Shown here piece after piece: positions 1-64,000 of a DNA stretch of 64,000 nt. A program made the translations under genes and the position numbers. Numbering within the stretch: position 1 is the first letter of the stretch; every line of letters begins with the position of its first letter. This DNA is from Curtobacterium citreum. Its GTDB lineage: Bacteria > Actinomycetota > Actinomycetes > Actinomycetales > Microbacteriaceae. The DNA is taken from the NCBI RefSeq assembly GCF_006715175.1, contig NZ_VFMQ01000001.1:2108001-2172000 (forward strand), written 5' to 3'. The notes under the pieces were generated by a model, which saw only the letters and a program-made list of their open reading frames with translations, did not search any database and was not told where the DNA came from.

Positions 1-610
1 CGCCCCACGCCGCAGCGATGGCCCGACGGAGCGCGGCGCAGTCGTCCTGCGCCTGCTCGGGCGTGGCGGCCTGGCCGGAGCCGATGGCCCAGACCGGCTC
101 GTACGCCACGACGATCTCGGACGGCTGCACCGCGCCGAGGACCACGTTCAGCTGCTCGACCGGGACGACGCCCGCGCCGCGCTGCTCGCGCTCCTCGCCG
201 GTCTCGCCGACGCAGACGACCGGGACGATGCCGTGCTTGACGGCGGCGGCGGTCTTGGCGGCGACGACCTCGTCGGTCTCCCCGTGCATCGTACGACGCT
301 CGGAGTGCCCGACGATGACGTACTGCGCGTCGAGTGCCTTGAGGAACGCCCCCGAGACGTCACCGGTGTAGGCACCGGAGTCGTACTGGGACAGGTCCTG
401 GGCACCGAAGCGGATCTCGAGCTTGTCGGCCGAGATCAGCGTCTGCACGCTGCGCAGGTCGGTGAAGGGCGGGAACACCGCGACCTCGACGTCGTCGTGG
501 TCGTGGCGCGCGTCCTTCAGCGTCCAGGCGAGCTTCTGCACCGTGGCGATGGCTTGGAGGTGGTCCAGGTTCATCTTCCAGTTGCCGGCGATGAAGGGGG
601 TGCGGTTCAT
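1..610 (-). CDS. tpiA: Triose-phosphate isomerase, 3' end outside window
   Basis: This cytosolic enzyme interconverts dihydroxyacetone phosphate and glyceraldehyde 3-phosphate. About 203 N-terminal residues are present and the gene runs off base 1. Visible family motifs are NWKMN near the start with the active-site Lys, VGHSERR with the catalytic His, and AYEPVWAIG with the catalytic Glu. The ATG at 610 is chosen because AAGGA lies about 8 nt upstream and the TIM N-terminus begins there. It is the last visible gene of a gap-pgk-tpiA operon. A degenerate copy of its first ten codons lies just upstream at 628-657 and opens a 16-codon ORF whose stop overlaps this start (ATGA), so initiation here is probably coupled to pgk translation through that short ORF. 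Confidence 0.97.
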
Positions 611-653
611 GCTGCGTCCTTCCCAGCGTTGCCGGCGATGAAGGGCGTACGGC

Positions 654-657
<4 letters not shown>
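581..657 (-). repeat. Tandem duplication of the tpiA start (period 47 bp)
   Basis: Bases 581-610 encode the true tpiA N-terminus ([10 protein letters not shown]). Bases 628-657 encode [10 protein letters not shown] with only a few mismatches. The upstream copy starts with an ATG that overlaps the pgk stop codon (ATGA) and then drifts out of the TpiA frame, ending after 16 codons at the real tpiA start. This looks like a relic of an older pgk-tpiA overlap. Confidence 0.9.
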
Positions 658-2968
<2,311 letters not shown>

Positions 2969-3113
2969 TCATGGGCCCTTCGGGCCCACGTGTGGTGGAC
3001 GATACGCCCCGTAACGTCGCCGTAACGACCCTAGCAGTCGGACACTGCGGACCCGCGCCGGATGACGGTCCGTCCGGACGGTCGCGCGGCCGTCCGCGGA
3101 CGCGCCCCGACGA

Positions 3114-3157
3114 CGGACGGGAGGCACGGTGCCAGCTGGCACCGTGCCTCCCGTCCG
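3114..3157. terminator. 44-bp perfect palindrome after whiA
   Basis: Two 22-bp arms (3114-3135 and 3136-3157) pair perfectly with no unpaired loop in the DNA. It follows the whiA stop codon (3178) on the minus strand and precedes gap, so it most likely ends whiA transcription. There is no clear U-tract. Nearly the same palindrome sits after polA at 17917-17960. Confidence 0.8.
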
Positions 3158-3177
3158 GTGGGTCGTCAGACCCGCGA

Positions 3178-4158
3178 TCAGGCGCCCTCGAGCTCCTCGG
3201 GGACGCTCGCCTCGGTGCCCGGGATGCCCAGGTCGGAGGCGCGCTTGTCCGCCATCGCGAGGAGGCGGCGGATGCGGCCGGCGATCGCGTCCTTCGTCAT
3301 CGGCGGCTCCGCGTGCTGACCGAGCTCGTCGAGCGACGCGTCGCGGTGCTCGAGGCGGAGCGAGCCGGCGTACTTGAGGTGGTCGGGGACCTCGTCACCG
3401 AGGATCTCGAGCGCGCGCTCGACGCGGGCGCACGCGGCGACCGCGGCCTGCGCGGAGCGGCGGAGGTTCGCGTCGTCGAAGTTGACCAGGCGGTTCGCCG
3501 TCGCACGGACCTCGCGGCGCTGGCGCATCTCCTCCCAGTCGGCGTTCGTGCGGGCGGCACCCATGACCGTCAGCATCTGCCCGATGGCCTCGCCGTCGCG
3601 GATGACGACACGGTGCACGCCGCGGACCTCGCGGCCCTTCGCGCCGATGCCGAGGCGCGACGCGGCACCGACGAGGGCCATCGCGGCCTCGTTGCCGGGA
3701 CAGGTGACCTCGAGCGCGGCCGCGCGGCCCGGGTCGGTGAGCGTGCCGGAGGCGAGGAACGCACCGCGCCAGATGGCGGCGAGGTCTTCGCGGTTGCCGG
3801 TGGTGAGCCGGTTCGGCAGGCCGCGGACCGGACGGCGACGGGCGTCCATCAGACCGGTCTGGCGCGCGAGGGTCTCCCCCGCCTCGAGCACGCGGACGAG
3901 GTAGCGGGTGCCCCGACGCGACGAGGCGGACGAGCCGACGCTCGCCTCGGAGCGGACGCCGTAGAGCTCGGCGAGGTCCTTGCGGACGCGGTGGACGATG
4001 ATCCGGGTGTCGAGCTCGACCTCGACGGCGATCCGGCCGGAGATGACGTGCAGGCCACCCGCGAACCGGAGGATCGTGGCGAGTTCGGCGGCGCGGACCG
4101 TGTTGCGGTTCACGACGACCCTGGCCAGTTCGTCCTTGACCTCGGCAGTCAACGGCAC
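3178..4158 (-). CDS. whiA: WhiA, DNA-binding regulator of division and sporulation genes
   Basis: WhiA combines a LAGLIDADG-like N-terminal part with a C-terminal helix-turn-helix and controls division and sporulation genes in actinobacteria. The start is GTG at 4158, giving 326 residues (the usual length) that begin [14 protein letters not shown] with AGGA upstream; a longer reading from 4239 has an unrelated N-terminal tail. The C-terminal region ([20 protein letters not shown]) looks like the conserved helical end. It follows rapZ, as in the classic uvrC-rapZ-whiA cluster. The yvcK gene that often sits between rapZ and whiA is absent here. The 108-bp gap to rapZ could hold a promoter, although nothing clear was seen. 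Confidence 0.96.
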
Positions 4159-4266
4159 AGCATCATTCCTAACGTTTCTTCTGGTGGGGTCCGCAGGCCC
4201 GCGCACTGGTGAGCACCGGAGGGCTCCTGAGCACGACACGCTCGTGAGCGACGGCCGGAGGGGCGG

Positions 4267-5220
4267 TCACTCCCGGCCGAGGTCTCGGTTCTGCACACGC
4301 ACGGCGACGTCGGGCATGCTGCGGAGGAGGTTCGCCAACTCGGCGACGACGGCGACCGAACGGTGCTTGCCGCCGGTACAGCCGATGGCGATCGTAGCGT
4401 GTCTTTTGTTCTCGCGCTGGTATCCCGCCAGGACAGGCTCCAGCACGGCCGCGTACCGCTCGACGAACGAGCGGGCTCCCGGCTGCGCGAGCACGTAGTC
4501 CGAGACCGGGGCGTCGAGGCCGGTGTGGGGGCGCAGCTCGGGCACCCAGTACGGGTTCGGGATGAAGCGGACGTCGGCCACCATGTCGGCGTCGGCGGGC
4601 AGGCCGTACTTGAAACCGAAGCTCATCAGCGTCACCTGCACGCCGACGAAGTGGTCCTCCGCGAAGCGCTCGGTGACGGTGTTCGCGAGTTGGTGGATGT
4701 TCAGGTCCGAGGTGTCGATGATCACGTCGGCGGCGTCGCGCAGGGCCGACAACCGGGTCCGCTCGCGGCCGATGCCGTCGAGGAGCGTGCCGTCCTCCTG
4801 CAGCGGGTGCGGCCGGCGGACCTGCTCGAAGCGGCGGACGAGCACGGCGTCGGTGGCCTCGAGGAAGAGCACCCGCACGCGGGCCGAGGCGCTCGCGCGG
4901 ACCTGGGCGACGGCCTGCTCGGGGTCGGTGAAGAACCGGCCGCCGCGGACGTCGACGACGGTCGCGATCTTCGGGATCTTCTCCCCCGCCCGGTCGGCGA
5001 GCTCGGTGAGTGGGCCGAGCATCTGGGTCGGGAGGTTGTCGACGACGTACCAGCCGAGGTCCTCGAGGGCCTTGCCGACGGTCGAGCGTCCGGCGCCGGA
5101 CATGCCCGTCACGATGAGGATGTCGTGCTGCTGGGTCGTCCGGGCGGGGGTGGCGGGGCCGTCGTGGCCCTGCTCGGGGCTGTCGTGCTCGTGCTCGTGC
5201 TCGGCGTTGCTGTCGCTCAT
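4267..5220 (-). CDS. rapZ: RapZ/YvcJ-family nucleotide-binding protein
   Basis: P-loop protein of the RapZ (YvcJ) family; in E. coli RapZ is an RNA-binding adaptor for GlmZ decay, while in actinobacteria the role is less clear. A Walker A-like GMSGAGRST follows a variable N-terminus, then GWYVVDNLP, and the conserved C-terminal IGCTGGKHRSV. The length is 317 residues. The first 30 or so residues are unusual: an acidic, His-rich stretch (HEHEHD followed by EQGHDG) coded by GTGCTC-type triplet repeats. It lies downstream of uvrC and upstream of whiA in the same direction. The His-rich extension could bind metal, but this is only an inference from composition. Confidence 0.94.
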   Translation of the reverse strand: MSDSNAEHEHEHDSPEQGHDGPATPARTTQQHDILIVTGMSGAGRSTVGKALEDLGWYVVDNLPTQMLGPLTELADRAGEKIPKIATVVDVRGGRFFTDPEQAVAQVRASASARVRVLFLEATDAVLVRRFEQVRRPHPLQEDGTLLDGIGRERTRLSALRDAADVIIDTSDLNIHQLANTVTERFAEDHFVGVQVTLMSFGFKYGLPADADMVADVRFIPNPYWVPELRPHTGLDAPVSDYVLAQPGARSFVERYAAVLEPVLAGYQRENKRHATIAIGCTGGKHRSVAVVAELANLLRSMPDVAVRVQNRDLGRE

Positions 5221-5422
5221 GGTCGGGGGCTCCGTCGTCGCGGTCCGGGCGGCGCGCCCGGGGTGTGTCGGCTGCGGGTCCAGGCTATCGCCCGGCCCGC
5301 TGGGGCGGCTGTCCGGGACGGCTGTCCGGGTCGGCGGTGCTGGTCGGTGATCGGATCAGCCGCGTCGGGTCGTTGCAGCGGGTCGGCTGTCCGGGTCGGG
5401 ACCCGGCCTGCTGCGCCCGTGG
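5221..5422. other. 202-bp uvrC-rapZ spacer with short repeats
   Basis: No gene is supported. The spacer carries several copies of a GGCTGTCCGGG-like word and other short GC-rich repeats. It could contain the rapZ promoter or a uvrC terminator, but no element is clear enough to call. Confidence 0.4.
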
Positions 5423-7474
5423 TCAGGCCGGGCGCTGGGGGCCGTCCTCGGAGACCGTCGGCACCTGGACCGGACCGGTCGGGGTGCTCGTCGGAGTGCT
5501 CGTCGGACTGCTGGGTTCGGCTGCGCTGCTCGGGCTGGCCGGGCTGGCGGCGCTGGCGGCGCTGGCGGTCAGTGCACTGGCCGGGGTCTGCGCCAGCTTC
5601 GTGACGACCGCGGCCGCGGTCGCCGGACCGACCCCGTTCACCTCGGCGATCTGCTCCGCCGTCGCCTCGCGCAGCCGCGACACCGACCCGAAGTGCTTCA
5701 GCAGGGCGTTCACCCGCGTGGGGCCGAGCCCCGGCACCTCGGACAGCTGGGACCGGACGTCGCGCTTCCGGCGGGTCCGCTGGTGCGTGATCGCGAACCG
5801 GTGGGCCTGGTCACGGATGCGCTGGATGAGGAACAGGGCCTCGGAGTTGCGCGGCATGATCACCGGGAAGTCGTCGTCCGGCAGCCAGAGTTCCTCGAGG
5901 CGCTTCGCGATGCCGACCAGGGCGATGTCGTGCACGCCGGCCTCGTCCATCGCCCGCTTCGCCGCCTGCACCTGCGGCTGCCCGCCGTCGACGATCAGCA
6001 GCTGCGGACGGTAGGCGAAGCGCTTCGTCGGCTTCGTGCCCTCGACGACGTCGTCACTCGTCGCGTCCGGGACGTCGGGCACCGAGGCGTCCTCGTCGAG
6101 CCGCGCGAGTCGACGGGAGAGCACCTGGTACATGCTGTCCGTGTCGTCGGTCGTCTCGGCGATCGTGTACCGGCGGTACTGGTCCTTGCGGGGCAGCCCG
6201 TCCTCGAAGACGACCATCGACGCCACGACGTTCGTGCCCTGCAGGTGCGAGATGTCGTAGCACTCCATCCGGAGCGGCGCCTCGGTCATGCCGAGGGCCT
6301 CCTGGATGTCCGCGAGCGCGGCCGACCGGGTGGTGTAGTCCGCGCTCCGCTTCGTCTTGTAGAGCATGAGCGCCTGCGCCGCGTTCTGAGCGGCCGTCCG
6401 GGCGAGCCCGGCCCGGTCGCCGCGCTGGGCGGTGCTGAGCTTGGTGCCGCGGCCACCCCGACGTTCGCTGAGCCACTGCTCGAGGGCCTCGGCGTCCTCC
6501 GGCAGCTCCGGCACGACGACCTCGCGCGGAGGTTCCTCGCTCGTCGCGTACTGACCCTGGACGATCTGCTCGACGAGGTCGCCGGTGCTGATGTCGAGTT
6601 CCTTGTCGACGACCCAGCCCCGGACACCGCGGATGCGGCCGCCGCGGACCGAGAACAGCTGCACGGCGGCGGCGAGCTCGTCCTCGGCGACGCCGAACAG
6701 GTCGAGGTCCACCGAGTCGCGGAGCACCACGGCCGACTTCTCGAGCACGGCCTCGAGCGCTCCGACCTGGTCGCGGTAGCGCGCGGCCTGCTCGTACTGC
6801 ATGGCGTCCGCCGAGGCCGCCATCCGCTGCTTCAGCTCGGTGATCACCCGGCGGTCGTAGCTCGCCATGAAGCGGACGAACTGCTCGACGATCGCGCGGT
6901 GCTCGGCGATCGTCACCTTCTGCGAGCACGGGCCGCCGCACTTCCCGATCTGCCCGGGGAAGCACGGCTTGCCGGTCTGCATCGCCCGCTTGTACGACGA
7001 GTCGGAGCAGGTGCGGATCGGGAACACCTTGATCATCAGGTCGATGGTGTCGTGGACCGCCCAGATCTTCGGGTAGGGCCCGAAGTACTTCGCGCCCTTG
7101 ATCTTCCGGTTCCGCGTCACCATCACCCGCGGCGACTCCTCGCCCAGGGTGATCGCCATGTACGGGTACGACTTGTCGTCCCGGAACTTGACGTTGAACG
7201 GCGGGTCGAACTCCTTGATCCACGTGTACTCGAGCTGGAGGGCCTCGATCTCGGAGCCGACCGTCGTCCACTCGACGCTGCGGGCGGTGAGCACCATCCG
7301 GCGCGTCCGCTCGTGCAGGGTCGGCAGCGGGGCGAAGTAGTTGCTCAGCCGCGCGCGGAGGTTCTTCGCCTTGCCGACGTAGAGCACCCGACCGGCTTCG
7401 TCGCGCCACCGGTAGACGCCCGGGTCGGTCGGGATCTCCGACGCCTTCGGCCGCCAGGGGACGGTGTTCGCCAC
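5423..7474 (-). CDS. uvrC: UvrABC system protein C (excinuclease subunit)
   Basis: Makes the dual incisions in nucleotide excision repair. The domain order is GIY-YIG nuclease (residues about 15-95, [20 protein letters not shown]), a UVR coiled domain near residue 200, the RNase H-like C-terminal nuclease ([12 protein letters not shown] carries the aspartate) and a helix-hairpin-helix pair ([20 protein letters not shown]). The start is GTG at 7474, immediately after the uvrA TAG, so the two genes are translationally coupled. At 683 residues it is slightly long because of a low-complexity Ser/Ala/Pro/Thr tail of about 50 residues after the HhH region. The tail is encoded by GGCGCT repeats and is probably disordered. 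Confidence 0.97.
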
Positions 7475-10400
7475 CTAGCGCGCACCCGCCTTCTGCTTCG
7501 CCGTGCGGGCGCCGACGGCCTGCTGCTTGCCGACCCGGGCGTCCTGCGCGTCGAAGATCTCGCGGAGGAACACCCCGGTGTGGCTCTCGGGGACGTCCGC
7601 GACGTGCTCGGGCGTGCCGACCGCCAGGACCGTGCCACCACCGGCGCCGCCCTCCGGACCCATGTCGACGAGCCAGTCGGCCGACTTGATGACGTCGAGG
7701 TTGTGCTCGATCGTGATGACGGTGTTGCCCTTGTCGACCAGGCTCTGCAGCACGAGCAGCAGCTTCCGGACGTCCTCGAAGTGGAGACCCGTGGTCGGCT
7801 CGTCGAGCACGTAGACCGTGCGGCCGTTCGAACGGCGCTGCAGCTCGGTCGCGAGCTTGACGCGCTGCGCCTCGCCCCCGGACAGGGTCGTGGCGCTCTG
7901 GCCGAGCCGGACGTAGCCCAGGCCGACGTCGACGAGGGTCGCCATGTACCGGTGGATCGCCGAGATCGGCTCGAAGAACTCGGCCGCCTCGCTGATGGGC
8001 ATGTCGAGGACCTCGGAGATGTCCTTGCCCTTGTAGTGCACCTGCAGCGTCTCGCGGTTGTACCGGGCACCACCGCAGACCTCGCAGGCGACGTAGACGT
8101 CGGGGAGGAAGTTCATCTCGATTTTGATCGTGCCGTCGCCGGAGCAGTTCTCGCAGCGGCCGCCCTTGACGTTGAAGCTGAAGCGCCCGGGCTGGTACCC
8201 GCGGGCCTTCGCCTCGGGCGTCTCGGCGAAGAGCTGCCGGATCCGGTCGAACACGCCGGTGTACGTCGCCGGGTTCGACCGCGGGGTGCGGCCGATCGGC
8301 GCCTGGTCGACGTGCACGACCTTGTCGAGCTGGTCGAGCCCCTTGACGCGCGTGTGCTTGCCGGCGATGTGCCGGGCGCCGTTGAGCTGGTTGGCGAGCA
8401 CCTTGTACAGGATGTCGTTGACGAGCGTCGACTTGCCCGAACCGCTGACGCCGGTGACCGCGGTGAACACGCCGAGCGGGAAGTCGACGTCCACCTGCTT
8501 GAGGTTGTTCGCCCGCGCCCCCTGCACGCTGATCACGCGCTTCGGGTTGACCTTCCGGCGCTCGGCCGGGACCTCGATGGCACGACGGCCGGCGAGGTAG
8601 TCGCCCGTGATCGAGTCGCGGTTCTCGATGATGCCCTCGTAGGACCCGGAGTGCACGACGACGCCGCCGTTCACGCCCGCACCCGGTCCGATGTCGACGA
8701 CCCAGTCGGCGGTGCGGATGGTGTCCTCGTCGTGCTCGACGACGATGAGCGTGTTGCCGAGGTCCTTGAGCTTGACGAGGGTGTCGATCAGCCGCCGGTT
8801 GTCGCGCTGGTGCAGCCCGATGCTCGGCTCGTCGAGCACGTAGAGCACGCCCGTCAGGCCCGAGCCGATCTGCGTCGCGAGACGGATGCGCTGCGCTTCG
8901 CCACCGGACAGCCCGCCGGCACCGCGGGCCAGCGTCAGGTAGTTCAGGCCGACCTCGAGCAGGAACTCGAGGCGCGCCCGGATCTCGCGCAGGACCGCGG
9001 CGGCGATGTGGGCCTCGCGCTCGGTGAGCGTCAGGGTCTCCATGAAGGCGTACGCGTCGTCGAGCGACATGTCGGTGACGTCCGCGATGCTCCGGCCGTC
9101 GACCGTGACCGCCAGGACCTCGGGCTTGAGCCGCGTGCCGTCGCACACCGGGCACGGGACCTCGCGCAGGTAGCCCTGGAAGCGCTGCCGCTGCGAGTCC
9201 GACTCGGCCTCGGCGAACTTGCGCTCGATGTAGGGCATGACACCCTCGAACCCACTCGTGTACCGCATCTCGCGCCCGAAGCGGTTCTTCCACGACACCG
9301 AGACCTGGAAGTCCTTGCCGGTCAGGATCGCCGCCTGCACCGACGGGTCGAGCTGGCTCCACGGGGTGTCGAGCGAGAACCCGAGGTCCTTGCCGAGACC
9401 GGCGAGGAGCTTCTCGAAGTACGAGTACAGCCCGCTCGTCCCGGTCCACGGCAGCAGCACGCCGTCGCGGAGGGACGCCTCGGGGTCACCGAGGACGAGG
9501 TCCGGGTCGACCGACATGCGCGTGCCGAGGCCGGAGCACTCCGGGCAGGCCCCGAACGGGGCGTTGAACGAGAACGTGCGGGGCTCGATCTCGGTCAGCG
9601 CGAGCGGGTGGTTGTTCGGGCAGGAGAGGTTCTCGGAGTAGGTCCGGACCGCGCCGGGGCCCTCGTGGTCGACGAGGTCGATGGCCACCGTGCCGCTCGT
9701 CAGCCGCAGCGCGGTCTCGAGTGAGTCGGTGAGCCGACCGAGGATGTCGTCGCTCGCCACGAGCCGGTCGATGATCACCGAGATGTCGTGCTTGACCTGC
9801 TTCTTGAGCTTCGGCGGGTCGCTCAGCTGGATCCGCTCGCCGTCGACGATCGCACGGGCGTAGCCGGAGGCCGCGAGCTCCTGGAAGAGGTCGACGAACT
9901 CGCCCTTCTTCTTCGAGATGACCGGCGCGAGCACCTGGAAGCGGGTCCCCGACTCGAACTCCATGAGCTGGTCGGCGATCTGCTGCACGCTCTGCTTGCT
10001 GATCACCTCGCCGCAGACGGGGCAGTGCGGGACGCCGATGCGCGCCCAGAGCAGACGCATGTAGTCGTAGACCTCGGTGATGGTGCCGACCGTCGACCGG
10101 GGGTTGCGGTTCGTCGACTTCTGGTCGATCGACACCGCGGGCGACAGCCCCTCGATGAAGTCGACGTCGGGTCGGTCCACCTGCCCGAGGAACTGCCGCG
10201 CGTACGCGGAGAGCGACTCGACGTAGCGGCGCTGCCCCTCGGCGAAGATCGTGTCGAACGCGAGCGAGGACTTGCCCGACCCGGAGAGCCCGGTGAAGAC
10301 GACGAGGGAGTCCCGCGGGATCTCGAGGTCGACGTCGCGGAGGTTGTGCACGCGGGCACCCCGGACGCTGAGCGTCGAGGTGCTGTGCGGTGCCGTGCCG

Positions 10401-10480
10401 CCGGGGAGGTGGAGGTCTGCGGGCTCGCCGAAGGCGTTCCGGCCCGAGGTCGTGGTACCGCGGTCAGAGGTGATGGTCAT
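7475..10480 (-). CDS. uvrA: UvrABC system protein A (DNA damage recognition ATPase)
   Basis: Dimeric ABC-type ATPase that finds DNA lesions and loads UvrB. There are two ABC modules, with Walker [15 protein letters not shown] near the N-terminus and [13 protein letters not shown] in the second half, and signature sequences [11 protein letters not shown] and [12 protein letters not shown]. CxxC zinc-binding pairs occur at CPVC, CPEC, and CENC with CEVC. The start at 10480 gives 1001 residues; a longer frame upstream runs into unrelated sequence. A TAGAAT box ends 8 nt before the ATG and no Shine-Dalgarno is visible, so the mRNA may be nearly leaderless. uvrC follows directly after the stop. 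Confidence 0.98.
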
Positions 10481-10488
10481 CGCAGACG

Positions 10489-10494
10489 ATTCTA
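10489..10494 (-). promoter_or_regulatory. Predicted -10 box of uvrA
   Basis: TAGAAT on the minus strand ends 8 nt before the uvrA ATG, in the 59-bp gap to the upstream short-chain dehydrogenase. A match to the actinobacterial TANNNT -10, placed for a very short or absent leader. Confidence 0.5.
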
Positions 10495-10539
10495 CGAAGC
10501 CGCACCGACATCCGTCCGGGCGTGGCGGTCCGGATCGGA

Positions 10540-11476
10540 TCAGACGAGTGCGTCGAGAGCGAACGCGACACCCGTGGCCCGTTCGCTCGCGGTCCACAGC
10601 CGTGCTGCGGCGGTGCGGTCGTGCGCCCGGATCCGGGCGGGCACGACGGCCGGAGCGCCGGCGAACTGCAGCGGGCCGCCGGGGCCCCAGTACTCCCCCG
10701 ACCTGACCCCGTCGCCGACGGCGGCGTGCACGAGCGGCCACGCCCCGGCGTCCTTGCCCTGGGCGACCCAGCCGGAGCCGGCCCGCATCCAGGCCGGCTC
10801 CGAACGGGTCGGCGCGACGTCCGGCCGCGGCGGCGCGGCGGCGTCGAGCGCGAGCCCGGGGTGGGCCACGACGCTCGCCACGGAGGACCCGGCGTCGGCG
10901 AGCCGTTCGGCCAGCTCGAAGCCGAAGAGCATCACCGCGAGCTTGCTCCGGGCGTACTGCCGGTGCCCCTCGTACCGGCCGGTCGCGAGCGGGTCCCGGG
11001 GGTCGAGGGTCGCGAAGCGGTGCGCGATCGACCCGAGGTGCACGACCCGACCGACGTGCTGGTCGAGCAGCGGCAGTGCGAGCGCGGTCCAGGCGAAGTG
11101 CCCGAGGTGGTTCGTGCCGACCTGCAGCTCGAACCCCTGCGCGGTCTCCTGCCGCTCGGCCGACCCGACGACCCCCGCGTTGTTCAGCAGCGCGTGCACC
11201 GGCCCGAGGTCAGCGAGGCGCTCGGCCGCCGCCCGGACGCTCGTCAGGTCGGCGAGGTCGAGGTGCAGCATCGCGAGGTCCGCGTCGTCGACGTGCCGCC
11301 GGATGCTCCGCTCAGCAGCAGCGCCGCGCTCCGGGTTCCGCACCGCCAGGACGACCCGGTGCCCCTTCGCCGCGAGCTGCTCGGCCGCGTGGTACCCGAG
11401 CCCGGCGCTGGCGCCCGTGACGACGACCGTGCGTCGGCTCGGAGCCCGGTCGGCCACGGCGTCAGCGGACACGACC

Positions 11477-11487
<11 letters not shown>
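10540..11487 (-). CDS. Short-chain dehydrogenase/reductase (SDR family)
   Basis: NAD(P)-binding Rossmann oxidoreductase, 315 residues. The cofactor motif TGASAGLG lies near residue 24, NNAG in the middle, and a catalytic Ser with YARSK further on, all as in classical SDRs; the overall pattern resembles retinol-dehydrogenase-like or protochlorophyllide-reductase-like SDRs. The substrate is unknown. The start overlaps the uvrB stop by 11 bp, so it is translated from the uvrB message, although a role in repair is not indicated. It ends 59 bp before the uvrA start. Confidence 0.9.
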
Positions 11488-13561
<2,074 letters not shown>

Positions 13562-13568
13562 GGCCTCC

Positions 13569-13574
13569 ACGGTA
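13569..13574 (-). promoter_or_regulatory. Predicted -10 box of uvrB
   Basis: TACCGT on the minus strand, 7 nt before the uvrB ATG. The same hexamer stands before several prophage genes at a similar distance. Confidence 0.5.
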
Positions 13575-13647
13575 GTCGGGACCGCTGACACCGACCGCGC
13601 TGCTCGCCACGGGCGGAACGGAGCGAGATCGGCTCGGACGCGAGCGG

Positions 13648-14250
13648 TCAGTGGGTGAGCTGCTCCCACACCGCGTCGGCGGACCGGATCGTCGCCTCGA
13701 GCGTCCCCGTGGCGTCGACGACGTGGTCGGCCAGGGCCAGGCGCTCCGCATCGCTGGCTTGCGACGCCACCCGTCGCTCGGCTTCGTCCCTGGCCATCCC
13801 CCGGTGTGCCACGAGCCGCTCGATGCGCTGCGCGGCGGGCGCGTCCACCACGACCACGGCATCGAAGCGCAGCGGGCGGCTCCCCCGCGCCTCGGCGAGG
13901 AGCGGCACGTCGTACACCACCACCGCGTCGGGGTCGGCCGCCTCGGCCGCGTCGAACGCCTGCTGCGCGAGGCGCCAGACCTCCGGGTGGGTGATCGCCT
14001 CGAGGTCCCGCCGTGCCACCGGGTCGGCGAACACCACGGCCCCGAGTGCCGGGCGGTCGAGCGACCCGTCCGCGGCGATCACGCCGGGGCCGAACCGTTC
14101 GGCGACCTGCGCCAGCCCGGGGCTCTCCGGAGCCACCGCGTCCCGCGCCAGGCGGTCCGCATCGACCACGACGGCGCCGTGCTCCGCCCATCGACGGGAG
14201 ACGGTGGACTTGCCCGCGGCGATGCCGCCCGTGAGACCGATGATGCGCAC
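13648..14250 (-). CDS. coaE: Dephospho-CoA kinase
   Basis: Last step of coenzyme A biosynthesis, phosphorylating the 3'-OH of dephospho-CoA. It is a P-loop kinase of 200 residues, starting [16 protein letters not shown] (Walker A) with DADRLARD following, and is typical of the stand-alone bacterial form without the fused C-terminal domain seen in mycobacteria. The start codon is GTG at 14250 with a TAGCCT box 6 nt upstream, so probably leaderless. It lies between rpsA and uvrB, a common actinobacterial arrangement. Confidence 0.96.
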
Positions 14251-14256
14251 CCGACC

Positions 14257-14262
14257 AGGCTA
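14257..14262 (-). promoter_or_regulatory. Predicted -10 box of coaE
   Basis: TAGCCT on the minus strand, exactly 6 nt before the coaE GTG; no ribosome binding site lies between. Confidence 0.55.
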
Positions 14263-14284
14263 GCGACGCGCGGCCCCGGAACGC

Positions 14285-14322
14285 CGGAAGCCCGGCACCC
14301 CTGTGGGGGTGCCGGGCTTCCG
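14285..14322. terminator. rpsA terminator hairpin
   Basis: Perfect 17-bp stem (14285-14301 with 14306-14322) and a 4-nt loop, 20 bp after the rpsA stop on the minus strand. Confidence 0.85.
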
Positions 14323-14342
14323 GGACGGTGTGACCCGCTCGA

Positions 14343-15806
14343 TCAGTTGCTCGAGCTGAGCTTCTCGCGGAGCGCCGCGAGCGAGGCGTCGTCGGCCAGG
14401 GTGCCCTGACCGTTCGACTCGCTCGTGAAGGACGACGAGGTCGACGCGCTGGCCGGCAGGTCGAAGTTGCCCTGCGCCTCGTCGGCGATGGTCTTCGCGA
14501 CCTGCGCCTTGTGGGCCTCCCAGCGCGACTGGGCGGCCGCGTACTGGCCCTCCCACTCGGTGCGCTGGGCGTCGTAGCCCTCGAGCCACTCGTTCGTCTC
14601 CGGGTCGAAGCCGTCCGGGTACTTGTAGTTGCCCTGGTCGTCGTACTCGGTCGGCATGCCGTAGAGCGCCGGGTCGAACTCGGTGCCCTCCGGGTCCACG
14701 CCCTCGTTCGCCTGCTTGAGGCTGAGCGAGATGCGGCGACGGTCGAGGTCGATGTCGATGATCTTGACGAAGACCTCGTCACCGACGGAGACGACCTGCT
14801 CGGCGAGCTCGACGTGCTTGTTCGAGAGCTCCGAGATGTGGACGAGGCCCTCGATGCCGTCCGCGACACGGACGAAGGCACCGAACGGCACGAGCTTCGT
14901 GACCTTGCCCGGCGCGATCTGACCGATCGCGTGGGTGCGGGCGAAGACCTGCCACGGGTCCTCCTGCGTGGCCTTGAGCGAGAGCGACACGCGCTCGCGG
15001 TCCAGGTCCACCTCGAGGATCTCGACGGTGACTTCCTGACCGACCTCGACGACCTCGCTGGCGTGCTCGATGTGCTTCCAGGAGAGCTCGGAGACGTGGA
15101 CGAGACCGTCGACGCCGCCCAGGTCGACGAACGCACCGAAGTTGACGATCGACGACACGATGCCCTTGCGGACCTGGCCCTTGTGGAGGTTGTTGAGGAA
15201 CGTGGTGCGCGACTCGGACTGCGTCTGCTCGAGCAGGGCGCGGCGCGAGAGCACGACGTTGTTGCGGTTCTTGTCGAGCTCGAGGATCTTCGCCTCGAGC
15301 TCCTGGCCCAGGTACGGGGTCAGGTCGCGGACGCGACGCAGCTCGATGAGCGAGGCGGGGAGGAAGCCGCGGAGACCGATGTCGACGATCAGGCCGCCCT
15401 TGACGACCTCGATGACCGTGCCGGTCACGACGCCGTCGGACTCCTTGATCTTCTCGACGTCGCCCCACGCACGCTCGTACTGCGCACGCTTCTTCGACAG
15501 GATCAGGCGACCTTCCTTGTCCTCCTTCTGGAGGACCAGGGCCTCGACCTCGTCGCCGACCTCGACGACCTCGTTGGGGTCGACGTCGTGCTTGATCGAG
15601 AGTTCGCGCGAGGGGATGACACCCTCGGTCTTGTAGCCGACGTCGAGGAGGACCTCGTCGCGGTCGATCTTCACGACGGTTCCGGAGATCAGATCGCCGT
15701 CGTTGAAGAACTTGAGGGTCTTCTCGACCTCGGCCAGGAAGTCATCAGCCGAGCCGATGTCGTTGATGGCGACCTGCTTGGGAGCCTTGGTCGTGGTGGT
15801 TGTCAT
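14343..15806 (-). CDS. rpsA: 30S ribosomal protein S1
   Basis: RNA-binding protein of the small subunit, built from four S1 (OB-fold) repeats after a short N-terminus. Residues such as [21 protein letters not shown] and the later GAFVDLGG and GAFVRV segments mark the domains. The 487-residue, four-domain form with an acidic, Ser/Asp-rich tail is typical of actinobacteria. The start at 15806 ([14 protein letters not shown]) is chosen because S1 similarity begins right after it; the frame remains open upstream but is unrelated. A strong terminator follows the stop. Confidence 0.97.
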
Positions 15807-15993
15807 GTAGAGATTGCTCCGAACGGACATGAGTCGGGCCGTGACGGCGAGGGAGCGACCCCCTGGTCCGCACCGATCGTCGGTACGAGCCGTCATGGCA
15901 GTGATTGGTTGGCGCGGATTGCGCCGCCCAAGTCTAACCACTGGTCGCGGGGCCCCACAACCGGGCGTGTCGTCGCTCGGACCGGCCGAGGGG

Positions 15994-16037
15994 CGGACTG
16001 GAGGATCGTGGCGGCGCCGCCACGATCCTCCAGTCCG
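15994..16037. terminator. 44-bp perfect palindrome after the DUF885 gene
   Basis: Two 22-bp arms meeting at 16015/16016 pair perfectly. It is placed 14 bp after the DUF885 stop on the minus strand. The sequence differs from the palindrome shared by the whiA and polA ends. Confidence 0.8.
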
Positions 16038-16050
16038 TACGCCACCGGCG

Positions 16051-17730
16051 TCAGCCGAGCAGCGCGGTCCGCAGCGTGTCCAGGCCGACACCACCGAGCG
16101 CGAGCGCGCGGTGGTGGAAGGCCTTCAGGTCGAACGCGGCACCCTCGCGCGCCGCGAGCTCGTCGCGGATCGACTCCCAGACACGCTGGCCCACCTTGTA
16201 CGACGGGGCCTGCCCGGGCCAGCCGAAGTAGCGCGCGACCTCGAACTGCACGAACTCGGGCGCCATGTTGACGTTCTGGCCCATGAAGTCGAGCGCGTAC
16301 TCCCACGTCCAGCCGCCGCCGTCGGGGTTCGTCTTCTGCAGGTGCACGCCGATGTCGAGCACGACACGGGCCGCGCGCATCCGCTGGCCGTCGAGCATGC
16401 CGAGGCGATCGCCGTCGTCGTCGAGGAAGCCGAGCTGCTCCATCAGGCGCTCGGCGTACAGCGCCCAGCCCTCGACGTGCCCGGACGGACCGGCGAGCTG
16501 CCGGCGCCAGGTGTTCAGCTCGCCGCGGTTGTAGACCGCCTGGCTGATCTGCAGGTGGTGGCCGGGGACGCCCTCGTGGTAGACCGTGGTCTTCTCGCGC
16601 CAGGTCCCGAACTCGGTGACGCCCTGCGGGACGGACCACCACATGCGGCCGGCCCGCGAGAAGTCGTCGGAGGGGCCGGTGTAGTAGATGCCGCCCTCCT
16701 GCGTGGGGGCGATCCGGCACTCCAGGCGCTTGATCGGGTCGGCGATGTCGAAGTACTTCCCGTCCATCGCGGCGATCGACGCGTCGCTCGTCTCCTGCAT
16801 CCAGCGCTGCAGGGCGTCCGTGCCGTGCAGGATCCGGGCCGGGTCGGCGTCGAGCACCTCGATGGCCCGCGCGACCGAGGCGCCGGACTCGATGCGGTCG
16901 GCGATGCGCTCCTGCTCGTCGCGCATGCGGGCGAGCTCCTCGATCCCCCACTCGTACGTCTCGTCGAGGTCCACGACCGCGCCGAGGAACCGACGGGAGT
17001 GCAGCGCGTAGTCCTCGCGTCCGACCGCGTCCACCGGGGTGGCGAGCGGCAGGAGCTCGTGCTCGAGGAACCCGCCGAGCGACCGGTAGGCGGCGGCCGC
17101 GACCTCGGCACCGCGGCTGAGCTCGGTGCGGAGCGCCTCGGGCAGGGGCTCCCCGCCCTCGAGCGCGGCCCCGTCGACGAGCTGCCGGAAGAAGCCGTCC
17201 TCGGCGCCGTTGCGCGCTGCCTGCTCGGCGATGAGGGCGACCTGGCGGCGTGCGGGCGTCACCTGCTCGCGGGTGCCCTGGAGCAGCGTCTCGCGGTAGC
17301 CCTCGAGGGCGTCGGGCAGCGCGTGCAGGCGCCCGGCGACGTCCTGCCAGTCGTCGGTGGTCGCGGTCGGCATGAGGTCGAGCACGTCCCGGAGCTCCTG
17401 CGCGGGGCTCGCGATGACGTTCAGGTCGCGTAGGTGGAGCTTCCGCTCGTGGGACTCGACGACGAGGTCGAGCTCGGCACCCAGGTCGGTCTTCGTCACC
17501 CGGTCGACGTCGTCGGTCGCGTCGGCGGCGTCCAGGGCACGGCGTGCGGCGCGGGCGGCGTCCGCGAGGGCGTCGGCGCCGGCGGGCGAGGTGTCGCCGT
17601 AGGCCCCGGTGCGTCCGGGGACGCCGATGTACGTGGCGACGGTGGGGTCGAGGTCGACGAGGGTGGTCACCCAGTCCTCGGCGACCCGGTCGACGGCGGA
17701 GGGCTGACGGACGGGACGGTCTTCGGTCAT
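16051..17730 (-). CDS. DUF885-family putative metal-dependent hydrolase
   Basis: 559-residue protein of the DUF885 family, whose members are thought to be zinc-dependent peptidases or hydrolases. The key motif YHEGVPGHHLQ (HExxxGHH-like) is visible near residue 390 and the predicted metal ligands are intact. No signal peptide is seen, so it is probably cytoplasmic. The gene is monocistronic: a TAGGGT box lies 6 nt before its ATG and a palindromic terminator follows it. The substrate is unknown. Confidence 0.88.
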   Translation of the reverse strand: MTEDRPVRQPSAVDRVAEDWVTTLVDLDPTVATYIGVPGRTGAYGDTSPAGADALADAARAARRALDAADATDDVDRVTKTDLGAELDLVVESHERKLHLRDLNVIASPAQELRDVLDLMPTATTDDWQDVAGRLHALPDALEGYRETLLQGTREQVTPARRQVALIAEQAARNGAEDGFFRQLVDGAALEGGEPLPEALRTELSRGAEVAAAAYRSLGGFLEHELLPLATPVDAVGREDYALHSRRFLGAVVDLDETYEWGIEELARMRDEQERIADRIESGASVARAIEVLDADPARILHGTDALQRWMQETSDASIAAMDGKYFDIADPIKRLECRIAPTQEGGIYYTGPSDDFSRAGRMWWSVPQGVTEFGTWREKTTVYHEGVPGHHLQISQAVYNRGELNTWRRQLAGPSGHVEGWALYAERLMEQLGFLDDDGDRLGMLDGQRMRAARVVLDIGVHLQKTNPDGGGWTWEYALDFMGQNVNMAPEFVQFEVARYFGWPGQAPSYKVGQRVWESIRDELAAREGAAFDLKAFHHRALALGGVGLDTLRTALLG

Positions 17731-17736
17731 GCCCCG

Positions 17737-17742
17737 ACCCTA
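17737..17742 (-). promoter_or_regulatory. Predicted -10 box of the DUF885 gene
   Basis: TAGGGT on the minus strand, 6 nt before the ATG at 17730; fits a leaderless start. Confidence 0.55.
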
Positions 17743-17916
17743 CTCAGGGCATGGTCACACGCCGGGCGCCGATCCGCGCAGGGGGTGCCGTTCCGCACGT
17801 GGCAGGTCGATCCGCGCGAGGGGTGCCGTTCCTTTCGGCCTCCTCCGCGCGGTTCACCATCCCAGGTCACGTGCGATGGGCAGGAACACTCACCACGGAC
17901 GGCGCAGCACCACGGA

Positions 17917-17960
17917 CGGACGGGAGGCACGGTGCCAGCCGGCACCGTGCCTCCCGTCCG
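17917..17960. terminator. Long palindrome after polA, same family as 3114-3157
   Basis: A 20-bp perfect stem (17917-17936 with 17941-17960) with a 4-nt AGCC loop. The arms match the palindrome after whiA. It follows the polA stop (18017) on the minus strand. The rest of the 17743-18016 spacer holds nothing that supports a gene. Confidence 0.8.
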
Positions 17961-18016
17961 CTCGTGGGCGCGGCAGACGGAGCAGGGCGGGCCCGACGGG
18001 CCGCGCCCGACCCGCG

Positions 18017-20689
18017 TCAGTGCGCCGCGGCCTCCCAGTTCGGGCCGACGCCGACGGAGACGTCCAGGGGGACGCTGAGCTCGGCTGCGCCGCCCATCCG
18101 GGTGCGCAGGATCTCCTCGACGCGCTCCTGCTCGCCGGGGGCGACCTCGAGGATGAGCTCGTCGTGCACCTGCAGCAGCAGATGCGACTCGAGCCCGCCG
18201 TCCCGCAGGTCGGCGTCGACCCCGAGCATCGCGATCTTCATGATGTCCGCCGCGGACCCCTGGATCGGCGCGTTCAGCGCGGCGCGCTCGGCGTTCTCGC
18301 GGAGGACCCGGTTCGGGCTCTTCAGGTCGGGGAACGGCCGGCGGCGGCCGAAGATCGTCTCGGTGTAGCCGTCCTCGCGGGCCTGCTCCACGACCCCGCG
18401 CAGGTAGTCGCGCACGGCGCCGAAGCGGGCGAAGTACTCGTTCATGAGCGTGCGCGCCTCGGACTGGTCGATGCGGAGCTGCTTCGACAGGCCGAACGGG
18501 CTCAGGCCGTACGCGAGGCCGTACGACATCGCCTTGACCTTCGTGCGCATCTCGGCGCTGACGTCGGCCGGCTCGACCCCGAAGACCCGCGCACCGACGA
18601 AGCGGTGCAGGTCCTCGCCTTCGTTGAAGGCCTGGATCAGTCCGGGGTCACCGGACAGGTGTGCCATGATCCGCATCTCGATCTGCGAGTAGTCGGCCGT
18701 GACCAGGGTCGTGTACGGCTCGGCGACCGCGAAGGCCGAGCGGACCCGGCGGCCGACCGCGGTCTTGACGGGGATGTTCTGCAGGTTCGGGTCGGTCGAC
18801 GAGATCCGGCCGGTGCTGCTGCCGGTCTGCTCGTAGCTCGTGTGGATGCGGCCGTCGACGACCGCGGCGTCGAGCGTGTCCACGATCTGCCGGAGCTTCG
18901 TCGCGTCACGGTGCTGGAGCAGCAGCCCGAGGAACGGGTGCGGGTGCTGCTCCTGCAGGTCGGCGAGGCTCGCGGCGTCGGTCGAGAAGCCGGTCTTGGT
19001 CTTCCGCGTCTTCGGCATCGCGAGCTCGGTGAAGAGCACCTCCTGCAGCTGCTTCGGCGAGCCGAGGTTGACCTCGTGCCCGATCTCGGCGAACGCCTGC
19101 TGCGCGAGCTCCGCGGCGCGCTCCCCCAGGTCGTGCGACAGCCCGGTGAGGACGGGACGGTCGATCGCGACGCCGGTGGTCTCCATACCGGCGAGCACCG
19201 GCACGAGCGGCAGCTCGATGGTGTCGAGCACGCGGAGCGAGGACTCGTCGACGCGGGCGCGCAGAGCGGTGTCGACACGGAGGACGTACCAGGCGTGCAC
19301 GCCGACGTTCACCGGGTCGGTCTCGGGGACGAGCTGGTTCGGGTCGGCGGTCGGCAGTTCCTCGCCGAGCTCCTGGTACACGAGGTCGGACAGCGGCTGG
19401 CCCTGCTTGCCCGGCTGGGCGAGCCACCCGGTCAAGCGCGCGTCGCCCGCGATCCCCCGCACCGTGAACCCGACCGTCGCGAGGGCCTTGATCGCGGCCT
19501 TGGCGTCGTGGAAGTGCTTGGGCGCGTCCGAGGCGAACCAGGCCGCGAGCTGCTCGTAGTCCTTCGTGCCGCTGCCGCCGGGGACGAGCACCGCGTCGTC
19601 GTGCGTCGCGATGCCGATGGCGCTCAGTCGGCCGTCGATGACCTCGACCGCGACGCCGAACCCGTTCTCGGCGTCGTTCGCGGCCTTGCGGTCGAGCCAG
19701 TACCCGAGTTCCTCGTCGATGACGGTCGTGACGGGCGGCGGGGTCGGTGCACCGCTGTCGACGGAGCCCGCCGACTCCGCGACGTCGGACGGCTCGCCCG
19801 TGCCGGCGACCTTGAACACCCGGTCGAGCAGCGTGCGGAACTGCAGCTTCGCGAAGAGGTCACGGACCGCCTGCTCGTCGAGCGGTCGGAGCGCCACGTC
19901 GCCGGGGCCGACCGGCAGCTCGACGTCGTTCACGAGCCGGTTCAGCTTGCGGTTCCGGATCGCCCGGTCCTTCTGCTCGCGCAGGTTGTTGCCGACGACG
20001 CCCTTGATCTCGTCCGCGTGCTCGAGCACGCCGTCGAGCGAGCCGTACGCGGTGATCCACTTGACGGCGGTCTTCTCGCCGACCTTGTCGATGCCGATCA
20101 GGTTGTCGCTGGTCTCGCCGACGAGTGCCGCGATGTCCGGGTACTGGTGCGGCTCGATGCCGTAGCGCTCGTACACTTTGTCGCGGTCGTAGCGGGTGAG
20201 TTCGGAGACCCCGCGGACGGACGGGTAGAGCAGCGTGACGTCGTCGTTCACGAGCTGGATCGAGTCGCGGTCACCGGACACGACGTAGACCTGGTACCCC
20301 TGCTCCGAGCCCTGGCGGGCGAGGGTGGCGAGGATGTCGTCGGCCTCGTAGTCCTCCTTCGTGACCGTCGTGATGCCCATCGCCTCGAGCGCCTGCTGCA
20401 GGAGCGGGATCTGGCCCTTGAACTCGGCCGGGGTCTCGGAGCGGGTGCCCTTGTAGTCCTCGTACTCGCGCGTGCGGAACGAGAAGCGGGAGATGTCGAA
20501 CGCGACGGCGAGGTGCGTGGGCTTCTCGCGCTGGAGGAGCATGAGCAGCATCGAGATGAAGCCGTGGATGGCGTTCGTGTGCTGCCCCTCGCGGTTCACG
20601 AAGCTGTCGACCGGGAGCGCGTAGAAGGCCCGGAAGGCGAGCGAGTGGCCGTCGATGACCATGAGGGTAGGCTTTGCGGAGTCCGACAC
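18017..20689 (-). CDS. polA: DNA polymerase I
   Basis: Repair and Okazaki-fragment polymerase, 890 residues. The N-terminal 5' nuclease (MVIDGHSLAFRAFYAL, later SGDRDSIQL and GIDKVGEKTA) and the C-terminal polymerase (TADYSQIEMRIMAHLSGD, then HDELILEV) are clear. The middle 3'-5' exonuclease region lacks an obvious intact carboxylate set, which is usual for actinobacterial Pol I, so proofreading is probably absent. The start is GTG at 20689 with TAGGCT 6 nt upstream. It is divergent from the thioesterase gene, with a 44-bp shared spacer. Confidence 0.98.
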   Translation of the reverse strand: MSDSAKPTLMVIDGHSLAFRAFYALPVDSFVNREGQHTNAIHGFISMLLMLLQREKPTHLAVAFDISRFSFRTREYEDYKGTRSETPAEFKGQIPLLQQALEAMGITTVTKEDYEADDILATLARQGSEQGYQVYVVSGDRDSIQLVNDDVTLLYPSVRGVSELTRYDRDKVYERYGIEPHQYPDIAALVGETSDNLIGIDKVGEKTAVKWITAYGSLDGVLEHADEIKGVVGNNLREQKDRAIRNRKLNRLVNDVELPVGPGDVALRPLDEQAVRDLFAKLQFRTLLDRVFKVAGTGEPSDVAESAGSVDSGAPTPPPVTTVIDEELGYWLDRKAANDAENGFGVAVEVIDGRLSAIGIATHDDAVLVPGGSGTKDYEQLAAWFASDAPKHFHDAKAAIKALATVGFTVRGIAGDARLTGWLAQPGKQGQPLSDLVYQELGEELPTADPNQLVPETDPVNVGVHAWYVLRVDTALRARVDESSLRVLDTIELPLVPVLAGMETTGVAIDRPVLTGLSHDLGERAAELAQQAFAEIGHEVNLGSPKQLQEVLFTELAMPKTRKTKTGFSTDAASLADLQEQHPHPFLGLLLQHRDATKLRQIVDTLDAAVVDGRIHTSYEQTGSSTGRISSTDPNLQNIPVKTAVGRRVRSAFAVAEPYTTLVTADYSQIEMRIMAHLSGDPGLIQAFNEGEDLHRFVGARVFGVEPADVSAEMRTKVKAMSYGLAYGLSPFGLSKQLRIDQSEARTLMNEYFARFGAVRDYLRGVVEQAREDGYTETIFGRRRPFPDLKSPNRVLRENAERAALNAPIQGSAADIMKIAMLGVDADLRDGGLESHLLLQVHDELILEVAPGEQERVEEILRTRMGGAAELSVPLDVSVGVGPNWEAAAH

Positions 20690-20695
20690 CCGGAC

Positions 20696-20701
20696 AGCCT
20701 A
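20696..20701 (-). promoter_or_regulatory. Predicted -10 box of polA
   Basis: TAGGCT on the minus strand, exactly 6 nt before the polA GTG, in the short divergent spacer with the thioesterase gene. Confidence 0.6.
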
Positions 20702-20733
20702 CCGACGCCATCCGACACGGGAGTCCTGCGCGC

Positions 20734-21174
20734 GTGACCGACGAAGCGACCACCACCGGAGCCCTCGCCGACACCGGGGTGGACCCCCGACTGGCCGACC
20801 GGGGCATGGGCGAACTCGCCGAGAAGATGGGCATGGTCATCACCGAGCTGACCGCCGAGCGTGCCGTCGGTTCCATCCCGGTCGAGGGCAACCGCCAGCC
20901 CGTCGGGCTCCTGCACGGGGGCGCGTACGTCGTCCTCGCCGAGAGCCTCGGTTCGATGGCCGCGAACGTGCACGCCGGCCCCGGCCGCTACGCCGTGGGG
21001 ATCGAGCTGAGCGCGTCGCACTCACGGAGCGCCACGAGCGGCCGCGTCACCGGCACCTGCACGGCGATCCACCTCGGCGGCACGCTGACCACGCACGAGA
21101 TCGTCCTGACCGACGACGAGGGCCGTCGGTGCTCGACCGTGCGCATCACGAACATGATCCGCGAGCGGCGCTAG
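20734..21174 (+). CDS. Hotdog-fold thioesterase, MenI/YdiI-like
   Basis: A 146-residue PaaI-superfamily thioesterase. The motif QPVGLLHGGAYVVLAESLGS matches the YdiI/MenI type, where the Glu after HGG is the catalytic base, so hydrolysis of an aryl-CoA such as DHNA-CoA in menaquinone synthesis is plausible but not proven. The start is taken as GTG at 20734 with GGGAG about 10 nt upstream; an ATG at 20674 would overlap the polA start and the polA -10 box. It is divergent from polA, a pairing seen often in actinobacteria. Confidence 0.88.
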   Translation: MTDEATTTGALADTGVDPRLADRGMGELAEKMGMVITELTAERAVGSIPVEGNRQPVGLLHGGAYVVLAESLGSMAANVHAGPGRYAVGIELSASHSRSATSGRVTGTCTAIHLGGTLTTHEIVLTDDEGRRCSTVRITNMIRERR

Positions 21175-21194
21175 TCCCGTCCGGCGCCGGCGGG

Positions 21195-21665
21195 TCAGTC
21201 CTCGGGCGGGCGCTGCAGCAGCAGCCGGGCGTCACCGAATCCGAGCCGCCGGTAGAGCGGCTCCCCCATCGCGCTCGAGTGGACCACGACCCGTTCGGCT
21301 CCGGCCTCGTCGGCGAGGTCGAGCAGCGCGGCGACGAGGGCTCCGGCGACGCCGACACCGCGCAGGTCCGGGTGGACGTAGACGCTCTGCAGCTCCGCGG
21401 CGACCCGCCCGCGAGGCCGGTGCGGCACCGGCGGCCTGGCGTTCAGCGCGAGCCACGCCATCCCGAGCACGACGCTACCCCGTTCCGCCACGACGCACCG
21501 GTGCGACGCCGCGTGCTCGCGCGCGAACGCAGCGGTCGCCTCGCGGTACTCGTCGGGCGTCGCCGTCGGCGCCCGACCGGTCTCGTCGACGCTCCACCGC
21601 CACCGCAGGTCGGCCACCGCCGCCATGTCCTCCAGCCGGGAGGCACGGATCACCACGTCGTCCAT
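21195..21665 (-). CDS. GNAT-family N-acetyltransferase
   Basis: 156-residue GCN5-related acetyltransferase. The acetyl-CoA site is seen in LQSVYVHPDLRGVGVAGALV (the R/Q-x-x-G-x-G/A type motif), followed by a beta-bulge strand and EPLYRRLGF near the C-terminus. The start at 21665 is chosen because GGTGGGGG precedes it and the GNAT fold begins there (MDDVVIRASRLEDM). The acceptor is unknown. It converges with the thioesterase gene, with 20 bp between the stops. Confidence 0.86.
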   Translation of the reverse strand: MDDVVIRASRLEDMAAVADLRWRWSVDETGRAPTATPDEYREATAAFAREHAASHRCVVAERGSVVLGMAWLALNARPPVPHRPRGRVAAELQSVYVHPDLRGVGVAGALVAALLDLADEAGAERVVVHSSAMGEPLYRRLGFGDARLLLQRPPED

Positions 21666-21767
21666 GCCCCCACCTTGCCAGGTGGTCGGCCCTGCGGCGG
21701 GGCCGGGACGCGCCTCCGGTCCGGTGCAGTGCTGCGTTGTCCTGAGGCCCGCGTTGCGTTGCGTTCC

Positions 21768-21828
21768 GTCGATGGAGCAGTCCCCGTCGGGTCCCGCGCC
21801 CGGACCCGACGGGGACTGCTCCATCGAC
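21768..21828. repeat. Long perfect palindrome (27-bp arms)
   Basis: Arms 21768-21794 and 21802-21828 pair without mismatch around a 7-nt loop. It lies between the GNAT start and the pdtaR terminator, so it could be a second terminator for pdtaR or a barrier shielding the GNAT promoter. It is stronger than a normal terminator and has no U-tract. Confidence 0.85.
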
Positions 21829-21852
21829 TGTGGGCCGGTTGTCCGCCCGGGG

Positions 21853-21895
21853 ACGCAGGAGCGCCGCCGGACGATGTCCGGCGGCGCTCCTGCGT
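21853..21895. terminator. pdtaR terminator hairpin
   Basis: A 19-bp perfect stem (21853-21871 with 21877-21895) and 5-nt loop, 18 bp after the pdtaR stop on the minus strand. Confidence 0.85.
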
Positions 21896-21912
21896 GAGCG
21901 AGCGGGTGCTCG

Positions 21913-22518
21913 TTACTTCTTGGCGCTGAGCTGCTCGATGATCGCCTTGGCGACGTCGTGCATGGTCAGGCGGCGGTCCATCGAGGCCTTCTGGATCCAG
22001 CGGAACGCCTCGGGCTCGGTGAGGCCCATCTTCTCGTTCAGCAGGCCCTTGGCGCGGTCGACGAGCTTGCGGGTCTCGAAGCGCTCGACCAGGTCGGCGA
22101 CCTCGGCCTCGAGCGTGATGATCTGCTGGTGGCGCGAGAGGGCGATCTCGATCGCGGGGAGCAGGTCGTTCGGGGTGAAGGGCTTGACGACGTAGGCGAG
22201 GGCGCCGGCCTCGGTCGCGCGCTCGACGAGGTCCTTCTGGCTGAACGCCGTGAGGAGGACCACCGGAGCGATGTGGTTCTTGGAGAGCTTCTCGGCCGCG
22301 GAGATGCCGTCGAGCTGGGGCATCTTGACGTCCATGACGACGAGGTCCGGGCGGAGGTCGGTGGCGAGCTGGACGGCGGTCTCACCGTCGCCGGCCTCGC
22401 CGACCACGTCGAACCCGTTGTCGCGGAGGATCTCGACGATGTCGAGACGGATGAGCGACTCGTCCTCGGCGACGACGACGCGACGCGGTGCTGCTGGGGT
22501 TGCTTCTGTGTCACTCAC
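21913..22518 (-). CDS. pdtaR: ANTAR-domain response regulator PdtaR
   Basis: A 201-residue response regulator with an N-terminal receiver (acidic pocket AEDESLIRLD, phosphoacceptor in VVMDVKMP, then VKPF) and a C-terminal ANTAR domain (about residues 140-195) that binds paired RNA hairpins to prevent termination. This matches mycobacterial Rv1626/PdtaR, partner of the kinase PdtaS; no PdtaS-like kinase is next to it here. The start is GTG at 22518 with TAGGCT 7 nt upstream, so probably leaderless. Confidence 0.94.
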   Translation of the reverse strand: MSDTEATPAAPRRVVVAEDESLIRLDIVEILRDNGFDVVGEAGDGETAVQLATDLRPDLVVMDVKMPQLDGISAAEKLSKNHIAPVVLLTAFSQKDLVERATEAGALAYVVKPFTPNDLLPAIEIALSRHQQIITLEAEVADLVERFETRKLVDRAKGLLNEKMGLTEPEAFRWIQKASMDRRLTMHDVAKAIIEQLSAKK

Positions 22519-22525
22519 GTCGGAG

Positions 22526-22531
22526 AGCCTA
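22526..22531 (-). promoter_or_regulatory. Predicted -10 box of pdtaR
   Basis: TAGGCT on the minus strand, 7 nt before the pdtaR GTG; the same hexamer precedes polA. Confidence 0.55.
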
Positions 22532-22563
22532 CTAGACGGAGCAAGACCGGTCCGTCAGGCCCT

Positions 22564-22583
22564 CCCGGCCCTTCGGGGCCGGG
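22564..22583. terminator. Hairpin with TTCG loop after the tRNA-Leu repeats
   Basis: Stem 22564-22571 with 22576-22583 and a TTCG loop. On the minus strand it is downstream of tRNA-Leu and its two tandem repeats, and is a likely terminator for the tRNA transcript. Confidence 0.65.
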
Positions 22584-22590
22584 CTGTCCG

Positions 22591-22700
22591 TACGAGTGGC
22601 GGGACCCCCGGGTCGGCGCAGCCCGCGCGCCGTGAGCCGTCCTTGTACGAGTGGCGGGACCCCCGGGTCGGCGCAGCCCGCGCGCCGTGAGCCGTCCTTG
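22591..22700 (-). repeat. Two tandem 55-bp repeats carrying the tRNA-Leu 3' end
   Basis: 22591-22645 and 22646-22700 are identical. Each begins (plus-strand reading) with the same 15 bases as the tRNA-Leu 3' end and also resembles its variable-arm sequence, so they look like degenerate tRNA 3' halves arrayed directly downstream of the tRNA. They probably arose from tandem duplication or repeated integration events at the tRNA end. Confidence 0.9.
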
Positions 22701-22781
22701 TACGAGTGGCGGGACTCGAACCCGCACGCCGTGAGGCAGAGCATTTTGAGTGCCCCGTGTCTACCGTTCCACCACACTCGC
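22701..22781 (-). tRNA. tRNA-Leu(CAA)
   Basis: An 81-nt class II tRNA. The 7-bp acceptor stem (GCGAGTG with CACTCGT, one G-T pair), D-arm GTGGAACGGTAGACAC, anticodon loop CTCAAAA (anticodon CAA, reads UUG), long variable arm and T-arm GCGGGTTCGAGTCCCGC are all present. The discriminator is A and CCA is not encoded. It lies 7 bp after the histidine kinase stop on the same strand. Confidence 0.96.
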
Positions 22782-22788
22782 GAGGACT

Positions 22789-24318
22789 TCAGGCTAGCAG
22801 CACGTGCCCCTCCGCCCGGTCCGTCGTCGGCCCGACGGCGACCGCCGGAAGGCGCAGCTCGAACACCGCGCCGCCGAGCGCTCCCGTCCCGGACGCGTGC
22901 GCGAGTGTCCCGCCGTGCGCGACGGCGATCCCGCGGGCGATCGGCAGCCCGAGTCCGGCGCCGCCGGAGCGGACGTCGCGTGCGGCCTCGAGCCGGACGA
23001 GCCGGTCGAACACCCGCTCGCGGTCGGCCTCGGGGACGCCCGGTCCGTCGTCCTCGACGCGGAGGACCGCGACGGCGTCGTCGCGGGCGAGGGTGACCGT
23101 GACCGTGCCGGATCCCCCGGTGGCACGGGCCGCGTTGTCGACCAGGTTGCCGAGCACCTGCGCGAGCCGGTCCGGGTCGACCTCGGCGTGCACCGGGTCG
23201 TCCGGCGCGCGGAGGTCCAGGGTGACGGCGGGCAGCCGGAGCCGGAGCCGCTCCACCTCTGCGCGGACCCACGGCACCAGGTCGGTGGTCCGGCGTTCGA
23301 GCGCGATGCCCCGGTCCAGCCGGGCCATCGTGAGCATGTCGTCGACGAGCCGCGCTGCCCGGTCGGCCTGGCGGACGACGTGCACGGCGAGGACCTCTCG
23401 GGTGGCGGCGTCGTCGTCCCCGCTGCGCACGAGGGTGTCGGCCGCCGCGCGCACCCCCGCGACCGGGGTCCGGAGCTCGTGCGCGGCGTCGGACAGGAAC
23501 GAGCGGACCCGCTCCTCGGCTGCGAGGGCCTGTGTCTCCGCACCCTCGACGGCGTCGAGCATCTCGTCGAAGGCGACCGCGACCCGGCCGATCTCGGTGT
23601 CGGTCCGGGACGGCCGGAGTCGCCGCCCGCGGTCCCCACCGGCGATCGACCGCGCGGTGTCGGTCATCTCGTCGAGTGGTCGGAGCGATCGACGCACGAC
23701 GAGCACGACGCCGACCACCGCGACGCCGAGGAACGCGGCGGAGGCGCCGCCCATCACCCAGCCGAGCTGCGTGAGGGTCTCCTGGACATCGCGAGTGCCG
23801 GCGGTCAGCGTGATCCGGGTGCCGTCGTCCAGCGTCGACCGGAGGGTCAGCACGCCGTCGTCGTCGGACACCGAGGACGCGGTGATCCGGGCGCCCGACG
23901 TCGTGCTCGTGCCGGTGCTGGTGGCCGAGCCCGAGGTCGTGCCTTCCGACCCTGCGGCCCGCTTGCCGGCGGGGCCGGGCAGCCCGGCCGGATCGGGCGG
24001 GCCGGAGCGGAGCTGCTCGGGCGTCGGTCCCGCCTCGACCGCCGCGCCGTCGGGCTGCACGATGCGGACGGAGAGCCCCTGCGCGGAGAGCCGGTCGGCC
24101 AGGTCGTCGGCGTCGAGCACCCCGACGAGGGCCGCCGCCGCCGAGGCCCGGTCACGCAGGCGGTCCTCGACCTGGGCCCGGAGCCGGGCGCCGAGGACGG
24201 CCTCGACCGCGACGACGAGTCCGGAGAGCAGCACGGCCAGCAGGGCGATGATCGCCACGACCGTGCGGAGCCGCAGCGACGTGGTCCGCAGCGGGGACGT
24301 GGGCAGCGACCCGGTCAC
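22789..24318 (-). CDS. Sensor histidine kinase of a two-component system
   Basis: 509-residue membrane kinase. An N-terminal TM helix (VVAIIALLAVLLSGLVVAVEAVL), an extracytoplasmic sensor region with a Ser/Thr/Gly-rich linker, a second TM, a HAMP region, the H-box LSDAAHELRTPVAG, an N-box (NLVDNAARA) and G-boxes (DDGPGVP, GAGLGLPIARG) are present in order. The GTG start at 24318 overlaps the regulator stop (GTGA), so the pair is coupled. It probably phosphorylates the upstream OmpR-type regulator. The divergent Pro/Lys-repeat membrane protein is a candidate target or accessory. The signal is unknown. Confidence 0.93.
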   Translation of the reverse strand: MTGSLPTSPLRTTSLRLRTVVAIIALLAVLLSGLVVAVEAVLGARLRAQVEDRLRDRASAAAALVGVLDADDLADRLSAQGLSVRIVQPDGAAVEAGPTPEQLRSGPPDPAGLPGPAGKRAAGSEGTTSGSATSTGTSTTSGARITASSVSDDDGVLTLRSTLDDGTRITLTAGTRDVQETLTQLGWVMGGASAAFLGVAVVGVVLVVRRSLRPLDEMTDTARSIAGGDRGRRLRPSRTDTEIGRVAVAFDEMLDAVEGAETQALAAEERVRSFLSDAAHELRTPVAGVRAAADTLVRSGDDDAATREVLAVHVVRQADRAARLVDDMLTMARLDRGIALERRTTDLVPWVRAEVERLRLRLPAVTLDLRAPDDPVHAEVDPDRLAQVLGNLVDNAARATGGSGTVTVTLARDDAVAVLRVEDDGPGVPEADRERVFDRLVRLEAARDVRSGGAGLGLPIARGIAVAHGGTLAHASGTGALGGAVFELRLPAVAVGPTTDRAEGHVLLA

Positions 24319-24998
24319 GCGGCGCCCCGGTCCGCCGCGAGCCGGTACCCGATTCCGCGGACCGTGTGCACCAGACGCGGGCCGTGCGCCTCCATCTTCC
24401 GGCGGAGCGCGCTGAGGTGCACCTCGACCAGGTTCGCCGCGACCGCGTCGTAGCCCCAGACCTGGGTCGTGATCTGGCCCTTCGACACCGTCCGCCCGCG
24501 GCTCTCGGCCAGGAAGCAGAGCAACCGGAACTCGGTCGCGGTGAGGTCGAGCAGCACGCCGTCCCGTCGGACCGTGGCACCCTCGGGGTCGATCACCAGG
24601 TCGCCGACCTCGATCACCGTCGGCACTCGACCACGGCGCCGGAGCACGGCCGTCACCCGGGCCACGAGCTCGGCCATCGCGAAGGGCTTCACGACGTAGT
24701 CGTCGGCACCCTCGGCGAACCCGCGGAGTCGGTCGTCGAGCTCGTCGCGCGCGGTCATCATCACGACGGCGGCGTCCGACCGGGCCCGGATGCGGGCGGC
24801 GAGGAGGATGCCGCTCGGCCCGGGCAGCATCCAGTCGAGCAGGACGAGGTCCGGGACGGCGCGGTCGAGGTCGTCGAGGATCGTCCGGCCGTCGGGGGCC
24901 GCGGCGACGAGGTGTCCCTCGGCGCGCAGGGTCGAGACGACGGCGGTGCGGAGGGCGTCGTCGTCCTCGACCACGAGGATGCGTGCGGGTGCGTTCAC
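24315..24998 (-). CDS. OmpR/PhoB-family response regulator
   Basis: About 227 residues: a receiver (ILVVEDDDALR, phosphoacceptor in LVLLDWMLPG, MMTARDE, VKPFAMAELV) and a C-terminal winged-helix DNA-binding domain (LTATEFRLLCFLAESRGRTVSKGQI, then VEVHLSALRRK). The start GTG at 24998 (MNAPARILVVEDD) is preferred because a TACGGT -10 box ends 7 nt upstream; the alternative GTG at 25007 overlaps that box. Its stop overlaps the kinase start. Confidence 0.93.
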   Translation of the reverse strand: MNAPARILVVEDDDALRTAVVSTLRAEGHLVAAAPDGRTILDDLDRAVPDLVLLDWMLPGPSGILLAARIRARSDAAVVMMTARDELDDRLRGFAEGADDYVVKPFAMAELVARVTAVLRRRGRVPTVIEVGDLVIDPEGATVRRDGVLLDLTATEFRLLCFLAESRGRTVSKGQITTQVWGYDAVAANLVEVHLSALRRKMEAHGPRLVHTVRGIGYRLAADRGAA

Positions 24999-25005
24999 GG
25001 CGGAC

Positions 25006-25011
25006 ACCGTA
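25006..25011 (-). promoter_or_regulatory. Predicted -10 box of the two-component operon
   Basis: TACGGT on the minus strand, 7 nt before the GTG at 24998. It helps decide the start codon. Confidence 0.5.
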
Positions 25012-25143
25012 CGGTCCGTCGGTGAGCACGGAGCATGGAGCCAGCTGGAGAACCCCTGTGCTTCAGTCCTGCTTCAGATTCGAGCTCGACCGTCGTCCTC
25101 GTCGGCGGACCACCCCGGTCCGCCACGGAGAACCGGAGACACC

Positions 25144-25680
25144 ATGAACGACGAACTGCACGACGAGACCACGACCGAGCGGGCCCCGCGCCGCCACCGC
25201 CGGCTCCGCGCGATCGGCATCGGGACCGCCGCGGCCGCGGTGCTCGTCCTCGGTGGCGTGGGCGTGACCGCGGCGATGGCCGACGGTGCCGGCAGCGGCC
25301 CGACCGTCACCGCCCCCACCGGCGCACCCAGCGGGGCGCCGACCGGCGCCCCGTCCGGAGCGCCGAAGGCCGCGCCGAAGGACGGGCCCGAAGGAGCGCC
25401 GGCGCCCGGGGAGGACGCCGCCGGCAAGGACGGCAAGGACGCTCCGGCGGCCCCGGGTTGCGTCGCCCTGCCCGCGCCGGGCAAGGACGCCCCGACCCCG
25501 CCCGCGCCGGGCAAGGACGCGAAGGCACCGAAGGACGCGCCCGGTAAGGACGCGACCACCCCGCCCGCACCCGGCAAGGACGGGAAGGCACCGAAGAACG
25601 CCCCGACCGACGCACCGACCCCTCCTGGCGCACCGGAGCAGGGCGACCAGGCGACGCCCGCACCGACGTCCGGGTCCTGA
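25144..25680 (+). CDS. Single-TM protein with Pro/Ala/Lys-rich repeat exterior
   Basis: 178 residues. A basic cytoplasmic N-terminus (RRHRRLRAIGIG) is followed by one hydrophobic segment (about residues 22-43) and then a long low-complexity part with APSGAPTGAP and repeated PAPGKD units, ending SGS. It is probably anchored in the membrane with a disordered, Lys/Asp-charged extracellular tail. The ATG at 25144 has GGAGACACC before it. It is divergent from the two-component operon (136-bp gap to the regulator GTG), so co-regulation is likely. No enzyme domain is recognised. Confidence 0.8.
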   Translation: MNDELHDETTTERAPRRHRRLRAIGIGTAAAAVLVLGGVGVTAAMADGAGSGPTVTAPTGAPSGAPTGAPSGAPKAAPKDGPEGAPAPGEDAAGKDGKDAPAAPGCVALPAPGKDAPTPPAPGKDAKAPKDAPGKDATTPPAPGKDGKAPKNAPTDAPTPPGAPEQGDQATPAPTSGS

Positions 25681-25697
25681 CCGGACCGCACGCGCTG

Positions 25698-25747
25698 CGG
25701 GAGGCGCACCCCGTCGGCCGCGTGGTCGACGCGGGGCGCGCCTCCCG
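25698..25747. terminator. Bidirectional terminator between convergent genes
   Basis: Arms 25698-25707 and 25738-25747 pair (GGGAGGCGC type) with further internal complementarity. It lies between the stops of the repeat protein and the GAF regulator. Confidence 0.65.
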
Positions 25748-25765
25748 GCCGGTGTCCCGACCCCG

Positions 25766-26989
25766 TCAGCGGCGGTCGAGCGCCTCGATCGCCGCGACGA
25801 GACCGGCCCGCCGCGGGGACCGCCGCGGCAGCACCCCGAGCAGGGCGCGGAGCACCTGCGGATCCGCGGCGCCGTCCGCGGTCCGCGACCACGCCTGCAA
25901 CGCCTCGACCCCGCCGTCGGTCAGCACCGACTCGCGGAACCGGGACCGGACCGCGTCCCGCAGGTCGTCGACGCCCGGCGACGCCGACCCCGGCAGGACC
26001 GGTCCGGAGTACCCGTCGACGGCCTGGAGGCGCGCCCCGCGGTCGAGCGCGGACAGCACCGTCTCGACGTCGGTGCGGATCCCGGTCAGGCGGTACGGCC
26101 GCGACGACAGGTGCGCGCCCGGCGCGTGGTCCGCGAGGACGCGGCGGAGGCGCACGACCTCTGCCCGGAGCGTGGGGACCGCACGGCGGTCGCCGTACAC
26201 CGCGACCGCGAGGTCGGCTGCGGCGAGACCGCCGGGCGTGGACGCCAGGACGGCGAGCACCTCGGAGTGCCGCTCGGACAGCCGGACGGCACGGTCTCCG
26301 GTCCGGAGGGTCGCGGTGTCGGACCCGAGCAGCGTCAGTTCGGCCGAGTCGGCACCGCGGCGGCCTCGGTCTGCTCGGTCGGCTCGGTCTGCGCGCGGGA
26401 CGGTCGTCGAGGTCGCCCGGGCGGCGTGCCGGAGGGCGGTGAGGGCGATCTCCGCCTCGGCCGCGGCGGCCGTCGCCGTGAGGAGCGGCAGCGTGTGGCG
26501 TTCGACCGCACGGTCGTCGCCCGTGATGTCGAGGGCGCCGACGACCGAGCCGTCCGCCGCGTGCAGCGGGACGGCCGTGCAGGAGAACGCCTTCACGGCG
26601 GTGGCGTAGTGCTCCTCGGACCGGATCTGCACGCCGCGGCCGAGGCGGAGCGCCGTCCCCGGGGCGCTCGTGCCGGCGTGCTCCTCGGCCCAGTCGGCGC
26701 CGGCCGTGAAGCCCATGTCCTCGGCGGCGCGCCGGGCCGCACGTGCGCCGTCCACCCAGACGATGCAGCCGGCGGCGTCGGTCAGCGCGACGACGCACCC
26801 GGCGGCGCGGACGTCGTCGAGCAGGAGCCGACGGACCACGGGGAGCGCGGTGCCGATCGGTCCCTGGCCACGGATGGCGTCGAGCTGGGCGTCGTCGAGC
26901 GCGAGCGTCGGCAGGCCGTCCGGGTCCACCCGGGCCGAGCGACGCCAGGACTCGGCGACGAGCGGGCGGAGCCCTGCGGGAGCGGGCAC
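25766..26989 (-). CDS. GAF-domain transcriptional regulator
   Basis: 407 residues. A GAF sensor region (about 60-200, with LTDAAGCIVWVDG and GALDITGDDR) resembles the N-terminal part of acetoin-type AcoR-like activators. The C-terminal region carries a winged-helix-like segment (LRAEVVRLRRVLADH) in place of a sigma-54 domain. The start is GTG at 26989 with GGGGAGG upstream. It precedes the DUF779 remnant on the same strand; in related genomes such GAF regulators often neighbour an aldehyde dehydrogenase and a DUF779 gene, so this may be the regulator of an alcohol/aldehyde locus now split by the prophage. Confidence 0.82.
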   Translation of the reverse strand: MPAPAGLRPLVAESWRRSARVDPDGLPTLALDDAQLDAIRGQGPIGTALPVVRRLLLDDVRAAGCVVALTDAAGCIVWVDGARAARRAAEDMGFTAGADWAEEHAGTSAPGTALRLGRGVQIRSEEHYATAVKAFSCTAVPLHAADGSVVGALDITGDDRAVERHTLPLLTATAAAAEAEIALTALRHAARATSTTVPRADRADRADRGRRGADSAELTLLGSDTATLRTGDRAVRLSERHSEVLAVLASTPGGLAAADLAVAVYGDRRAVPTLRAEVVRLRRVLADHAPGAHLSSRPYRLTGIRTDVETVLSALDRGARLQAVDGYSGPVLPGSASPGVDDLRDAVRSRFRESVLTDGGVEALQAWSRTADGAADPQVLRALLGVLPRRSPRRAGLVAAIEALDRR

Positions 26990-27041
26990 GGTGCCTCCCC
27001 TCGCAGGTCTCCGCCGCGCCGTCGCGGTCGGTGCGGTCAGC

Positions 27042-27206
27042 CTACGTCGGCCGCACCGCCGGGACCAGGCCCAGGTCCTCGAGCTCGGCGTCGGTCAGCA
27101 TCCGTGAGCGGGTGAGGAACCGCTTGCCCTCGGGGACCTCGACCGAGAACCCGCTGCCCCGCCCGTCGACGACGTCGATCGTGAGGTGGGTGTACTTCCA
27201 GTACTC
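27042..27206 (-). pseudogene. DUF779 protein, last 54 codons left by prophage insertion
   Basis: The minus strand reads EYWKYTHLTIDVVDG, then FLTRSRMLTDAELEDLG to a TAG stop at 27042-27044, which is the conserved end of DUF779 proteins that accompany aldehyde dehydrogenases. Upstream of about 27206 the family sequence stops and the frame becomes unrelated. The missing 5' part is expected beyond the other end of the prophage. Confidence 0.8.
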
Positions 27207-27239
27207 GCCCGGTCTCGGTGGCAGACACCGCGAGGCATT

Positions 27240-27329
27240 GGATTCCGCGGACTGACGCGGATCGGGGCGCTGTAGGGCGGTGTGCGGCGGAGCATCTTCG
27301 GGTGGGTTCTGCGGACTGACTGCGGACTC
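27240..27329 (+). repeat. Direct repeats next to the left prophage end
   Basis: TTCCGCGGACTGACGCGGA (about 27242-27260) and TTCTGCGGACTGACTGCGGA (about 27307-27326) are near-identical words about 65 bp apart, between the DUF779 remnant and the helix-turn-helix gene. They fit arm-type integrase sites or excisionase-binding sites. Confidence 0.6.
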
Positions 27330-27347
27330 AACGGCCCATCATGGACC

Positions 27348-27812
27348 ATGGACGAACTGCTTACAGCGCTCCGAGCTGCCATCCGCGACGAGGTCGCCCG
27401 GCAGCTCGCCGAGCTCCTTCCCGCGCAGCCCGCGCCCGAGGCCTCGCCGGAGCTCCTCGGGGTCGAGCAGGCAGCCGCGCGGCTCGGCGTGCAACCAAAG
27501 ACACTCTACGAGTGGCGTCGGCTCCACAAGGGACCGCCCTCGCTTCGGGTAGGCCGTCTCGTGAAGTACCGCTCCGACGTCCTCGACGAGTGGATCAACC
27601 GACCGAGGTCCGGCGACGACATCCTCACGCTCCGCGAGGCCGCGGATTACACGCGCACGCACTGGCGGACGATCGCCGACGCATGCCGTGCCGGCGAACT
27701 CAAGGGCATCCAGCGCACCCGGAACGCGACCTGGCGGGTCCGCCGCGAGGACCTCGACACGTGGATGGGCGTCACGCCGCCAGTGCGCCGCGGCCCGCTG
27801 CGCTCGCTCTGA
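27348..27812 (+). CDS. Double helix-turn-helix protein, putative excisionase
   Basis: 154 residues with two MerR/AlpA-type (HTH_17) modules: VEQAAARLGVQPKTLYEWRR at about 45-64, and LREAADYTRTHWRTIADACR further on, each followed by a wing (VKYRSDVLDEWI; WRVRREDLDTWM). Single-module proteins of this kind are often Xis or AlpA factors. The ATG at 27348 is chosen as the start of the conserved reading. Its position beside the junction supports a role in excision; two modules in tandem are unusual. Confidence 0.75.
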   Translation: MDELLTALRAAIRDEVARQLAELLPAQPAPEASPELLGVEQAAARLGVQPKTLYEWRRLHKGPPSLRVGRLVKYRSDVLDEWINRPRSGDDILTLREAADYTRTHWRTIADACRAGELKGIQRTRNATWRVRREDLDTWMGVTPPVRRGPLRSL

Positions 27813-27817
27813 TCCGC

Positions 27818-28342
27818 CTACGACCCGTCGCCGGGCTGCAGGACATCGATGTCCCACTGCGCTCGCTCGAGGCGCGCAAACCAGGCAACCGCCTCCCACA
27901 ACGGCTCCATCAGCGTCCTACCCTCGAACCGCTCCCGGTAGACCGTATCCTGCTGCGCGTTCGCCTTTCCGCCGTGACGGTCTCCGATCCAGTCCTCGAG
28001 CAGGGACTCCAGTGACTGATACACGAGGGGACCGAAGTTGAGCGGGTACTCCAGAGGGAACTGCAGACCCGCTGGCGAAACGGCGACGACCGCGCCGTGC
28101 GTGATCCCGTTACGGACGAGGCGGATGCCGGGCAGCACGGCGCCAGCTGGATCTTTGTCACGCAGCCGGTCGTATTGCTCCCCGTGCTCGCGACGGAGTT
28201 GCTCGTCGAGCGTCGCGGCCCAGAAGACCGCGGTGCCGAGAGCGACGTATTCCTGGGCACCACCGCCAGCGAGCTCGTCAGCCGCCTTCTGCAGGCCCTG
28301 GAACGCTGCAGCCCGGACCGGCGTCCACCGGGGAAGCGTCAC
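27818..28342 (-). CDS. Unknown protein with RX4H motif (possible HEPN-like)
   Basis: 174 residues, mostly helical in character, not recognised. It carries GIRLVRNGITHGAVV, in which R-N-G-I-T-H fits the RX4H catalytic pattern of HEPN ribonucleases. The start is GTG at 28342 without a clear ribosome binding site. Its stop lies 5 bp from the end of the convergent helix-turn-helix gene. The motif is short, so the link to HEPN is a weak inference. Confidence 0.6.
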   Translation of the reverse strand: MTLPRWTPVRAAAFQGLQKAADELAGGGAQEYVALGTAVFWAATLDEQLRREHGEQYDRLRDKDPAGAVLPGIRLVRNGITHGAVVAVSPAGLQFPLEYPLNFGPLVYQSLESLLEDWIGDRHGGKANAQQDTVYRERFEGRTLMEPLWEAVAWFARLERAQWDIDVLQPGDGS

Positions 28343-28717
28343 CGCTCACACCGTCGCGACAGCGGCCGGTCGGCCGCCTGTCGGCGTACCCGCAGCGTGC
28401 GTCTCACTGGCTGCGACGATGTGCGGTCGCCGAGCCCGTCGAAGGAATCCACACTCAGCGCGTTCGGGTGCTTCCGGCACGTCAGGGGACGCGGTCGTCG
28501 GCAACGCGGTGCGCTCGAGCGGGAACGGTCCCGGGAACTCCTGCGGTGAGCTCGATCCATGCACCCAGTATCCCCGCCGGGTCAGGCGAAGGGGGTTGGG
28601 TATAGACGTCCGTTCGATCGGGCGCCAGAAGAATCAGGCCTGGACAATCACACCGCGCGGCCGCAGAGCGATCCGTCTCGCTACGCTGCGGTCAACCACC
28701 AAAAGAAAGGGGCTCCC
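28343..28717. other. 375-bp gap, no confident gene
   Basis: A 72-codon minus-strand reading (start near 28561, stop at 28346) could lead into the RX4H gene but has composition typical of a shadow. A GTTGGGTATAGAC stretch at about 28600 looks like a -10 region (TATAGA) for the small gene at 28718. Confidence 0.35.
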
Positions 28718-28906
28718 ATGCCCGACAAGTATGGCGCCGTCCAGGATCTCGAAAACGCGATGGTCAACGCCAACAACGTGATCAGCTTCTCCCAGAAGGC
28801 CAAGCCTGTGGCGCTCGGTCCCGAACGTGACCTAGCCACCGCGATCGAGTCCATCGGCTTCGCGCTCCACGCGATTGCACGCGCACAGAAGAAGATGCTC
28901 GAGTAG
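28718..28906 (+). CDS. Small helical protein of unknown function
   Basis: 62 residues (MPDKYGAVQDLENAMVNANN...), predicted mostly alpha-helical with no cysteines or TM segment. The start has a good ribosome binding site (AAAGAAAGGGG, 5-6 nt before the ATG). A terminator hairpin follows 20 bp after the stop, so this is a monocistronic small gene. Not recognised. Confidence 0.75.
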   Translation: MPDKYGAVQDLENAMVNANNVISFSQKAKPVALGPERDLATAIESIGFALHAIARAQKKMLE

Positions 28907-28925
28907 CACTATCGAACGACTAGAA

Positions 28926-28959
28926 ACCCCCTCGAGCTCCCGAAGGAACCCGAGGGGGT
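28926..28959. terminator. Terminator of the small gene at 28718
   Basis: ACCCCCTCG (28926-28934) pairs with CGAGGGGGT (28951-28959), followed by CTT. It also lies at the end of the convergent DUF2188 gene. Confidence 0.8.
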
Positions 28960-28965
28960 CTTACG

Positions 28966-29220
28966 TCAATGCTTGGTATCGCGTTTCCTAGACTCGTTCC
29001 CACTCGGCGTCGTGTCGCTATCGCGCCAACGGCCATCGCGGCGCTGCACGCGGACGTCTCCGCCGCCTGCGTTCTCCGCAATCTCCTTCGCCCGAGCTTC
29101 CGCTTCGGCCTGCGTTCTGGCGTGCGCCGATGCTCGCTGCGCGTTCTCTTTCTTCACGTCCCACCCGCCGCGGTCGTTGTTGGGGACGACGTACCGGTCG
29201 TTGTCATTGCCCTTCGGCAT
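28966..29220 (-). CDS. DUF2188-like small protein
   Basis: 84 residues. The reading RYVVPNNDRGGWDVKKENAQ, then RTQAEAEARAKEIAENAGGGDV and a charged end, matches the DUF2188 pattern (two short strands, helix, strand, often in plant-associated and phage genomes). The function is unknown. The GC content is lower than the chromosomal genes. Confidence 0.75.
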   Translation of the reverse strand: MPKGNDNDRYVVPNNDRGGWDVKKENAQRASAHARTQAEAEARAKEIAENAGGGDVRVQRRDGRWRDSDTTPSGNESRKRDTKH

Positions 29221-29335
29221 AGCGAACCTCCTCGTTCGCGCGTGACGCTATCGCTCGTTGGACACGCGCTGGGTCACGATCTGGTGTCGGCCCGTCGGCG
29301 TAGCTTCCCGAAGCCGCCGGCACCCATACCAGGGG

Positions 29336-29725
29336 ATGTACGAGGCGATCAGCGTCCGCAAGCATGACCAGATGGCACTTCGTCTCCTCGATGACCGCAG
29401 ACGCCCGACCAAGTTGACTTGGATCGCGGGCGGAACGCTGGCCCTGCTGGCCATCGGCGGCGTCGCGACCGCCGCGGGAGACGAACCGAGCGCAGTCCCG
29501 TCCATGACCGCCGCTGCGTCGACGCCGACTCGAGAGACGACTCAGCCGTCACCCACCGCCCCCACCCGCCAGGCGGAGCACGCTCCTGCCGCACCGCTGG
29601 CTGAACAGGTCGATGCCGAGCTCAAGACGGCATGGGGCGTGACCAACTTCACCGACGGCCTCTCCGGTACGGAGGGTCACGACCCGGCGCTGCTGAACTG
29701 GCGAATCTCTCACCTCGAGGACTAG
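29336..29725 (+). CDS. Single-TM small protein, unknown
   Basis: 129 residues starting at ATG 29336 (CAGGGG just before it). A charged N-terminus is followed by one hydrophobic helix (LTWIAGGTLALLAIGGVATAA), then a Thr/Pro/Ala-rich linker and a C-terminal part with AWGVTNFTDGLSG. It is likely an anchored extracellular protein. Not recognised. A small gene follows 12 bp downstream. Confidence 0.65.
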   Translation: MYEAISVRKHDQMALRLLDDRRRPTKLTWIAGGTLALLAIGGVATAAGDEPSAVPSMTAAASTPTRETTQPSPTAPTRQAEHAPAAPLAEQVDAELKTAWGVTNFTDGLSGTEGHDPALLNWRISHLED

Positions 29726-29737
29726 GCGCCCGGAATC

Positions 29738-29914
29738 GTGCACGTCACCATCCAAGTCGCCGCTCTGGAGACGTCGGAGGCGGAGGTTGAGCAGCTAGCT
29801 AAGAACATCATGCGGCTCAGCCAGGACCAGCTCCCCGCACTGCAGTGGGTCGCGGTGCAGACAGCAGATGGCCGTCTGCTCGAGCAGACCACTCGGCTCG
29901 CGCCCGGACAGTGA
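29738..29914 (+). CDS. Small protein of 58 residues, unknown
   Basis: Reads from GTG 29738 as MHVTIQVAALETSEAEVEQL, then NIMRLSQDQLPALQWVAVQT to a TGA at 29912-29914: a strand-helix-strand pattern. It lies 12 bp after the TM gene, on the same strand. No clear Shine-Dalgarno. Not recognised. Confidence 0.5.
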   Translation: MHVTIQVAALETSEAEVEQLAKNIMRLSQDQLPALQWVAVQTADGRLLEQTTRLAPGQ

Positions 29915-30121
29915 AAAGTCGCTCCCCCAGTCTGACCGGCAGGCCGAGCCCGGCACTCCCCCGATGGCCATCGACTTGGTCACCCGACTAGGCCACGGTC
30001 CTCCTCGGGGATGGAATCGCCGGCCGTGCATTGCTGCTGACCTTCCGCGGGGGCAGTCTGCGATGGAGAGGGCACAGCCGGAGGGGCCGGCGCGATCACG
30101 CTCTCAGGGGAAGGTCACACC

Positions 30122-30724
30122 ATGAAGTTCATGAAGCCGCTCGCGGGTCTGGGGCTTGCTGCCGCTGTCGCCCTGCCGATCCTGATCGCTGGGCCGGCAC
30201 AAGCCGACGAAGCAGTAGCACCGGAACAGCTGCCGCAGTTCGCGCTGCAGGCACTCACCGGGCCGGAAGACACGTCGACATCGACGTTCACCGTTCCGGC
30301 GGGCAAGTACACCGACGCAGCCGGCAAGACCCGCATCTTTGCCGCACAGGCCACGTGGGTCTGCAACGGCAAGACCGACAACCCGCACTGGTCGAAGGGC
30401 GCCGCCAGCGTCATCGCGAAGACCCGAGTCACCTGCAAGGGCCCGACGGCGACCGTTCCGATCCGCGTCGAGTCCCTGCTCGGCCGGACGACCCACAACA
30501 GCATCAACTCACTGCAGATCGTCGCGGAGTCGAACTACGTCCAAAACGTGGCAGCGGATCCCAACGGGCTGATGTCGCAGACCTGGTACGTGCCGGCCCA
30601 GGGGTCGGCGACCCACATCGCCAGGAACGCGTACTTCCGCGGCTCTCACTCCGGGCAGGCTGCTCCGCCGCTGAAGCCGTTCAACATCGGCGCCGCGGCC
30701 TCTGCCTTCATCTACGTGCCATAA
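30122..30724 (+). CDS. Secreted protein with signal peptide, unknown
   Basis: 200 residues. A clear Sec signal peptide (basic MKFMKPL, hydrophobic LGLAAAVALPILIAG, cleavage after AQA near residue 28), then a mature domain with two cysteines (WVCNGKT and VTCKGPT) that could form a disulfide. No enzyme family is recognised. AGGGGAAGG stands before the ATG. A strong bidirectional terminator follows. Secretion from a prophage gene suggests a lysogenic-conversion product. Confidence 0.8.
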   Translation: MKFMKPLAGLGLAAAVALPILIAGPAQADEAVAPEQLPQFALQALTGPEDTSTSTFTVPAGKYTDAAGKTRIFAAQATWVCNGKTDNPHWSKGAASVIAKTRVTCKGPTATVPIRVESLLGRTTHNSINSLQIVAESNYVQNVAADPNGLMSQTWYVPAQGSATHIARNAYFRGSHSGQAAPPLKPFNIGAAASAFIYVP

Positions 30725-30739
30725 CGCATTCACACCAAG

Positions 30740-30780
30740 AGAAGAGGGGCCGACCGCTGACTGCAGTCGGCCCCTCTTCT
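30740..30780. terminator. Bidirectional terminator
   Basis: A 15-bp perfect stem (30740-30754 with 30766-30780), with AGAAGAGG at one base and TCTTCT at the other, between convergent genes ending at 30724 and 30787. Confidence 0.88.
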
Positions 30781-30786
30781 CGTCTT

Positions 30787-31053
30787 TCAGCTCACTGTGG
30801 CGAGGAGATCGAGCCGTCGGCCACCAGCTCCGTCGGTCTCGACGAAGAGCTGGAACGAGCGTCCGGCCGCGTTCGCGGTTCCCCATCTGAGTACTTCCCG
30901 CACGTCTGTCGCGCCGGTCAGTCGGTACTCGTCGCTCGCGCCGCCTTCATCGGTGAAGTAGACCCGGTAGACCGGATCATCTACCTCGACCTGCACGTCC
31001 CGCGGATCCACCTGCTCTGCTCGAAGATCGCCGTTAGCCATGCGGAGCACCAT
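30787..31053 (-). CDS. Small protein of 88 residues, unknown
   Basis: Beta-rich character (VYRVYFTDEG, EYRLTGATDVREVLRW, RSFQLFVETDG). The start is ATG 31053, or an internal ATG at 31041; neither has a clear Shine-Dalgarno. Not recognised. It converges on the secreted protein gene. Confidence 0.6.
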   Translation of the reverse strand: MVLRMANGDLRAEQVDPRDVQVEVDDPVYRVYFTDEGGASDEYRLTGATDVREVLRWGTANAAGRSFQLFVETDGAGGRRLDLLATVS

Positions 31054-31117
31054 AGCTGCCGTCCGCCCGGGACGACTGATTCGTCAGGAGCAGACCAGCT
31101 AAGGCGCCCCCACCCCC

Positions 31118-31309
31118 TCAGAGCAGGAGCTCCCGGACGATTGCGATGCCGGGCCCAGGGATGAACGTCACGGTCCCGGCGTCGGCGGTCTTGAGCGTGA
31201 CGGGAGTCGGCGACGCAAGATGGTCACGAAGCTGCTTGTCATCCCATGCCTGATTCGGGTCAAGAGCGATCTCGGCGCCCCCGATGATGATTCTGTAGAT
31301 CGACTTCAT
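31118..31309 (-). CDS. Small beta protein of 63 residues, paralogue of 31733-31972
   Basis: Starts at ATG 31309 with GAGGG before it (MKSIYRIIIGGAEIALDP). The pattern hydrophobic strand, GAEIALD, short helix, VTLKTADAGTVTFIPG is shared with the plus-strand protein at 31733. Not recognised. A longer frame upstream is unrelated sequence. Confidence 0.65.
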   Translation of the reverse strand: MKSIYRIIIGGAEIALDPNQAWDDKQLRDHLASPTPVTLKTADAGTVTFIPGPGIAIVRELLL

Positions 31310-31685
31310 GGCCCTCGCTATCGACCGTACGAGAGCTCTTGTCAGTTCCGCTCTGGGCGCCGGCTTCCGAAGGCGCTCCATCGCAGCATTGGCTCGATCG
31401 CTCCCGATGCCGCGCTGAGTCCTCAGCCTGTACGTTGCCGGAGGTGGGAGTGCGCACACACCTTCGCTGAAGGGCCCCGTCCTTCTGGGCGGGGGCCCAG
31501 TCATGTCCGAACTGGTACCTGTGCGGGTCGTCGCGTTCGCGCGAAAGCGAAACCCGAAGCGCCCGACCAATGGCGCAGTAGCTGGTTGGCACTGGTCCGC
31601 GTTCGCGCGCCCCGTTCGAGGGCTAGTCCGCTCGTTACACCTGTCAATAGGCTCAACGTTCCACACCGCTAAGAAGGGGGAGCCG
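31310..31685. other. 376-bp divergent spacer
   Basis: No confident gene. A hairpin (GGGCCCC at 31472-31478 with GGGGCCC at 31492-31498) lies about 190 bp before the plus-strand operon. It may contain divergent promoters for the paralogous small genes. Confidence 0.4.
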
Positions 31686-31733
31686 ATGACGCACCACCAG
31701 ATCGACCACAAGCACCCGAAGGAGCACCGCTGA
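31686..31733 (+). CDS. 15-codon leader ORF, His-rich
   Basis: A 15-residue reading MTHHQIDHKHPKEHR with a strong ribosome binding site (AAGAAGGGGGAG). Its TGA overlaps the next ATG (TGATG at 31731-31735), so it probably serves translational coupling of the 79-residue gene. Four of the fifteen residues are His. Confidence 0.5.
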   Translation: MTHHQIDHKHPKEHR

Positions 31734-31972
31734 TGGCTACCGCTACCTTCAAATCCGCAGTTACCTACGGCGCGCAGACAATCGACCTGCGCGACAACTC
31801 CGACACCGACAAGGTCGAGGACGAGATCCTCGAGGCCTGCCGAGTCGGTGGAGGATGGGTCTCCTTGCCAACTGCCGCTGGGTCTCGGGTGATTTTCGTG
31901 ACGGCCGGTGTGCCGATCGACATTCGGAACTGGACCTACACGCCCGCCGATGACCAGGTGTTCGCCCAGTGA
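31733..31972 (+). CDS. Small beta protein of 79 residues
   Basis: MATATFKSAVTYGAQTIDLRDN, then a helix (DKVEDEILEACR) and GWVSLPTAAGSRVIFVTAG. It shares layout with the divergent 63-residue protein at 31118, so the two look like diverged copies. Translationally coupled to the 15-codon leader before it and to the 155-residue gene after it (GTGA overlap at 31969). Function unknown. Confidence 0.65.
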   Translation: MATATFKSAVTYGAQTIDLRDNSDTDKVEDEILEACRVGGGWVSLPTAAGSRVIFVTAGVPIDIRNWTYTPADDQVFAQ

Positions 31973-32436
31973 GTGCCGCGAAGCGGGTCGCTGAAGAGCT
32001 GAACCGGGTGCTGGCCGCGCAGTCGTACGGCTGGGCGGACGGCAAGCGTTGGTCCGGTCGTGCGTCCGTGGCGCAGCGTCTCCTCAGCGGGCTCGCGCTC
32101 TCCATCGGAGAAGGATCATTCCAGTACGCCGAGGCACGATTCCTTGCCGATACGACACACGTCCTCGCCCTGACCGCAACGCACGTGCACAAAGCGTGGG
32201 CGGAGGACGACGAAACGATCGGCACCGACAGCTGGTCGCGCTCCGCCATCTCGAAGGTGGAGCTGACGCAAGCGCCGAACGTCTTCCAGGAGGGGTCCGC
32301 GGACCACGCCGCGACCGCTCTGCACCTGACGTTCCGTTCCGGTGACACCGTGGAGCTCGGCGGGGATGGGCAGAGCCAGGCGAACCTTCGCGAGCTACTG
32401 CATCTTTACCCGGGCCTGTTGGCCAACTTGTCCTGA
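31969..32436 (+). CDS. Unknown protein of 155 residues
   Basis: Starts with GTG overlapping the previous stop (GTGA). Contains VAEELNRVLAAQ, a central VLALTATHVHKAW and a C-terminal ALHLTFRSGDTVELGGDGQS. No known family recognised; the end is strand-rich. A bidirectional terminator follows the stop. Confidence 0.65.
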   Translation: MSAAKRVAEELNRVLAAQSYGWADGKRWSGRASVAQRLLSGLALSIGEGSFQYAEARFLADTTHVLALTATHVHKAWAEDDETIGTDSWSRSAISKVELTQAPNVFQEGSADHAATALHLTFRSGDTVELGGDGQSQANLRELLHLYPGLLANLS

Positions 32437-32442
32437 CACACA

Positions 32443-32479
32443 AAAGCGCGCCCATCTCAGGTCGAGGTGGGCGCGCTTT
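32443..32479. terminator. Bidirectional terminator
   Basis: AAAGCGCGCCCATCTC (32443-32458) pairs with 32464-32479 except for one wobble. A-tract and T-tract on the two sides fit termination in both directions, between convergent genes. Confidence 0.88.
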
Positions 32480-32497
32480 CGTGTTGCATGCTGACGG

Positions 32498-32866
32498 TCA
32501 GTCGGCGTAGCCGGCCAGAGTGAGCGCGATCTGGTCAATGGTGTGCAGACCCTCGGTGATCTCGACCATGTAGTTCGCGGTCTCTTCGTCCGGGATTCGC
32601 CGTAGGCGGACCCCGTTCAGCTCGAGCAGCGTCATCCCTGCGGTCCACGCAGTGCGCTTGTTGCCGTCGAAGAAGCCGTGCGCGGCCGCAATTCCATGGA
32701 TCAGCGCAGCAGTCTGCGCCCAGATGCTGACGTAGAAGTACTGCCCGCCCATGCCGTGAAACGCCCGGCGCACCCCCGACTCAAGCTTCCCGCGGTCCGT
32801 GACCGGGGCGTCGACCATGCTGTCGTGGATGAGAATGACCTGCTCGACGGTGAGTTCTGGCCTCAC
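32498..32866 (-). CDS. doc: Doc-type Fic-fold toxin
   Basis: A 122-residue death-on-curing family protein. The catalytic motif reads HGFFDGNKRTAW (Fic/Doc consensus HxFx(D/N)xNKR), all key residues intact. Phage P1 Doc phosphorylates EF-Tu and stalls translation; activity here is inferred. The start GTG at 32866 overlaps the antitoxin stop (GTGA), so toxin follows antitoxin in one operon. Confidence 0.9.
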   Translation of the reverse strand: MRPELTVEQVILIHDSMVDAPVTDRGKLESGVRRAFHGMGGQYFYVSIWAQTAALIHGIAAAHGFFDGNKRTAWTAGMTLLELNGVRLRRIPDEETANYMVEITEGLHTIDQIALTLAGYAD

Positions 32867-33405
32867 CGCGTCGCTAGGAGGTCAAGAGCTGTCCGCCAAC
32901 GACTGATCACCGAGTCGGCCGCAACTCGAACCGACTCGTCAGACGCGGCGACGCCGACAGTGACGGGTGCCGGCACATCCCGGCCCGCGATGGTGCGTGC
33001 GGTGTAGAGCTTCCGAATTTCCCCGGTGCTCATAGCCGTGTTCGTGGCCACCCACGCCGGGGCGCCACCTCGAGCGTCGATCCAGGGCTTGTCCTGGTGA
33101 GTCAGGTTGATCAACTGGTCAGAGCTCAAGCCCTTGTACTGCGTTAGGACAGCATCGATCAGGGCGGTGTCCTCCCGCGAGAGGGTTCCGGCGTATGCGG
33201 GGACGAACTCATGGCGATCCTTGCGGTACAGGCTCCGGACAACGGGACCATCACGCCATGCCTCGATGGTCTCCGCAAACAGGGGGCGCCCGTTGATGCC
33301 GAGCGACCATGCCTGAGACAGATAGGTCAGCTTCTGCAGGGACCACATGTCAGCCCGGACGCGTGTCCGGATGTACGCGGCAACGTCGATCGCTGTCGTC
33401 GTCAC
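32863..33405 (-). CDS. Panacea-domain (DUF4065) antitoxin of the Doc toxin
   Basis: 180 residues. The segment LQKLTYLSQAWSLGINGRPLFAETIEAWRDGPV is the hallmark of the DUF4065/Panacea (SocA/GepA-type) domain, which is known to act as an antitoxin for many different toxins including Doc. The start is set at GTG 33405 because GGAGGTGATC, a near-perfect Shine-Dalgarno, lies just before it; an ATG at 33432 is also open but less likely. It is the first gene of the pair, with the DnaA-box-like cluster directly upstream. Confidence 0.87.
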   Translation of the reverse strand: MTTTAIDVAAYIRTRVRADMWSLQKLTYLSQAWSLGINGRPLFAETIEAWRDGPVVRSLYRKDRHEFVPAYAGTLSREDTALIDAVLTQYKGLSSDQLINLTHQDKPWIDARGGAPAWVATNTAMSTGEIRKLYTARTIAGRDVPAPVTVGVAASDESVRVAADSVISRWRTALDLLATR

Positions 33406-33424
33406 GCTGATCACCTCCACACTG

Positions 33425-33524
33425 TTGTCCACACGTTATCCACCGAAATCTGGCCGTTGTGCACAGATTGTCCACTGACCGTAGCGGGTGGATGACACGA
33501 CACGCTATGGAGGACTTGTCCAAA
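33425..33524 (+). promoter_or_regulatory. Phased cluster of DnaA-box-like 9-mers upstream of the antitoxin
   Basis: TTGTCCACA (33425), TTATCCACC (33436), TTGTGCACA (33457), TTGTCCACT (33468) and TTGTCCAAA (33516) are in one orientation. The first four starts are spaced 11, 21 and 11 bp, close to whole helical turns. TTGTCCACA is the preferred DnaA box in high-GC actinobacteria. They cover the promoter region of the toxin-antitoxin operon. Confidence 0.6.
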
Positions 33525-33573
33525 GCGTTCGCCCATGCCGAACCGGCAGAACCCGCCGCGCTACCGTTCCCCC

Positions 33574-33759
33574 ATGAAGACGCTGCTGCTCCACGAGGGC
33601 CCTGCTGACGGCACCCGCATCGACTACCCCGGCGACACTGTCCCGCTCGGTTGGACGGTCGTTCACGCCGTCTCCGGCCCAGGTGCTGTCGTGACTCAGT
33701 ACGAGCTCCGCGACGAGCACGGCGACACCACCAACTACTGGCCACCGCGATCAGCGTGA
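33574..33759 (+). CDS. Small protein of 61 residues, unknown
   Basis: MKTLLLHEGPADGTRIDYPG followed by VPLGWTVVHAVS and YELRDEHGDTTNYW. TACCGT ends 6 nt before the ATG and no Shine-Dalgarno is present, so a leaderless start is likely. Overlaps the next gene (GTGA at 33756). Not recognised. Confidence 0.65.
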   Translation: MKTLLLHEGPADGTRIDYPGDTVPLGWTVVHAVSGPGAVVTQYELRDEHGDTTNYWPPRSA

Positions 33760-34028
33760 GCGATGACGATGAGTGGATGACACCGGCTGAGGTGACCGCA
33801 CTGATCGGAGTAACCAGCGGCACGCTCCGCCAGTGGCGGTTCCGGCTAGACGCGCCGGTCCGGGTGTGTACGAGTTCTGCCCCGGCCAGGTACTACCTGC
33901 CAGTCCGCTTCGGGACGGCCCTAGCGATCGACTCGAGCGAGTTGCTGATCGACGCGAGGCGGCCCTTAAAAGAGGAAGACGATGTCGTGCTCGTCGCGAA
34001 CGTCATCGCCTTGTCGTCGATCGGGTAG
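33756..34028 (+). CDS. Small helix-turn-helix protein
   Basis: About 90 residues from GTG 33756. VSDDDEWMTPAEVTALIGVT, then SGTLRQWRFR forms an AlpA/MerR-like HTH_17 module. Its last 45 codons overlap the convergent TM gene, and this end does not look family-like, so the real C-terminus may be shorter or the gene may be degraded. Possibly a second excisionase-like factor or regulator. Confidence 0.55.
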   Translation: MSDDDEWMTPAEVTALIGVTSGTLRQWRFRLDAPVRVCTSSAPARYYLPVRFGTALAIDSSELLIDARRPLKEEDDVVLVANVIALSSIG

Positions 34029-34504
34029 GACCACCGCAGCCAGCGCCGACCGATGCCTCGGCACTTCACCCGCACGGTGACGCGTTCTGGGGCTGGCTCA
34101 GCGTTCGCTAGCTTGCCACCTGGGTAATGCGCGACGTACCAAGTGTTCGAGAGCTCCTGGCCCGGGCCCATCATCGGAATGGGGTTCTCGTAGCGCCGGA
34201 CGACGTAACCGATGGCCGCCCCCTCGCCGTCTGCACCGACGGGCGGCACGTCGAGTGGGGGTTCGAACTCGACGCTGATGTGCCGCGCAACTGTGGGCCC
34301 GGCATTCCGGACGACGAGGTCAAGCGCAGTGTCCGAGTCGGGCGCGTACCGGAGCTCGGCGACGATCATCGGCTGGCTCCGTCGGCGGCTGTCCTGCCCG
34401 GCCGCGATCAGAGTGATGATCGCGACCACGGCGGTGAGGATCGCAGCGAAGGCACTCACTCCGCCGCCATGTACGTCGAACCACTCGAGCACGTCACTCC
34501 ACAT
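33893..34504 (-). CDS. Membrane-anchored protein of 203 residues, unknown
   Basis: A TM helix near the N-terminus (VSAFAAILTAVVAIITLIAAG) is followed by a soluble region (LVVRNAGPTVARHISVEFEP; VTVRVKCRG) of beta-sandwich character. The ATG at 34504 has GAGAGGGG upstream. The last 45 codons overlap the convergent helix-turn-helix gene. Not recognised. Confidence 0.7.
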   Translation of the reverse strand: MWSDVLEWFDVHGGGVSAFAAILTAVVAIITLIAAGQDSRRRSQPMIVAELRYAPDSDTALDLVVRNAGPTVARHISVEFEPPLDVPPVGADGEGAAIGYVVRRYENPIPMMGPGQELSNTWYVAHYPGGKLANAEPAPERVTVRVKCRGIGRRWLRWSYPIDDKAMTFATSTTSSSSFKGRLASISNSLESIARAVPKRTGR

Positions 34505-34550
34505 CGCTGTCCCCTCTCGGCGAGCCTGAGCCGATCGTAGAGGAGGCCTC

Positions 34551-34685
34551 GTGCCCGCCCCGGACGCTCTCCCCGAAGCAGGTCTGGTCGATCACCGCCT
34601 CCATGACCCGGAAGCTGTCTCTCTGGGCTTGCGCCTATCGCGAGCGGATGCTGCGAAGAGCAGATGTCGGACCGGCCGCCGATGA
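34551..34685 (+). CDS. 44-codon ORF, same frame as the following ORF
   Basis: Starts at GTG 34551 with a strong Shine-Dalgarno (GAGGAGG) and ends at a TGA (34683-34685). The frame stays open after this stop through to 34973, so it may be one gene split by a nonsense codon. Residue composition is not distinctive. Confidence 0.4.
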   Translation: MPAPDALPEAGLVDHRLHDPEAVSLGLRLSRADAAKSRCRTGRR

Positions 34686-34739
34686 TCAAGGAAGCAAGCA
34701 CCGCCTGAGCATCAGGACCTCGCGGTCGCCGCTGCCGAG

Positions 34740-34973
34740 TTGCTGCGCCTTGACCAAGTCGGCAGCCCCGACCCCGTCGACCCGCCGCAGCCGGTCACCG
34801 TGCACAACCTCCGCTTCGACCAGATCGGCGTGCTCGCCGAGGTGAAGGCGTTCGCGGTCGCACTGTCCGACGTCGCTGTGTTCGTGGAGATCTCCTGGCA
34901 GGGGCGCCTGCAGCGCGCGTGGGTGCCCCGTAACACCGTCACAGTGCGGACGGCTCGGCCGCGCGACCGCTGA
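34740..34973 (+). CDS. Small beta protein of 77 residues, unknown start
   Basis: LRLDQVGSPDPVDPPQPVTV, then FDQIGVLAEVKAFAVALSDV, FVEISWQGRLQRAWV: a credible strand-rich protein with protein-like codon use. The only start in the short reading is TTG at 34740 without a ribosome binding site; the same frame extends to the TGA at 34683 and, beyond it, to the GTG at 34551. Not recognised. Confidence 0.5.
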   Translation: MLRLDQVGSPDPVDPPQPVTVHNLRFDQIGVLAEVKAFAVALSDVAVFVEISWQGRLQRAWVPRNTVTVRTARPRDR

Positions 34974-35004
34974 CCGACTGTCGAACTCGAGACTGCGGAT
35001 ACGG

Positions 35005-35042
35005 GTGACGCCCCCTTTCATAGTTGAGAGAGGGGGCGTCAC
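35005..35042. terminator. Terminator between convergent genes
   Basis: GTGACGCCCCCT (35005-35016) pairs perfectly with 35031-35042, 14-nt loop. It lies between the small gene ending at 34973 and the lectin-type gene ending at 35071. Confidence 0.8.
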
Positions 35043-35070
35043 ACGCCGGTGCATGGATCAGGTGATCGAA

Positions 35071-36795
35071 TCAGCCCCAGCGCAGCCCGGTGCCGCCGAG
35101 GGGGATGACGTTGCTCCACCCGGTTCCCTCGCCTGGCGTCGCGTACTTGTGGTACGCCTGGCCGTCAGTGCCGATCGTGAAGACTTCCTCGCGGTCCTGG
35201 GCGTTGTAGCCGACCGCGACATCGACGAACGGACCGTTGGCGAACTTGGTCAGGGTGCCCCAGCCGTTGGCCGAGTCGTACCAGGTGTTGTAGAGCGCAC
35301 CGTCGGTTCCGAGGCCGAACACTTCAGTGAAGCCGAGGGCGTTGACGCCGACCGCGAGGCCCTTGTAGCTTGGGCCACCCTGCAACTGGTTCCAAGCGGT
35401 CCAGCCAGCGGAGCTGTCGTACCAGGCGTGCGAGATTGCGCCGCCGGAGCCGATCCCGAAGAGCTCCTCGTCACCTGCTGCGTTGTAGGCAAGGGTGATC
35501 TTCGTGAAGCCACCGGTCGAGTTCACGAGGGACCAGTCGTTCCAGCCGACTCCCTTCGTGAACCACTTGTGGAATACGCGACCGCCACCACCGATAGCGA
35601 AGATCTCCGGCTCGCCGTTCCGGTTGAATCCGGTCGTCACATCGGTCCAGTGATCACCGCCGAGGGAGCTCCAGCCGGTCCAGCCCTTTGCCGAGTCGTA
35701 CCAGGCTTGCCACATCACGCCACCGTCGCCGATTGCGTAGAGGACCTCGTTGCCGTCGACGTTGTAGCTCAACGCCATGTCCGTGAAGCCGGTCTTGCCG
35801 AGTGAGTTCCAGTCGCTCCAACCGGTGCCGGGGATGAACCACTTGTGGAAGATCACACCGCCTCCGCCGATGGCGAAGACCTCGGCGTTGCCGGCGCTGT
35901 TCTTGCCTGTGGTGACCTTCGTGTTGGAGCTGCCCTGCAGCGAGCTGAAGCCGCTCCAGCCTGTGCCTTGGCCGGGAGTGGAGTAGTTGTGAACGACGTC
36001 GCCGCCGGAGCTGATGGCGAAGACCTCGGCATCGTTGCTGCTGTTGTAGCCGATGGGGCCGCTTGGGAACAGCTTGTTGGCACGGTTCTGGGTGGGCGCG
36101 ACGGCAGCGGGCAGGGTGAGCCCTGTGCCCACTCCGCTCAGGTCGACGTGCTGGTGGTTGCACGTGTCGTCGAACTGGCGGGTGATGTTTGAGAACGACC
36201 ACGTGGACCGGCACTGGACCTGGCCAGCCTGACTACCGCGCGGCAGGAAGGTGTCGAGGAAGGTGAGCAGACTCTTGGTCTGGGAGCTCGACCCATTGAC
36301 GTTGTTCCGGGATCCGATGCCACCGAAGTCGATCGCGACGGCTGGGTCAATGCAGTGCAGTGAGCGCGGGTTCTGAGCACACGTGTACGGGTGGCTCATC
36401 GTCTTGCACTCTCGGTTGAGGTCGTTGACCTGCACGAAGCCGTACTGCTTGACGAGGATGACCATCGTCTGCAGGATCCGGACGTCCACCTTGCAGGTAG
36501 GAGTCGGGGAACCGTTGGCGATCGGAACGATCTCGTTGTTGAAGAGGTCGTTGTTGCCCGATCCTCCCGCGGACGCCTCGAATTGGCCTGCGTTCTTGAA
36601 CGCAACGAGCTGCTTGGCGAGCGCCGCGCTGTCACCGGAGATGTTCTCGCACGACGCGCCACAAGCGGCGGCCGCGCGAGCTTGCTGAGGGCTTACGAGA
36701 ACGATGGTCGAAAGGACCACCGAGACGAGAGTGAGCAGGAGCAGGACGGAGGTAAGCCTCCGCCGTCTACCTGGCATAGATGTCGTCAGAGACAT
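35071..36795 (-). CDS. Secreted M15-like domain plus seven-repeat lectin-type propeller
   Basis: 574 residues. The N-terminal signal (basic PGRRRR, then hydrophobic LTSVLLLLTLVSVVLSTIVLV, cleavage near ARA-AAA) predicts secretion. The next part has HPYTCAQNPRSLHCIDPAVAID and later CNHQHVDLSG, resembling the H-x-D and HxH zinc pattern of M15/VanY-type peptidases. The rest is seven repeats of about 46-47 residues of the type VFAIGGGGVIFHKWFIPGTG, WSDWNSLG, as in PLL/tectonin-like propeller lectins. It could bind glycans and cleave or modify the cell wall. It has its own orientation, a terminator downstream, and is a prophage cargo gene rather than a structural gene. Confidence 0.75.
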   Translation of the reverse strand: MSLTTSMPGRRRRLTSVLLLLTLVSVVLSTIVLVSPQQARAAAACGASCENISGDSAALAKQLVAFKNAGQFEASAGGSGNNDLFNNEIVPIANGSPTPTCKVDVRILQTMVILVKQYGFVQVNDLNRECKTMSHPYTCAQNPRSLHCIDPAVAIDFGGIGSRNNVNGSSSQTKSLLTFLDTFLPRGSQAGQVQCRSTWSFSNITRQFDDTCNHQHVDLSGVGTGLTLPAAVAPTQNRANKLFPSGPIGYNSSNDAEVFAISSGGDVVHNYSTPGQGTGWSGFSSLQGSSNTKVTTGKNSAGNAEVFAIGGGGVIFHKWFIPGTGWSDWNSLGKTGFTDMALSYNVDGNEVLYAIGDGGVMWQAWYDSAKGWTGWSSLGGDHWTDVTTGFNRNGEPEIFAIGGGGRVFHKWFTKGVGWNDWSLVNSTGGFTKITLAYNAAGDEELFGIGSGGAISHAWYDSSAGWTAWNQLQGGPSYKGLAVGVNALGFTEVFGLGTDGALYNTWYDSANGWGTLTKFANGPFVDVAVGYNAQDREEVFTIGTDGQAYHKYATPGEGTGWSNVIPLGGTGLRWG

Positions 36796-37021
36796 AGCAG
36801 TTCGCTTCCGGGAGGCTCCCCTGTGCGCCGCCCCTCGGCGCATCTGTGCCTCACCTGTGTACATGCTAGCAATACGCCCCATAGCGCGGACAAGCAACGT
36901 ACATGGTGCAGTAGCGAGCCTGAGTGCGATGAGGCTCCGTCGCCCCTCGAGCGGAGTCGCGCTCGTCCACTTCCGACAGATGATCCCTAGGCTGTCTAGC
37001 AATCCCGCGTACCGTGTCTGC

Positions 37022-37159
37022 ATGAGTTCAGAACGCGACGACCTGAACGCCGAGCTGCGGCCCTTCGACCTCGACGAGTTCCTGCACGACTTCGTCGACG
37101 GCCTCGAGCCGGTCACGGAGCACCCCGTTAGCCGCGGACCGCATCGCGACAGTCGGTAA
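37022..37159 (+). CDS. Small acidic protein of 45 residues
   Basis: MSSERDDLNAELRPFDLDEF, then HDFVDGLEPVTEHP: acidic and helical. TACCGT ends exactly 6 nt before the ATG, so a leaderless start. Not recognised. Confidence 0.5.
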   Translation: MSSERDDLNAELRPFDLDEFLHDFVDGLEPVTEHPVSRGPHRDSR

Positions 37160-37193
37160 GAGAACGCCGATTCTCCACAGGGAGGTCAGGGCG

Positions 37194-37526
37194 CTACCTT
37201 CCTGCCGTGCCCTCGACCCGCCGCTGCGAATCGACGTGGTGGCGCTTCCGCTGCCAGCTCCGCATTGGACACCCGGGACTGCACCGACACAAGTCAGCGA
37301 CCACGCTCTCGCAGTGGAACGACGCCGCGGCAGAACTCGACTTCCCCCGACGCCGATAGCCGCGCCGCGGCTCGGGTTGCTCCGTCAGCGCCTCGAAGAA
37401 GTCGGGCCACACGGGCACTTCCGTCTCAAACAGACCGCGCTTCGCGCGCGCTCGCAGAGCCCGCAGCGACACCACTCGCACCGGAGGAACGCCGGGCTCG
37501 CTCTCGTACAACGACCGTGCAGCCAT
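37194..37526 (-). CDS. Unknown protein of 110 residues, overlaps the convergent gene
   Basis: ATG at 37526 with GGGAG 6 nt upstream. The N-terminal half (RSLYESEPGVPPVRVVSLRA, then VPVWPDFFEALTEQPEPRRG) reads like protein, while the end overlaps the plus-strand gene and looks like its antisense. Either both are real with a long antisense overlap or one is not expressed. Confidence 0.4.
   Translation of the reverse strand: MAARSLYESEPGVPPVRVVSLRALRARAKRGLFETEVPVWPDFFEALTEQPEPRRGYRRRGKSSSAAASFHCESVVADLCRCSPGCPMRSWQRKRHHVDSQRRVEGTAGR
37207..37359 (+). CDS. Small Cys/His protein of 50 residues
   Basis: Reads from GTG 37207 as MPSTRRCESTWWRFRCQLRI, then GHPGLHRHK: the Cys-x8-Cys and GHxGxHRxH pattern resembles small actinophage zinc-binding proteins. 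TACCTT ends 6 nt before the GTG. Its whole length overlaps the end of the convergent gene at 37194-37526. Confidence 0.5.
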   Translation: MPSTRRCESTWWRFRCQLRIGHPGLHRHKSATTLSQWNDAAAELDFPRRR

Positions 37527-37630
37527 GACGCTCCCATCCACTCGTCCAGACTGACCACCACCGGGCGGTATGTCCGCCGGATGCGGTCCGCGGCCACGCA
37601 CTGTCGGAGGCCAGTCGCTACCGTCGCGCC

Positions 37631-37930
37631 GTGGCAGTTCGACGGCGGGACCGGTGGCGGCTCGTCGACGCGTACTCGCTCCCCGAGGCAGCGCGCGGCG
37701 GCCCCGAGGTCGACCTGGCGCAGCCGGACCCGGTCCTGGCGTGGATCCAGTTCCCCGATCGCATCCTCGAGCTCGAGGGCCGCGTCATCGCGTACACCGA
37801 CCGCGCAGTCCTCGTCGAGTGGGGGTTCGGGCAGGGCGCCGATTGCGCGTGGGTCTGGCGCGACGCCGTTCGTCGTCGGAACGACAAAAAGCGCCCCGCA
37901 CCCTCGAAGGAGGGGCGGGGCGCATCGTGA
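37631..37930 (+). CDS. Unknown protein of 99 residues
   Basis: Starts at GTG 37631 with TACCGT exactly 6 nt upstream and no Shine-Dalgarno. Contains RRDRWRLVDAYSLPEAARGG, then VLVEWGFGQGADCAWVWRDA. A terminator hairpin lies in its last codons, so the final 15 residues may be only hairpin-derived. Not recognised. Confidence 0.6.
   Translation: MAVRRRDRWRLVDAYSLPEAARGGPEVDLAQPDPVLAWIQFPDRILELEGRVIAYTDRAVLVEWGFGQGADCAWVWRDAVRRRNDKKRPAPSKEGRGAS
37891..37923. terminator. Terminator overlapping the end of the 99-residue ORF
   Basis: GCGCCCCGC (37891-37899) pairs with GCGGGGCGC (37915-37923), with an A-tract before it. It insulates the downstream SGNH gene from upstream transcription. Confidence 0.75.
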
Positions 37931-37938
37931 GCGTCGCT

Positions 37939-37944
37939 TAGGAT
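37939..37944 (+). promoter_or_regulatory. Predicted -10 box of the SGNH gene
   Basis: TAGGAT inside the 14-mer TCGCTTAGGATCAG (37934-37947), 9 nt before the ATG. The same 14-mer stands before the polymerase gene at 38755-38768. Confidence 0.6.
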
Positions 37945-37953
37945 CAGGGGATT

Positions 37954-38724
37954 ATGGGGAACTTCACGGACTGGTTCGGTCGCTCCTACAAGGGCATCAT
38001 CATCGGGTTGCTGGCGGTGTTTGCCGGGACGATGGTCGTGCTCGCAATGCAGCACGTGAACAACTCCCGGCCCGCTGCCGGCGCGACCGCTCGGCCGGCG
38101 CCTACCTTCGCTAGCTCCCTGCCTGACAAGCCCCGAGCGGTCTTCTTCGGCGACTCCTACGTCGAAGGCACCGGAGCCTCAACACCCGCGAAGCGCTGGA
38201 CCACGCTCGTAGCACAGAAGGAAGGCTGGATCGAGATCAACCTCGGCCAGGGCGGAACTGGCTACGTGAACGGCGGCCCCGATCAAGGTCAGGCTGACCA
38301 GTACGCCTCTCGCATCGCCAAGATCAAGGCCGCTCGACCGGACATCGTCGTGATCGCCGGGAGTCAGAACGACCTGCTGTTCCCGACCGACCAGGTCGAC
38401 TCCGCAATCAAGGACACGCTCGTTCAGATCCGCGCTGCCGTTCCCGACGCGAAGATTGTCGTGTACGGCCCGGTCAACCCGGGAGAGATCAAGCCCGCCA
38501 CCCGTACGAACGACGCTGCGACCAGCGCGGCTGCACAGGCGATCGGCGCGGATTACATTAGCTCGATCTCGCCTACGAGCACCTATGAGTCGCCGGCGGA
38601 CTATTGGACGGACGGTCAGCACCCCTCCGACAGCGGGCACCAGCACATCGCCGACCGTTTCATCGAGGAACTCCCGTCGGACGTGCCGCGAGGAGAACCG
38701 TCAGCATCCCCAACCGCTGGTTGA
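37954..38724 (+). CDS. Membrane-anchored SGNH/GDSL hydrolase
   Basis: 256 residues. One N-terminal TM helix (GIIIGLLAVFAGTMVVLAM) anchors an extracytoplasmic SGNH domain: block I VFFGDSYVEGTG, the Gly block INLGQGGTGY, the Asn block AGSQND, and the catalytic Asp-His pair in DGQHPSDSGH. SGNH domains are esterases or acyl-transfer partners that act on polysaccharide acyl groups. It lies 49 bp before the polymerase-like gene and both share the same promoter word. Substrate unknown. Confidence 0.85.
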   Translation: MGNFTDWFGRSYKGIIIGLLAVFAGTMVVLAMQHVNNSRPAAGATARPAPTFASSLPDKPRAVFFGDSYVEGTGASTPAKRWTTLVAQKEGWIEINLGQGGTGYVNGGPDQGQADQYASRIAKIKAARPDIVVIAGSQNDLLFPTDQVDSAIKDTLVQIRAAVPDAKIVVYGPVNPGEIKPATRTNDAATSAAAQAIGADYISSISPTSTYESPADYWTDGQHPSDSGHQHIADRFIEELPSDVPRGEPSASPTAG

Positions 38725-38759
38725 TGATCGCGAGCACACGGTGCGTGCTGAGGTTCGCT

Positions 38760-38765
38760 TAGGAT
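38760..38765 (+). promoter_or_regulatory. Predicted -10 box of the polymerase-like gene
   Basis: TAGGAT, 8 nt before the ATG at 38774, within the same 14-mer as the SGNH promoter. Confidence 0.6.
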
Positions 38766-38773
38766 CAGTCGAT

Positions 38774-40213
38774 ATGGGGTCCTCGGTGAACAACACCAGC
38801 ACGACGCCGAGCCCGCTGCTCGGCACGATCACCTTCATCGTGCTCGCCGGGATCGTCCCGCTCCTGATCATCCTGAGTACACCCGACAACGGGTACGCCG
38901 CCTGGGTCGGGGCGCTCGCCATGACCATCGCGAGTGCCGCCCGGTTCAGCTGGACCATCAGTAGCCGACAACGACACCTCGTCGAGATGATCGTCTGCGT
39001 GTTCGTCTACGGCTTCCTCGGACTTGCGCCTCTGGTGCAGCTCCGGATGCGTGCGGAGGTGGGAACCACCCCGGGATTTGTCGAAGACTTCGCTACGACG
39101 ACGGTGCTCATCATCCTGGCCGGATTCGCCTCGATCTGCTTCGGCAGCTTGCTCGCAACGATCAAGGCGCCCGACGCAGCGATCCGCGTCCGACCAGTCC
39201 AGCACCTTCACGCACCACGCGTAGTCCTGATCACCCTCTTCGCCTTCGCCGTCGCCGCCTTCTACGTCTCCCGGGTCGGTCTCGCGTCCTTCGGTCGCCC
39301 GCGGCTCGAATTCAGCGCACGTCTCGGCGAAGTCTTCCCAGACGACACGACTGCCGCCCTGATCGTCGGCTTCGCCAGCATGAGCATGCTCGTCGCGCTC
39401 GTCGCGCAGATCATGCTGTTCCGCCAGCGTCGACGAGCCGGATCGAAAGCACCCCTGCTCCTGCTCGCGGTCACCGCGGTGACGCTCCTGCTCATCGTCA
39501 ACCCCATCAGCAGCGCGCGCTACGCAGTCGGCACGGTCTACCTCGCGTTTCTAGCCGCCGCCGGAATCTGGGGAACCCTCCGCCGCTACCGAACCATCAG
39601 CGTCCTCACCCTCGGCGCCCTGTTCTTCCTGTTCCCCATCGCGTCCACCTTCCGCAACAGCCTCGACGCGAAGGTCTCCCTGCAGAACCCCCTCGAGTCC
39701 CTCCTGTCCGGCGACTTCGACAGCTTCGACCAGATCAACAACGCCGTCTACTTCGTCGCCGTCCGCGGCATCACCTGGGGTGACCAACTCCTCGGAGTCA
39801 TCTTCTTCTGGGTGCCGCGGTCCATCTGGCCCGACAAGGCGATCGACACCGGCGTCCTGCTCGCCCAGTTCCGCGGGTACAGCTTTCAGAACCTCTCCGC
39901 ACCACTGTGGGCCGAGTTCTTCATCAACGGCGGGTGGCCGCTCCTCATCCTCGGCATGATCCTCGTCGGCTTCGGCGCTCGACGGTGGGATGCTCGGCTC
40001 GACGCCCAGATCCTCGCGACGGGGACCCCGACGCTGCTGGGGAGCATCGTCCCGTTCTACTTCCTCATCATGCTGCGCGGGTCACTATTGCAGGCCATGG
40101 CGTCGCTGGGCGTCATCCTCCTGCTCAACTGGTTCCTGACGTTTAAGAGCTCCGCTCCAGCAACGGGGAAAAGCCCCTCGGGAGTCTCCCAGAGGAGCCT
40201 CTCGAGGGGCTGA
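38774..40213 (+). CDS. O-antigen polymerase (Wzy)-like membrane protein
   Basis: 479 residues with about 10-12 hydrophobic helices and a large loop near the C-terminal third. The stretch LLGVIFFWVPRSIWPDKAI, then LSAPLWAEFFINGGWPLLIL matches the oligosaccharide repeat-unit polymerase pattern (WzyE/TIGR04370 type). Such enzymes join repeat units of surface polysaccharide. It is odd in a prophage of a Gram-positive: related seroconversion genes occur in Salmonella and Pseudomonas phages. A terminator hairpin overlaps the stop. Specificity unknown. Confidence 0.83.
   Translation: MGSSVNNTSTTPSPLLGTITFIVLAGIVPLLIILSTPDNGYAAWVGALAMTIASAARFSWTISSRQRHLVEMIVCVFVYGFLGLAPLVQLRMRAEVGTTPGFVEDFATTTVLIILAGFASICFGSLLATIKAPDAAIRVRPVQHLHAPRVVLITLFAFAVAAFYVSRVGLASFGRPRLEFSARLGEVFPDDTTAALIVGFASMSMLVALVAQIMLFRQRRRAGSKAPLLLLAVTAVTLLLIVNPISSARYAVGTVYLAFLAAAGIWGTLRRYRTISVLTLGALFFLFPIASTFRNSLDAKVSLQNPLESLLSGDFDSFDQINNAVYFVAVRGITWGDQLLGVIFFWVPRSIWPDKAIDTGVLLAQFRGYSFQNLSAPLWAEFFINGGWPLLILGMILVGFGARRWDARLDAQILATGTPTLLGSIVPFYFLIMLRGSLLQAMASLGVILLLNWFLTFKSSAPATGKSPSGVSQRSLSRG
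40172..40211. terminator. Terminator between convergent polymerase and receptor-binding genes
   Basis: AGCCCCTCG (40172-40180) pairs with CGAGGGGCT (40203-40211). A second weaker stem (about 40215-40221 with 40244-40250) lies just before the receptor-binding gene stop. Confidence 0.75.
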
Positions 40214-40248
40214 CGACACAAGCTCATGCGCCGCGCGCTCAGGTTGTG

Positions 40249-41637
40249 TCACATGGGGCTGAGGAACCGGACGAGCTGGTCAGCGATGAACGCATGCGAC
40301 ATGTCCGTGGGGTGGATGCCGTCCGTGTAGTACGGGTTCGCTGCGGGCCCATTGGCGGCGGGCATGCGGGCGTTCAGATCGAGGACGCACACCGATGGGT
40401 CGGCCGCTGCGATCTCGTACTGAGCGGCGACGAACGCTGACCAGGCGTCGCCGGTGAAGGTGCCGGTGCGGAGCCAGTACGGCATGAGCACGAACGACGG
40501 CGGTGTGGTGACGTTCGCCTTGCAGGCGGCGATGATCTTCTGCAGGTTCTGCTTCGCCGTGGCCGCTGACGCGTTCGCCGCGTAGTCGTTGATCGAGAGC
40601 GCGATGACGAACAAGCTCGGCTGGATCGCAGCAATCGGCTTCGGAGCGTCCAGGTTGGCGAAGAACGTGGTCGACTGCCCGTAGTAGCCGTTGCCGTACG
40701 TGTGCACGCCCTGGTTCTCGTCGCCGTCGTTGACGTAGATGCCCGAGAAGTAAAAGCTCCCGGACGCCCCAGCGAGAGTGATCGTGTGACCGCCGGACGC
40801 CCCGAGGGTGACTCGAATGACCTTCCCGTCGGACACCCCGCTTCCGCCGAACGAGATCGTCTGCGGTGTCCCGCCGTCGACGGTGATGGTCGCGGTGGCC
40901 CCGTTGACCTGCACACCGTGGATGTCGACGCTCGTGCCCTTGACGGTGATCGTCCACGTGTCGGTCGACGCCTTCAGGATGTACGTGCGGCGGCTCAGGC
41001 CGAATCCAGTGTCCGTGTAACTGCCGCCGCCTCCCGGATTAGCCGGAAGGTTCCCGCCGACGGTGGCCGGCTGACCGAACGAGTTCGCCATCTGCCACGG
41101 GTCGATCCAACCGACACCGCCTCCGCTGCCGAGCGCGGTCGTCGGGAAGTGACGACGGAGCAGCATCTGCGCTCGCTGCACCCAGCGGCGATCACGAGTC
41201 GTCGCACCCTGCCCCTCGGTGATGCTGTCACCGGGGCCGAAGCGTGCAACGGCCGGGGCGTAGTCGCGGTTCGCGAGTGCGAACCACCAGGACTGCAGAG
41301 CTCGGGCGCGCTGCTGCTGCAGGTACTCGAGGCTGTTGCCAGTCAGGGCGGGGATGCTGACGGCACCCGCTGCGCTGTAGATGCCTGGGGACGCGTAGGT
41401 GAAAGCCCCGCCCGGGTCGCCCTTCACGCCTGGGTTCCCCTGAGGTCCGGCGTCACCCTTGCTGAGCGCTGGCAGCTTGTCGACAGCGTCGACACCGTTG
41501 CCGATCTTGTACCCGCTCGACTTCCCGTCCGCGCCGATGATCGCGATAGGTTCACCATCTTCGGGGATGAACCCCGCGGCAATGAAGTCGCCCAGGGTTC
41601 CGCGCCGCACCCGGATCCGCTTGTAGTCGACGGCCAT
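40249..41637 (-). CDS. Receptor-binding tail protein with collagen-like and SGNH domains
   Basis: 462 residues, last gene of the late operon. A short N-terminal attachment part is followed by a collagen-like Gly-X-Y stretch (KGDAGPQGNPGVKGDPGG), then an SGNH esterase domain with GDSITEG, LSINDY and DGIHPTDMSH, flanking beta-rich modules. This architecture suits a tail fibre that recognises and de-acylates host surface glycan. The neighbouring lysogenic genes also involve SGNH and polysaccharide functions. Confidence 0.87.
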   Translation of the reverse strand: MAVDYKRIRVRRGTLGDFIAAGFIPEDGEPIAIIGADGKSSGYKIGNGVDAVDKLPALSKGDAGPQGNPGVKGDPGGAFTYASPGIYSAAGAVSIPALTGNSLEYLQQQRARALQSWWFALANRDYAPAVARFGPGDSITEGQGATTRDRRWVQRAQMLLRRHFPTTALGSGGGVGWIDPWQMANSFGQPATVGGNLPANPGGGGSYTDTGFGLSRRTYILKASTDTWTITVKGTSVDIHGVQVNGATATITVDGGTPQTISFGGSGVSDGKVIRVTLGASGGHTITLAGASGSFYFSGIYVNDGDENQGVHTYGNGYYGQSTTFFANLDAPKPIAAIQPSLFVIALSINDYAANASAATAKQNLQKIIAACKANVTTPPSFVLMPYWLRTGTFTGDAWSAFVAAQYEIAAADPSVCVLDLNARMPAANGPAANPYYTDGIHPTDMSHAFIADQLVRFLSPM

Positions 41638-41648
41638 GCTTCCTGCTC

Positions 41649-42026
41649 TCAGTCGTGCGCCGCAGCGCGGGAGTCGTGACGCCGCTCGATCGGCGGCGTT
41701 GGGGTCGGAGTGTGCCGGCGCTCACGGACGACGGTGAAGAACACCAGCACCCAGACGACGGCGACGAACGTGTACACGGCGAACGCGAGCGCACCCAGCC
41801 CGTCTCCGGACGTCTGCGGGCCGCCGGACGCGATGGTCGCGACGATGCGCCGCACCAGCACCAGGGCGAACACCGGCACGGAACCGACGAACAGGCCGAA
41901 GAACACCGTCCCGAGAACCGACCGGTACCAGGGCGAACCCAGCCCGTACAGCAGCGCCGTGAGGAGCGCGAAGACGCCCGCCACGGTCGCCGGGGCCGTC
42001 GCCCACGTGTTCAGCCAGACGTCCAT
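41649..42026 (-). CDS. Holin-like membrane protein
   Basis: About 125 residues with three hydrophobic segments (ATVAGVFALLTALLYGLG; VFFGLFVGSVPVFALVLV; FAVYTFVAVVWVLVFFTVV) and a basic tail ending AAAHD. Size, position downstream of the endolysin and TM content suit a holin or antiholin; family not recognised. The start overlaps the previous stop (TGATG). Confidence 0.65.
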   Translation of the reverse strand: MDVWLNTWATAPATVAGVFALLTALLYGLGSPWYRSVLGTVFFGLFVGSVPVFALVLVRRIVATIASGGPQTSGDGLGALAFAVYTFVAVVWVLVFFTVVRERRHTPTPTPPIERRHDSRAAAHD

Positions 42027-42211
42027 CACTGATCCCCTCGGATGATCGCGCGCATCTTCTGCGCGAAGTGGTTCTCTTCCCTCGACTGCCGCAGCTGCGC
42101 GAGCGGCCCCGTGCGGATCGTGTCGAGGAGCATGTCCAACCGGTGCGACGCGGACCGTGCCTCGTCGCGGGCGCGGCGTGCTTCCTCCCGGCCGGCGGTC
42201 TGCTCGTTCAT
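42026..42211 (-). CDS. Small coiled-coil protein of the lysis region
   Basis: 61 residues, strongly helical and charged (REEARRARDEARSASHRLDM). Ends at a TGA overlapping the next gene start. Possibly an accessory lysis or tail protein. Confidence 0.65.
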   Translation of the reverse strand: MNEQTAGREEARRARDEARSASHRLDMLLDTIRTGPLAQLRQSREENHFAQKMRAIIRGDQ

Positions 42212-42606
42212 GGCGTCACCTCAGCGGCTTGCTCGATGGAGCCCAGCAGGTGGTTGGAGAGCTGCGCGTACTCGACGCCGAGCTCGCGGACCGCGGTCTC
42301 GGCCTTGTCGGCACGCGTCGACTGCTCGTCGTGCGCCTCACGCCAGAAGTCGCGGGACTCCTTCAACTCGGCGTACCGGTCGTCCTTCTCGCGCAAGACC
42401 GCGGCGTGGTACTTCTCGAGGTCCTCGATGCGCCCCCGGTGGTCTCCGATCGTCAGGATCCGCCTGGTGGCGAACAGCACGACGATCAGCGCCAGCCCGG
42501 AGCCTTGGATGATGTCCGACACCGACAAGGTGCCAGACACCCAGTCCCACAGGCCGGACGGCGCCGAATCGGGGGTGGACACGGTCGATGCGAGGAACCA
42601 GTGCAT
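42208..42606 (-). CDS. Single-TM protein with coiled coil, lysis region
   Basis: About 132 residues from ATG 42606 (or GTG 42633). One TM (SGLALIVVLFATRRIL) is followed by a long coiled coil (IEDLEKYHAAVLREKDDRYA). Resembles phage holins or spanin-like proteins of actinophages; not certain. Confidence 0.65.
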   Translation of the reverse strand: MHWFLASTVSTPDSAPSGLWDWVSGTLSVSDIIQGSGLALIVVLFATRRILTIGDHRGRIEDLEKYHAAVLREKDDRYAELKESRDFWREAHDEQSTRADKAETAVRELGVEYAQLSNHLLGSIEQAAEVTP

Positions 42607-42636
42607 GAGGCCCACCCCCGGGGAGAACGGCACGGC

Positions 42637-43038
42637 CTACTTGGCCGTGGAGCTGTCGTCGTCGCGGTAGTCGACGGTGGACGGTTCGAACTGTGCCGGC
42701 TGCAGGTCCGGCGACTTCGCGGCTGCCCGCTCCGCCGCCACAGCCTTCGGCTCCGACCCGAGTCCGATGTGCGTCAGCCACTCGTTCACCGCCGGGATTG
42801 CCATCACCCGCGACAGGGCACCCGCGATCGCGGTGACCACTCCCGCCGCGGACAGCAGCCACAGGTACACGGTGCCGTCGACCGGCAGGCCGAGCGCGTT
42901 GATGATCGTCGGGAGGACCGCGGCGAACGTGATGAACGCCGGGATGCCGACCTGCACGATCGTTCGCAGCACTCGCTGCGACTTGAACCAGATGTCCTGG
43001 GTTTCGAGGCTGGTCGCCTCGTGCTTGCCGTCGACCAT
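42637..43038 (-). CDS. Two-TM holin candidate
   Basis: 133 residues with two hydrophobic helices (IVQVGIPAFITFAAVLPTII; GTVYLWLLSAAGVVTAIAGA) and a charged tail with short linear region. Directly downstream of the endolysin (2-bp gap), the common holin position in actinophages. Confidence 0.7.
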   Translation of the reverse strand: MVDGKHEATSLETQDIWFKSQRVLRTIVQVGIPAFITFAAVLPTIINALGLPVDGTVYLWLLSAAGVVTAIAGALSRVMAIPAVNEWLTHIGLGSEPKAVAAERAAAKSPDLQPAQFEPSTVDYRDDDSSTAK

Positions 43039-43040
43039 GC

Positions 43041-43763
43041 TCACGCCCCCTTGCCCTTGACGAGCTCGAACCCCGCGAGCACCTGCCGGGCCTGCATGTC
43101 CGGCTGCTCCGGGACGCCGCGGGCCTTCCAGAACGCGAGCGCGGTGCTGCCGAGCGGGAGGATCCGCATCGTCTCCGGGTTGGCGAGGAACGCGTCCCAC
43201 GCACCCTTCCCGTTGTCGACCTTGATGATGAACGTGTTCACGATGTCTCCTACCGGTGTGGTGGTGCTCTTGATGGTGGGGCCCGCGGCGACGATCGCTC
43301 GGGCGTTCGGGTACGGGGGGACGACCTCGGCGCGGGTCGCCATCTCGTGGTGCCACGGCTCCCCGAAGTTCCGGCCCGTCCACGTGCCGCCGCGGCGTTC
43401 GACCTGCGTGTGCAGCCAGTCGAACTCCGCAGCGGTCAGGGCACGGTTCCGGCCGTCGGCCATCGTGACGCCGACGTCGATCGCGTTGCCGTTGCGGATC
43501 TCGTCGTGCCGGGACGTGTACGGCGGCGCGACGACGACCCCGAGCGCAACGCGGTTCGCCCACAGGTAGTCCTGCCGGGCGCGGGACCGCTTGCCCTCGT
43601 TGATCGACAGCCGGTCACCGGAGCCCTGGTCGGCCTTCATCTGGTCGAAGTCGATCTTCACGGACAGGATCTGCAGCGCCATCCGCTCCGTGGCGACGAA
43701 CTGCTCGACCCCGCGGAGGTCGCCATACGACGACCTGCCGACGCTGAAGCTGCTGGTGGTCAT
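43041..43763 (-). CDS. Endolysin, M15-type peptidase
   Basis: 240 residues. The N-terminal half has SRHDEIRNGNAIDVGVTMAD and GEPWHHEM, the His-x-Asp and HxH zinc ligands of L-Ala-D-Glu/D-Ala peptidases, so it cleaves peptidoglycan peptides. The C-terminal part (IIKVDNGKGAWDAFLANPE) could be a small wall-binding module. GGAAGGGATC precedes the ATG. Confidence 0.88.
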   Translation of the reverse strand: MTTSSFSVGRSSYGDLRGVEQFVATERMALQILSVKIDFDQMKADQGSGDRLSINEGKRSRARQDYLWANRVALGVVVAPPYTSRHDEIRNGNAIDVGVTMADGRNRALTAAEFDWLHTQVERRGGTWTGRNFGEPWHHEMATRAEVVPPYPNARAIVAAGPTIKSTTTPVGDIVNTFIIKVDNGKGAWDAFLANPETMRILPLGSTALAFWKARGVPEQPDMQARQVLAGFELVKGKGA

Positions 43764-43828
43764 GCCGATCCCTTCCTGGAACGACGAACACCGCCCCAGG
43801 TCGGGACGGCGTTGAGAGGAGGTGCGGG

Positions 43829-44443
43829 TCAGGCGTCCGCGTCGAACCGGATCGCGCCGTAGTCGACAGCGCCGGTGCCACCGGACGGGCTGACGCGGTA
43901 GATCACCGCGCCCGTGCCGCGCTGGATCTCCATCTTCGCGCCGGGCCCGTTGTTCGACCCGCGCTCGCACCAGAACGTCATCGTGTTCTTCGGCCGGAAC
44001 CCGCCCGGCAGACGGAACTGGATCTCCGAGTTCGTCGTCGGCACCCAGTAGCCGGTCATCGACACGACACCGTTGCGGCGCCGGTACTGCGCAGCCGGGT
44101 TCGCCTGCCCCGCAGTGTCGTTGCCGGTGCCCGGGTTCCCACCGTTCACGAACGACGGGTTCAGCCAGCCAGTGTCCCCGAACAGGTACACCCACGCACC
44201 CGACGAGAGGACGTACACGTTCCCGTCGGTCGTGTCCCGCCACTCGAGACCTTCCCACACGCCCGGGGAGCCCGGACCGATCAGCTCCGTCAGCGCTGCG
44301 TTCCGCTGCGCGGTGGTGCCGACACGTCGGTTCCCGACCTGGCCCGCGAACGCGGCGATCTCGGTGAGGTCCGCGCCGTCGTCGGATGCGCCCGACGCGG
44401 AGTAGATGCCGTTGCCCTTGGGGCCGTAGTCGTCCGCTGCCAT
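43829..44443 (-). CDS. Minor tail protein, unknown
   Basis: 204 residues, Gly/Asn-rich and beta-strand-rich (NGGNPGTGNDTAGQANPAAQ, then RNGVVSMTGYWVP). Position between tail-tip genes and endolysin suggests a tail-tip or fibre component. Not recognised more precisely. Confidence 0.7.
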   Translation of the reverse strand: MAADDYGPKGNGIYSASGASDDGADLTEIAAFAGQVGNRRVGTTAQRNAALTELIGPGSPGVWEGLEWRDTTDGNVYVLSSGAWVYLFGDTGWLNPSFVNGGNPGTGNDTAGQANPAAQYRRRNGVVSMTGYWVPTTNSEIQFRLPGGFRPKNTMTFWCERGSNNGPGAKMEIQRGTGAVIYRVSPSGGTGAVDYGAIRFDADA

Positions 44444-44482
44444 GCGGTGTTCCTTCCGTGGGGTCCCGCGCGCCGGCGGGGA

Positions 44483-45379
44483 TCAGTACGTGGAGGTGAT
44501 GCGGAGCGCACCTGACTGGGCGTCGGCCGCGAGGGAGGCGAACTTGTTGAATCCGCCGTGCGCGAGACCGATGCCGGACGCGGAACCGTTGGAGAGCGCC
44601 TGCCCGAACTCGACGGGGAGCTCCACCCAGGTGCCGGAGGTGACTGCGATCGGTCGGGCGTTCGAGATCGCCGGCGCTCCGCCGGGCTTCGAGTCGTGCG
44701 AGTGGGTGCCGATGTTCGGCGGTGACCCGAACTTGTACGCCAGGTTGACCCACATCTCGATCCGGGTCACGGGAGCGCCGCGGAGGGTGTCGCGGACCTT
44801 GCTGCCGATGAACCAGGCGCCGAGCGTCGAGTTCGACGCCCACGGCTGCGGCTGCCACCACCGGCCGTCCGAGAACGACCCAGCGTCGACAGCCGTGAAG
44901 GTGTCCACGTGCGACGTCGGCCCCGATCCCGCGGGCGGGTCCGGCGGCTGCACGGGCGGAGGGTTCGTGGAGAGCACCCCGACGACGTGCGGCCCGTCGG
45001 ACCACACCAGGCGGACTTGCTGCGACGCCGACAGGGTGTCGCCCTGGTTATAGGTGGCCTGCACCTGCCCGATGTCCGTGTCGACGGTCACGAAGTCCGA
45101 CGCGGCCGAGACCACCGTCCCGACAGGCGGCGGCATTACCACGGGGCCGGTGTAGTAGAACTTCACGGCGCCGTCGGACGGCTTCACTGCGAGCAGCCAC
45201 ACCTGCTCGCCTACCGACGGGCGGTACTCCGACATCGTCTGCGCCGTGACCCGGCCCACCGCGTCGCCGTTCGAGACATCGCACTGCACGGACGCGCCGT
45301 CGCGGCTGACGTACTTCGCCTGCCACACCGTCACCCGGGATCCGTCACTCATCCCGAAGAGAGCCGCCGCGAGGTCCAC
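44483..45379 (-). CDS. Minor tail protein
   Basis: 298 residues. N-terminal beta-barrel-like module (SRVTVWQAKYVSRDGASVQC, GQVQATYNQGDTLSAS), a Pro-rich hinge (NPPPVQPPDPPAGSGP) and a jelly-roll-like C-terminus. Its GTG start overlaps the previous stop. Probably a tail-tip protein. Confidence 0.7.
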   Translation of the reverse strand: MDLAAALFGMSDGSRVTVWQAKYVSRDGASVQCDVSNGDAVGRVTAQTMSEYRPSVGEQVWLLAVKPSDGAVKFYYTGPVVMPPPVGTVVSAASDFVTVDTDIGQVQATYNQGDTLSASQQVRLVWSDGPHVVGVLSTNPPPVQPPDPPAGSGPTSHVDTFTAVDAGSFSDGRWWQPQPWASNSTLGAWFIGSKVRDTLRGAPVTRIEMWVNLAYKFGSPPNIGTHSHDSKPGGAPAISNARPIAVTSGTWVELPVEFGQALSNGSASGIGLAHGGFNKFASLAADAQSGALRITSTY

Positions 45380-46500
45380 TACTGCACCTCCAACGTCATC
45401 TGCTGCGTCGCGCCCTCGCCCCGGTCCAGGGTCTTCACCCGGCCGACGATCGTGTCCCGACCCCGCTGCCTCACCTCGAGGACATCCCCGACCTGCCGGA
45501 GCGGGTTGAAGACCTCCTCGACGGGCACCTCACGAGTTCGCAGCGACGACACCCGCGGCAGCAGCTGAGCCGCGTACGCGTTCGCCTGCGCTCGAGTGGT
45601 GATGAAGTCCGACGAGTAGTAGTAGGTCACCCGGCCGTACGGCGAGGGCGAACCGTCCGCGTTCACGGCCCGCAGCGGCCCGTCCGTGATCTGCGCCGAC
45701 CCGAGGATCTGCACGTCCGAATCGTCGGACGCCGACGACCGGACCGCGACCCGGTTGTAGACCTTCTCCGCCGACATCGAGTTCCCGACCGACACGACCG
45801 TGCCGTCTGAGCCGTCCGTGAGGACATCCGTGACCACCGGCCAGTCCAGCGGACGCTGCCCCATCGAACCGTCCGGCCGCATGTACGGTTCCGCGTCGAT
45901 CAGCGCCAGCAGGTCGTACAGCGGATCAAGGCGCTCCTCCTCGTACGCGAACGACTTCGGGATCGCCCCGTCAGGGAGCTCACGGACGATCTGGAAGCCG
46001 GTGATGCGCTGCGCCTCCGTCAGCACCGACAGCTTCTGCGGCGGCGACGACGGCACGTCGAAGCGGTCCTTCTGCGTCTTCCGCATCCGGTCCATCAACG
46101 TCAGCTCGACAGTCGACCCGACCGGGATCAGCCGGCCGGCGAACTCCTCGAGGTGGTCAGCGGCGTTGGGGACCTCGTCGATGCGGTACCAGCCCATCTG
46201 CACCCGGCTCGTGAATGAACCAGCGGTGATGAGCACGGCGATCGACAGCTCAGCCCCGAAGGGTGCGAGCATGTCCGACGCGGCCCGGGGCGTCAGCGAC
46301 GCAGCGAAGTCCGACGTCCACACGACCGTGCACGACCCCGACCCCTGCACCTTCGCGGTGCGGTCATCCGTGAACGACGGCCGGGTGATGTCGATGTTCG
46401 CCATCCGACGGGTGCCGTCGTAGTAGACGTCCGCGACCCACTGCACGTCGAACGATCCGGAGCGGAGCACGTCGCGCAGCTGCTCGCTGGCCTCACGCAT
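45379..46500 (-). CDS. Tail-associated protein (DUF5047-like)
   Basis: 373 residues beginning MREASEQLRDVLRSGSFDVQ, the pattern of actinophage minor tail proteins next to Dit, with an internal long helical region and beta-domain end (VGDVLEVRQRGRDTIVGRVK). Probably a Tal/tail-tip hub protein. Overlaps the upstream gene by 8 bp. Confidence 0.75.
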   Translation of the reverse strand: MREASEQLRDVLRSGSFDVQWVADVYYDGTRRMANIDITRPSFTDDRTAKVQGSGSCTVVWTSDFAASLTPRAASDMLAPFGAELSIAVLITAGSFTSRVQMGWYRIDEVPNAADHLEEFAGRLIPVGSTVELTLMDRMRKTQKDRFDVPSSPPQKLSVLTEAQRITGFQIVRELPDGAIPKSFAYEEERLDPLYDLLALIDAEPYMRPDGSMGQRPLDWPVVTDVLTDGSDGTVVSVGNSMSAEKVYNRVAVRSSASDDSDVQILGSAQITDGPLRAVNADGSPSPYGRVTYYYSSDFITTRAQANAYAAQLLPRVSSLRTREVPVEEVFNPLRQVGDVLEVRQRGRDTIVGRVKTLDRGEGATQQMTLEVQ

Positions 46501-47398
46501 CCGCGACCCCCGCCAGCGAGTAGTCCGAGTCCCGCTCGAGGCGCGTCGCGTACGCCGCAGCGCGAGCCGCCCGAGTCGGGTACGCGGCGTCGATGTCCTT
46601 GCGCCGCAGGACGGCCGTCACGAGCCCAGGAGCGGGCGGCCGTGCCTCCGTCGCCTCGAACGTGAACGTGATGTCCTCGCGGCCGATCTGGATGTTCACC
46701 GGGACCTCGTGCACCTCATCGACCGACGCGTAGAACGTCCGCGGGAGACGCATCGGCGGCGGCGCCCGGATGCACACCACGCCGGCGCCGCGGCTGCCGT
46801 ACTGACCGAACACGGCCTGCAGCCGATCCGCGTCCGCCAGCGACCGAGTAAGGAGCTCGAACGGCACCGCGGAGACCCCGCGACGCTGGCCGCCGACCCG
46901 AGTCGCGAACTCCGCGCCCTGCACGTACACAAGCTCGCCGGGGGTCGAACGTGCGACGTCCCCTGCGGTCTTGGAGAGCCGCAACGGCGACACCGCGACG
47001 GATGGGTTCAGGGGCTGGTGGATCCAGGTGTCCGTCACCTCGAGCGTCGTCGTCGAGGTCTCCGTGAAGCCCAGCGACGTGTCCGTGTCGTCGAACTGCT
47101 CGGCCCGGTACTGGATCGGCACCCCGAAAGGAGCCTCCCAGTCGACGAGGGTCGTGCCGCCGATCGCGGACTTCCGGATCCCGCCACGCACCAGCGTCGT
47201 CCGGCCGTCCGCGATCCGGTACACGTCGACCGCCGCCGTGCCCGGCTTCACGTCCGCGACGATGATCTGTACCGACGGAACCGGTCGCCCTTCCGGGAGC
47301 GGCGTCAGGGCGGGGGGATACACCGTTGCCGGGTTCCCCCCGTCCAGGGTGTCCGGGAAGACCGAGTCCGGACCCCCACCGTCGACGATGTCGGCCAT
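46493..47398 (-). CDS. Distal tail protein candidate
   Basis: 301 residues directly after the tape measure gene, where Dit normally lies. Contains beta-rich repeats (VDVYRIADGRTTLVRGGIRK) and a C-terminal part VNIQIGREDITFTFEATEA. Assigned from position and general pattern only. Confidence 0.7.
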   Translation of the reverse strand: MADIVDGGGPDSVFPDTLDGGNPATVYPPALTPLPEGRPVPSVQIIVADVKPGTAAVDVYRIADGRTTLVRGGIRKSAIGGTTLVDWEAPFGVPIQYRAEQFDDTDTSLGFTETSTTTLEVTDTWIHQPLNPSVAVSPLRLSKTAGDVARSTPGELVYVQGAEFATRVGGQRRGVSAVPFELLTRSLADADRLQAVFGQYGSRGAGVVCIRAPPPMRLPRTFYASVDEVHEVPVNIQIGREDITFTFEATEARPPAPGLVTAVLRRKDIDAAYPTRAARAAAYATRLERDSDYSLAGVADA

Positions 47399-47414
47399 CT
47401 GGTCTTCCTTCCTG

Positions 47415-50400
47415 TCAGCGGACCCGAGTGCCGCGTCCGATGCGGTCCCCGAGGGCGTCCTGCGAGCGGCGGATCTTCACGTCCATCACCCCGAGCAGCG
47501 CGCCGCTCGAGTCGACGAGCGTCACCTGGTCCGGGAACGCCGTCGACGTGCCGCCAGTCGGCGCGGCCGTGGCCGTCCCGGACGCCGACCCGGTGACCCC
47601 GAGCGCGACGTTCCGGAACAGGGACACGTCCGAGTCCGAGATGCCAGCGTTGAACTGCTCCATCAGCGCCTGACCCGACGTCCGGAGGCCGGTCCAGCCA
47701 GCTCCGGAGAACGGGCCCTCCTTCGCGGGCGAGTGCGGCAGGAAGGCCTTCACCTTCTCCACCACGGACCCGATCGCGTCACCGACCGCGCCGATCATCG
47801 ACTTGATGCCGTCGATCAGCCGGCCGATGATCGCCTTCCCCGCGGAGAACAAGCTCGAGCCGATGCCGATCACCGCGTCGACGATGCCGCCGAAGATCGC
47901 GCCGACCCCGGAGATCGCCGACCTAAAGAAGTCAAAGACCCCGGAGAACACCTGCTTGATGCCGTTCCACGCCATCTTCCAGTTGCCGGTGAACACCCCG
48001 ACGACGAACGTGATCAAGCCCGTGAGGACACCGATCAGCGCCGTGATGACCGGCATCAGCGCGGAGATGATCACCTGCACCAGCTGCAGCACCGGGCCGA
48101 GGACCGCGGAGAACAGCGAGATCAGCGGCGGGAGGATCGTGCCGATCAGCTGCAGTAGCGGCGTCAGCAGCGGCAGGAACGCCGCCACCAGGCTGAGCAC
48201 GGCGGTGATCAGCGGCATAATCACCGGGACGAGCTGCGCGATGAACCCGATCAGCTGCGTGATGATCGGCAGGAGCGCCGTCAGCACCTGGCCGAGCACC
48301 TGACCGAACGTCGTCGCGATCTGGATGACGATCGGGATCAGCTGCTGGATGATCGGCAACAGCGCCGAGATCACCGTGGTGAGGATCGGCCCGAGGGCCT
48401 GCACCACCGCGGTGATGATCGGCAGGACAATCGCGAACGCGGCGCCGAGCGCGTCACCGATCGTCGACGCGAACTGCGTCAGGATCGGCGTCAGCGCGGT
48501 GATCACCGGCGTCAGCGACGCGATGACCGTCCGGATCACCGGGACGACCGACGTCGCCAGCGCCGTCAGCGGCGGCAGGACCGAACCGATCGCCGACGCG
48601 AGCGCCCCGGCGAGTGCCGCAGCGACCTGGCCGACGAGCTGCGCGATCGGGACCAGCAGCGGTGCGAGCTGCGCGATGATCCCGACGAGCGGATCGAGCA
48701 GCGGCACCACCGCACCGATCGCCGTCCCGAGCGCAGACCCGATTGCTCCGACAGCCGGCACGATTGCCGCGAGGACCTGGCTGAATACCGGGCCGAGGAT
48801 CGAGGCGAGGTTGCCGACCGCTGTGCCGATCTGGCTGAAGGCATCCCCCATCGCCCGGCGGAGCTCGGGAGAGAGCGCGAGGAGCGTGGTGAAGATGCCG
48901 ACGACCAGACCGAGCGGACCCGCAAGAGCGGCGAAGGGGCCAGCGAGCAGCTTGCCGAGGATCGGCAGCTGCGACACCAGGCCAGCGATCGACCCCGCGA
49001 CAATCGGCAGCAGAGGCGCAGCCAGAGCAAGCACCTGACCGAGCGTCGAGAACGCACCGGAGAGGCCCGACATGTCGAGCCCGGCCAGCGCGCCCTTCAC
49101 GCTCGCGAAGACGCCCGAGATGCGCTCGAGGCCCGCGCCGACCGCCGCCTGCAGCGACGGACCGATCGCGTTCGACACCGCGGTCACCGCGGGGGTGATC
49201 GCGTCGAGGCCCTGCGTGATGGTCCGGAAGACCTGCACGAAGATCGGGTAGACCCCCGTGAGGAGACCCGCACCGAACCGGCTGAACGCGGCGCCCATGT
49301 TCTTGAACGCGCCGACCGTGGTCTGACCGATGGCCACCGCGCCGTCGCCGACCGCGACCTTCAGCGCCTGCTGGAAGTGCTGAGCGTCGACCTCGCCGCG
49401 CTGCAGGCGGTCACGCAGCTCCTCCTGCGTCTCGCCGTACACCTTGCGGAGAGCGGCGTAGATCGGGATGCCTCGCGTCGCGACCTGGTTGAGGTCCTGC
49501 GTGTACGCCTTGTTCTGCGCCTGGACCTGGTTCATGACCAGGCCGAGGTCGTTGAAGTTCACACCCGCGATGGCGGCGGCGTTCGCCGACGTCTTCAGGT
49601 AGTCCGTGAGCTCCTTGCCGGGCTTCACGCCGGCAGCGACCGCCGACGCGGCACCAGTCACGGCGTCAGCGAGCGAGAACTGCGTCCCGATCACGGCGTC
49701 GTTGGCGTTCTTCATGATCTCGGCGACGTCCTGCGACGTGTTGCCGAGCGCCTTGAGCTTCGCCTGCGCCGTCTCGATCGAGGCGAGGCGGTTGAACCCA
49801 GCGCCACCTGCCGCCGCGACGCCTGCTGCAACAGCGAGGCCGACGCCCTTGAACGTCGACGTCACCGCGGTCGCCGCGTCGGCAGCGAGCGACCGGACGC
49901 TGTTCATCGCGGACGAGAAGCCGGCAGCGATCGCCGAGCCTGCAGCACCCGCGACCGGGCCGAGGCCGCGGAACCCGGACGCGACAGCCGAGCCCATCTT
50001 CTGCATGGCCGCGACGACGGTCTGGCCCGCCTGCCGCACCGGCTCGGGGATCAGGTTGATCGCGCCGACCACACCGGCCCGGATCGCGGAACCGACCGCG
50101 ACGGCTGCCGTCTGCACGGGGGCGAGGCCCTTCGCGACCGCGGCGCCGAGCGTCCCCATCCGGCCGGCGAGTCCGGCGGCGGCGATGTCGGCGCTGCGGA
50201 ACCCGGCGGTGAAGTTGACGAACGGGCGGAGGGTCGCCGTGCCGAACGCGACGACCGAGGCGATCGCCCGGTCCATCGTCGCCCGCACAGCCCCGCCGAG
50301 CGTCCCCATGCGGCCCGTCAGGACGGACGCGGCACGGGATGCGTCGAGGAACCCGGCGCGGAACTGCGAGAACGGTGCCGCGACGTTCAGCGAGACGGTC

Positions 50401-51365
50401 TGCGCCGCCGTCGACACCTTGTCGAAGACGCGGCGTGCGCCGGCGCCGACACGGCCGAGGATCCCGAGGAAGCCGGTCGCGCCGAGCGCCGCGTCCGCGA
50501 AGCCGGCGGCGATCTGCCGGAACGGAGTCGTGAACGCGTCGACGAACGAGACGCCGAGCGCTCGGACGGGAGCGAGAAGGCGGGCGACCTGCCCGCCGAG
50601 AGTGCCGAGGGTGCCGGTGAACGCCGACGCCGCAGCGTTCGCGTCCCGGAATCCGGCGACGAAGTTCTGGAAGCCCGTCGACGACCGGGAGGTCGCCAGC
50701 CGGACCGCGTTCAGTCCGATCTCGAGCGGCGCCAGGGACAGCCGAGCGAGGCCGCCCAGCGCACCCGTGACGCCGGAGAACGCGGACTGCGCCGCCCGGG
50801 CGTCCGCGAACCCCGACCGGAACTGCGAGAACATCATCGAGAAGCTCGCGCGGGCCCGCTGCGTCGCCCGCGTCTCAGCGCCGACCGCGGCAGTCTGCGC
50901 GGCACGAGCAGCCGCGAGACGTTCCGACGCGGCGCGGGTGTTCTCCTGCGTGACGACGAGCCGACGCTGCACCGCGGCGAGGCGCTCCTCGGCGGCGATC
51001 GCCTGCGACGACGTCGCGCCGAACCGGGACCTGACCTCGAGGAGGCGGGTCTCGGCGACGCGCACCTTGCCGGCGGCGTCCATCTCAGCGAGACGGGCCG
51101 CCGACAGGGCGCGCGACGACTTCGACACGTCCGCGGCGAGAGCCTTCAGCGTCGCGTCGGACACACCGCGGGTGCCGCGCGAGAACGCCTGCCGGAACCC
51201 CGAACCGGCCCCGTCGCCGGCGTCACGGCCGGCGCGGGAGAACGCCCGCTGGAAGCGGCGGCCGGAGTCCGCGGTGGTGCCGTCGACCTCCCGAGCGACC
51301 GCACGGCGGAAGCCGCGCAGCGTTGGGAAGATGGCTACCTGACCGGAACCGACCTCGGACGTCAT
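47415..51365 (-). CDS. Tape measure protein
   Basis: 1316 residues, which sets tail length (each residue about 1.5 A, so roughly a 190-200 nm tail by the usual rule). The N-terminus is coiled coil. Residues 179-410 hold five repeats of about 50 residues with the pattern F..F..GF.DA..A...F.G..G.LGG. The central to C-terminal region has very long hydrophobic stretches (PIITQLIGFIAQLVPVIMPL, LITAVLSLVAAFLPLLTPLL), consistent with membrane insertion at DNA injection. Starts right after the tail chaperone genes. Confidence 0.95.
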   Translation of the reverse strand: MTSEVGSGQVAIFPTLRGFRRAVAREVDGTTADSGRRFQRAFSRAGRDAGDGAGSGFRQAFSRGTRGVSDATLKALAADVSKSSRALSAARLAEMDAAGKVRVAETRLLEVRSRFGATSSQAIAAEERLAAVQRRLVVTQENTRAASERLAAARAAQTAAVGAETRATQRARASFSMMFSQFRSGFADARAAQSAFSGVTGALGGLARLSLAPLEIGLNAVRLATSRSSTGFQNFVAGFRDANAAASAFTGTLGTLGGQVARLLAPVRALGVSFVDAFTTPFRQIAAGFADAALGATGFLGILGRVGAGARRVFDKVSTAAQTVSLNVAAPFSQFRAGFLDASRAASVLTGRMGTLGGAVRATMDRAIASVVAFGTATLRPFVNFTAGFRSADIAAAGLAGRMGTLGAAVAKGLAPVQTAAVAVGSAIRAGVVGAINLIPEPVRQAGQTVVAAMQKMGSAVASGFRGLGPVAGAAGSAIAAGFSSAMNSVRSLAADAATAVTSTFKGVGLAVAAGVAAAGGAGFNRLASIETAQAKLKALGNTSQDVAEIMKNANDAVIGTQFSLADAVTGAASAVAAGVKPGKELTDYLKTSANAAAIAGVNFNDLGLVMNQVQAQNKAYTQDLNQVATRGIPIYAALRKVYGETQEELRDRLQRGEVDAQHFQQALKVAVGDGAVAIGQTTVGAFKNMGAAFSRFGAGLLTGVYPIFVQVFRTITQGLDAITPAVTAVSNAIGPSLQAAVGAGLERISGVFASVKGALAGLDMSGLSGAFSTLGQVLALAAPLLPIVAGSIAGLVSQLPILGKLLAGPFAALAGPLGLVVGIFTTLLALSPELRRAMGDAFSQIGTAVGNLASILGPVFSQVLAAIVPAVGAIGSALGTAIGAVVPLLDPLVGIIAQLAPLLVPIAQLVGQVAAALAGALASAIGSVLPPLTALATSVVPVIRTVIASLTPVITALTPILTQFASTIGDALGAAFAIVLPIITAVVQALGPILTTVISALLPIIQQLIPIVIQIATTFGQVLGQVLTALLPIITQLIGFIAQLVPVIMPLITAVLSLVAAFLPLLTPLLQLIGTILPPLISLFSAVLGPVLQLVQVIISALMPVITALIGVLTGLITFVVGVFTGNWKMAWNGIKQVFSGVFDFFRSAISGVGAIFGGIVDAVIGIGSSLFSAGKAIIGRLIDGIKSMIGAVGDAIGSVVEKVKAFLPHSPAKEGPFSGAGWTGLRTSGQALMEQFNAGISDSDVSLFRNVALGVTGSASGTATAAPTGGTSTAFPDQVTLVDSSGALLGVMDVKIRRSQDALGDRIGRGTRVR

Positions 51366-51376
51366 CGGTGCCCCTC

Positions 51377-51772
51377 TCAGTCGTGGAACGCCGAGTACCG
51401 CTTCAGCGTCGCCTTGAGCGCCGTGCGCTCCTCGTCGGTGACCTTCTCGGCCGTCTGCTCCGGGTCAGGCCACGGCCAGGCGAACTCGAGCGGCTTCGGC
51501 TGCTTCTTCTCGTCGCGGTTGACGTTGACGGTCGTCGACGCGGCCGCGATTGTCGCGACGTCGACCCAGGTGGCGGGCCAGTCCCAACCAGCGAGAGAGG
51601 CGTGGAACCACGAGCCCGGGGTGTCCCGGAGCGTCTGTACGTGGTCCCACGCCTCACCGTGCGTGTACGTCTCGCCGAGCTCGTCGAGGCTGAGCCCGAA
51701 CCAGCGGCGGAAGTCGGCGCGCAGCGGGCGCCGGTGCTCCTCTACGAGTTGGAGGAGCGCTGCGATTCCCCC
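51377..51772 (-). CDS. Tail assembly chaperone, downstream (-1) frame
   Basis: After a -1 slip at 51766-51772 the reading continues ALLQLVEEHRRPLRADFRRW, FGLSLDELGETYTHGEAWDH, ending SAFHD at the TGA 51377-51379. It has no start of its own that fits and is expressed as a C-terminal extension of the upstream chaperone, as the G-T protein in lambda-like phages. Confidence 0.88.
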   Translation of the reverse strand, partial: GGIAALLQLVEEHRRPLRADFRRWFGLSLDELGETYTHGEAWDHVQTLRDTPGSWFHASLAGWDWPATWVDVATIAAASTTVNVNRDEKKQPKPLEFAWPWPDPEQTAEKVTDEERTALKATLKRYSAFHD

Positions 51773-52098
51773 ACGGTGGCCTGCGCCTTCGCCGCGAACT
51801 CCTCGAAGAAGCGGCCGACGATCTTCTGCGTCTCGAAGATGTCGAGCTCGTCGAGCTTGCGCGGCGTCTCGGCGTCACCGAGATCGTCGAGCATCGCGAA
51901 CAGCTGCTTCATCTCGTCGTCGATCTCCGAGATGCGGCGGAACACCTTCGTCTTCACCTGCAGCGGGAGCACGAGCTCGCCCTGCGTCGACGTGAGGACG
52001 TGGAGGTTCTTCTCGATCAGCCGGAACTGCGGGAACTCCGGCTCCGGCGCCTTCTCGATCGTCGGGGCAGCGGGCTCGGTGAATGCGGACTCGGTCAT
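51742..52098 (-). CDS. Tail assembly chaperone, upstream frame
   Basis: 118 residues (MTESAFTEPAAPTIEKAPEP, then FRLIEKNLHVLTSTQGELVL and VFRRISEIDDEMKQLFAMLD), positioned before the tape measure gene. It is the abundant short product; the frameshift product extends it by about 130 residues. Confidence 0.88.
   Translation of the reverse strand: MTESAFTEPAAPTIEKAPEPEFPQFRLIEKNLHVLTSTQGELVLPLQVKTKVFRRISEIDDEMKQLFAMLDDLGDAETPRKLDELDIFETQKIVGRFFEEFAAKAQATVGESQRSSNS
51766..51772 (-). other. Programmed -1 ribosomal frameshift site GGGGGAA
   Basis: Minus-strand reading GTG GGG GAA TCG near the chaperone end; slipping -1 on GGGGGAA opens the 51377 frame. This heptamer type is used in tail chaperone genes of many actinophages. 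Confidence 0.8.
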
Positions 52099-52191
52099 GG
52101 TGTGGATGCCTTCCTGGTCGTGGATGCGGGCGTGGATGCGTGGTGAGGTGCGGGGCCGCCGGCATCCACAGCGGCGGCCCCGCGGTCAGGG

Positions 52192-52785
52192 TCAGGAACC
52201 GGACGTGCCACCGTCGACGGGCGGCTTGATCAGCCACTCGCCGAGGTGCTTGTTCCCGAGGTCCGGGGAGCGGTCGATCTTGAATGTCACCTCGACGCCG
52301 TTCACCTCGCCGCGGGTCGACTGGTCGACCACGACGCCGGTGATGGTCGCCTTGCCCGCCTGCCGGCGGCGGATGACGCCGTTCTTGAAGATCTCCTCGG
52401 TGAACAGCCGGTACTCGGTCGAGTGGCCAGCCGCGTCGATGAGGATGTAGCCGTTCGCGTCCGGCACCGCGCCGGACAGGAGCTCCTGGGTGAGCGCGTC
52501 GTACTGCGCGAGCTTCACGACGAGCGTCGCGTTCGCGAGGCCCGACGGGATCGAGTAGCCGTCCTGGAAGAAGACGATCGGGTCGCCGTCCGCCTCGAGC
52601 GTCCAGTTGTGGCCGCCGTCCTCGGTCTGCAGACCCAGCTTCCGGAACGCCTCGGCGAGCTCGAGGTCGTACGCCTTGCCCGCGGCCGGCGTCAGCAGCG
52701 CGGTGGTGATCGGTGCGATGCCGACGGACCCAGAGATCGGGATGCCGACGGCGGTGATGTCGTTGCCCTGCGAGTCCGCAGCCAT
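52192..52785 (-). CDS. Major tail protein (tail tube)
   Basis: 197 residues, beta-rich with NDITAVGIPISGSVGIAPIT and IRRRQAGKATITGVVVDQST. Position between the chaperones and the terminator fits the tube subunit of a non-contractile tail. No contractile sheath genes are seen. Confidence 0.85.
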   Translation of the reverse strand: MAADSQGNDITAVGIPISGSVGIAPITTALLTPAAGKAYDLELAEAFRKLGLQTEDGGHNWTLEADGDPIVFFQDGYSIPSGLANATLVVKLAQYDALTQELLSGAVPDANGYILIDAAGHSTEYRLFTEEIFKNGVIRRRQAGKATITGVVVDQSTRGEVNGVEVTFKIDRSPDLGNKHLGEWLIKPPVDGGTSGS

Positions 52786-52855
52786 GTTGCTCCTTCAGAG
52801 AGAAGCCCCCGGCTGCTGCCAGGGGCGATGTGGTGGTGGGTGGGTGTGGATGCGG

Positions 52856-53278
52856 TCAGAGAGGCTGTCCGACGACGACGAACGTCACCGTGGTCAGCGT
52901 GCGCGCGTACACGGCGTCCTCCGGCACCCAGTAGGGGCCGTTGACGCCGTCCTCCGGCACGTGCGCGATCGGGTTGCCGGGTTCGAGGCCTGCCAGGTCC
53001 CCGGCGAGGGCTGTGACGAGCCGTGCGAGGTCCATCGCGGGCTTCGGGGCGGCCTTCGTGCCGGCGAGAACCGACAGGTTCACGTCCCGCTCGGCGGAGA
53101 TCATCGACTTCGACGGGCCGGAGTTGTCGCGGACGATCAGCATCGCCGCGGGCGCCGATTCGTTCGGTCCCGGCTCCCGGTTGCTCACCAGGACATCCGA
53201 GCGGCCGCGGGCGGCGAGCTCGGCGCGGAACCGGTCGCAGAGATACTGCTCGAGGTCCGCGTAGATGACCGCGGTCAC
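52856..53278 (-). CDS. Tail terminator protein
   Basis: 140 residues (MTAVIYADLEQYLCDRFRAE, then VTALAGDLAGLEPGNPIAHV), typical of the small tail terminator upstream of the tail tube gene. Its start overlaps the preceding stop. Confidence 0.78.
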   Translation of the reverse strand: MTAVIYADLEQYLCDRFRAELAARGRSDVLVSNREPGPNESAPAAMLIVRDNSGPSKSMISAERDVNLSVLAGTKAAPKPAMDLARLVTALAGDLAGLEPGNPIAHVPEDGVNGPYWVPEDAVYARTLTTVTFVVVGQPL

Positions 53279-53550
53279 CGCTTCCGCTTCCGGAGCGCAC
53301 GGACGAGGTTCCCGGTGCGGGCCTCGATGATCAGCGACTTCGGATCCGACGCGACGACCAGATGCACGACGCGGTGCGCGCTGGTCTTCTTCCGGCGGAC
53401 GATGCCCGACCGGTACGCGCCCGTGTCGACCGGCGCCGAGGCACGCGCGTCCGTCGCGATACCGTCGGCGATCCGCGACACGAGGCCGTCGACGCGCGAC
53501 GACTTCAGCAGCTCGTCGAAGTAGCGCTCGTTGAACGTCATCTTCGCCAT
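53275..53550 (-). CDS. HK97 gp10-like tail-completion protein
   Basis: 91 residues from ATG 53550 (MAKMTFNERYFDELLKSSRV, then ASAPVDTGAYRSGIV: the APVDTGxxRxSI-like motif of the gp10 family). Overlaps neighbours on both sides by a few bases. Confidence 0.82.
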   Translation of the reverse strand: MAKMTFNERYFDELLKSSRVDGLVSRIADGIATDARASAPVDTGAYRSGIVRRKKTSAHRVVHLVVASDPKSLIIEARTGNLVRALRKRKR

Positions 53551-53897
53551 CAGCCGACCACCTCCTCGAGCGGGATCTCCTGCACCGGCTGCCAGCCCGT
53601 CCACGGGTTCACGTCCGCCTCCGGGACCGCGGTGACCGTGTACGTGTGAGCGCCGGAGACGATGCGGTCACCGACGCGCACGTCCGCGCTCGGGTCGCAG
53701 TAGAGCGACTTCGTCGTGACGACTTCCCGCCGGAGCTCGCCGTCGACGGGAGACGAGGACGACGACCCGACGAACGCGCCCGCGATCGTGAGCGTGTTCG
53801 GGGCAGTCCAGTCCGCGCCGACGGGCCGCTGCGAGTACGGGTCCAGGACCGGCGTCGCGCGGAGGCGGACGACGGTCGCGCCGGCCGCGAACTCCAT
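53550..53897 (-). CDS. Head closure protein
   Basis: 115 residues, all-beta (VVRLRATPVLDPYSQRPVGA, then DVRVGDRIVSGAHTYTVTAV), as in gp16/SPP1-like stopper proteins. ATGA overlap with the gene upstream. Confidence 0.78.
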   Translation of the reverse strand: MEFAAGATVVRLRATPVLDPYSQRPVGADWTAPNTLTIAGAFVGSSSSSPVDGELRREVVTTKSLYCDPSADVRVGDRIVSGAHTYTVTAVPEADVNPWTGWQPVQEIPLEEVVG

Positions 53898-54130
53898 CAG
53901 CCGCCCAGCGAGGCGCGGATCACGTCGAGCATGTCCGCCTTCGTCGTCGCGTCGCCGAGATCGACGTCGTGCCGAGCCGCCCACGCCCTGATGTCGCCGT
54001 TGTGGGTGTGCTCGTCCGGTGCCGGGTCGTCGGCGGGCGCCGGGACCGCGATGCCCGGAGAACGGTAGTCGTCAGCGACTTCGTCCGGGACCGTGAACTG
54101 GTTCCCGCGCTGGTCCGTGATGTTCACCAT
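53897..54130 (-). CDS. Small head protein with HeH/LEM-like end
   Basis: 77 residues. C-terminal IRAWAARHDVDLGDATTKADM has the helix-extended-loop-helix (HeH/LEM/Rho-N type) pattern common in small actinophage head proteins; the N-terminal half is Pro/Asp-rich. Confidence 0.7.
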   Translation of the reverse strand: MVNITDQRGNQFTVPDEVADDYRSPGIAVPAPADDPAPDEHTHNGDIRAWAARHDVDLGDATTKADMLDVIRASLGG

Positions 54131-54144
54131 CGGTGGTCTCCTCG

Positions 54145-54651
54145 TCAGAGCCGGTACGGCTCGAGCGTTGCGAGCTCCGTCTGCAGGAGCTGGATGTCAT
54201 TGCCGCTGTAGCGGACGTTCGCGGGCCCGACCGCCTGGGAGACGATTTGCCCGCCCGGGCCGCCGCCGCGTGCCGCCGCGGTCGCGATGACGCCGGCGAC
54301 GTCGGGTGCCTCGTCGACTGCGTACCCGTGGCGGAGGGTGATGCTGATGCCGCCGAGCCGAGACGACCAGAGCCCGTCGTCGCGGAGCTCGAGCATGCCC
54401 TTCCCGGACACGTCGACCTGCGCGAGGACGTCGCGGCCGTCCGAGGTCGCCGCGGTGACCTCGAGGATCCGGCCGGACGGGACCAGGAGCGTGCGCTGCC
54501 CGGTCCCGTCCAGTCGGATCGTCTCGGTGATGACGGGCGCGACGTGCCAGCCGCAGAACCGCCGGACGGCGCCCTGTGCTGCGTCGAGCCAGAACTTCGG
54601 CGACCGCGGCCCTGGTTCGACGATCGGAGGGATGCTCGTCACGCCCGTCAC
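54145..54651 (-). CDS. Head-tail connector (adaptor) protein
   Basis: 168 residues (RSPKFWLDAAQGAVRRFCGW and a beta-loop TETIRLDGTGQRTLLVPSGR), consistent with gp6/gp15-type connectors that bind the portal. GTG start at 54651 shortly after a 49-residue gene. Confidence 0.8.
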   Translation of the reverse strand: MTGVTSIPPIVEPGPRSPKFWLDAAQGAVRRFCGWHVAPVITETIRLDGTGQRTLLVPSGRILEVTAATSDGRDVLAQVDVSGKGMLELRDDGLWSSRLGGISITLRHGYAVDEAPDVAGVIATAAARGGGPGGQIVSQAVGPANVRYSGNDIQLLQTELATLEPYRL

Positions 54652-54654
54652 CTC

Positions 54655-54804
54655 CTACTTGCTCTCCGGCGCGGCCGCCTTGTTGCTGACGACCCTCGCC
54701 TTCGGGGCGGCCTTCTTCTCGTCGACCGTGACGTCCTTCGCGTCCGCGGGGATGTCCTCCTCGCGGTACCGGACGCCGTCGATGACCTTCATCTGGCTCG
54801 TCAT
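54655..54804 (-). CDS. Small 49-residue protein between capsid and connector
   Basis: Starts at ATG 54804 with GAGGGAG upstream: MTSQMKVIDGVRYREEDIPA, then KDVTVDEKKAAPKARVVSNK, ends PESK. Acidic/basic, probably a head-fibre or capsid accessory. Short, so seen only by position and ribosome binding site. Confidence 0.65.
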   Translation of the reverse strand: MTSQMKVIDGVRYREEDIPADAKDVTVDEKKAAPKARVVSNKAAAPESK

Positions 54805-54821
54805 CTGCTGCTCCCTCCCGC

Positions 54822-56075
54822 TCAGGCGGCCGGGCCGCCGTGCACGAGGTACGCGGGCTTCCAGATGACCTGCATCGCGCGGAGCTCCGCACGCACGTAC
54901 GTCATGTTCCGCTGCGCGTAGTCCTTGTGCTGGTTGAAGGCCTGCACCGACAGGCCCTCACGGTCGAGGAGCGCCACCTGGCGGAAGTCGCCGAGGAGGA
55001 ACTCGCCGGGCTCGATCGCCTCCGACAGGATGCGGGGGCGGCCCCAGAGCGTCTGCGGGCCGGTGCCGAACGGGCCCTGACCGTAGAAGCGCTCGTTCGC
55101 GTCCTGCAGCAGGTCGATGTTCTCGTCGTCCTCCGGGTTCAGGAGGATCGCCGCGACCGTGCCGCCCTGCAGCTGCGTCACCTTCGTGATGGCACGACGG
55201 ACGGCCTTCACGAAGCCCATCGGGCCGTCGGCGGTGGCGTACTCCTGCTCCTGGACACCAGTGGTGTTCAGGATGCCCTTCGGGACGCCGTTCGTGCCCG
55301 AGCCGTTGAGGAGGGTGTCCTCGATGACCGAGTCGAGCGAGTACCGGAGCTCGTTGTCCATGTAGGACGCGAACGCCGGGGCATCGGCGAGGAGCTGGTT
55401 GGTGACGTCGTAGCCGTCGGCGTACGTGTAGGCCTTCGCGTCCGCGAGGGTCGTGGTGAGGTCCGAGACGGGCTTCAGCGCCGCGTTGTCCGTCGCCGAG
55501 GTGGCCTCGGGGACGATCTTCGCGTTCCGGGTCACCGAGGTGACCTGGACGTACTCGAAGTTGCCGGCCGCGGTGCCGCGCGAGACGACGTCCAGCAGGG
55601 ACAGCGTCGGCCGCTGCACCTGGTCGACGGTCGGCACGCGGATCGGCTGGATGTTCGCGATCGGCGACGTGAGCGCCTTGCGGTTCGCGTCGAAGTCCTT
55701 CAGCGAACCGATCCGGACCGTGCCGATCTGGATCGGGGTGCCCTGGCCGACGCCGGAGGGGTTCTCCTTCTTCCACGCCTGGTACGGCGCGGACTTCATG
55801 AACCGCTCACCGAGCGGCACCTCCGTGCCGTCCTCGTCGCCATGCTCCGCGTCGCCGGTCTTGCCCGGCTCGGTGACGACCTTCGACAGCTCGGCGAGCG
55901 ACTTCTCGCCCGCCTCGATGCGCGCGATGCGGTCGCGCAGCTCGCCGGCCTCCGCCGCCTTCGCCTCGATGGACTTCGCCTCGTCCGCGTCGAGGTCGCG
56001 CCCGGCGGCCTTCGCGGTGTCGACGATCGACTGCATCTCGGAGACGAGTGCAGCCAGCTGTGCCTTGAGTCCCAC
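54822..56075 (-). CDS. Major capsid protein, HK97 fold
   Basis: 417 residues. A coiled-coil N-terminal delta-domain (QLAALVSEMQSIVDTAKAAG) is probably removed by the protease, then the HK97-type E-loop and P-domain segments (IGTVRIGSLKDFDANRKALT; LLADAPAFASYMDNELRYSL; GILNTTGVQEQEYATADGPM). Directly follows the protease gene. Confidence 0.93.
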   Translation of the reverse strand: MGLKAQLAALVSEMQSIVDTAKAAGRDLDADEAKSIEAKAAEAGELRDRIARIEAGEKSLAELSKVVTEPGKTGDAEHGDEDGTEVPLGERFMKSAPYQAWKKENPSGVGQGTPIQIGTVRIGSLKDFDANRKALTSPIANIQPIRVPTVDQVQRPTLSLLDVVSRGTAAGNFEYVQVTSVTRNAKIVPEATSATDNAALKPVSDLTTTLADAKAYTYADGYDVTNQLLADAPAFASYMDNELRYSLDSVIEDTLLNGSGTNGVPKGILNTTGVQEQEYATADGPMGFVKAVRRAITKVTQLQGGTVAAILLNPEDDENIDLLQDANERFYGQGPFGTGPQTLWGRPRILSEAIEPGEFLLGDFRQVALLDREGLSVQAFNQHKDYAQRNMTYVRAELRAMQVIWKPAYLVHGGPAA

Positions 56076-56096
56076 GATGGGGCTCCTCTCTGCCTG

Positions 56097-56831
56097 CTAG
56101 AGCAGGCCCTGGATGGTTGCTTCCGCCAGTGCTCGAGCTGCGGGGACGGTCGTCTGCTCCTCGGACTTGGCCGCGGGCGGCTCCTCGTCCTTGGCGTCGG
56201 GCGTGCCGGCTGCCTTCTCCTGATCGGTGGTGGTCGCCAGAGCACCCTTGAGCGCGGTGATCGCGCCCTCGAGGTCTTCCCTGGCCTCGGTCGGGACGAT
56301 CTGCCCCGCCTTCACGCCGGCAGCGACCGCGAGCGCGGCCGACTTCACGGCGAGGATCTCGGTCTCCTGGTTCGCTCCCACCGGCACGACGGACACCTCG
56401 TGGATGGTGAGCTTCCGGAGCTCGTAGTAGTAGCCGTCGTTCTCGGACTCGACGAGCGCGCCCTCGACGACGTCGTACGCGAACGACATCTGCTTGACCA
56501 GACCGGCCTTCAGCAGCTTGTACGTCTGCGCGCCGTTGTTGATCGACGTGTCGAGCTGGACGTGCACGAACAGGCCGCGCTCGTCCTCCTTCGCCTCGAT
56601 CGTCTGCCCGATGAGCATGTACGGGTCGTCCATCCGGTGCCGCCAGTAGACCGGGATCCCGGACCCGTTCGGCCCGAAGGTCTTCAGCGACTCCGCGAAC
56701 GCCCCCGGCAGGACGACGTCGCCGTACGAGTCCTTGTTGCCGAACACCGACGCGTACCCGGTGAACTGGCCCTCGCCGTCCGGCGCATCGGCCTTGACCT
56801 CGATGTCGACGGTCTTCGTCTTCACGGTCAC
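56097..56831 (-). CDS. Prohead maturation protease (S78-type)
   Basis: 244 residues from GTG 56831 with GGAGGAG upstream; TVKTKTVDIEVKADAPDGEG, then GYASVFGNKDSYGDVVLPGA, and WRHRMDDPYMLIGQT, the S78/U35-like HK97 gp4 pattern. The stop of the portal gene overlaps its start. A disordered acidic end (KDEEPPAAKSEEQTTV) may act as scaffold. Confidence 0.9.
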   Translation of the reverse strand: MTVKTKTVDIEVKADAPDGEGQFTGYASVFGNKDSYGDVVLPGAFAESLKTFGPNGSGIPVYWRHRMDDPYMLIGQTIEAKEDERGLFVHVQLDTSINNGAQTYKLLKAGLVKQMSFAYDVVEGALVESENDGYYYELRKLTIHEVSVVPVGANQETEILAVKSAALAVAAGVKAGQIVPTEAREDLEGAITALKGALATTTDQEKAAGTPDAKDEEPPAAKSEEQTTVPAARALAEATIQGLL

Positions 56832-58258
56832 GACTCCTCCTCGGCGCGGAACCGCTGCTCCGCCTCGGTGTTGAACTGCTTCGCGACGGTCGCCGCTTCG
56901 ATGACGTCGACGCCGGCCTTCACCAGGTCGGCGACGAGCTCGCGGTCCCACCGCGGGCCGTCCCACCAGTCCGAGCCGGCCGCCTTCTGCGACCGGACGA
57001 CCTGCTCCTGCCGGGCCGCGAACTTCGCGACCACCGGGCCGGTCTTCCCGTCCTGCGGGGACGCCTGACCGCCGACGAGGACGTTCAGCGGCGTGATCAG
57101 CTCGTCGCCGCCGTCGATCGCGGACATGTTCTGCTTCGCGCGCGCCTCGTTGCGAGTCATCCACGGCGCCCCGACGGACGTCGACAGGACGCCGGCCTGC
57201 TCCTCGAACGAGCCGCGCATCTTCGCCTCGACGTTCGCCTCGACGTACTGGTTCGGCGTGCCGAGCAGCGGGACGAGGGTCGCGTCGAGCGTCTGCTCCC
57301 ACGCCGAGATGTACGGGCCCAGCGCGGGGCCGTAGAGCATCTCCTTGAACGCCTTGATGTTCGAGAAGGTGCCCTCCCGGGCGCCGACGAGCTCGGGCGC
57401 GATGTGGAACGCCGCGGCGACCTCCGCGTCCGTCAGCTGACGACCCTCGAGGTCGAGGGTGTCGCGGGGCCGGAACGCGTCGATGGCCTTGTACTGCATG
57501 CCGTCCTCGAGGACCGGGGTGCCGCCCTCCTGGCCGCCGCCGCGGGAGAAGTTCTGCCACGAGCGGCCGAACCGCTCGCGCGCACCGTCGGCCCACGGGG
57601 TGTTCGCGGGCCGCTCGATGACGCCCGCGGTGCGTGCGCCGTTCCGCCAGATCGACCGGCGGTACCGGACCGCCTCCGTCTGCTCGTCGAGGAGGTCTCG
57701 GAGCGTCTTCAGCGGCGACGTGCCGCTGGCGCCCTTCGTCGCGTAGCCGGCGTCGAGGATGAACCCGGCCGGGTCGAGCTCCTGCACGGTGCCGTCCGGC
57801 TTCCGGACGTTCACCGACGTGATCCGGTCCAGCGCGTCCGCGGCGAACGTGACCAGGCGGGCCGGGATCCGGACGAGCTCGTAGCCGTCGTCGCGTTCGA
57901 CGATGCGGACCGCGAACCGGTCGTAGATCAGGCCCTCGATGAGGACCCGCTCCCAGAACCGGTACGCCGTCTCGCCAGGGGCTCGCGACGGGCGCCGCAG
58001 CACCTCGGCGAGCGCCCCGTCGCGCACCCGGCGGCGGTCCTGCTCGCCGACGAACTCGTAGAGGTGCATCGGGACCGACGCGATGTTCCGCGCGGCGAAC
58101 CCGACGACCTTCCGGATCGACGGCTGGTTCTTCCACGACGGGTCGTTCGACAGCTCCGCGGCCCACTCGACGAGCGGGACCCCCGGGTCGACGACCTCGA
58201 TGTTCGTGCCGGCGAGGTGCGTGGACAGCTCGCCGAGGGTCTGGAACACGGCGCTCAT
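56828..58258 (-). CDS. Phage portal protein, HK97 type
   Basis: 476 residues. NIASVPMHLYEFVGEQDRRR, FWERVLIEGLIYDRFAVRIV and VGAREGTFSNIKAFKEMLYG correspond to the clip/stem region of HK97-like portals. The stop overlaps the protease start and the start overlaps the upstream small gene. Confidence 0.93.
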   Translation of the reverse strand: MSAVFQTLGELSTHLAGTNIEVVDPGVPLVEWAAELSNDPSWKNQPSIRKVVGFAARNIASVPMHLYEFVGEQDRRRVRDGALAEVLRRPSRAPGETAYRFWERVLIEGLIYDRFAVRIVERDDGYELVRIPARLVTFAADALDRITSVNVRKPDGTVQELDPAGFILDAGYATKGASGTSPLKTLRDLLDEQTEAVRYRRSIWRNGARTAGVIERPANTPWADGARERFGRSWQNFSRGGGQEGGTPVLEDGMQYKAIDAFRPRDTLDLEGRQLTDAEVAAAFHIAPELVGAREGTFSNIKAFKEMLYGPALGPYISAWEQTLDATLVPLLGTPNQYVEANVEAKMRGSFEEQAGVLSTSVGAPWMTRNEARAKQNMSAIDGGDELITPLNVLVGGQASPQDGKTGPVVAKFAARQEQVVRSQKAAGSDWWDGPRWDRELVADLVKAGVDVIEAATVAKQFNTEAEQRFRAEEES

Positions 58259-58461
58259 GCGGGCACCACCTGCACGTACGCGATCCGCGACGTCGGGACG
58301 AGCACCGACCCGTCGACGGGGACCGGAGTCGGTCCGTCGACGGCGCGCGCGTCCACGAGGGTCACGCAGGTGCGGGTCGCGGACTCGACGACGCCCTCGA
58401 GGGCCGTCTCCGCCGTCACGACGATGACCGTCCGGCCCGTCAGGGTCTTGAGCTCACGCAC
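58255..58461 (-). CDS. Small protein between terminase and portal
   Basis: 68 residues from GTG 58461 (AAGGGA before it): MRELKTLTGRTVIVVTAETA, then GVVESATRTCVTLVDARAV. Small beta-barrel (Sm-like) character; commonly seen in this position in actinophages. Confidence 0.7.
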   Translation of the reverse strand: MRELKTLTGRTVIVVTAETALEGVVESATRTCVTLVDARAVDGPTPVPVDGSVLVPTSRIAYVQVVPA

Positions 58462-58475
58462 GCGCGGTCCCTTCG

Positions 58476-60101
58476 TCAGACCACGAGCAGCTCCTCGTCC
58501 TCGTAGGCGGACGTGAACGGCTCGGGGGGTTCGGTGTTGTCGTGCGCCCACTGCGCGGCCGAGACGGCGACGATCGGGGCGATGTCCACGACGCTGTTGA
58601 TGCGGTCCCAGACGCGGACCTCGTTGAGCTTCCGGGACACGGCGCCCGACACGGCGAGGTTCAGCGACTCCTGGTCGCCGCGGTGCCGCAGGGTTCGCTG
58701 CCGGACCCGGTCCTTCGTCTGCCCGGCCGACGAGCCGAGCGCGGTGCCCTCGATGCGGTGCACGGTCAGGCCGGCCTTCTCGAGCGGTTCCGCGAACTCA
58801 GCCGACGGGGCGCCGCGAGTCTGCAGCGCGACCTCCGTGATGCCGTTCTTCTCGGCCGCGCGCTTCACCGCGTCGACGACCCAGAGCATCCCGGGGCGCT
58901 GCGCGATCAGCTCGCAGTGCAGCAGCCCGTCCGCCCGGTCGCCGACGACGGACACGTACGTCATCTCGCGATCGGCGCCGGTGTCGACTCCAAGGATCAG
59001 CCGTGCGCCCTCGGCGGGCTCCGAGTACGGGTCCGCGCAGTCGGCCCACGCGCCCGCGTCGAGGTGCGCGTCGATGCTCGCCGTGACCCACTGGCAGAGC
59101 ACCTCGGTCTTCGTGACCACCTCCGGCTCACCGGAAGCAAGGTCGGAGAGCAGCTGCTCGACGTTGTAGCCGTACCCGATCGACGGGTTCGACTGGAAGT
59201 ACCCCTCCGGGTCGTCGATCGCCGCGTCCTCGTGCGCCGACCACTCGAACAGGCCGTTCGTGGTGTCGTGCTCGTTCGCGAACTCCTCGGCGGCCTGCAG
59301 CCCCGTCTCGACGTACTCGGCCCAGAGCCGGCACGTCTCCGTCGCGGACGCACGCAGGTCAGCGAGGACCACCGACCGGGCGTCGCCGGCGGACGAGATC
59401 GCCCACATCTGCGAGTTGAACGTGCCGTTCAGCGTCTTCGAGAACGCCGCCCAGCCGTCCCAGGTCTTCTGCTCCCGGAGCTCGTCGATGATCGCCCGCG
59501 CCGTCGAGTCGCCGCGGGCACCGCCGGACGCGAGCGCCGCGATCTCGTACCGTGCCCCGTTCGCGAGCCGGATCGCCTCGGACCCGTTCGTCGTCGACGG
59601 CGTCCGCGACTGCTTCGCGAGCACCGGGACCAGCACCTCGCGCTCAGCCGGCGTGAACCGGTCCGGCCAGCGCAGCACCTCCGGGTTCGAGCGCTCGAGA
59701 ACGCGGCGCCACACCTTCTTCGCGGTGTCGCGGTCCTGCGCCGTCCCGAGGACGAGGAAGTCGTGCGCCGCGATGTGGTCCGGGAACGACTCCGAGTCCA
59801 CGAACAGCCACCACGCGGCCAGCACCTCGATCAGCTTCGTCTTGCCGTTCTGGCGGCCGACGATGATGATCACCTTGCGGAACCGGTACGTGCCGTCCTC
59901 GAGCAGCTCAAGCGCGTGGATCAGCAGCCAGCACTGCCACGGCCGCAGCGTCACCCCGAGGTACACCCGAGCGAACTCGATGACGTGGAACCCGTGCGAC
60001 GTCTCCGGCGTCAGCGGCCGGAGCGGACGCGTCCAAACGCGCGGCTCCTCACGCCCCTTGCCGCCGCGGAGGGCGACCCTTAGCTGCTGCGAAACCTGCA
60101 A
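58476..60101 (-). CDS. terL: Terminase large subunit
   Basis: 541 residues. ATPase Walker A in VGRQNGKT and Walker B in ARAIIDELREQ; the C-terminal nuclease part has VDTGADREMTYVSVV (metal-ligand Asp). Packages DNA through the portal. The start is TTG at 60101, overlapping terS by 53 bp; no better start was found downstream before conserved sequence. Confidence 0.94.
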   Translation of the reverse strand: MQVSQQLRVALRGGKGREEPRVWTRPLRPLTPETSHGFHVIEFARVYLGVTLRPWQCWLLIHALELLEDGTYRFRKVIIIVGRQNGKTKLIEVLAAWWLFVDSESFPDHIAAHDFLVLGTAQDRDTAKKVWRRVLERSNPEVLRWPDRFTPAEREVLVPVLAKQSRTPSTTNGSEAIRLANGARYEIAALASGGARGDSTARAIIDELREQKTWDGWAAFSKTLNGTFNSQMWAISSAGDARSVVLADLRASATETCRLWAEYVETGLQAAEEFANEHDTTNGLFEWSAHEDAAIDDPEGYFQSNPSIGYGYNVEQLLSDLASGEPEVVTKTEVLCQWVTASIDAHLDAGAWADCADPYSEPAEGARLILGVDTGADREMTYVSVVGDRADGLLHCELIAQRPGMLWVVDAVKRAAEKNGITEVALQTRGAPSAEFAEPLEKAGLTVHRIEGTALGSSAGQTKDRVRQRTLRHRGDQESLNLAVSGAVSRKLNEVRVWDRINSVVDIAPIVAVSAAQWAHDNTEPPEPFTSAYEDEELLVV

Positions 60102-60417
60102 AGTCCAGGACCTCCTGATCGACCGGCGCCTTCTCCTCCGAGGAGACCTCGTCGGCGTCGGCCGGGCTCGGCGCCGCCGTGCTCGGCAGGGCCGCGGACC
60201 CCGGTGCGCGATCCAGCACCCGGCGGACGTCCTTCAAGGCCGACAGGTACGCCGAATACGTCCGCGACCCGCCGCCCTCGTCCATCTCCTTCGCCAGCGA
60301 CTTCACCAACGCGACGAGCGGAGCCTCCTCGGGGATCCGGAGCAGCCCAGTGGCCTTCAGCATGCGCGTCACAGCGGCCCTGTGCTCCCGACTGGCGGCC
60401 TTTCGTCCCTCAGGCAT
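60049..60417 (-). CDS. terS: Terminase small subunit
   Basis: 122 residues: REHRAAVTRMLKATGLLRIP, then SRTYSAYLSALKDVRRVLDR, and a disordered Glu/Asp-rich linker before a C-terminal TerL-binding segment. Position directly before terL supports the call. Confidence 0.82.
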   Translation of the reverse strand: MPEGRKAASREHRAAVTRMLKATGLLRIPEEAPLVALVKSLAKEMDEGGGSRTYSAYLSALKDVRRVLDRAPGSAALPSTAAPSPADADEVSSEEKAPVDQEVLDFAGFAAAKGRPPRRQGA

Positions 60418-60566
60418 GATTCTGGGGCCTCCCTGGTGGCAAAAACGCGTCAGAAACGCGGGGGGAGAGGAACACTCATGGCGGGGGGTGCCCCGGGTGC
60501 GGGCAAGCCAGCGGCTTATGCTCCCCTACCCCCGCAGTGGGGCCGCGGCATCGGATGGCGGCTCCG

Positions 60567-60572
60567 TAGTCT
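60567..60572 (+). promoter_or_regulatory. Predicted -10 box of the HEPN-like gene
   Basis: TAGTCT, 8 nt before the ATG at 60581; no ribosome binding site between. Confidence 0.45.
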
Positions 60573-60580
60573 TGCCAGCC

Positions 60581-61192
60581 ATGGGGATCAGTGCAAAGCA
60601 GGCAGCAGACGACGTGTTCGACCGGGCCCAAGCGCTCTTGGATGAAGCACCGTCCGTGTCGTCTCCGCTGGTTGCAGATGACCTGAGGCGTTCCGCGCTA
60701 GCCCTCGGTGTGGCCGCGCTGGACACGTACCTCCATTGGGCTCTGGCGAAGGCCCCGCTCAAGAAGATGCCGAGCGCGTTGAAGAACCTGGACGTGCCGT
60801 TCGGCGAGCTCGTGGAGCTGAGCGAGGCGATGGCTGCGAGCCGAACGACGATTCGTCCGAAGGTTCGAGTCCGACACACCCTTGAGCGGGTCATCCTGGC
60901 GCACACCTTCCAGAGCTCGCGCGGCGTTGGCGACGCAATGCAGATGCTTGGGACTCGCAAAGCGTTTGCGAAGATCGAAACTAAAATCAATCCGGCTCAG
61001 AAGGCGCAGTCGATCCAGGATCAGCTCAATCGGATAGTACGTCGTCGAAATCAAGTAGTTCACGAGGGTGACATGCAACGTCAATCGCGACCTCGTCGAA
61101 TAGCTCGAGAGCCAGTCGATACTGCCGAGGTTGCGGATGATCTGACGTGGCTCCGGGGACTTGTGCAGGCCATCGATGAGGTTCTCGCTTAG
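60581..61192 (+). CDS. Plus-strand cargo protein with RX4H motif, HEPN-like
   Basis: 203 residues, opposite to the late operon and convergent with the HNH gene (4-bp overlap of the stops). MGISAKQAADDVFDRAQALL, then LALGVAALDTYLHWALAKAP and, near the end, NRIVRRRNQVVHEGDM: R-N-Q-V-V-H fits the RX4H catalytic motif of HEPN RNases (the 'RNxxxHG' form often seen in RiboL-PSP-HEPN-like proteins). TAGTCT lies 8 nt before its ATG and there is no Shine-Dalgarno. GC content is lower than its neighbours around 60.9-61.1 kb. The inserted place and own promoter suggest a moron with a defence-type role. Confidence 0.7.
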   Translation: MGISAKQAADDVFDRAQALLDEAPSVSSPLVADDLRRSALALGVAALDTYLHWALAKAPLKKMPSALKNLDVPFGELVELSEAMAASRTTIRPKVRVRHTLERVILAHTFQSSRGVGDAMQMLGTRKAFAKIETKINPAQKAQSIQDQLNRIVRRRNQVVHEGDMQRQSRPRRIAREPVDTAEVADDLTWLRGLVQAIDEVLA

Positions 61193-61485
61193 AGCCAGCG
61201 CCGGCTGGGCGAGCCAAGGCCCGCTCTCGGGGCGCCGTTGCCGCGGTCGCGGTTGCAGCCTCGGTGCGACGGCCGTCCGTTCGCGGGGTCGTCGTAGTGC
61301 TCGGGGTGGGTGCTGGCCGGGAAGTAATGGTCATACTCGAACGAGCTGTCCGTGGAGCCGTCGGGGACAGTCCAGTCGATCAGCTGCCCACACAGCCAGC
61401 AGGGTGCGTCCTCGGCCGCCCAGGCGGTGCGGCGTTCCTCTCGGACGGCGCGCATCCGGCGCGTTGACGGGTGGTGCTTGCTCAC
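61189..61485 (-). CDS. HNH endonuclease next to the terminase
   Basis: 98 residues. CWLCGQLIDW supplies the zinc-type CxxC, FEYDHYFPASTHPEHYDDPA the His-metal core and HRGCNRDRGN the C-terminal CxxxN part. HNH enzymes beside terS/terL in cos-type actinophages assist DNA packaging and end processing. GTG start at 61485 with GGAGG 5 nt upstream. Confidence 0.9.
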   Translation of the reverse strand: MSKHHPSTRRMRAVREERRTAWAAEDAPCWLCGQLIDWTVPDGSTDSSFEYDHYFPASTHPEHYDDPANGRPSHRGCNRDRGNGAPRAGLGSPSRRWL

Positions 61486-61916
61486 GTCGCCTCCAGCCAG
61501 GTGGGATCGGCGGGACCGCAGGTACGCCTCGGAGCCTGGAGGTCCCCGTCATGAGCGTCCTTCGCGGCACTTCCGGGTCGCGTCAACGCCCCCGCCGAAG
61601 TAGTTCCTCGTGCTCGCGCCGCGTGCGGTGGTTCGCTGTGCGGCCGGTCCCAGAGCGAGGTGCGGGCCCGGCGGCGGTTGCGGTAGCGGTGCGTGTCGGC
61701 GGGCACGAGGAAGTCTGCGGGCCGGCGCAACGCCTCAGAAGCGCCGGCCCGGGATCCGTTCGCCTCCGACGGCCGGGCGGATCAGCCCGTAGCCCGGGGC
61801 AACGACGCCTCACCGGGGTACGACGAAGGCCCCCACCGGTGATGGTGAGGGCCTTCGGAAAGCGTGATGGCAACCGTGACGTAGTGGTTCGCTTCCGCAA
61901 GGCTAGCACGGGTTTG
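61486..61916. other. 430-bp gap upstream of the HNH gene, possible late promoter
   Basis: An 82-codon minus-strand reading (61482-61730) ends in a GTGA overlap with the HNH start, which supports it, but its residue pattern is weak and a competing frame exists, so it is not called. The stretch around 61731-61823 is the best place for the late-operon promoter. No clear -10 was identified. Confidence 0.35.
61824..61857. terminator. Hairpin after the HTH gene at 61917
   Basis: A 14-bp stem (61824-61837 with 61844-61857) with a single mismatch that becomes a G-U pair in the minus-strand RNA, and a 6-nt loop, 60 bp after the stop of the minus-strand helix-turn-helix gene. It would separate the replication genes from the late operon. 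Confidence 0.65.
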
Positions 61917-62141
61917 TCAGGTACCGGGTGGGGTTCGTCGTGCGGCGTGTCCCCACCGGCCGGTCTTGCGCTTCAGCTGGCGGCGTCGGTACTCGGCTTG
62001 GACCTCCTCGCGGCGGAGCAGCTTCTCCCTGCCGCGGCCGTAGACGGTGACGGCGCCGCTGGTGATGTAGCCGCTGAGGGTCTGGCGGGTGATGCCGAGG
62101 TGCTTGATCGCCTGCGCCTTCGTCCACCAGTCGTCAGCCAC
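61917..62141 (-). CDS. Small helix-turn-helix DNA-binding protein
   Basis: 74 residues from GTG 62141: ADDWWTKAQAIKHLGITRQT, then LSGYITSGAVTVYGRGREKL is an HTH_17/MerR-type module, followed by a basic tail. Overlaps the upstream gene by 8 bp. Possibly a regulator of the late promoter. Confidence 0.75.
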   Translation of the reverse strand: MADDWWTKAQAIKHLGITRQTLSGYITSGAVTVYGRGREKLLRREEVQAEYRRRQLKRKTGRWGHAARRTPPGT

Positions 62142-63054
62142 CCTCGCCGTCCTCCTCGCCCCACTCGACCGCCGTGCCGGTCGCGAGGGACCGGTGCGGC
62201 CCGTTGTGGCCGAGACGCCGCGCGCAGACCGCGGGCCGCCGCTGCACCATTGCCGTCGCCGCGCACGCCGGTGCTGCGCGCGGCTTGTCGAGGGGTTCCC
62301 CGTCGGCCGGGTAGTAGCCGTGCTCGTCGTAGAACCGGAGCACGGCGCCGCGGTCCCAGACCTGCCGTTCCTCACGGAGCTCCTGCATGAGCTTCCGTGC
62401 GGTCTTCTCCGATGCGAGGTACGTCGCGCCGGGCACGGTGTCGTCGCAGTGGTCGCAGCGGACCACGAAGTCGGTGACGTCCTCCGAGGCCCACTCGGCG
62501 CCGACGGCGTAGTGGTCGCAGACCTCGCAGGGGCGGGGCAGCACCTGACGCTCCCGCTGGGGTCGGCGCGGGTACTTGCCGAACAGCGGTCGGAAGATGT
62601 CACCGATGTCGGTGACGAACACCTCGCCGCTGTCGTGGAGCACGATCGCGTCCCACCGGATGAGAAGCCACGTGACGAGGATCTTCACGAGCTCGCCCGC
62701 GCCGGCCGGGGTGGCTTCGGCGCGGAAGCCCTGCTCCTCGTCGCCGCGCTTCCACACGGCGACGACGGTCGCCGGCGGGTTCACCTGCAGGGCGCCGGCC
62801 CAGTAGGTGACCCACTGGATGAGGCGGGCGTAGGCGTCGTCGGTGTCGTCGATCGCGTCGGCGCGGAACGGGAGCGGGGCCTCCTTCGACGCGGCGCGGG
62901 GCATGCCGTCGCCCATGACGCCGAGGGACGGGATCGCGAGGGACCGGGCGTAGGCGATGAGGCCGGCGGCGTCGCCGAGTGCTCGGCGTGCTCGGGTGGC
63001 GGTGAGGGCGTACGCGGTGTCCGCGTCGACCTCGGGGGTGGTGGGGTCGGTCAC
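62134..63054 (-). CDS. Unknown phage protein with zinc-binding Cys pairs
   Basis: 306 residues: helical N-terminal half (AGLIAYARSLAIPSLGVMGD; LIQWVTYWAGALQVNPPATV) and CEVCDHYAVGAEWASEDVTD, then RCDHCDDTVPGATYLA with two CxxC pairs, then a small C-terminal end (VCARRLGHNGPHRS). Commonly seen near replication genes of actinophages. Confidence 0.75.
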   Translation of the reverse strand: MTDPTTPEVDADTAYALTATRARRALGDAAGLIAYARSLAIPSLGVMGDGMPRAASKEAPLPFRADAIDDTDDAYARLIQWVTYWAGALQVNPPATVVAVWKRGDEEQGFRAEATPAGAGELVKILVTWLLIRWDAIVLHDSGEVFVTDIGDIFRPLFGKYPRRPQRERQVLPRPCEVCDHYAVGAEWASEDVTDFVVRCDHCDDTVPGATYLASEKTARKLMQELREERQVWDRGAVLRFYDEHGYYPADGEPLDKPRAAPACAATAMVQRRPAVCARRLGHNGPHRSLATGTAVEWGEEDGEGG

Positions 63055-63293
63055 AGCTCAACCTCCTCGTGCAGCAACAAGTCAGGGCCCTCCTGCTCAA
63101 TGAAGCCGAGAGCGAGCAGCTCGTCCATCGGCCCGCTTGGATCGGTCGTGTCCTCTTCCGGGCCCCAGGCGTGCAGGTCGGGGTGGACGGTGAGAACGTC
63201 GACGCTGTTGCAACGCGACCCGTACGCGTAGTGGAGCTTGTGCCAGAGTCCCACTGCCCCGAAGCTCAGCTGGTCAGTGCCGTCGATGTGCAA
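63051..63293 (-). CDS. Small protein of 80 residues, unknown
   Basis: MHIDGTDQLSFGAVGLWHKL, then NSVDVLTVHPDLHAWGPEED and an acidic end (LLLHEEVEL). ATGA-type overlap with the next gene. Not recognised. Confidence 0.65.
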   Translation of the reverse strand: MHIDGTDQLSFGAVGLWHKLHYAYGSRCNSVDVLTVHPDLHAWGPEEDTTDPSGPMDELLALGFIEQEGPDLLLHEEVEL

Positions 63294-63379
63294 GGTCGCT
63301 CCTTCGAGATCGTGGGCCGGTCGGGAGGCTGCGGCGTATGTTCTGACGCGGCCTGCCCGCCGGCCCTGGGTGAGTGCGT

Positions 63380-63757
63380 TCAGCTCTGTAGTGCGCGCTG
63401 CTTCTCGTCGTGCTCGCGGATCCAGGTGTGATCACCGGCGGCGAGATGTTGGTCGTACTCGTCGACGCTGACCCCGGCGGCATCGCACCAGCGCTGCTTC
63501 GCCTCGAGCATGTACTGCTCGTGTTCGGCGCTGCGGCGCTCGCCGCGTCGCCGCTCGTCGACGACACGGATCACGTCGGCTGGCATGCAGTAGCGCGTCT
63601 CGGTGGCGTAGTGCTCGACGGCCGCGGTGCGCGCTTCGGCGTACGTGATGTCCGAGCCGAGGACTTCAGTCCATGCCGCGACCGAGATGTCCGTCAGGTG
63701 CCGTCCATCGAGGCCCTGCATCCAGCTGAGGAGTGCCGCGGTGTCCTGCTGCTTCAT
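63380..63757 (-). CDS. Putative replisome organiser-like helical protein
   Basis: 125 residues: LLSWMQGLDGRHLTDISVAA, then ITYAEARTAAVEHYATETRY, MPADVIRVVDERRRGERRSA and a helical end. The pattern is similar to small actinophage helicase-loader/replisome-organiser proteins (DnaI-like). Overlaps the gene upstream. Confidence 0.6.
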   Translation of the reverse strand: MKQQDTAALLSWMQGLDGRHLTDISVAAWTEVLGSDITYAEARTAAVEHYATETRYCMPADVIRVVDERRRGERRSAEHEQYMLEAKQRWCDAAGVSVDEYDQHLAAGDHTWIREHDEKQRALQS

Positions 63758-64000
63758 ATTCCTGGTCCCTTCGTGCGGCGCGCTCGATCAGCGCCATCGC
63801 TTCTTCTTGCCGTTGTTGCCCCCGGGACTGCCCGGGGTTGCGACCCATCCGGAGGCGCAGCTTGTCGTACTGCTTGCGGAACGTCGGCATCGACAAGATG
63901 TTCGATCGCCAGAAGTCATCTCGCTGCGACCACTCAAGGACCTGCATGGCCTCGTCGAGCGGTCTGTGATCGCGATCCAAGAGCAGACGTGCTGCGTCTC
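63666..64000 (-). CDS. C-terminal end of a replication-type protein, runs off the window
   Basis: The open frame enters at base 64000 and reads ARLLLDRDHRPLDEAMQVLE, then WSQRDDFWRSNILSMPTFRK and QYDKLRLRMGRNPGQSRGQQ. The xxxLxWxxxDxFWxxNIxSxxxxRxxYDxLxxxM pattern is the common C-terminus of actinophage replication proteins with a helix-turn-helix or primase-type N-terminus. Its end overlaps the next gene by 92 bp. Confidence 0.75.
   Translation of the reverse strand, partial: DAARLLLDRDHRPLDEAMQVLEWSQRDDFWRSNILSMPTFRKQYDKLRLRMGRNPGQSRGQQRQEEAMALIERAARRDQEYEAAGHRGTPQLDAGPRWTAPDGHLGRGMD

Follow-up and report, generated by a model that had tools for sequence, protein, structure and literature searches.

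A prophage of Curtobacterium citreum carries a cassette made up of a membrane-anchored SGNH hydrolase, a Wzy-type polymerase and then a tail gene with an SGNH domain, which we lean slightly towards regarding as a module of receptor specificity and receptor editing. To judge from its sequence, it probably serves to convert O-acyl groups in the lysogen and to exclude superinfecting phages. The argument is built on the genes and their predicted folds, a conserved promoter word and anchor, joint sharing of DNA, and co-variation across hosts. All positions refer to the window, a stretch of 64,000 nucleotides from assembly GCF_006715175.1 (contig NZ_VFMQ01000001.1, 2,108,001 to 2,172,000, forward strand). 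An earlier note had recognized the cassette, and an ORF check and domain searches bear out its three reading frames (Table 1). The tail gene lies on the minus strand, and the SGNH and wzy genes therefore face it convergently. No shared word of 14 or more bases that might mark the prophage ends emerged when 28.0-34.5 kb was compared with the right end.

Table 1. Features of the cassette and its surroundings (window positions).
Feature	Position	Strand	Basis
Small gene preceding the SGNH gene (99 aa)	37631..37930	+	Reading by eye
Hairpin between small gene and SGNH promoter word, terminator/insulator-like	37891..37923	+	-33.8 kcal/mol, z -6.7
TTAGGAT, -10-like element, 9 nt before ATG of anchored SGNH	37938..37944	+	Conserved at anchored-SGNH starts
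N-terminally membrane-anchored SGNH hydrolase, 256 aa	37954..38724	+	PF13472, AlphaFold2 model, invariant Ser/Asn/His columns
Block not in common with relative L049 (SGNH catalytic domain, wzy, nearly whole tail gene)	38061..41591		blastn
TTAGGAT, second copy of promoter word, before wzy	38759..38765	+	Pattern matches
Wzy-type polymerase of oligosaccharide repeat units (479 aa; TM segments: about 10)	38774..40213	+	TIGR04370
Hairpin in wzy 3' end, between convergent genes	40172..40211		+: -33.7 kcal/mol, z -4.5; -: -29.3, z -2.2
Tail receptor-binding protein, C-terminal SGNH domain, predicted Ape1-like two-domain O-acetylesterase fold	40249..41637	-	phrog_15881, PF13472, Foldseek

SGNH hydrolases are recognized by the GDS serine of block I, the Asn of block III and the His of block V. 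The anchored enzyme qualifies for the SGNH/GDSL hydrolase superfamily by its predicted catalytic residues (Ser68, Asn139, Asp220 and His223), its PF13472 match (E 1.6e-20) and its modeled fold, in which AlphaFold2 places a helix at residues 4-36 followed by an SGNH fold (mean pLDDT 89). Alignment of 10 members of its family reveals that the Ser68, Asn139 and His223 columns are invariant. The family belongs to Curtobacterium phages and combines a conserved promoter and anchor with diverse catalytic domains.

The putative promoter was first noticed as a 14-bp word, TCGCTTAGGATCAG, shared by the SGNH and wzy genes; it is indeed present at 37934 and 38755, and the window has exactly two copies of its 13-base core. 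As a window-wide motif it stays at chance level when 3 mismatches are allowed (15 found, 12.3 expected), and it is because of position and conservation, not copy count, that we take the word as real. Across the 3.6-Mb genome the pattern TTAGGAT, 7-9 nt, ATGGG is matched only twice, each time at the cassette, and its reversed control is matched nowhere. In the loci compared, a redundant set of 2.5 million strand-bases, TTA[GC]GAT with the same spacing and ATGGG matches only at the starts of anchored-SGNH genes and of the window wzy, near variants being found in L060 and L037. The TTAGGAT element is a putative promoter, and its distance of 9 nt from the ATG predicts a leaderless mRNA. As to the further claim that terminators insulate both genes, the two hairpins are there, the one before the SGNH gene having similar counterparts upstream in the three other loci folded (L051, L052 and L061), and a generic scan at the plus-strand sites of the cassette found neither a T-tailed terminator nor a sigma-70 consensus pair, so that the word "terminators" depends on the hairpins. 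The 99-aa gene upstream found no match in a PHROG search; L052 carries a gene similar by eye, and its kinship with the small EWSPP-type proteins in the vicinity of the anchored SGNH in other loci was likewise judged by eye.

These features bear on whether the anchored enzyme acts at lysis in the manner of a receptor-destroying enzyme, clearing the receptor off the producing cell and its debris and so sparing progeny from being trapped there. Such a role would equally predict pairing with the tail gene, and the two enzymes are of one family; we nevertheless find it distinctly unlikely, as the anchored-SGNH gene lies opposite to the late genes, on the strand that the cassette shares with the integrase of the prophage, and has its own conserved -10-like element, leaderless spacing and hairpin separation.

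The tail gene matches phrog_15881 "tail protein" (E 1.1e-40) and PF13472 (E 2.6e-17). In a Foldseek search with its model (overall pLDDT 67.8, N-terminus poor) the top five rows are accounted for by 8gld, 4k3u and 8gkd (TMt 0.62-0.68, rmsd 5.0-6.3), which at the fold level alone assigns the predicted structure to the Ape1-like O-acetylesterases, an SGNH domain with an inserted beta-domain. Against the module, another region of the same genome encodes a tail protein 93% identical; that region retains a 118-bp piece (37755-37872) of the 99-aa gene and has a coiled-coil/TM protein in place of the SGNH. That a single cell harbors tail proteins so nearly alike also shows either that exclusion is not absolute or that order mattered. 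A weak diagonal excess (p 0.015) between the anchored SGNH and its own tail SGNH, as expected of duplicates, was not relied on.

The anchored SGNH had been expected to co-vary and swap with the receptor-binding gene, and the covariation check upholds this. Among ten Curtobacterium loci (45 pairwise DNA comparisons), the catalytic domain and the tail-gene body are both shared in 3 pairs, neither is shared in 42, and in no pair is one shared singly. Relative L049 has the anchor and the tail genes in common with the window, but not the block between them: blastn matches 37879-38060 at 88%, the L049 contig ending just left of this stretch, and long stretches from 41592 onward at 79-92%. Against the module, the window catalytic domain is at the protein level 36-37% identical to that of L050 or L051 although the tail proteins are unrelated; distant similarity of the pair is not all-or-none. 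Three related loci carry the Mantel correlation within the Curtobacterium set (Spearman 0.15), where similarity of the receptor-binding protein correlates with that of the anchor as well (r 0.53). No SGNH domain is recognizable in the tail fibers of L053, L054 and L060 (no GDS; L053 scanned), and that of L050 has a GDS motif and no Pfam match. Between phages of different hosts, whose anchors are unrelated, tail genes are the more alike the more alike the catalytic domains are; for this test L054 stands for L053 and L060, Bowser for Morkie, and Popper for Hestia and Bridgette, and L037 and L040, which have no adjoining tail gene, were left out.

SGNH hydrolases are common, one resembling the anchored enzyme being present in 61 of 66 Curtobacterium genomes, and this might suggest a chance neighborhood. 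The conserved promoter and anchor block, the all-or-none DNA sharing and the cross-host correlation strongly disfavor that view, which we consider extremely improbable. A short anchor alignment, with at most 16 candidates scored per genome, missed known copies, and a degenerate DNA pattern was used instead. It was found in 5 of the 66 genomes and in 1 of 398 family genomes drawn (the own genome; the draws hold few Curtobacterium genomes). Two of the five anchored-SGNH genes in Curtobacterium genomes, L037 and L040, are those without a neighboring tail gene.

Differently from what the earlier note had put forward, the facing pair is not peculiar to this prophage: an anchored SGNH opposite an SGNH tail gene is also seen in phages of Arthrobacter, Gordonia and Microbacterium. 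Against the module, among 14 INPHARED representatives selected solely for their tail gene, a facing SGNH is present in 4 and absent from 10, the slot holding an acetyltransferase in one, another gene in four and nothing in five; other facing genes are seen in Gudmit, Wrigley, Kenna and BillyTP. In viral contigs, 6 of 27 tail-gene matches have a facing SGNH beside them, only one of these being new. In Kukla an AT3 acyltransferase gene (PF01757, 8.5e-30) directly adjoins the anchored SGNH, and the acyltransferases SsfX3 and 8zbc are among the folds related to the window enzyme, both of which would suit a partner that adds acyl groups, like the SGNH part of AT3-SGNH enzymes. This reading, under which the surface would be edited all the same but in the opposite sense, we judge unlikely, since PF01757, the AT3 domain fused in such enzymes, has no match in the SGNH, Wzy or tail protein of the window, and in the other INPHARED pair loci read the annotation shows no AT3 gene next to the SGNH.

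The Wzy protein is assigned to TIGR04370 by a score of 45.2 bits against the curated cut-off of 40 and by its about 10 hydrophobic segments; its neighboring ORFs were compared with it by blastp. Of 7999 candidates scored, 371 are homologs at E <= 0.001, and metagenome relatives are 67-76% identical. The match is absent from phage records, confined to the window prophage in viral contigs and, among the 66 Curtobacterium genomes, found in the own genome only. Of the trio originally described, the pair of SGNH and tail gene recurs elsewhere and the version with the polymerase is seen only here. Wzy relatives lie mainly outside phages, in chromosomal polysaccharide loci where context was read, often near an SGNH. 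A mostly chromosomal occurrence, which was to count against a phage module, thus applies in part to the polymerase gene, and the anchored SGNH is phage-associated. A weak match of wzy to the chromosome at 1005559 is by eye a membrane segment of an AI-2E-type transporter and was put down to chance; phmmer with the Wzy protein gave no match there.

Curtobacterium is a soil and plant bacterium, and the cassette could be a host-benefit moron that alters exopolysaccharide for fitness in these habitats, the tail-gene neighborhood being a permissive insertion site only. The chromosomal Wzy relatives fit this, as do the unrelated genes that the slot also houses (the coiled-coil/TM protein of the second region and those of the four phages named above), but the catalytic domain and tail gene are exchanged jointly and co-vary across hosts with unrelated anchors, and we think a moron improbable.

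Our specific proposal, to which we give just short of an even chance, is a two-enzyme exchangeable module of actinophages in which the O-acyl groups that the tail SGNH reads or removes are edited beforehand by a cognate anchored SGNH that the lysogen produces. In the general reading stated at the outset, the tail protein would bind an O-acylated cell-wall or exopolysaccharide, from which its Ape1-like SGNH domain would remove acyl groups. In the lysogen a host-type promoter probably drives the convergent, leaderless-type anchored-SGNH gene, and at the envelope its product would edit that same O-acyl decoration, most likely by removal and possibly by transfer, such that phages whose tail protein is of this type would no longer find their receptor on the lysogen. 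Expression in lysogeny, the substrate, the glycan change and exclusion are what we infer here. Since the two enzymes must match, phages would exchange both together. Under the specific proposal, recombination at the constant promoter and anchor on one side and the constant tail-gene 5' end on the other would swap entry specificity with self-exclusion, and exclusion groups would be written in the enzyme pair. The Wzy polymerase, added in this prophage behind a second copy of the promoter word, would alter glycan polymerization too.

Receptor editing by prophages is known from Gram-negative bacteria. Phage D3 encodes an O-acetylase, and Iap, which inhibits the host polymerase, is a very short peptide. 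Wzy-beta and Iap form the seroconversion unit of Pseudomonas phage D3, and Salmonella phage epsilon15 is comparable (PMC4815439). The window prophage shares with them a phage-borne Wzy polymerase (TIGR04370, homolog search), able to alter surface-glycan polymerization; superinfection resistance would be a further likeness. The Curtobacterium cassette differs in its actinobacterial host and in the partner of the polymerase, an anchored SGNH coupled with the tail gene. O-antigen conversion by O-acetyltransferase or glucosylation is described for Sf6, Sf101 and P22, and Kapi1 modifies its own O-antigen receptor (PMC8787464). These too are temperate phages that edit their own polysaccharide receptor, whereas the putative Curtobacterium editing enzyme shares a superfamily with the tail enzyme, is encoded head-on against the tail gene and changes hands along with it. 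SGNH-domain receptor-binding proteins that deacetylate polysaccharide are represented by Klebsiella prophages and by gp63.1 of coliphage G7C; the passages cited report no anchored partner enzyme, mention adjacent proteins with SGNH matches for receptor-binding proteins without a detected domain, and suggest that (de)acetylation may be one layer of competition between phages, for example through superinfection exclusion (PMC13123978). Gordonia phages have a variable region between minor-tail and integration genes, a proposed defense region, where the "putative lipase" gene 31 of Bowser is the facing SGNH identified here; the parts of that account drawn on contain no tail-esterase link, mechanism or co-variation (PMC5559632). 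GDSL/SGNH enzymes have been reported from Curtobacterium prophages, some as short as 228 and 241 aa, and treated as depolymerases that belong to the apparatus of lysis or penetration, with no anchor, pairing or polymerase described in the sections cited (PMC9862828). In the open-licence PMC literature searched, no description of a paired tail and anchored SGNH was recognized.

Phage isolates with a Popper-type accessory SGNH already exist: 35 INPHARED records, some of them duplicates of one phage, hold a protein at least 99% identical to that of Popper, and the phages concerned belong to at least two genera. If the proposal is true, it would give a function to temperate-phage genes annotated as "head decoration," "lipase," "esterase," "hydrolase" or "hypothetical," and co-inherited enzymes of entry and exclusion would let sequence predict which actinophages exclude each other.

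The three genes of the cassette, which the earlier note had called as a membrane-anchored SGNH hydrolase, a Wzy/O-antigen-polymerase-like protein and a phage receptor-binding gene, were recovered at the positions it assigned, and profile matches uphold their families. The terminase, portal, capsid, major tail and tape-measure genes of this prophage, which is carried by a 3.61-Mb genome whose positions 2108001-2172000 form the window, lie on the minus strand; in our own gene calls the tail gene is the final gene of that late strand, with the anchored SGNH and wzy oriented against it. The wzy gene is found at 100% identity on an IMG/VR contig of 34,570 bases (UViG 2806311065). Left of the cassette, a reading frame whose N-terminus is of the secreted type matches beta-propeller lectins (NCBIfam CV39L family, 2e-25, under the family's cut-off); it is possibly another conversion gene.

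Coordinates of the features discussed (L-numbers denote compared loci)
Feature	Location	Strand	Remark
Lectin-like frame	window 35071-37116	-	
Anchored SGNH (P0001)	window 37954-38724	+	
Wzy-type polymerase (P0002)	window 38774-40213	+	
Tail gene (P0003)	window 40249-41637	-	
Integrase	L125 3048-4139, just outside window	+	PF00589, 3.9e-22
407-aa coiled-coil protein, TM segments by eye	host genome ~3,037,623-3,038,846 (L004 13624-14847)	+	faces tail gene
BrayBeast accessory	L008 7869-8576		
Clown gp41	L009 7956-8723		
Clown gp42	L009 7572-7820		
Kenna gp36	L073 5127-5354		
Kukla AT3 acyltransferase adjoining anchored SGNH	L064 3645-5636		
SGNH-like protein	L116 9185-10153		GQS
SGNH-like protein	L117 13024-14103		GDE
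SGNH-like protein	L118 3294-4115		GDA

Searches with the anchor led to nine viral-contig loci (the window counted) and to 5/66 Curtobacterium genomes. Nine relatives are 57-78% identical to P0001 over the first 56 residues and 27-43% over the full length, and the Ser, Asn and His columns are invariant in all ten aligned members. The anchored SGNHs thus form a family in which the head is constant and the body varies. Its conserved 5′ flank comprises a hairpin (in most members), TTA[GC]GAT or a near variant, and ATGGGG; the spacing of 7-9 nt after this promoter word would put the RNA start at or near the ATG. The pattern TTAGGAT, 7-9 nt, ATGGG has two matches in the entire genome, one 5′ of the SGNH gene and one 5′ of wzy, from which we infer that wzy came to lie behind a copy of the family's promoter word.

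Each of the nine viral-contig loci possesses a gene facing the SGNH, read as the tail receptor gene. Its product has an SGNH match in the window, L051 and L052, matches lipase/esterase PHROGs in L061 and phrog_15881 (SGNH-bearing) in L049, and carries a GDS motif with no Pfam match in L050; the fibres of L053, L054 and L060 lack the motif. Among the genomic copies, G031 is the prophage of L053, and in G044 (L038) the product of the facing gene contains a GDS motif. L037 and L040 have no adjoining tail gene; the anchored SGNH of L037 adjoins an O-antigen ligase/polymerase gene instead (PF04932, above cut-off).

DNA sharing was compared by blastn (E <= 1e-8) in the 45 pairs formed by ten Curtobacterium loci, disregarding edge overlaps (1-17 bp) and the opening 150 bp of the tail gene. 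The anchor region matched in 43 pairs. The catalytic domain and the tail-gene body were both common in three pairs (among L053, L054 and L060) and neither was common in 42; in no pair was one shared singly. The window and L049 match on the left over 37879-38060 (hairpin, promoter word and anchor; 88%) and on the right in long stretches from 41592 onward (79-92%, short gaps), with no blastn match between 38060 and 41592; on the left, the L049 contig reaches about 280 bases past its SGNH, which places the left flank outside this comparison. Likeness on both sides of an unlike interval argues that the tail (entry) gene and the anchored catalytic domain were replaced together. Phages Hestia and Bridgette belong to two genera and have in common a 5.2-kb block (91%) containing the pair, flanking small genes and an integrase; outside it, one 0.47-kb match was found in the 10.8 kb compared.

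At the protein level, the catalytic domain of the window is 31-37% identical to those of L050, L051 and L052, while the tail proteins are unlike; such softer sharing would be expected of catalytic domains that remain distantly alike within one superfamily. Within Curtobacterium the Mantel r of 0.89 (p 0.005) depends on the three loci that are related to one another (Spearman 0.15), and a correlation with the tail gene is seen for the anchor too (r 0.53); we therefore rely on the DNA blocks and on a cross-host test of eight Curtobacterium against nine other lineages. The latter gave a raw r of 0.37 (p 0.004), 0.515 (p 1.5e-4) after double centring, and 0.506 (p 2.5e-4) once the other proteins of the loci were controlled for. 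With one row dropped, r was 0.386 (L052; p 0.005), 0.465 (window; p 0.003) or 0.492 (L049; p 0.001). The strongest matches link L052 with TripleJ, and the window and L049 with BrayBeast.

The facing SGNH pair is present in INPHARED in the Arthrobacter or Gordonia phages Popper, Hestia, Bridgette, Kukla, TripleJ, BrayBeast, Clown, Belphegor, Bowser, Morkie and AbbyDaisy, and in Microbacterium phage Footloose. The accessories are 214-261 aa long, and in some phages (the Popper group, BrayBeast) a small gene lies between the pair. Pfam or PHROG matches back the SGNH call of the accessory in all of these except Hestia and Bridgette, whose accessories are identical to Popper's, and BrayBeast, where the call is based on tblastn and motif. 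The BrayBeast accessory is annotated merely as a 130-aa hypothetical protein; the actual open frame is of about 235 aa, with a lipobox. Clown gp41, an anchored SGNH, is named "head decoration" in its RefSeq record; its top match, phrog_9703, is a PHROG family of that name, and the label was probably carried over from an SGNH domain. Clown gp42 and Kenna gp36 occupy the same slot in two Gordonia phages and, by eye, resemble members of one small protein family. In Kukla an AT3 acyltransferase lies immediately next to the anchored SGNH and opposes an SGNH tail gene, which makes the two neighbours a candidate for a phage-borne O-acylation pair of split AT3-SGNH type.

BrayBeast, TripleJ, Clown, Popper and Belphegor were found via the accessory gene, and Hestia, Bridgette and Kukla via that of Popper, a selection that affects counts. 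Three tail-gene searches returned 25, 41 and 6 records, duplicates included, from which 14 representatives were hand-picked for variety, none from the rows of the accessory searches. The facing gene is an SGNH in four (Bowser and Morkie, which are one type, AbbyDaisy and Footloose), a hexapeptide acetyltransferase in Sekhmet, another gene in four (Gudmit, Wrigley, Kenna, BillyTP) and absent in five (Fosterous, Amigo, Rabbitrun, Stultus, BeeGee). Viral-contig loci reached via the tail gene have the SGNH in 6/27, L091 (PF13472) being the sole new locus; the downstream genes of 16 of the 21 negatives were read, and in ten of these the following gene call shares the strand of the tail gene.

A second region of the host genome encodes a tail protein 93% identical to that of the window, with a small-gene remnant and, in the slot, a coiled-coil/TM protein (407 aa) with no Pfam match, which is a candidate exclusion or defence gene. 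The pair is thus not obligatory, and the coexistence of two such tail genes in one genome indicates that any exclusion cannot be absolute.

The polymerase P0002 has 371 homologs at E <= 0.001 out of 7999 candidates scored, and among the best 120 of these are contigs of chromosome size from Curtobacterium herbarum, Microbacterium and Rhodococcus. No homolog was found in INPHARED; in the viral contigs searched this prophage alone matched, as did the host alone in 66 Curtobacterium genomes. At E <= 1e-40, with few candidates scored per genome, at least 8/299 family genomes have a homolog, host included. Six of the seven non-host family loci were read, and four have an SGNH-like gene within the same 17 kb: directly 5′ on the same strand in L115 and L116, which is the order of the prophage, and about 4 kb away in L117 and L118. 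Among L115-L117, which were scanned, glycosyltransferases neighbour the wzy relative in L115 and L116 and Wzz-type chain-length proteins lie near it in all three. The SGNH of L115 retains the GDS motif; by eye, the serine is absent from those of L116, L117 and L118, which may thus be non-catalytic, possibly as partners of the polymerase. The host genome encodes two Wzy_C-family (O-antigen ligase) proteins above cut-off and so probably makes a polymer open to the prophage enzymes.

Structure comparison places the tail SGNH model nearest to the peptidoglycan O-acetylesterase Ape1 and the anchored SGNH model nearest to carbohydrate acetylesterases and other, small esterases. In Klebsiella prophages, esterase activity has been shown for two tail proteins of the SGNH type (PMC13123978). 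Together with the fold likeness, this suggests that both SGNHs would edit O-acyl groups of the receptor, by removal or transfer. PMC5559632 lists Bowser gene 31, a putative lipase there, within a stretch for which defence genes are predicted, and Curtobacterium SGNH depolymerases are listed in PMC9862828. In our searches of open-licence papers we recognised no description of a tail SGNH paired with an anchored SGNH. The anchored SGNH would act in the lysogen, and the pairing would be a form of lysogenic receptor conversion, an already known kind.
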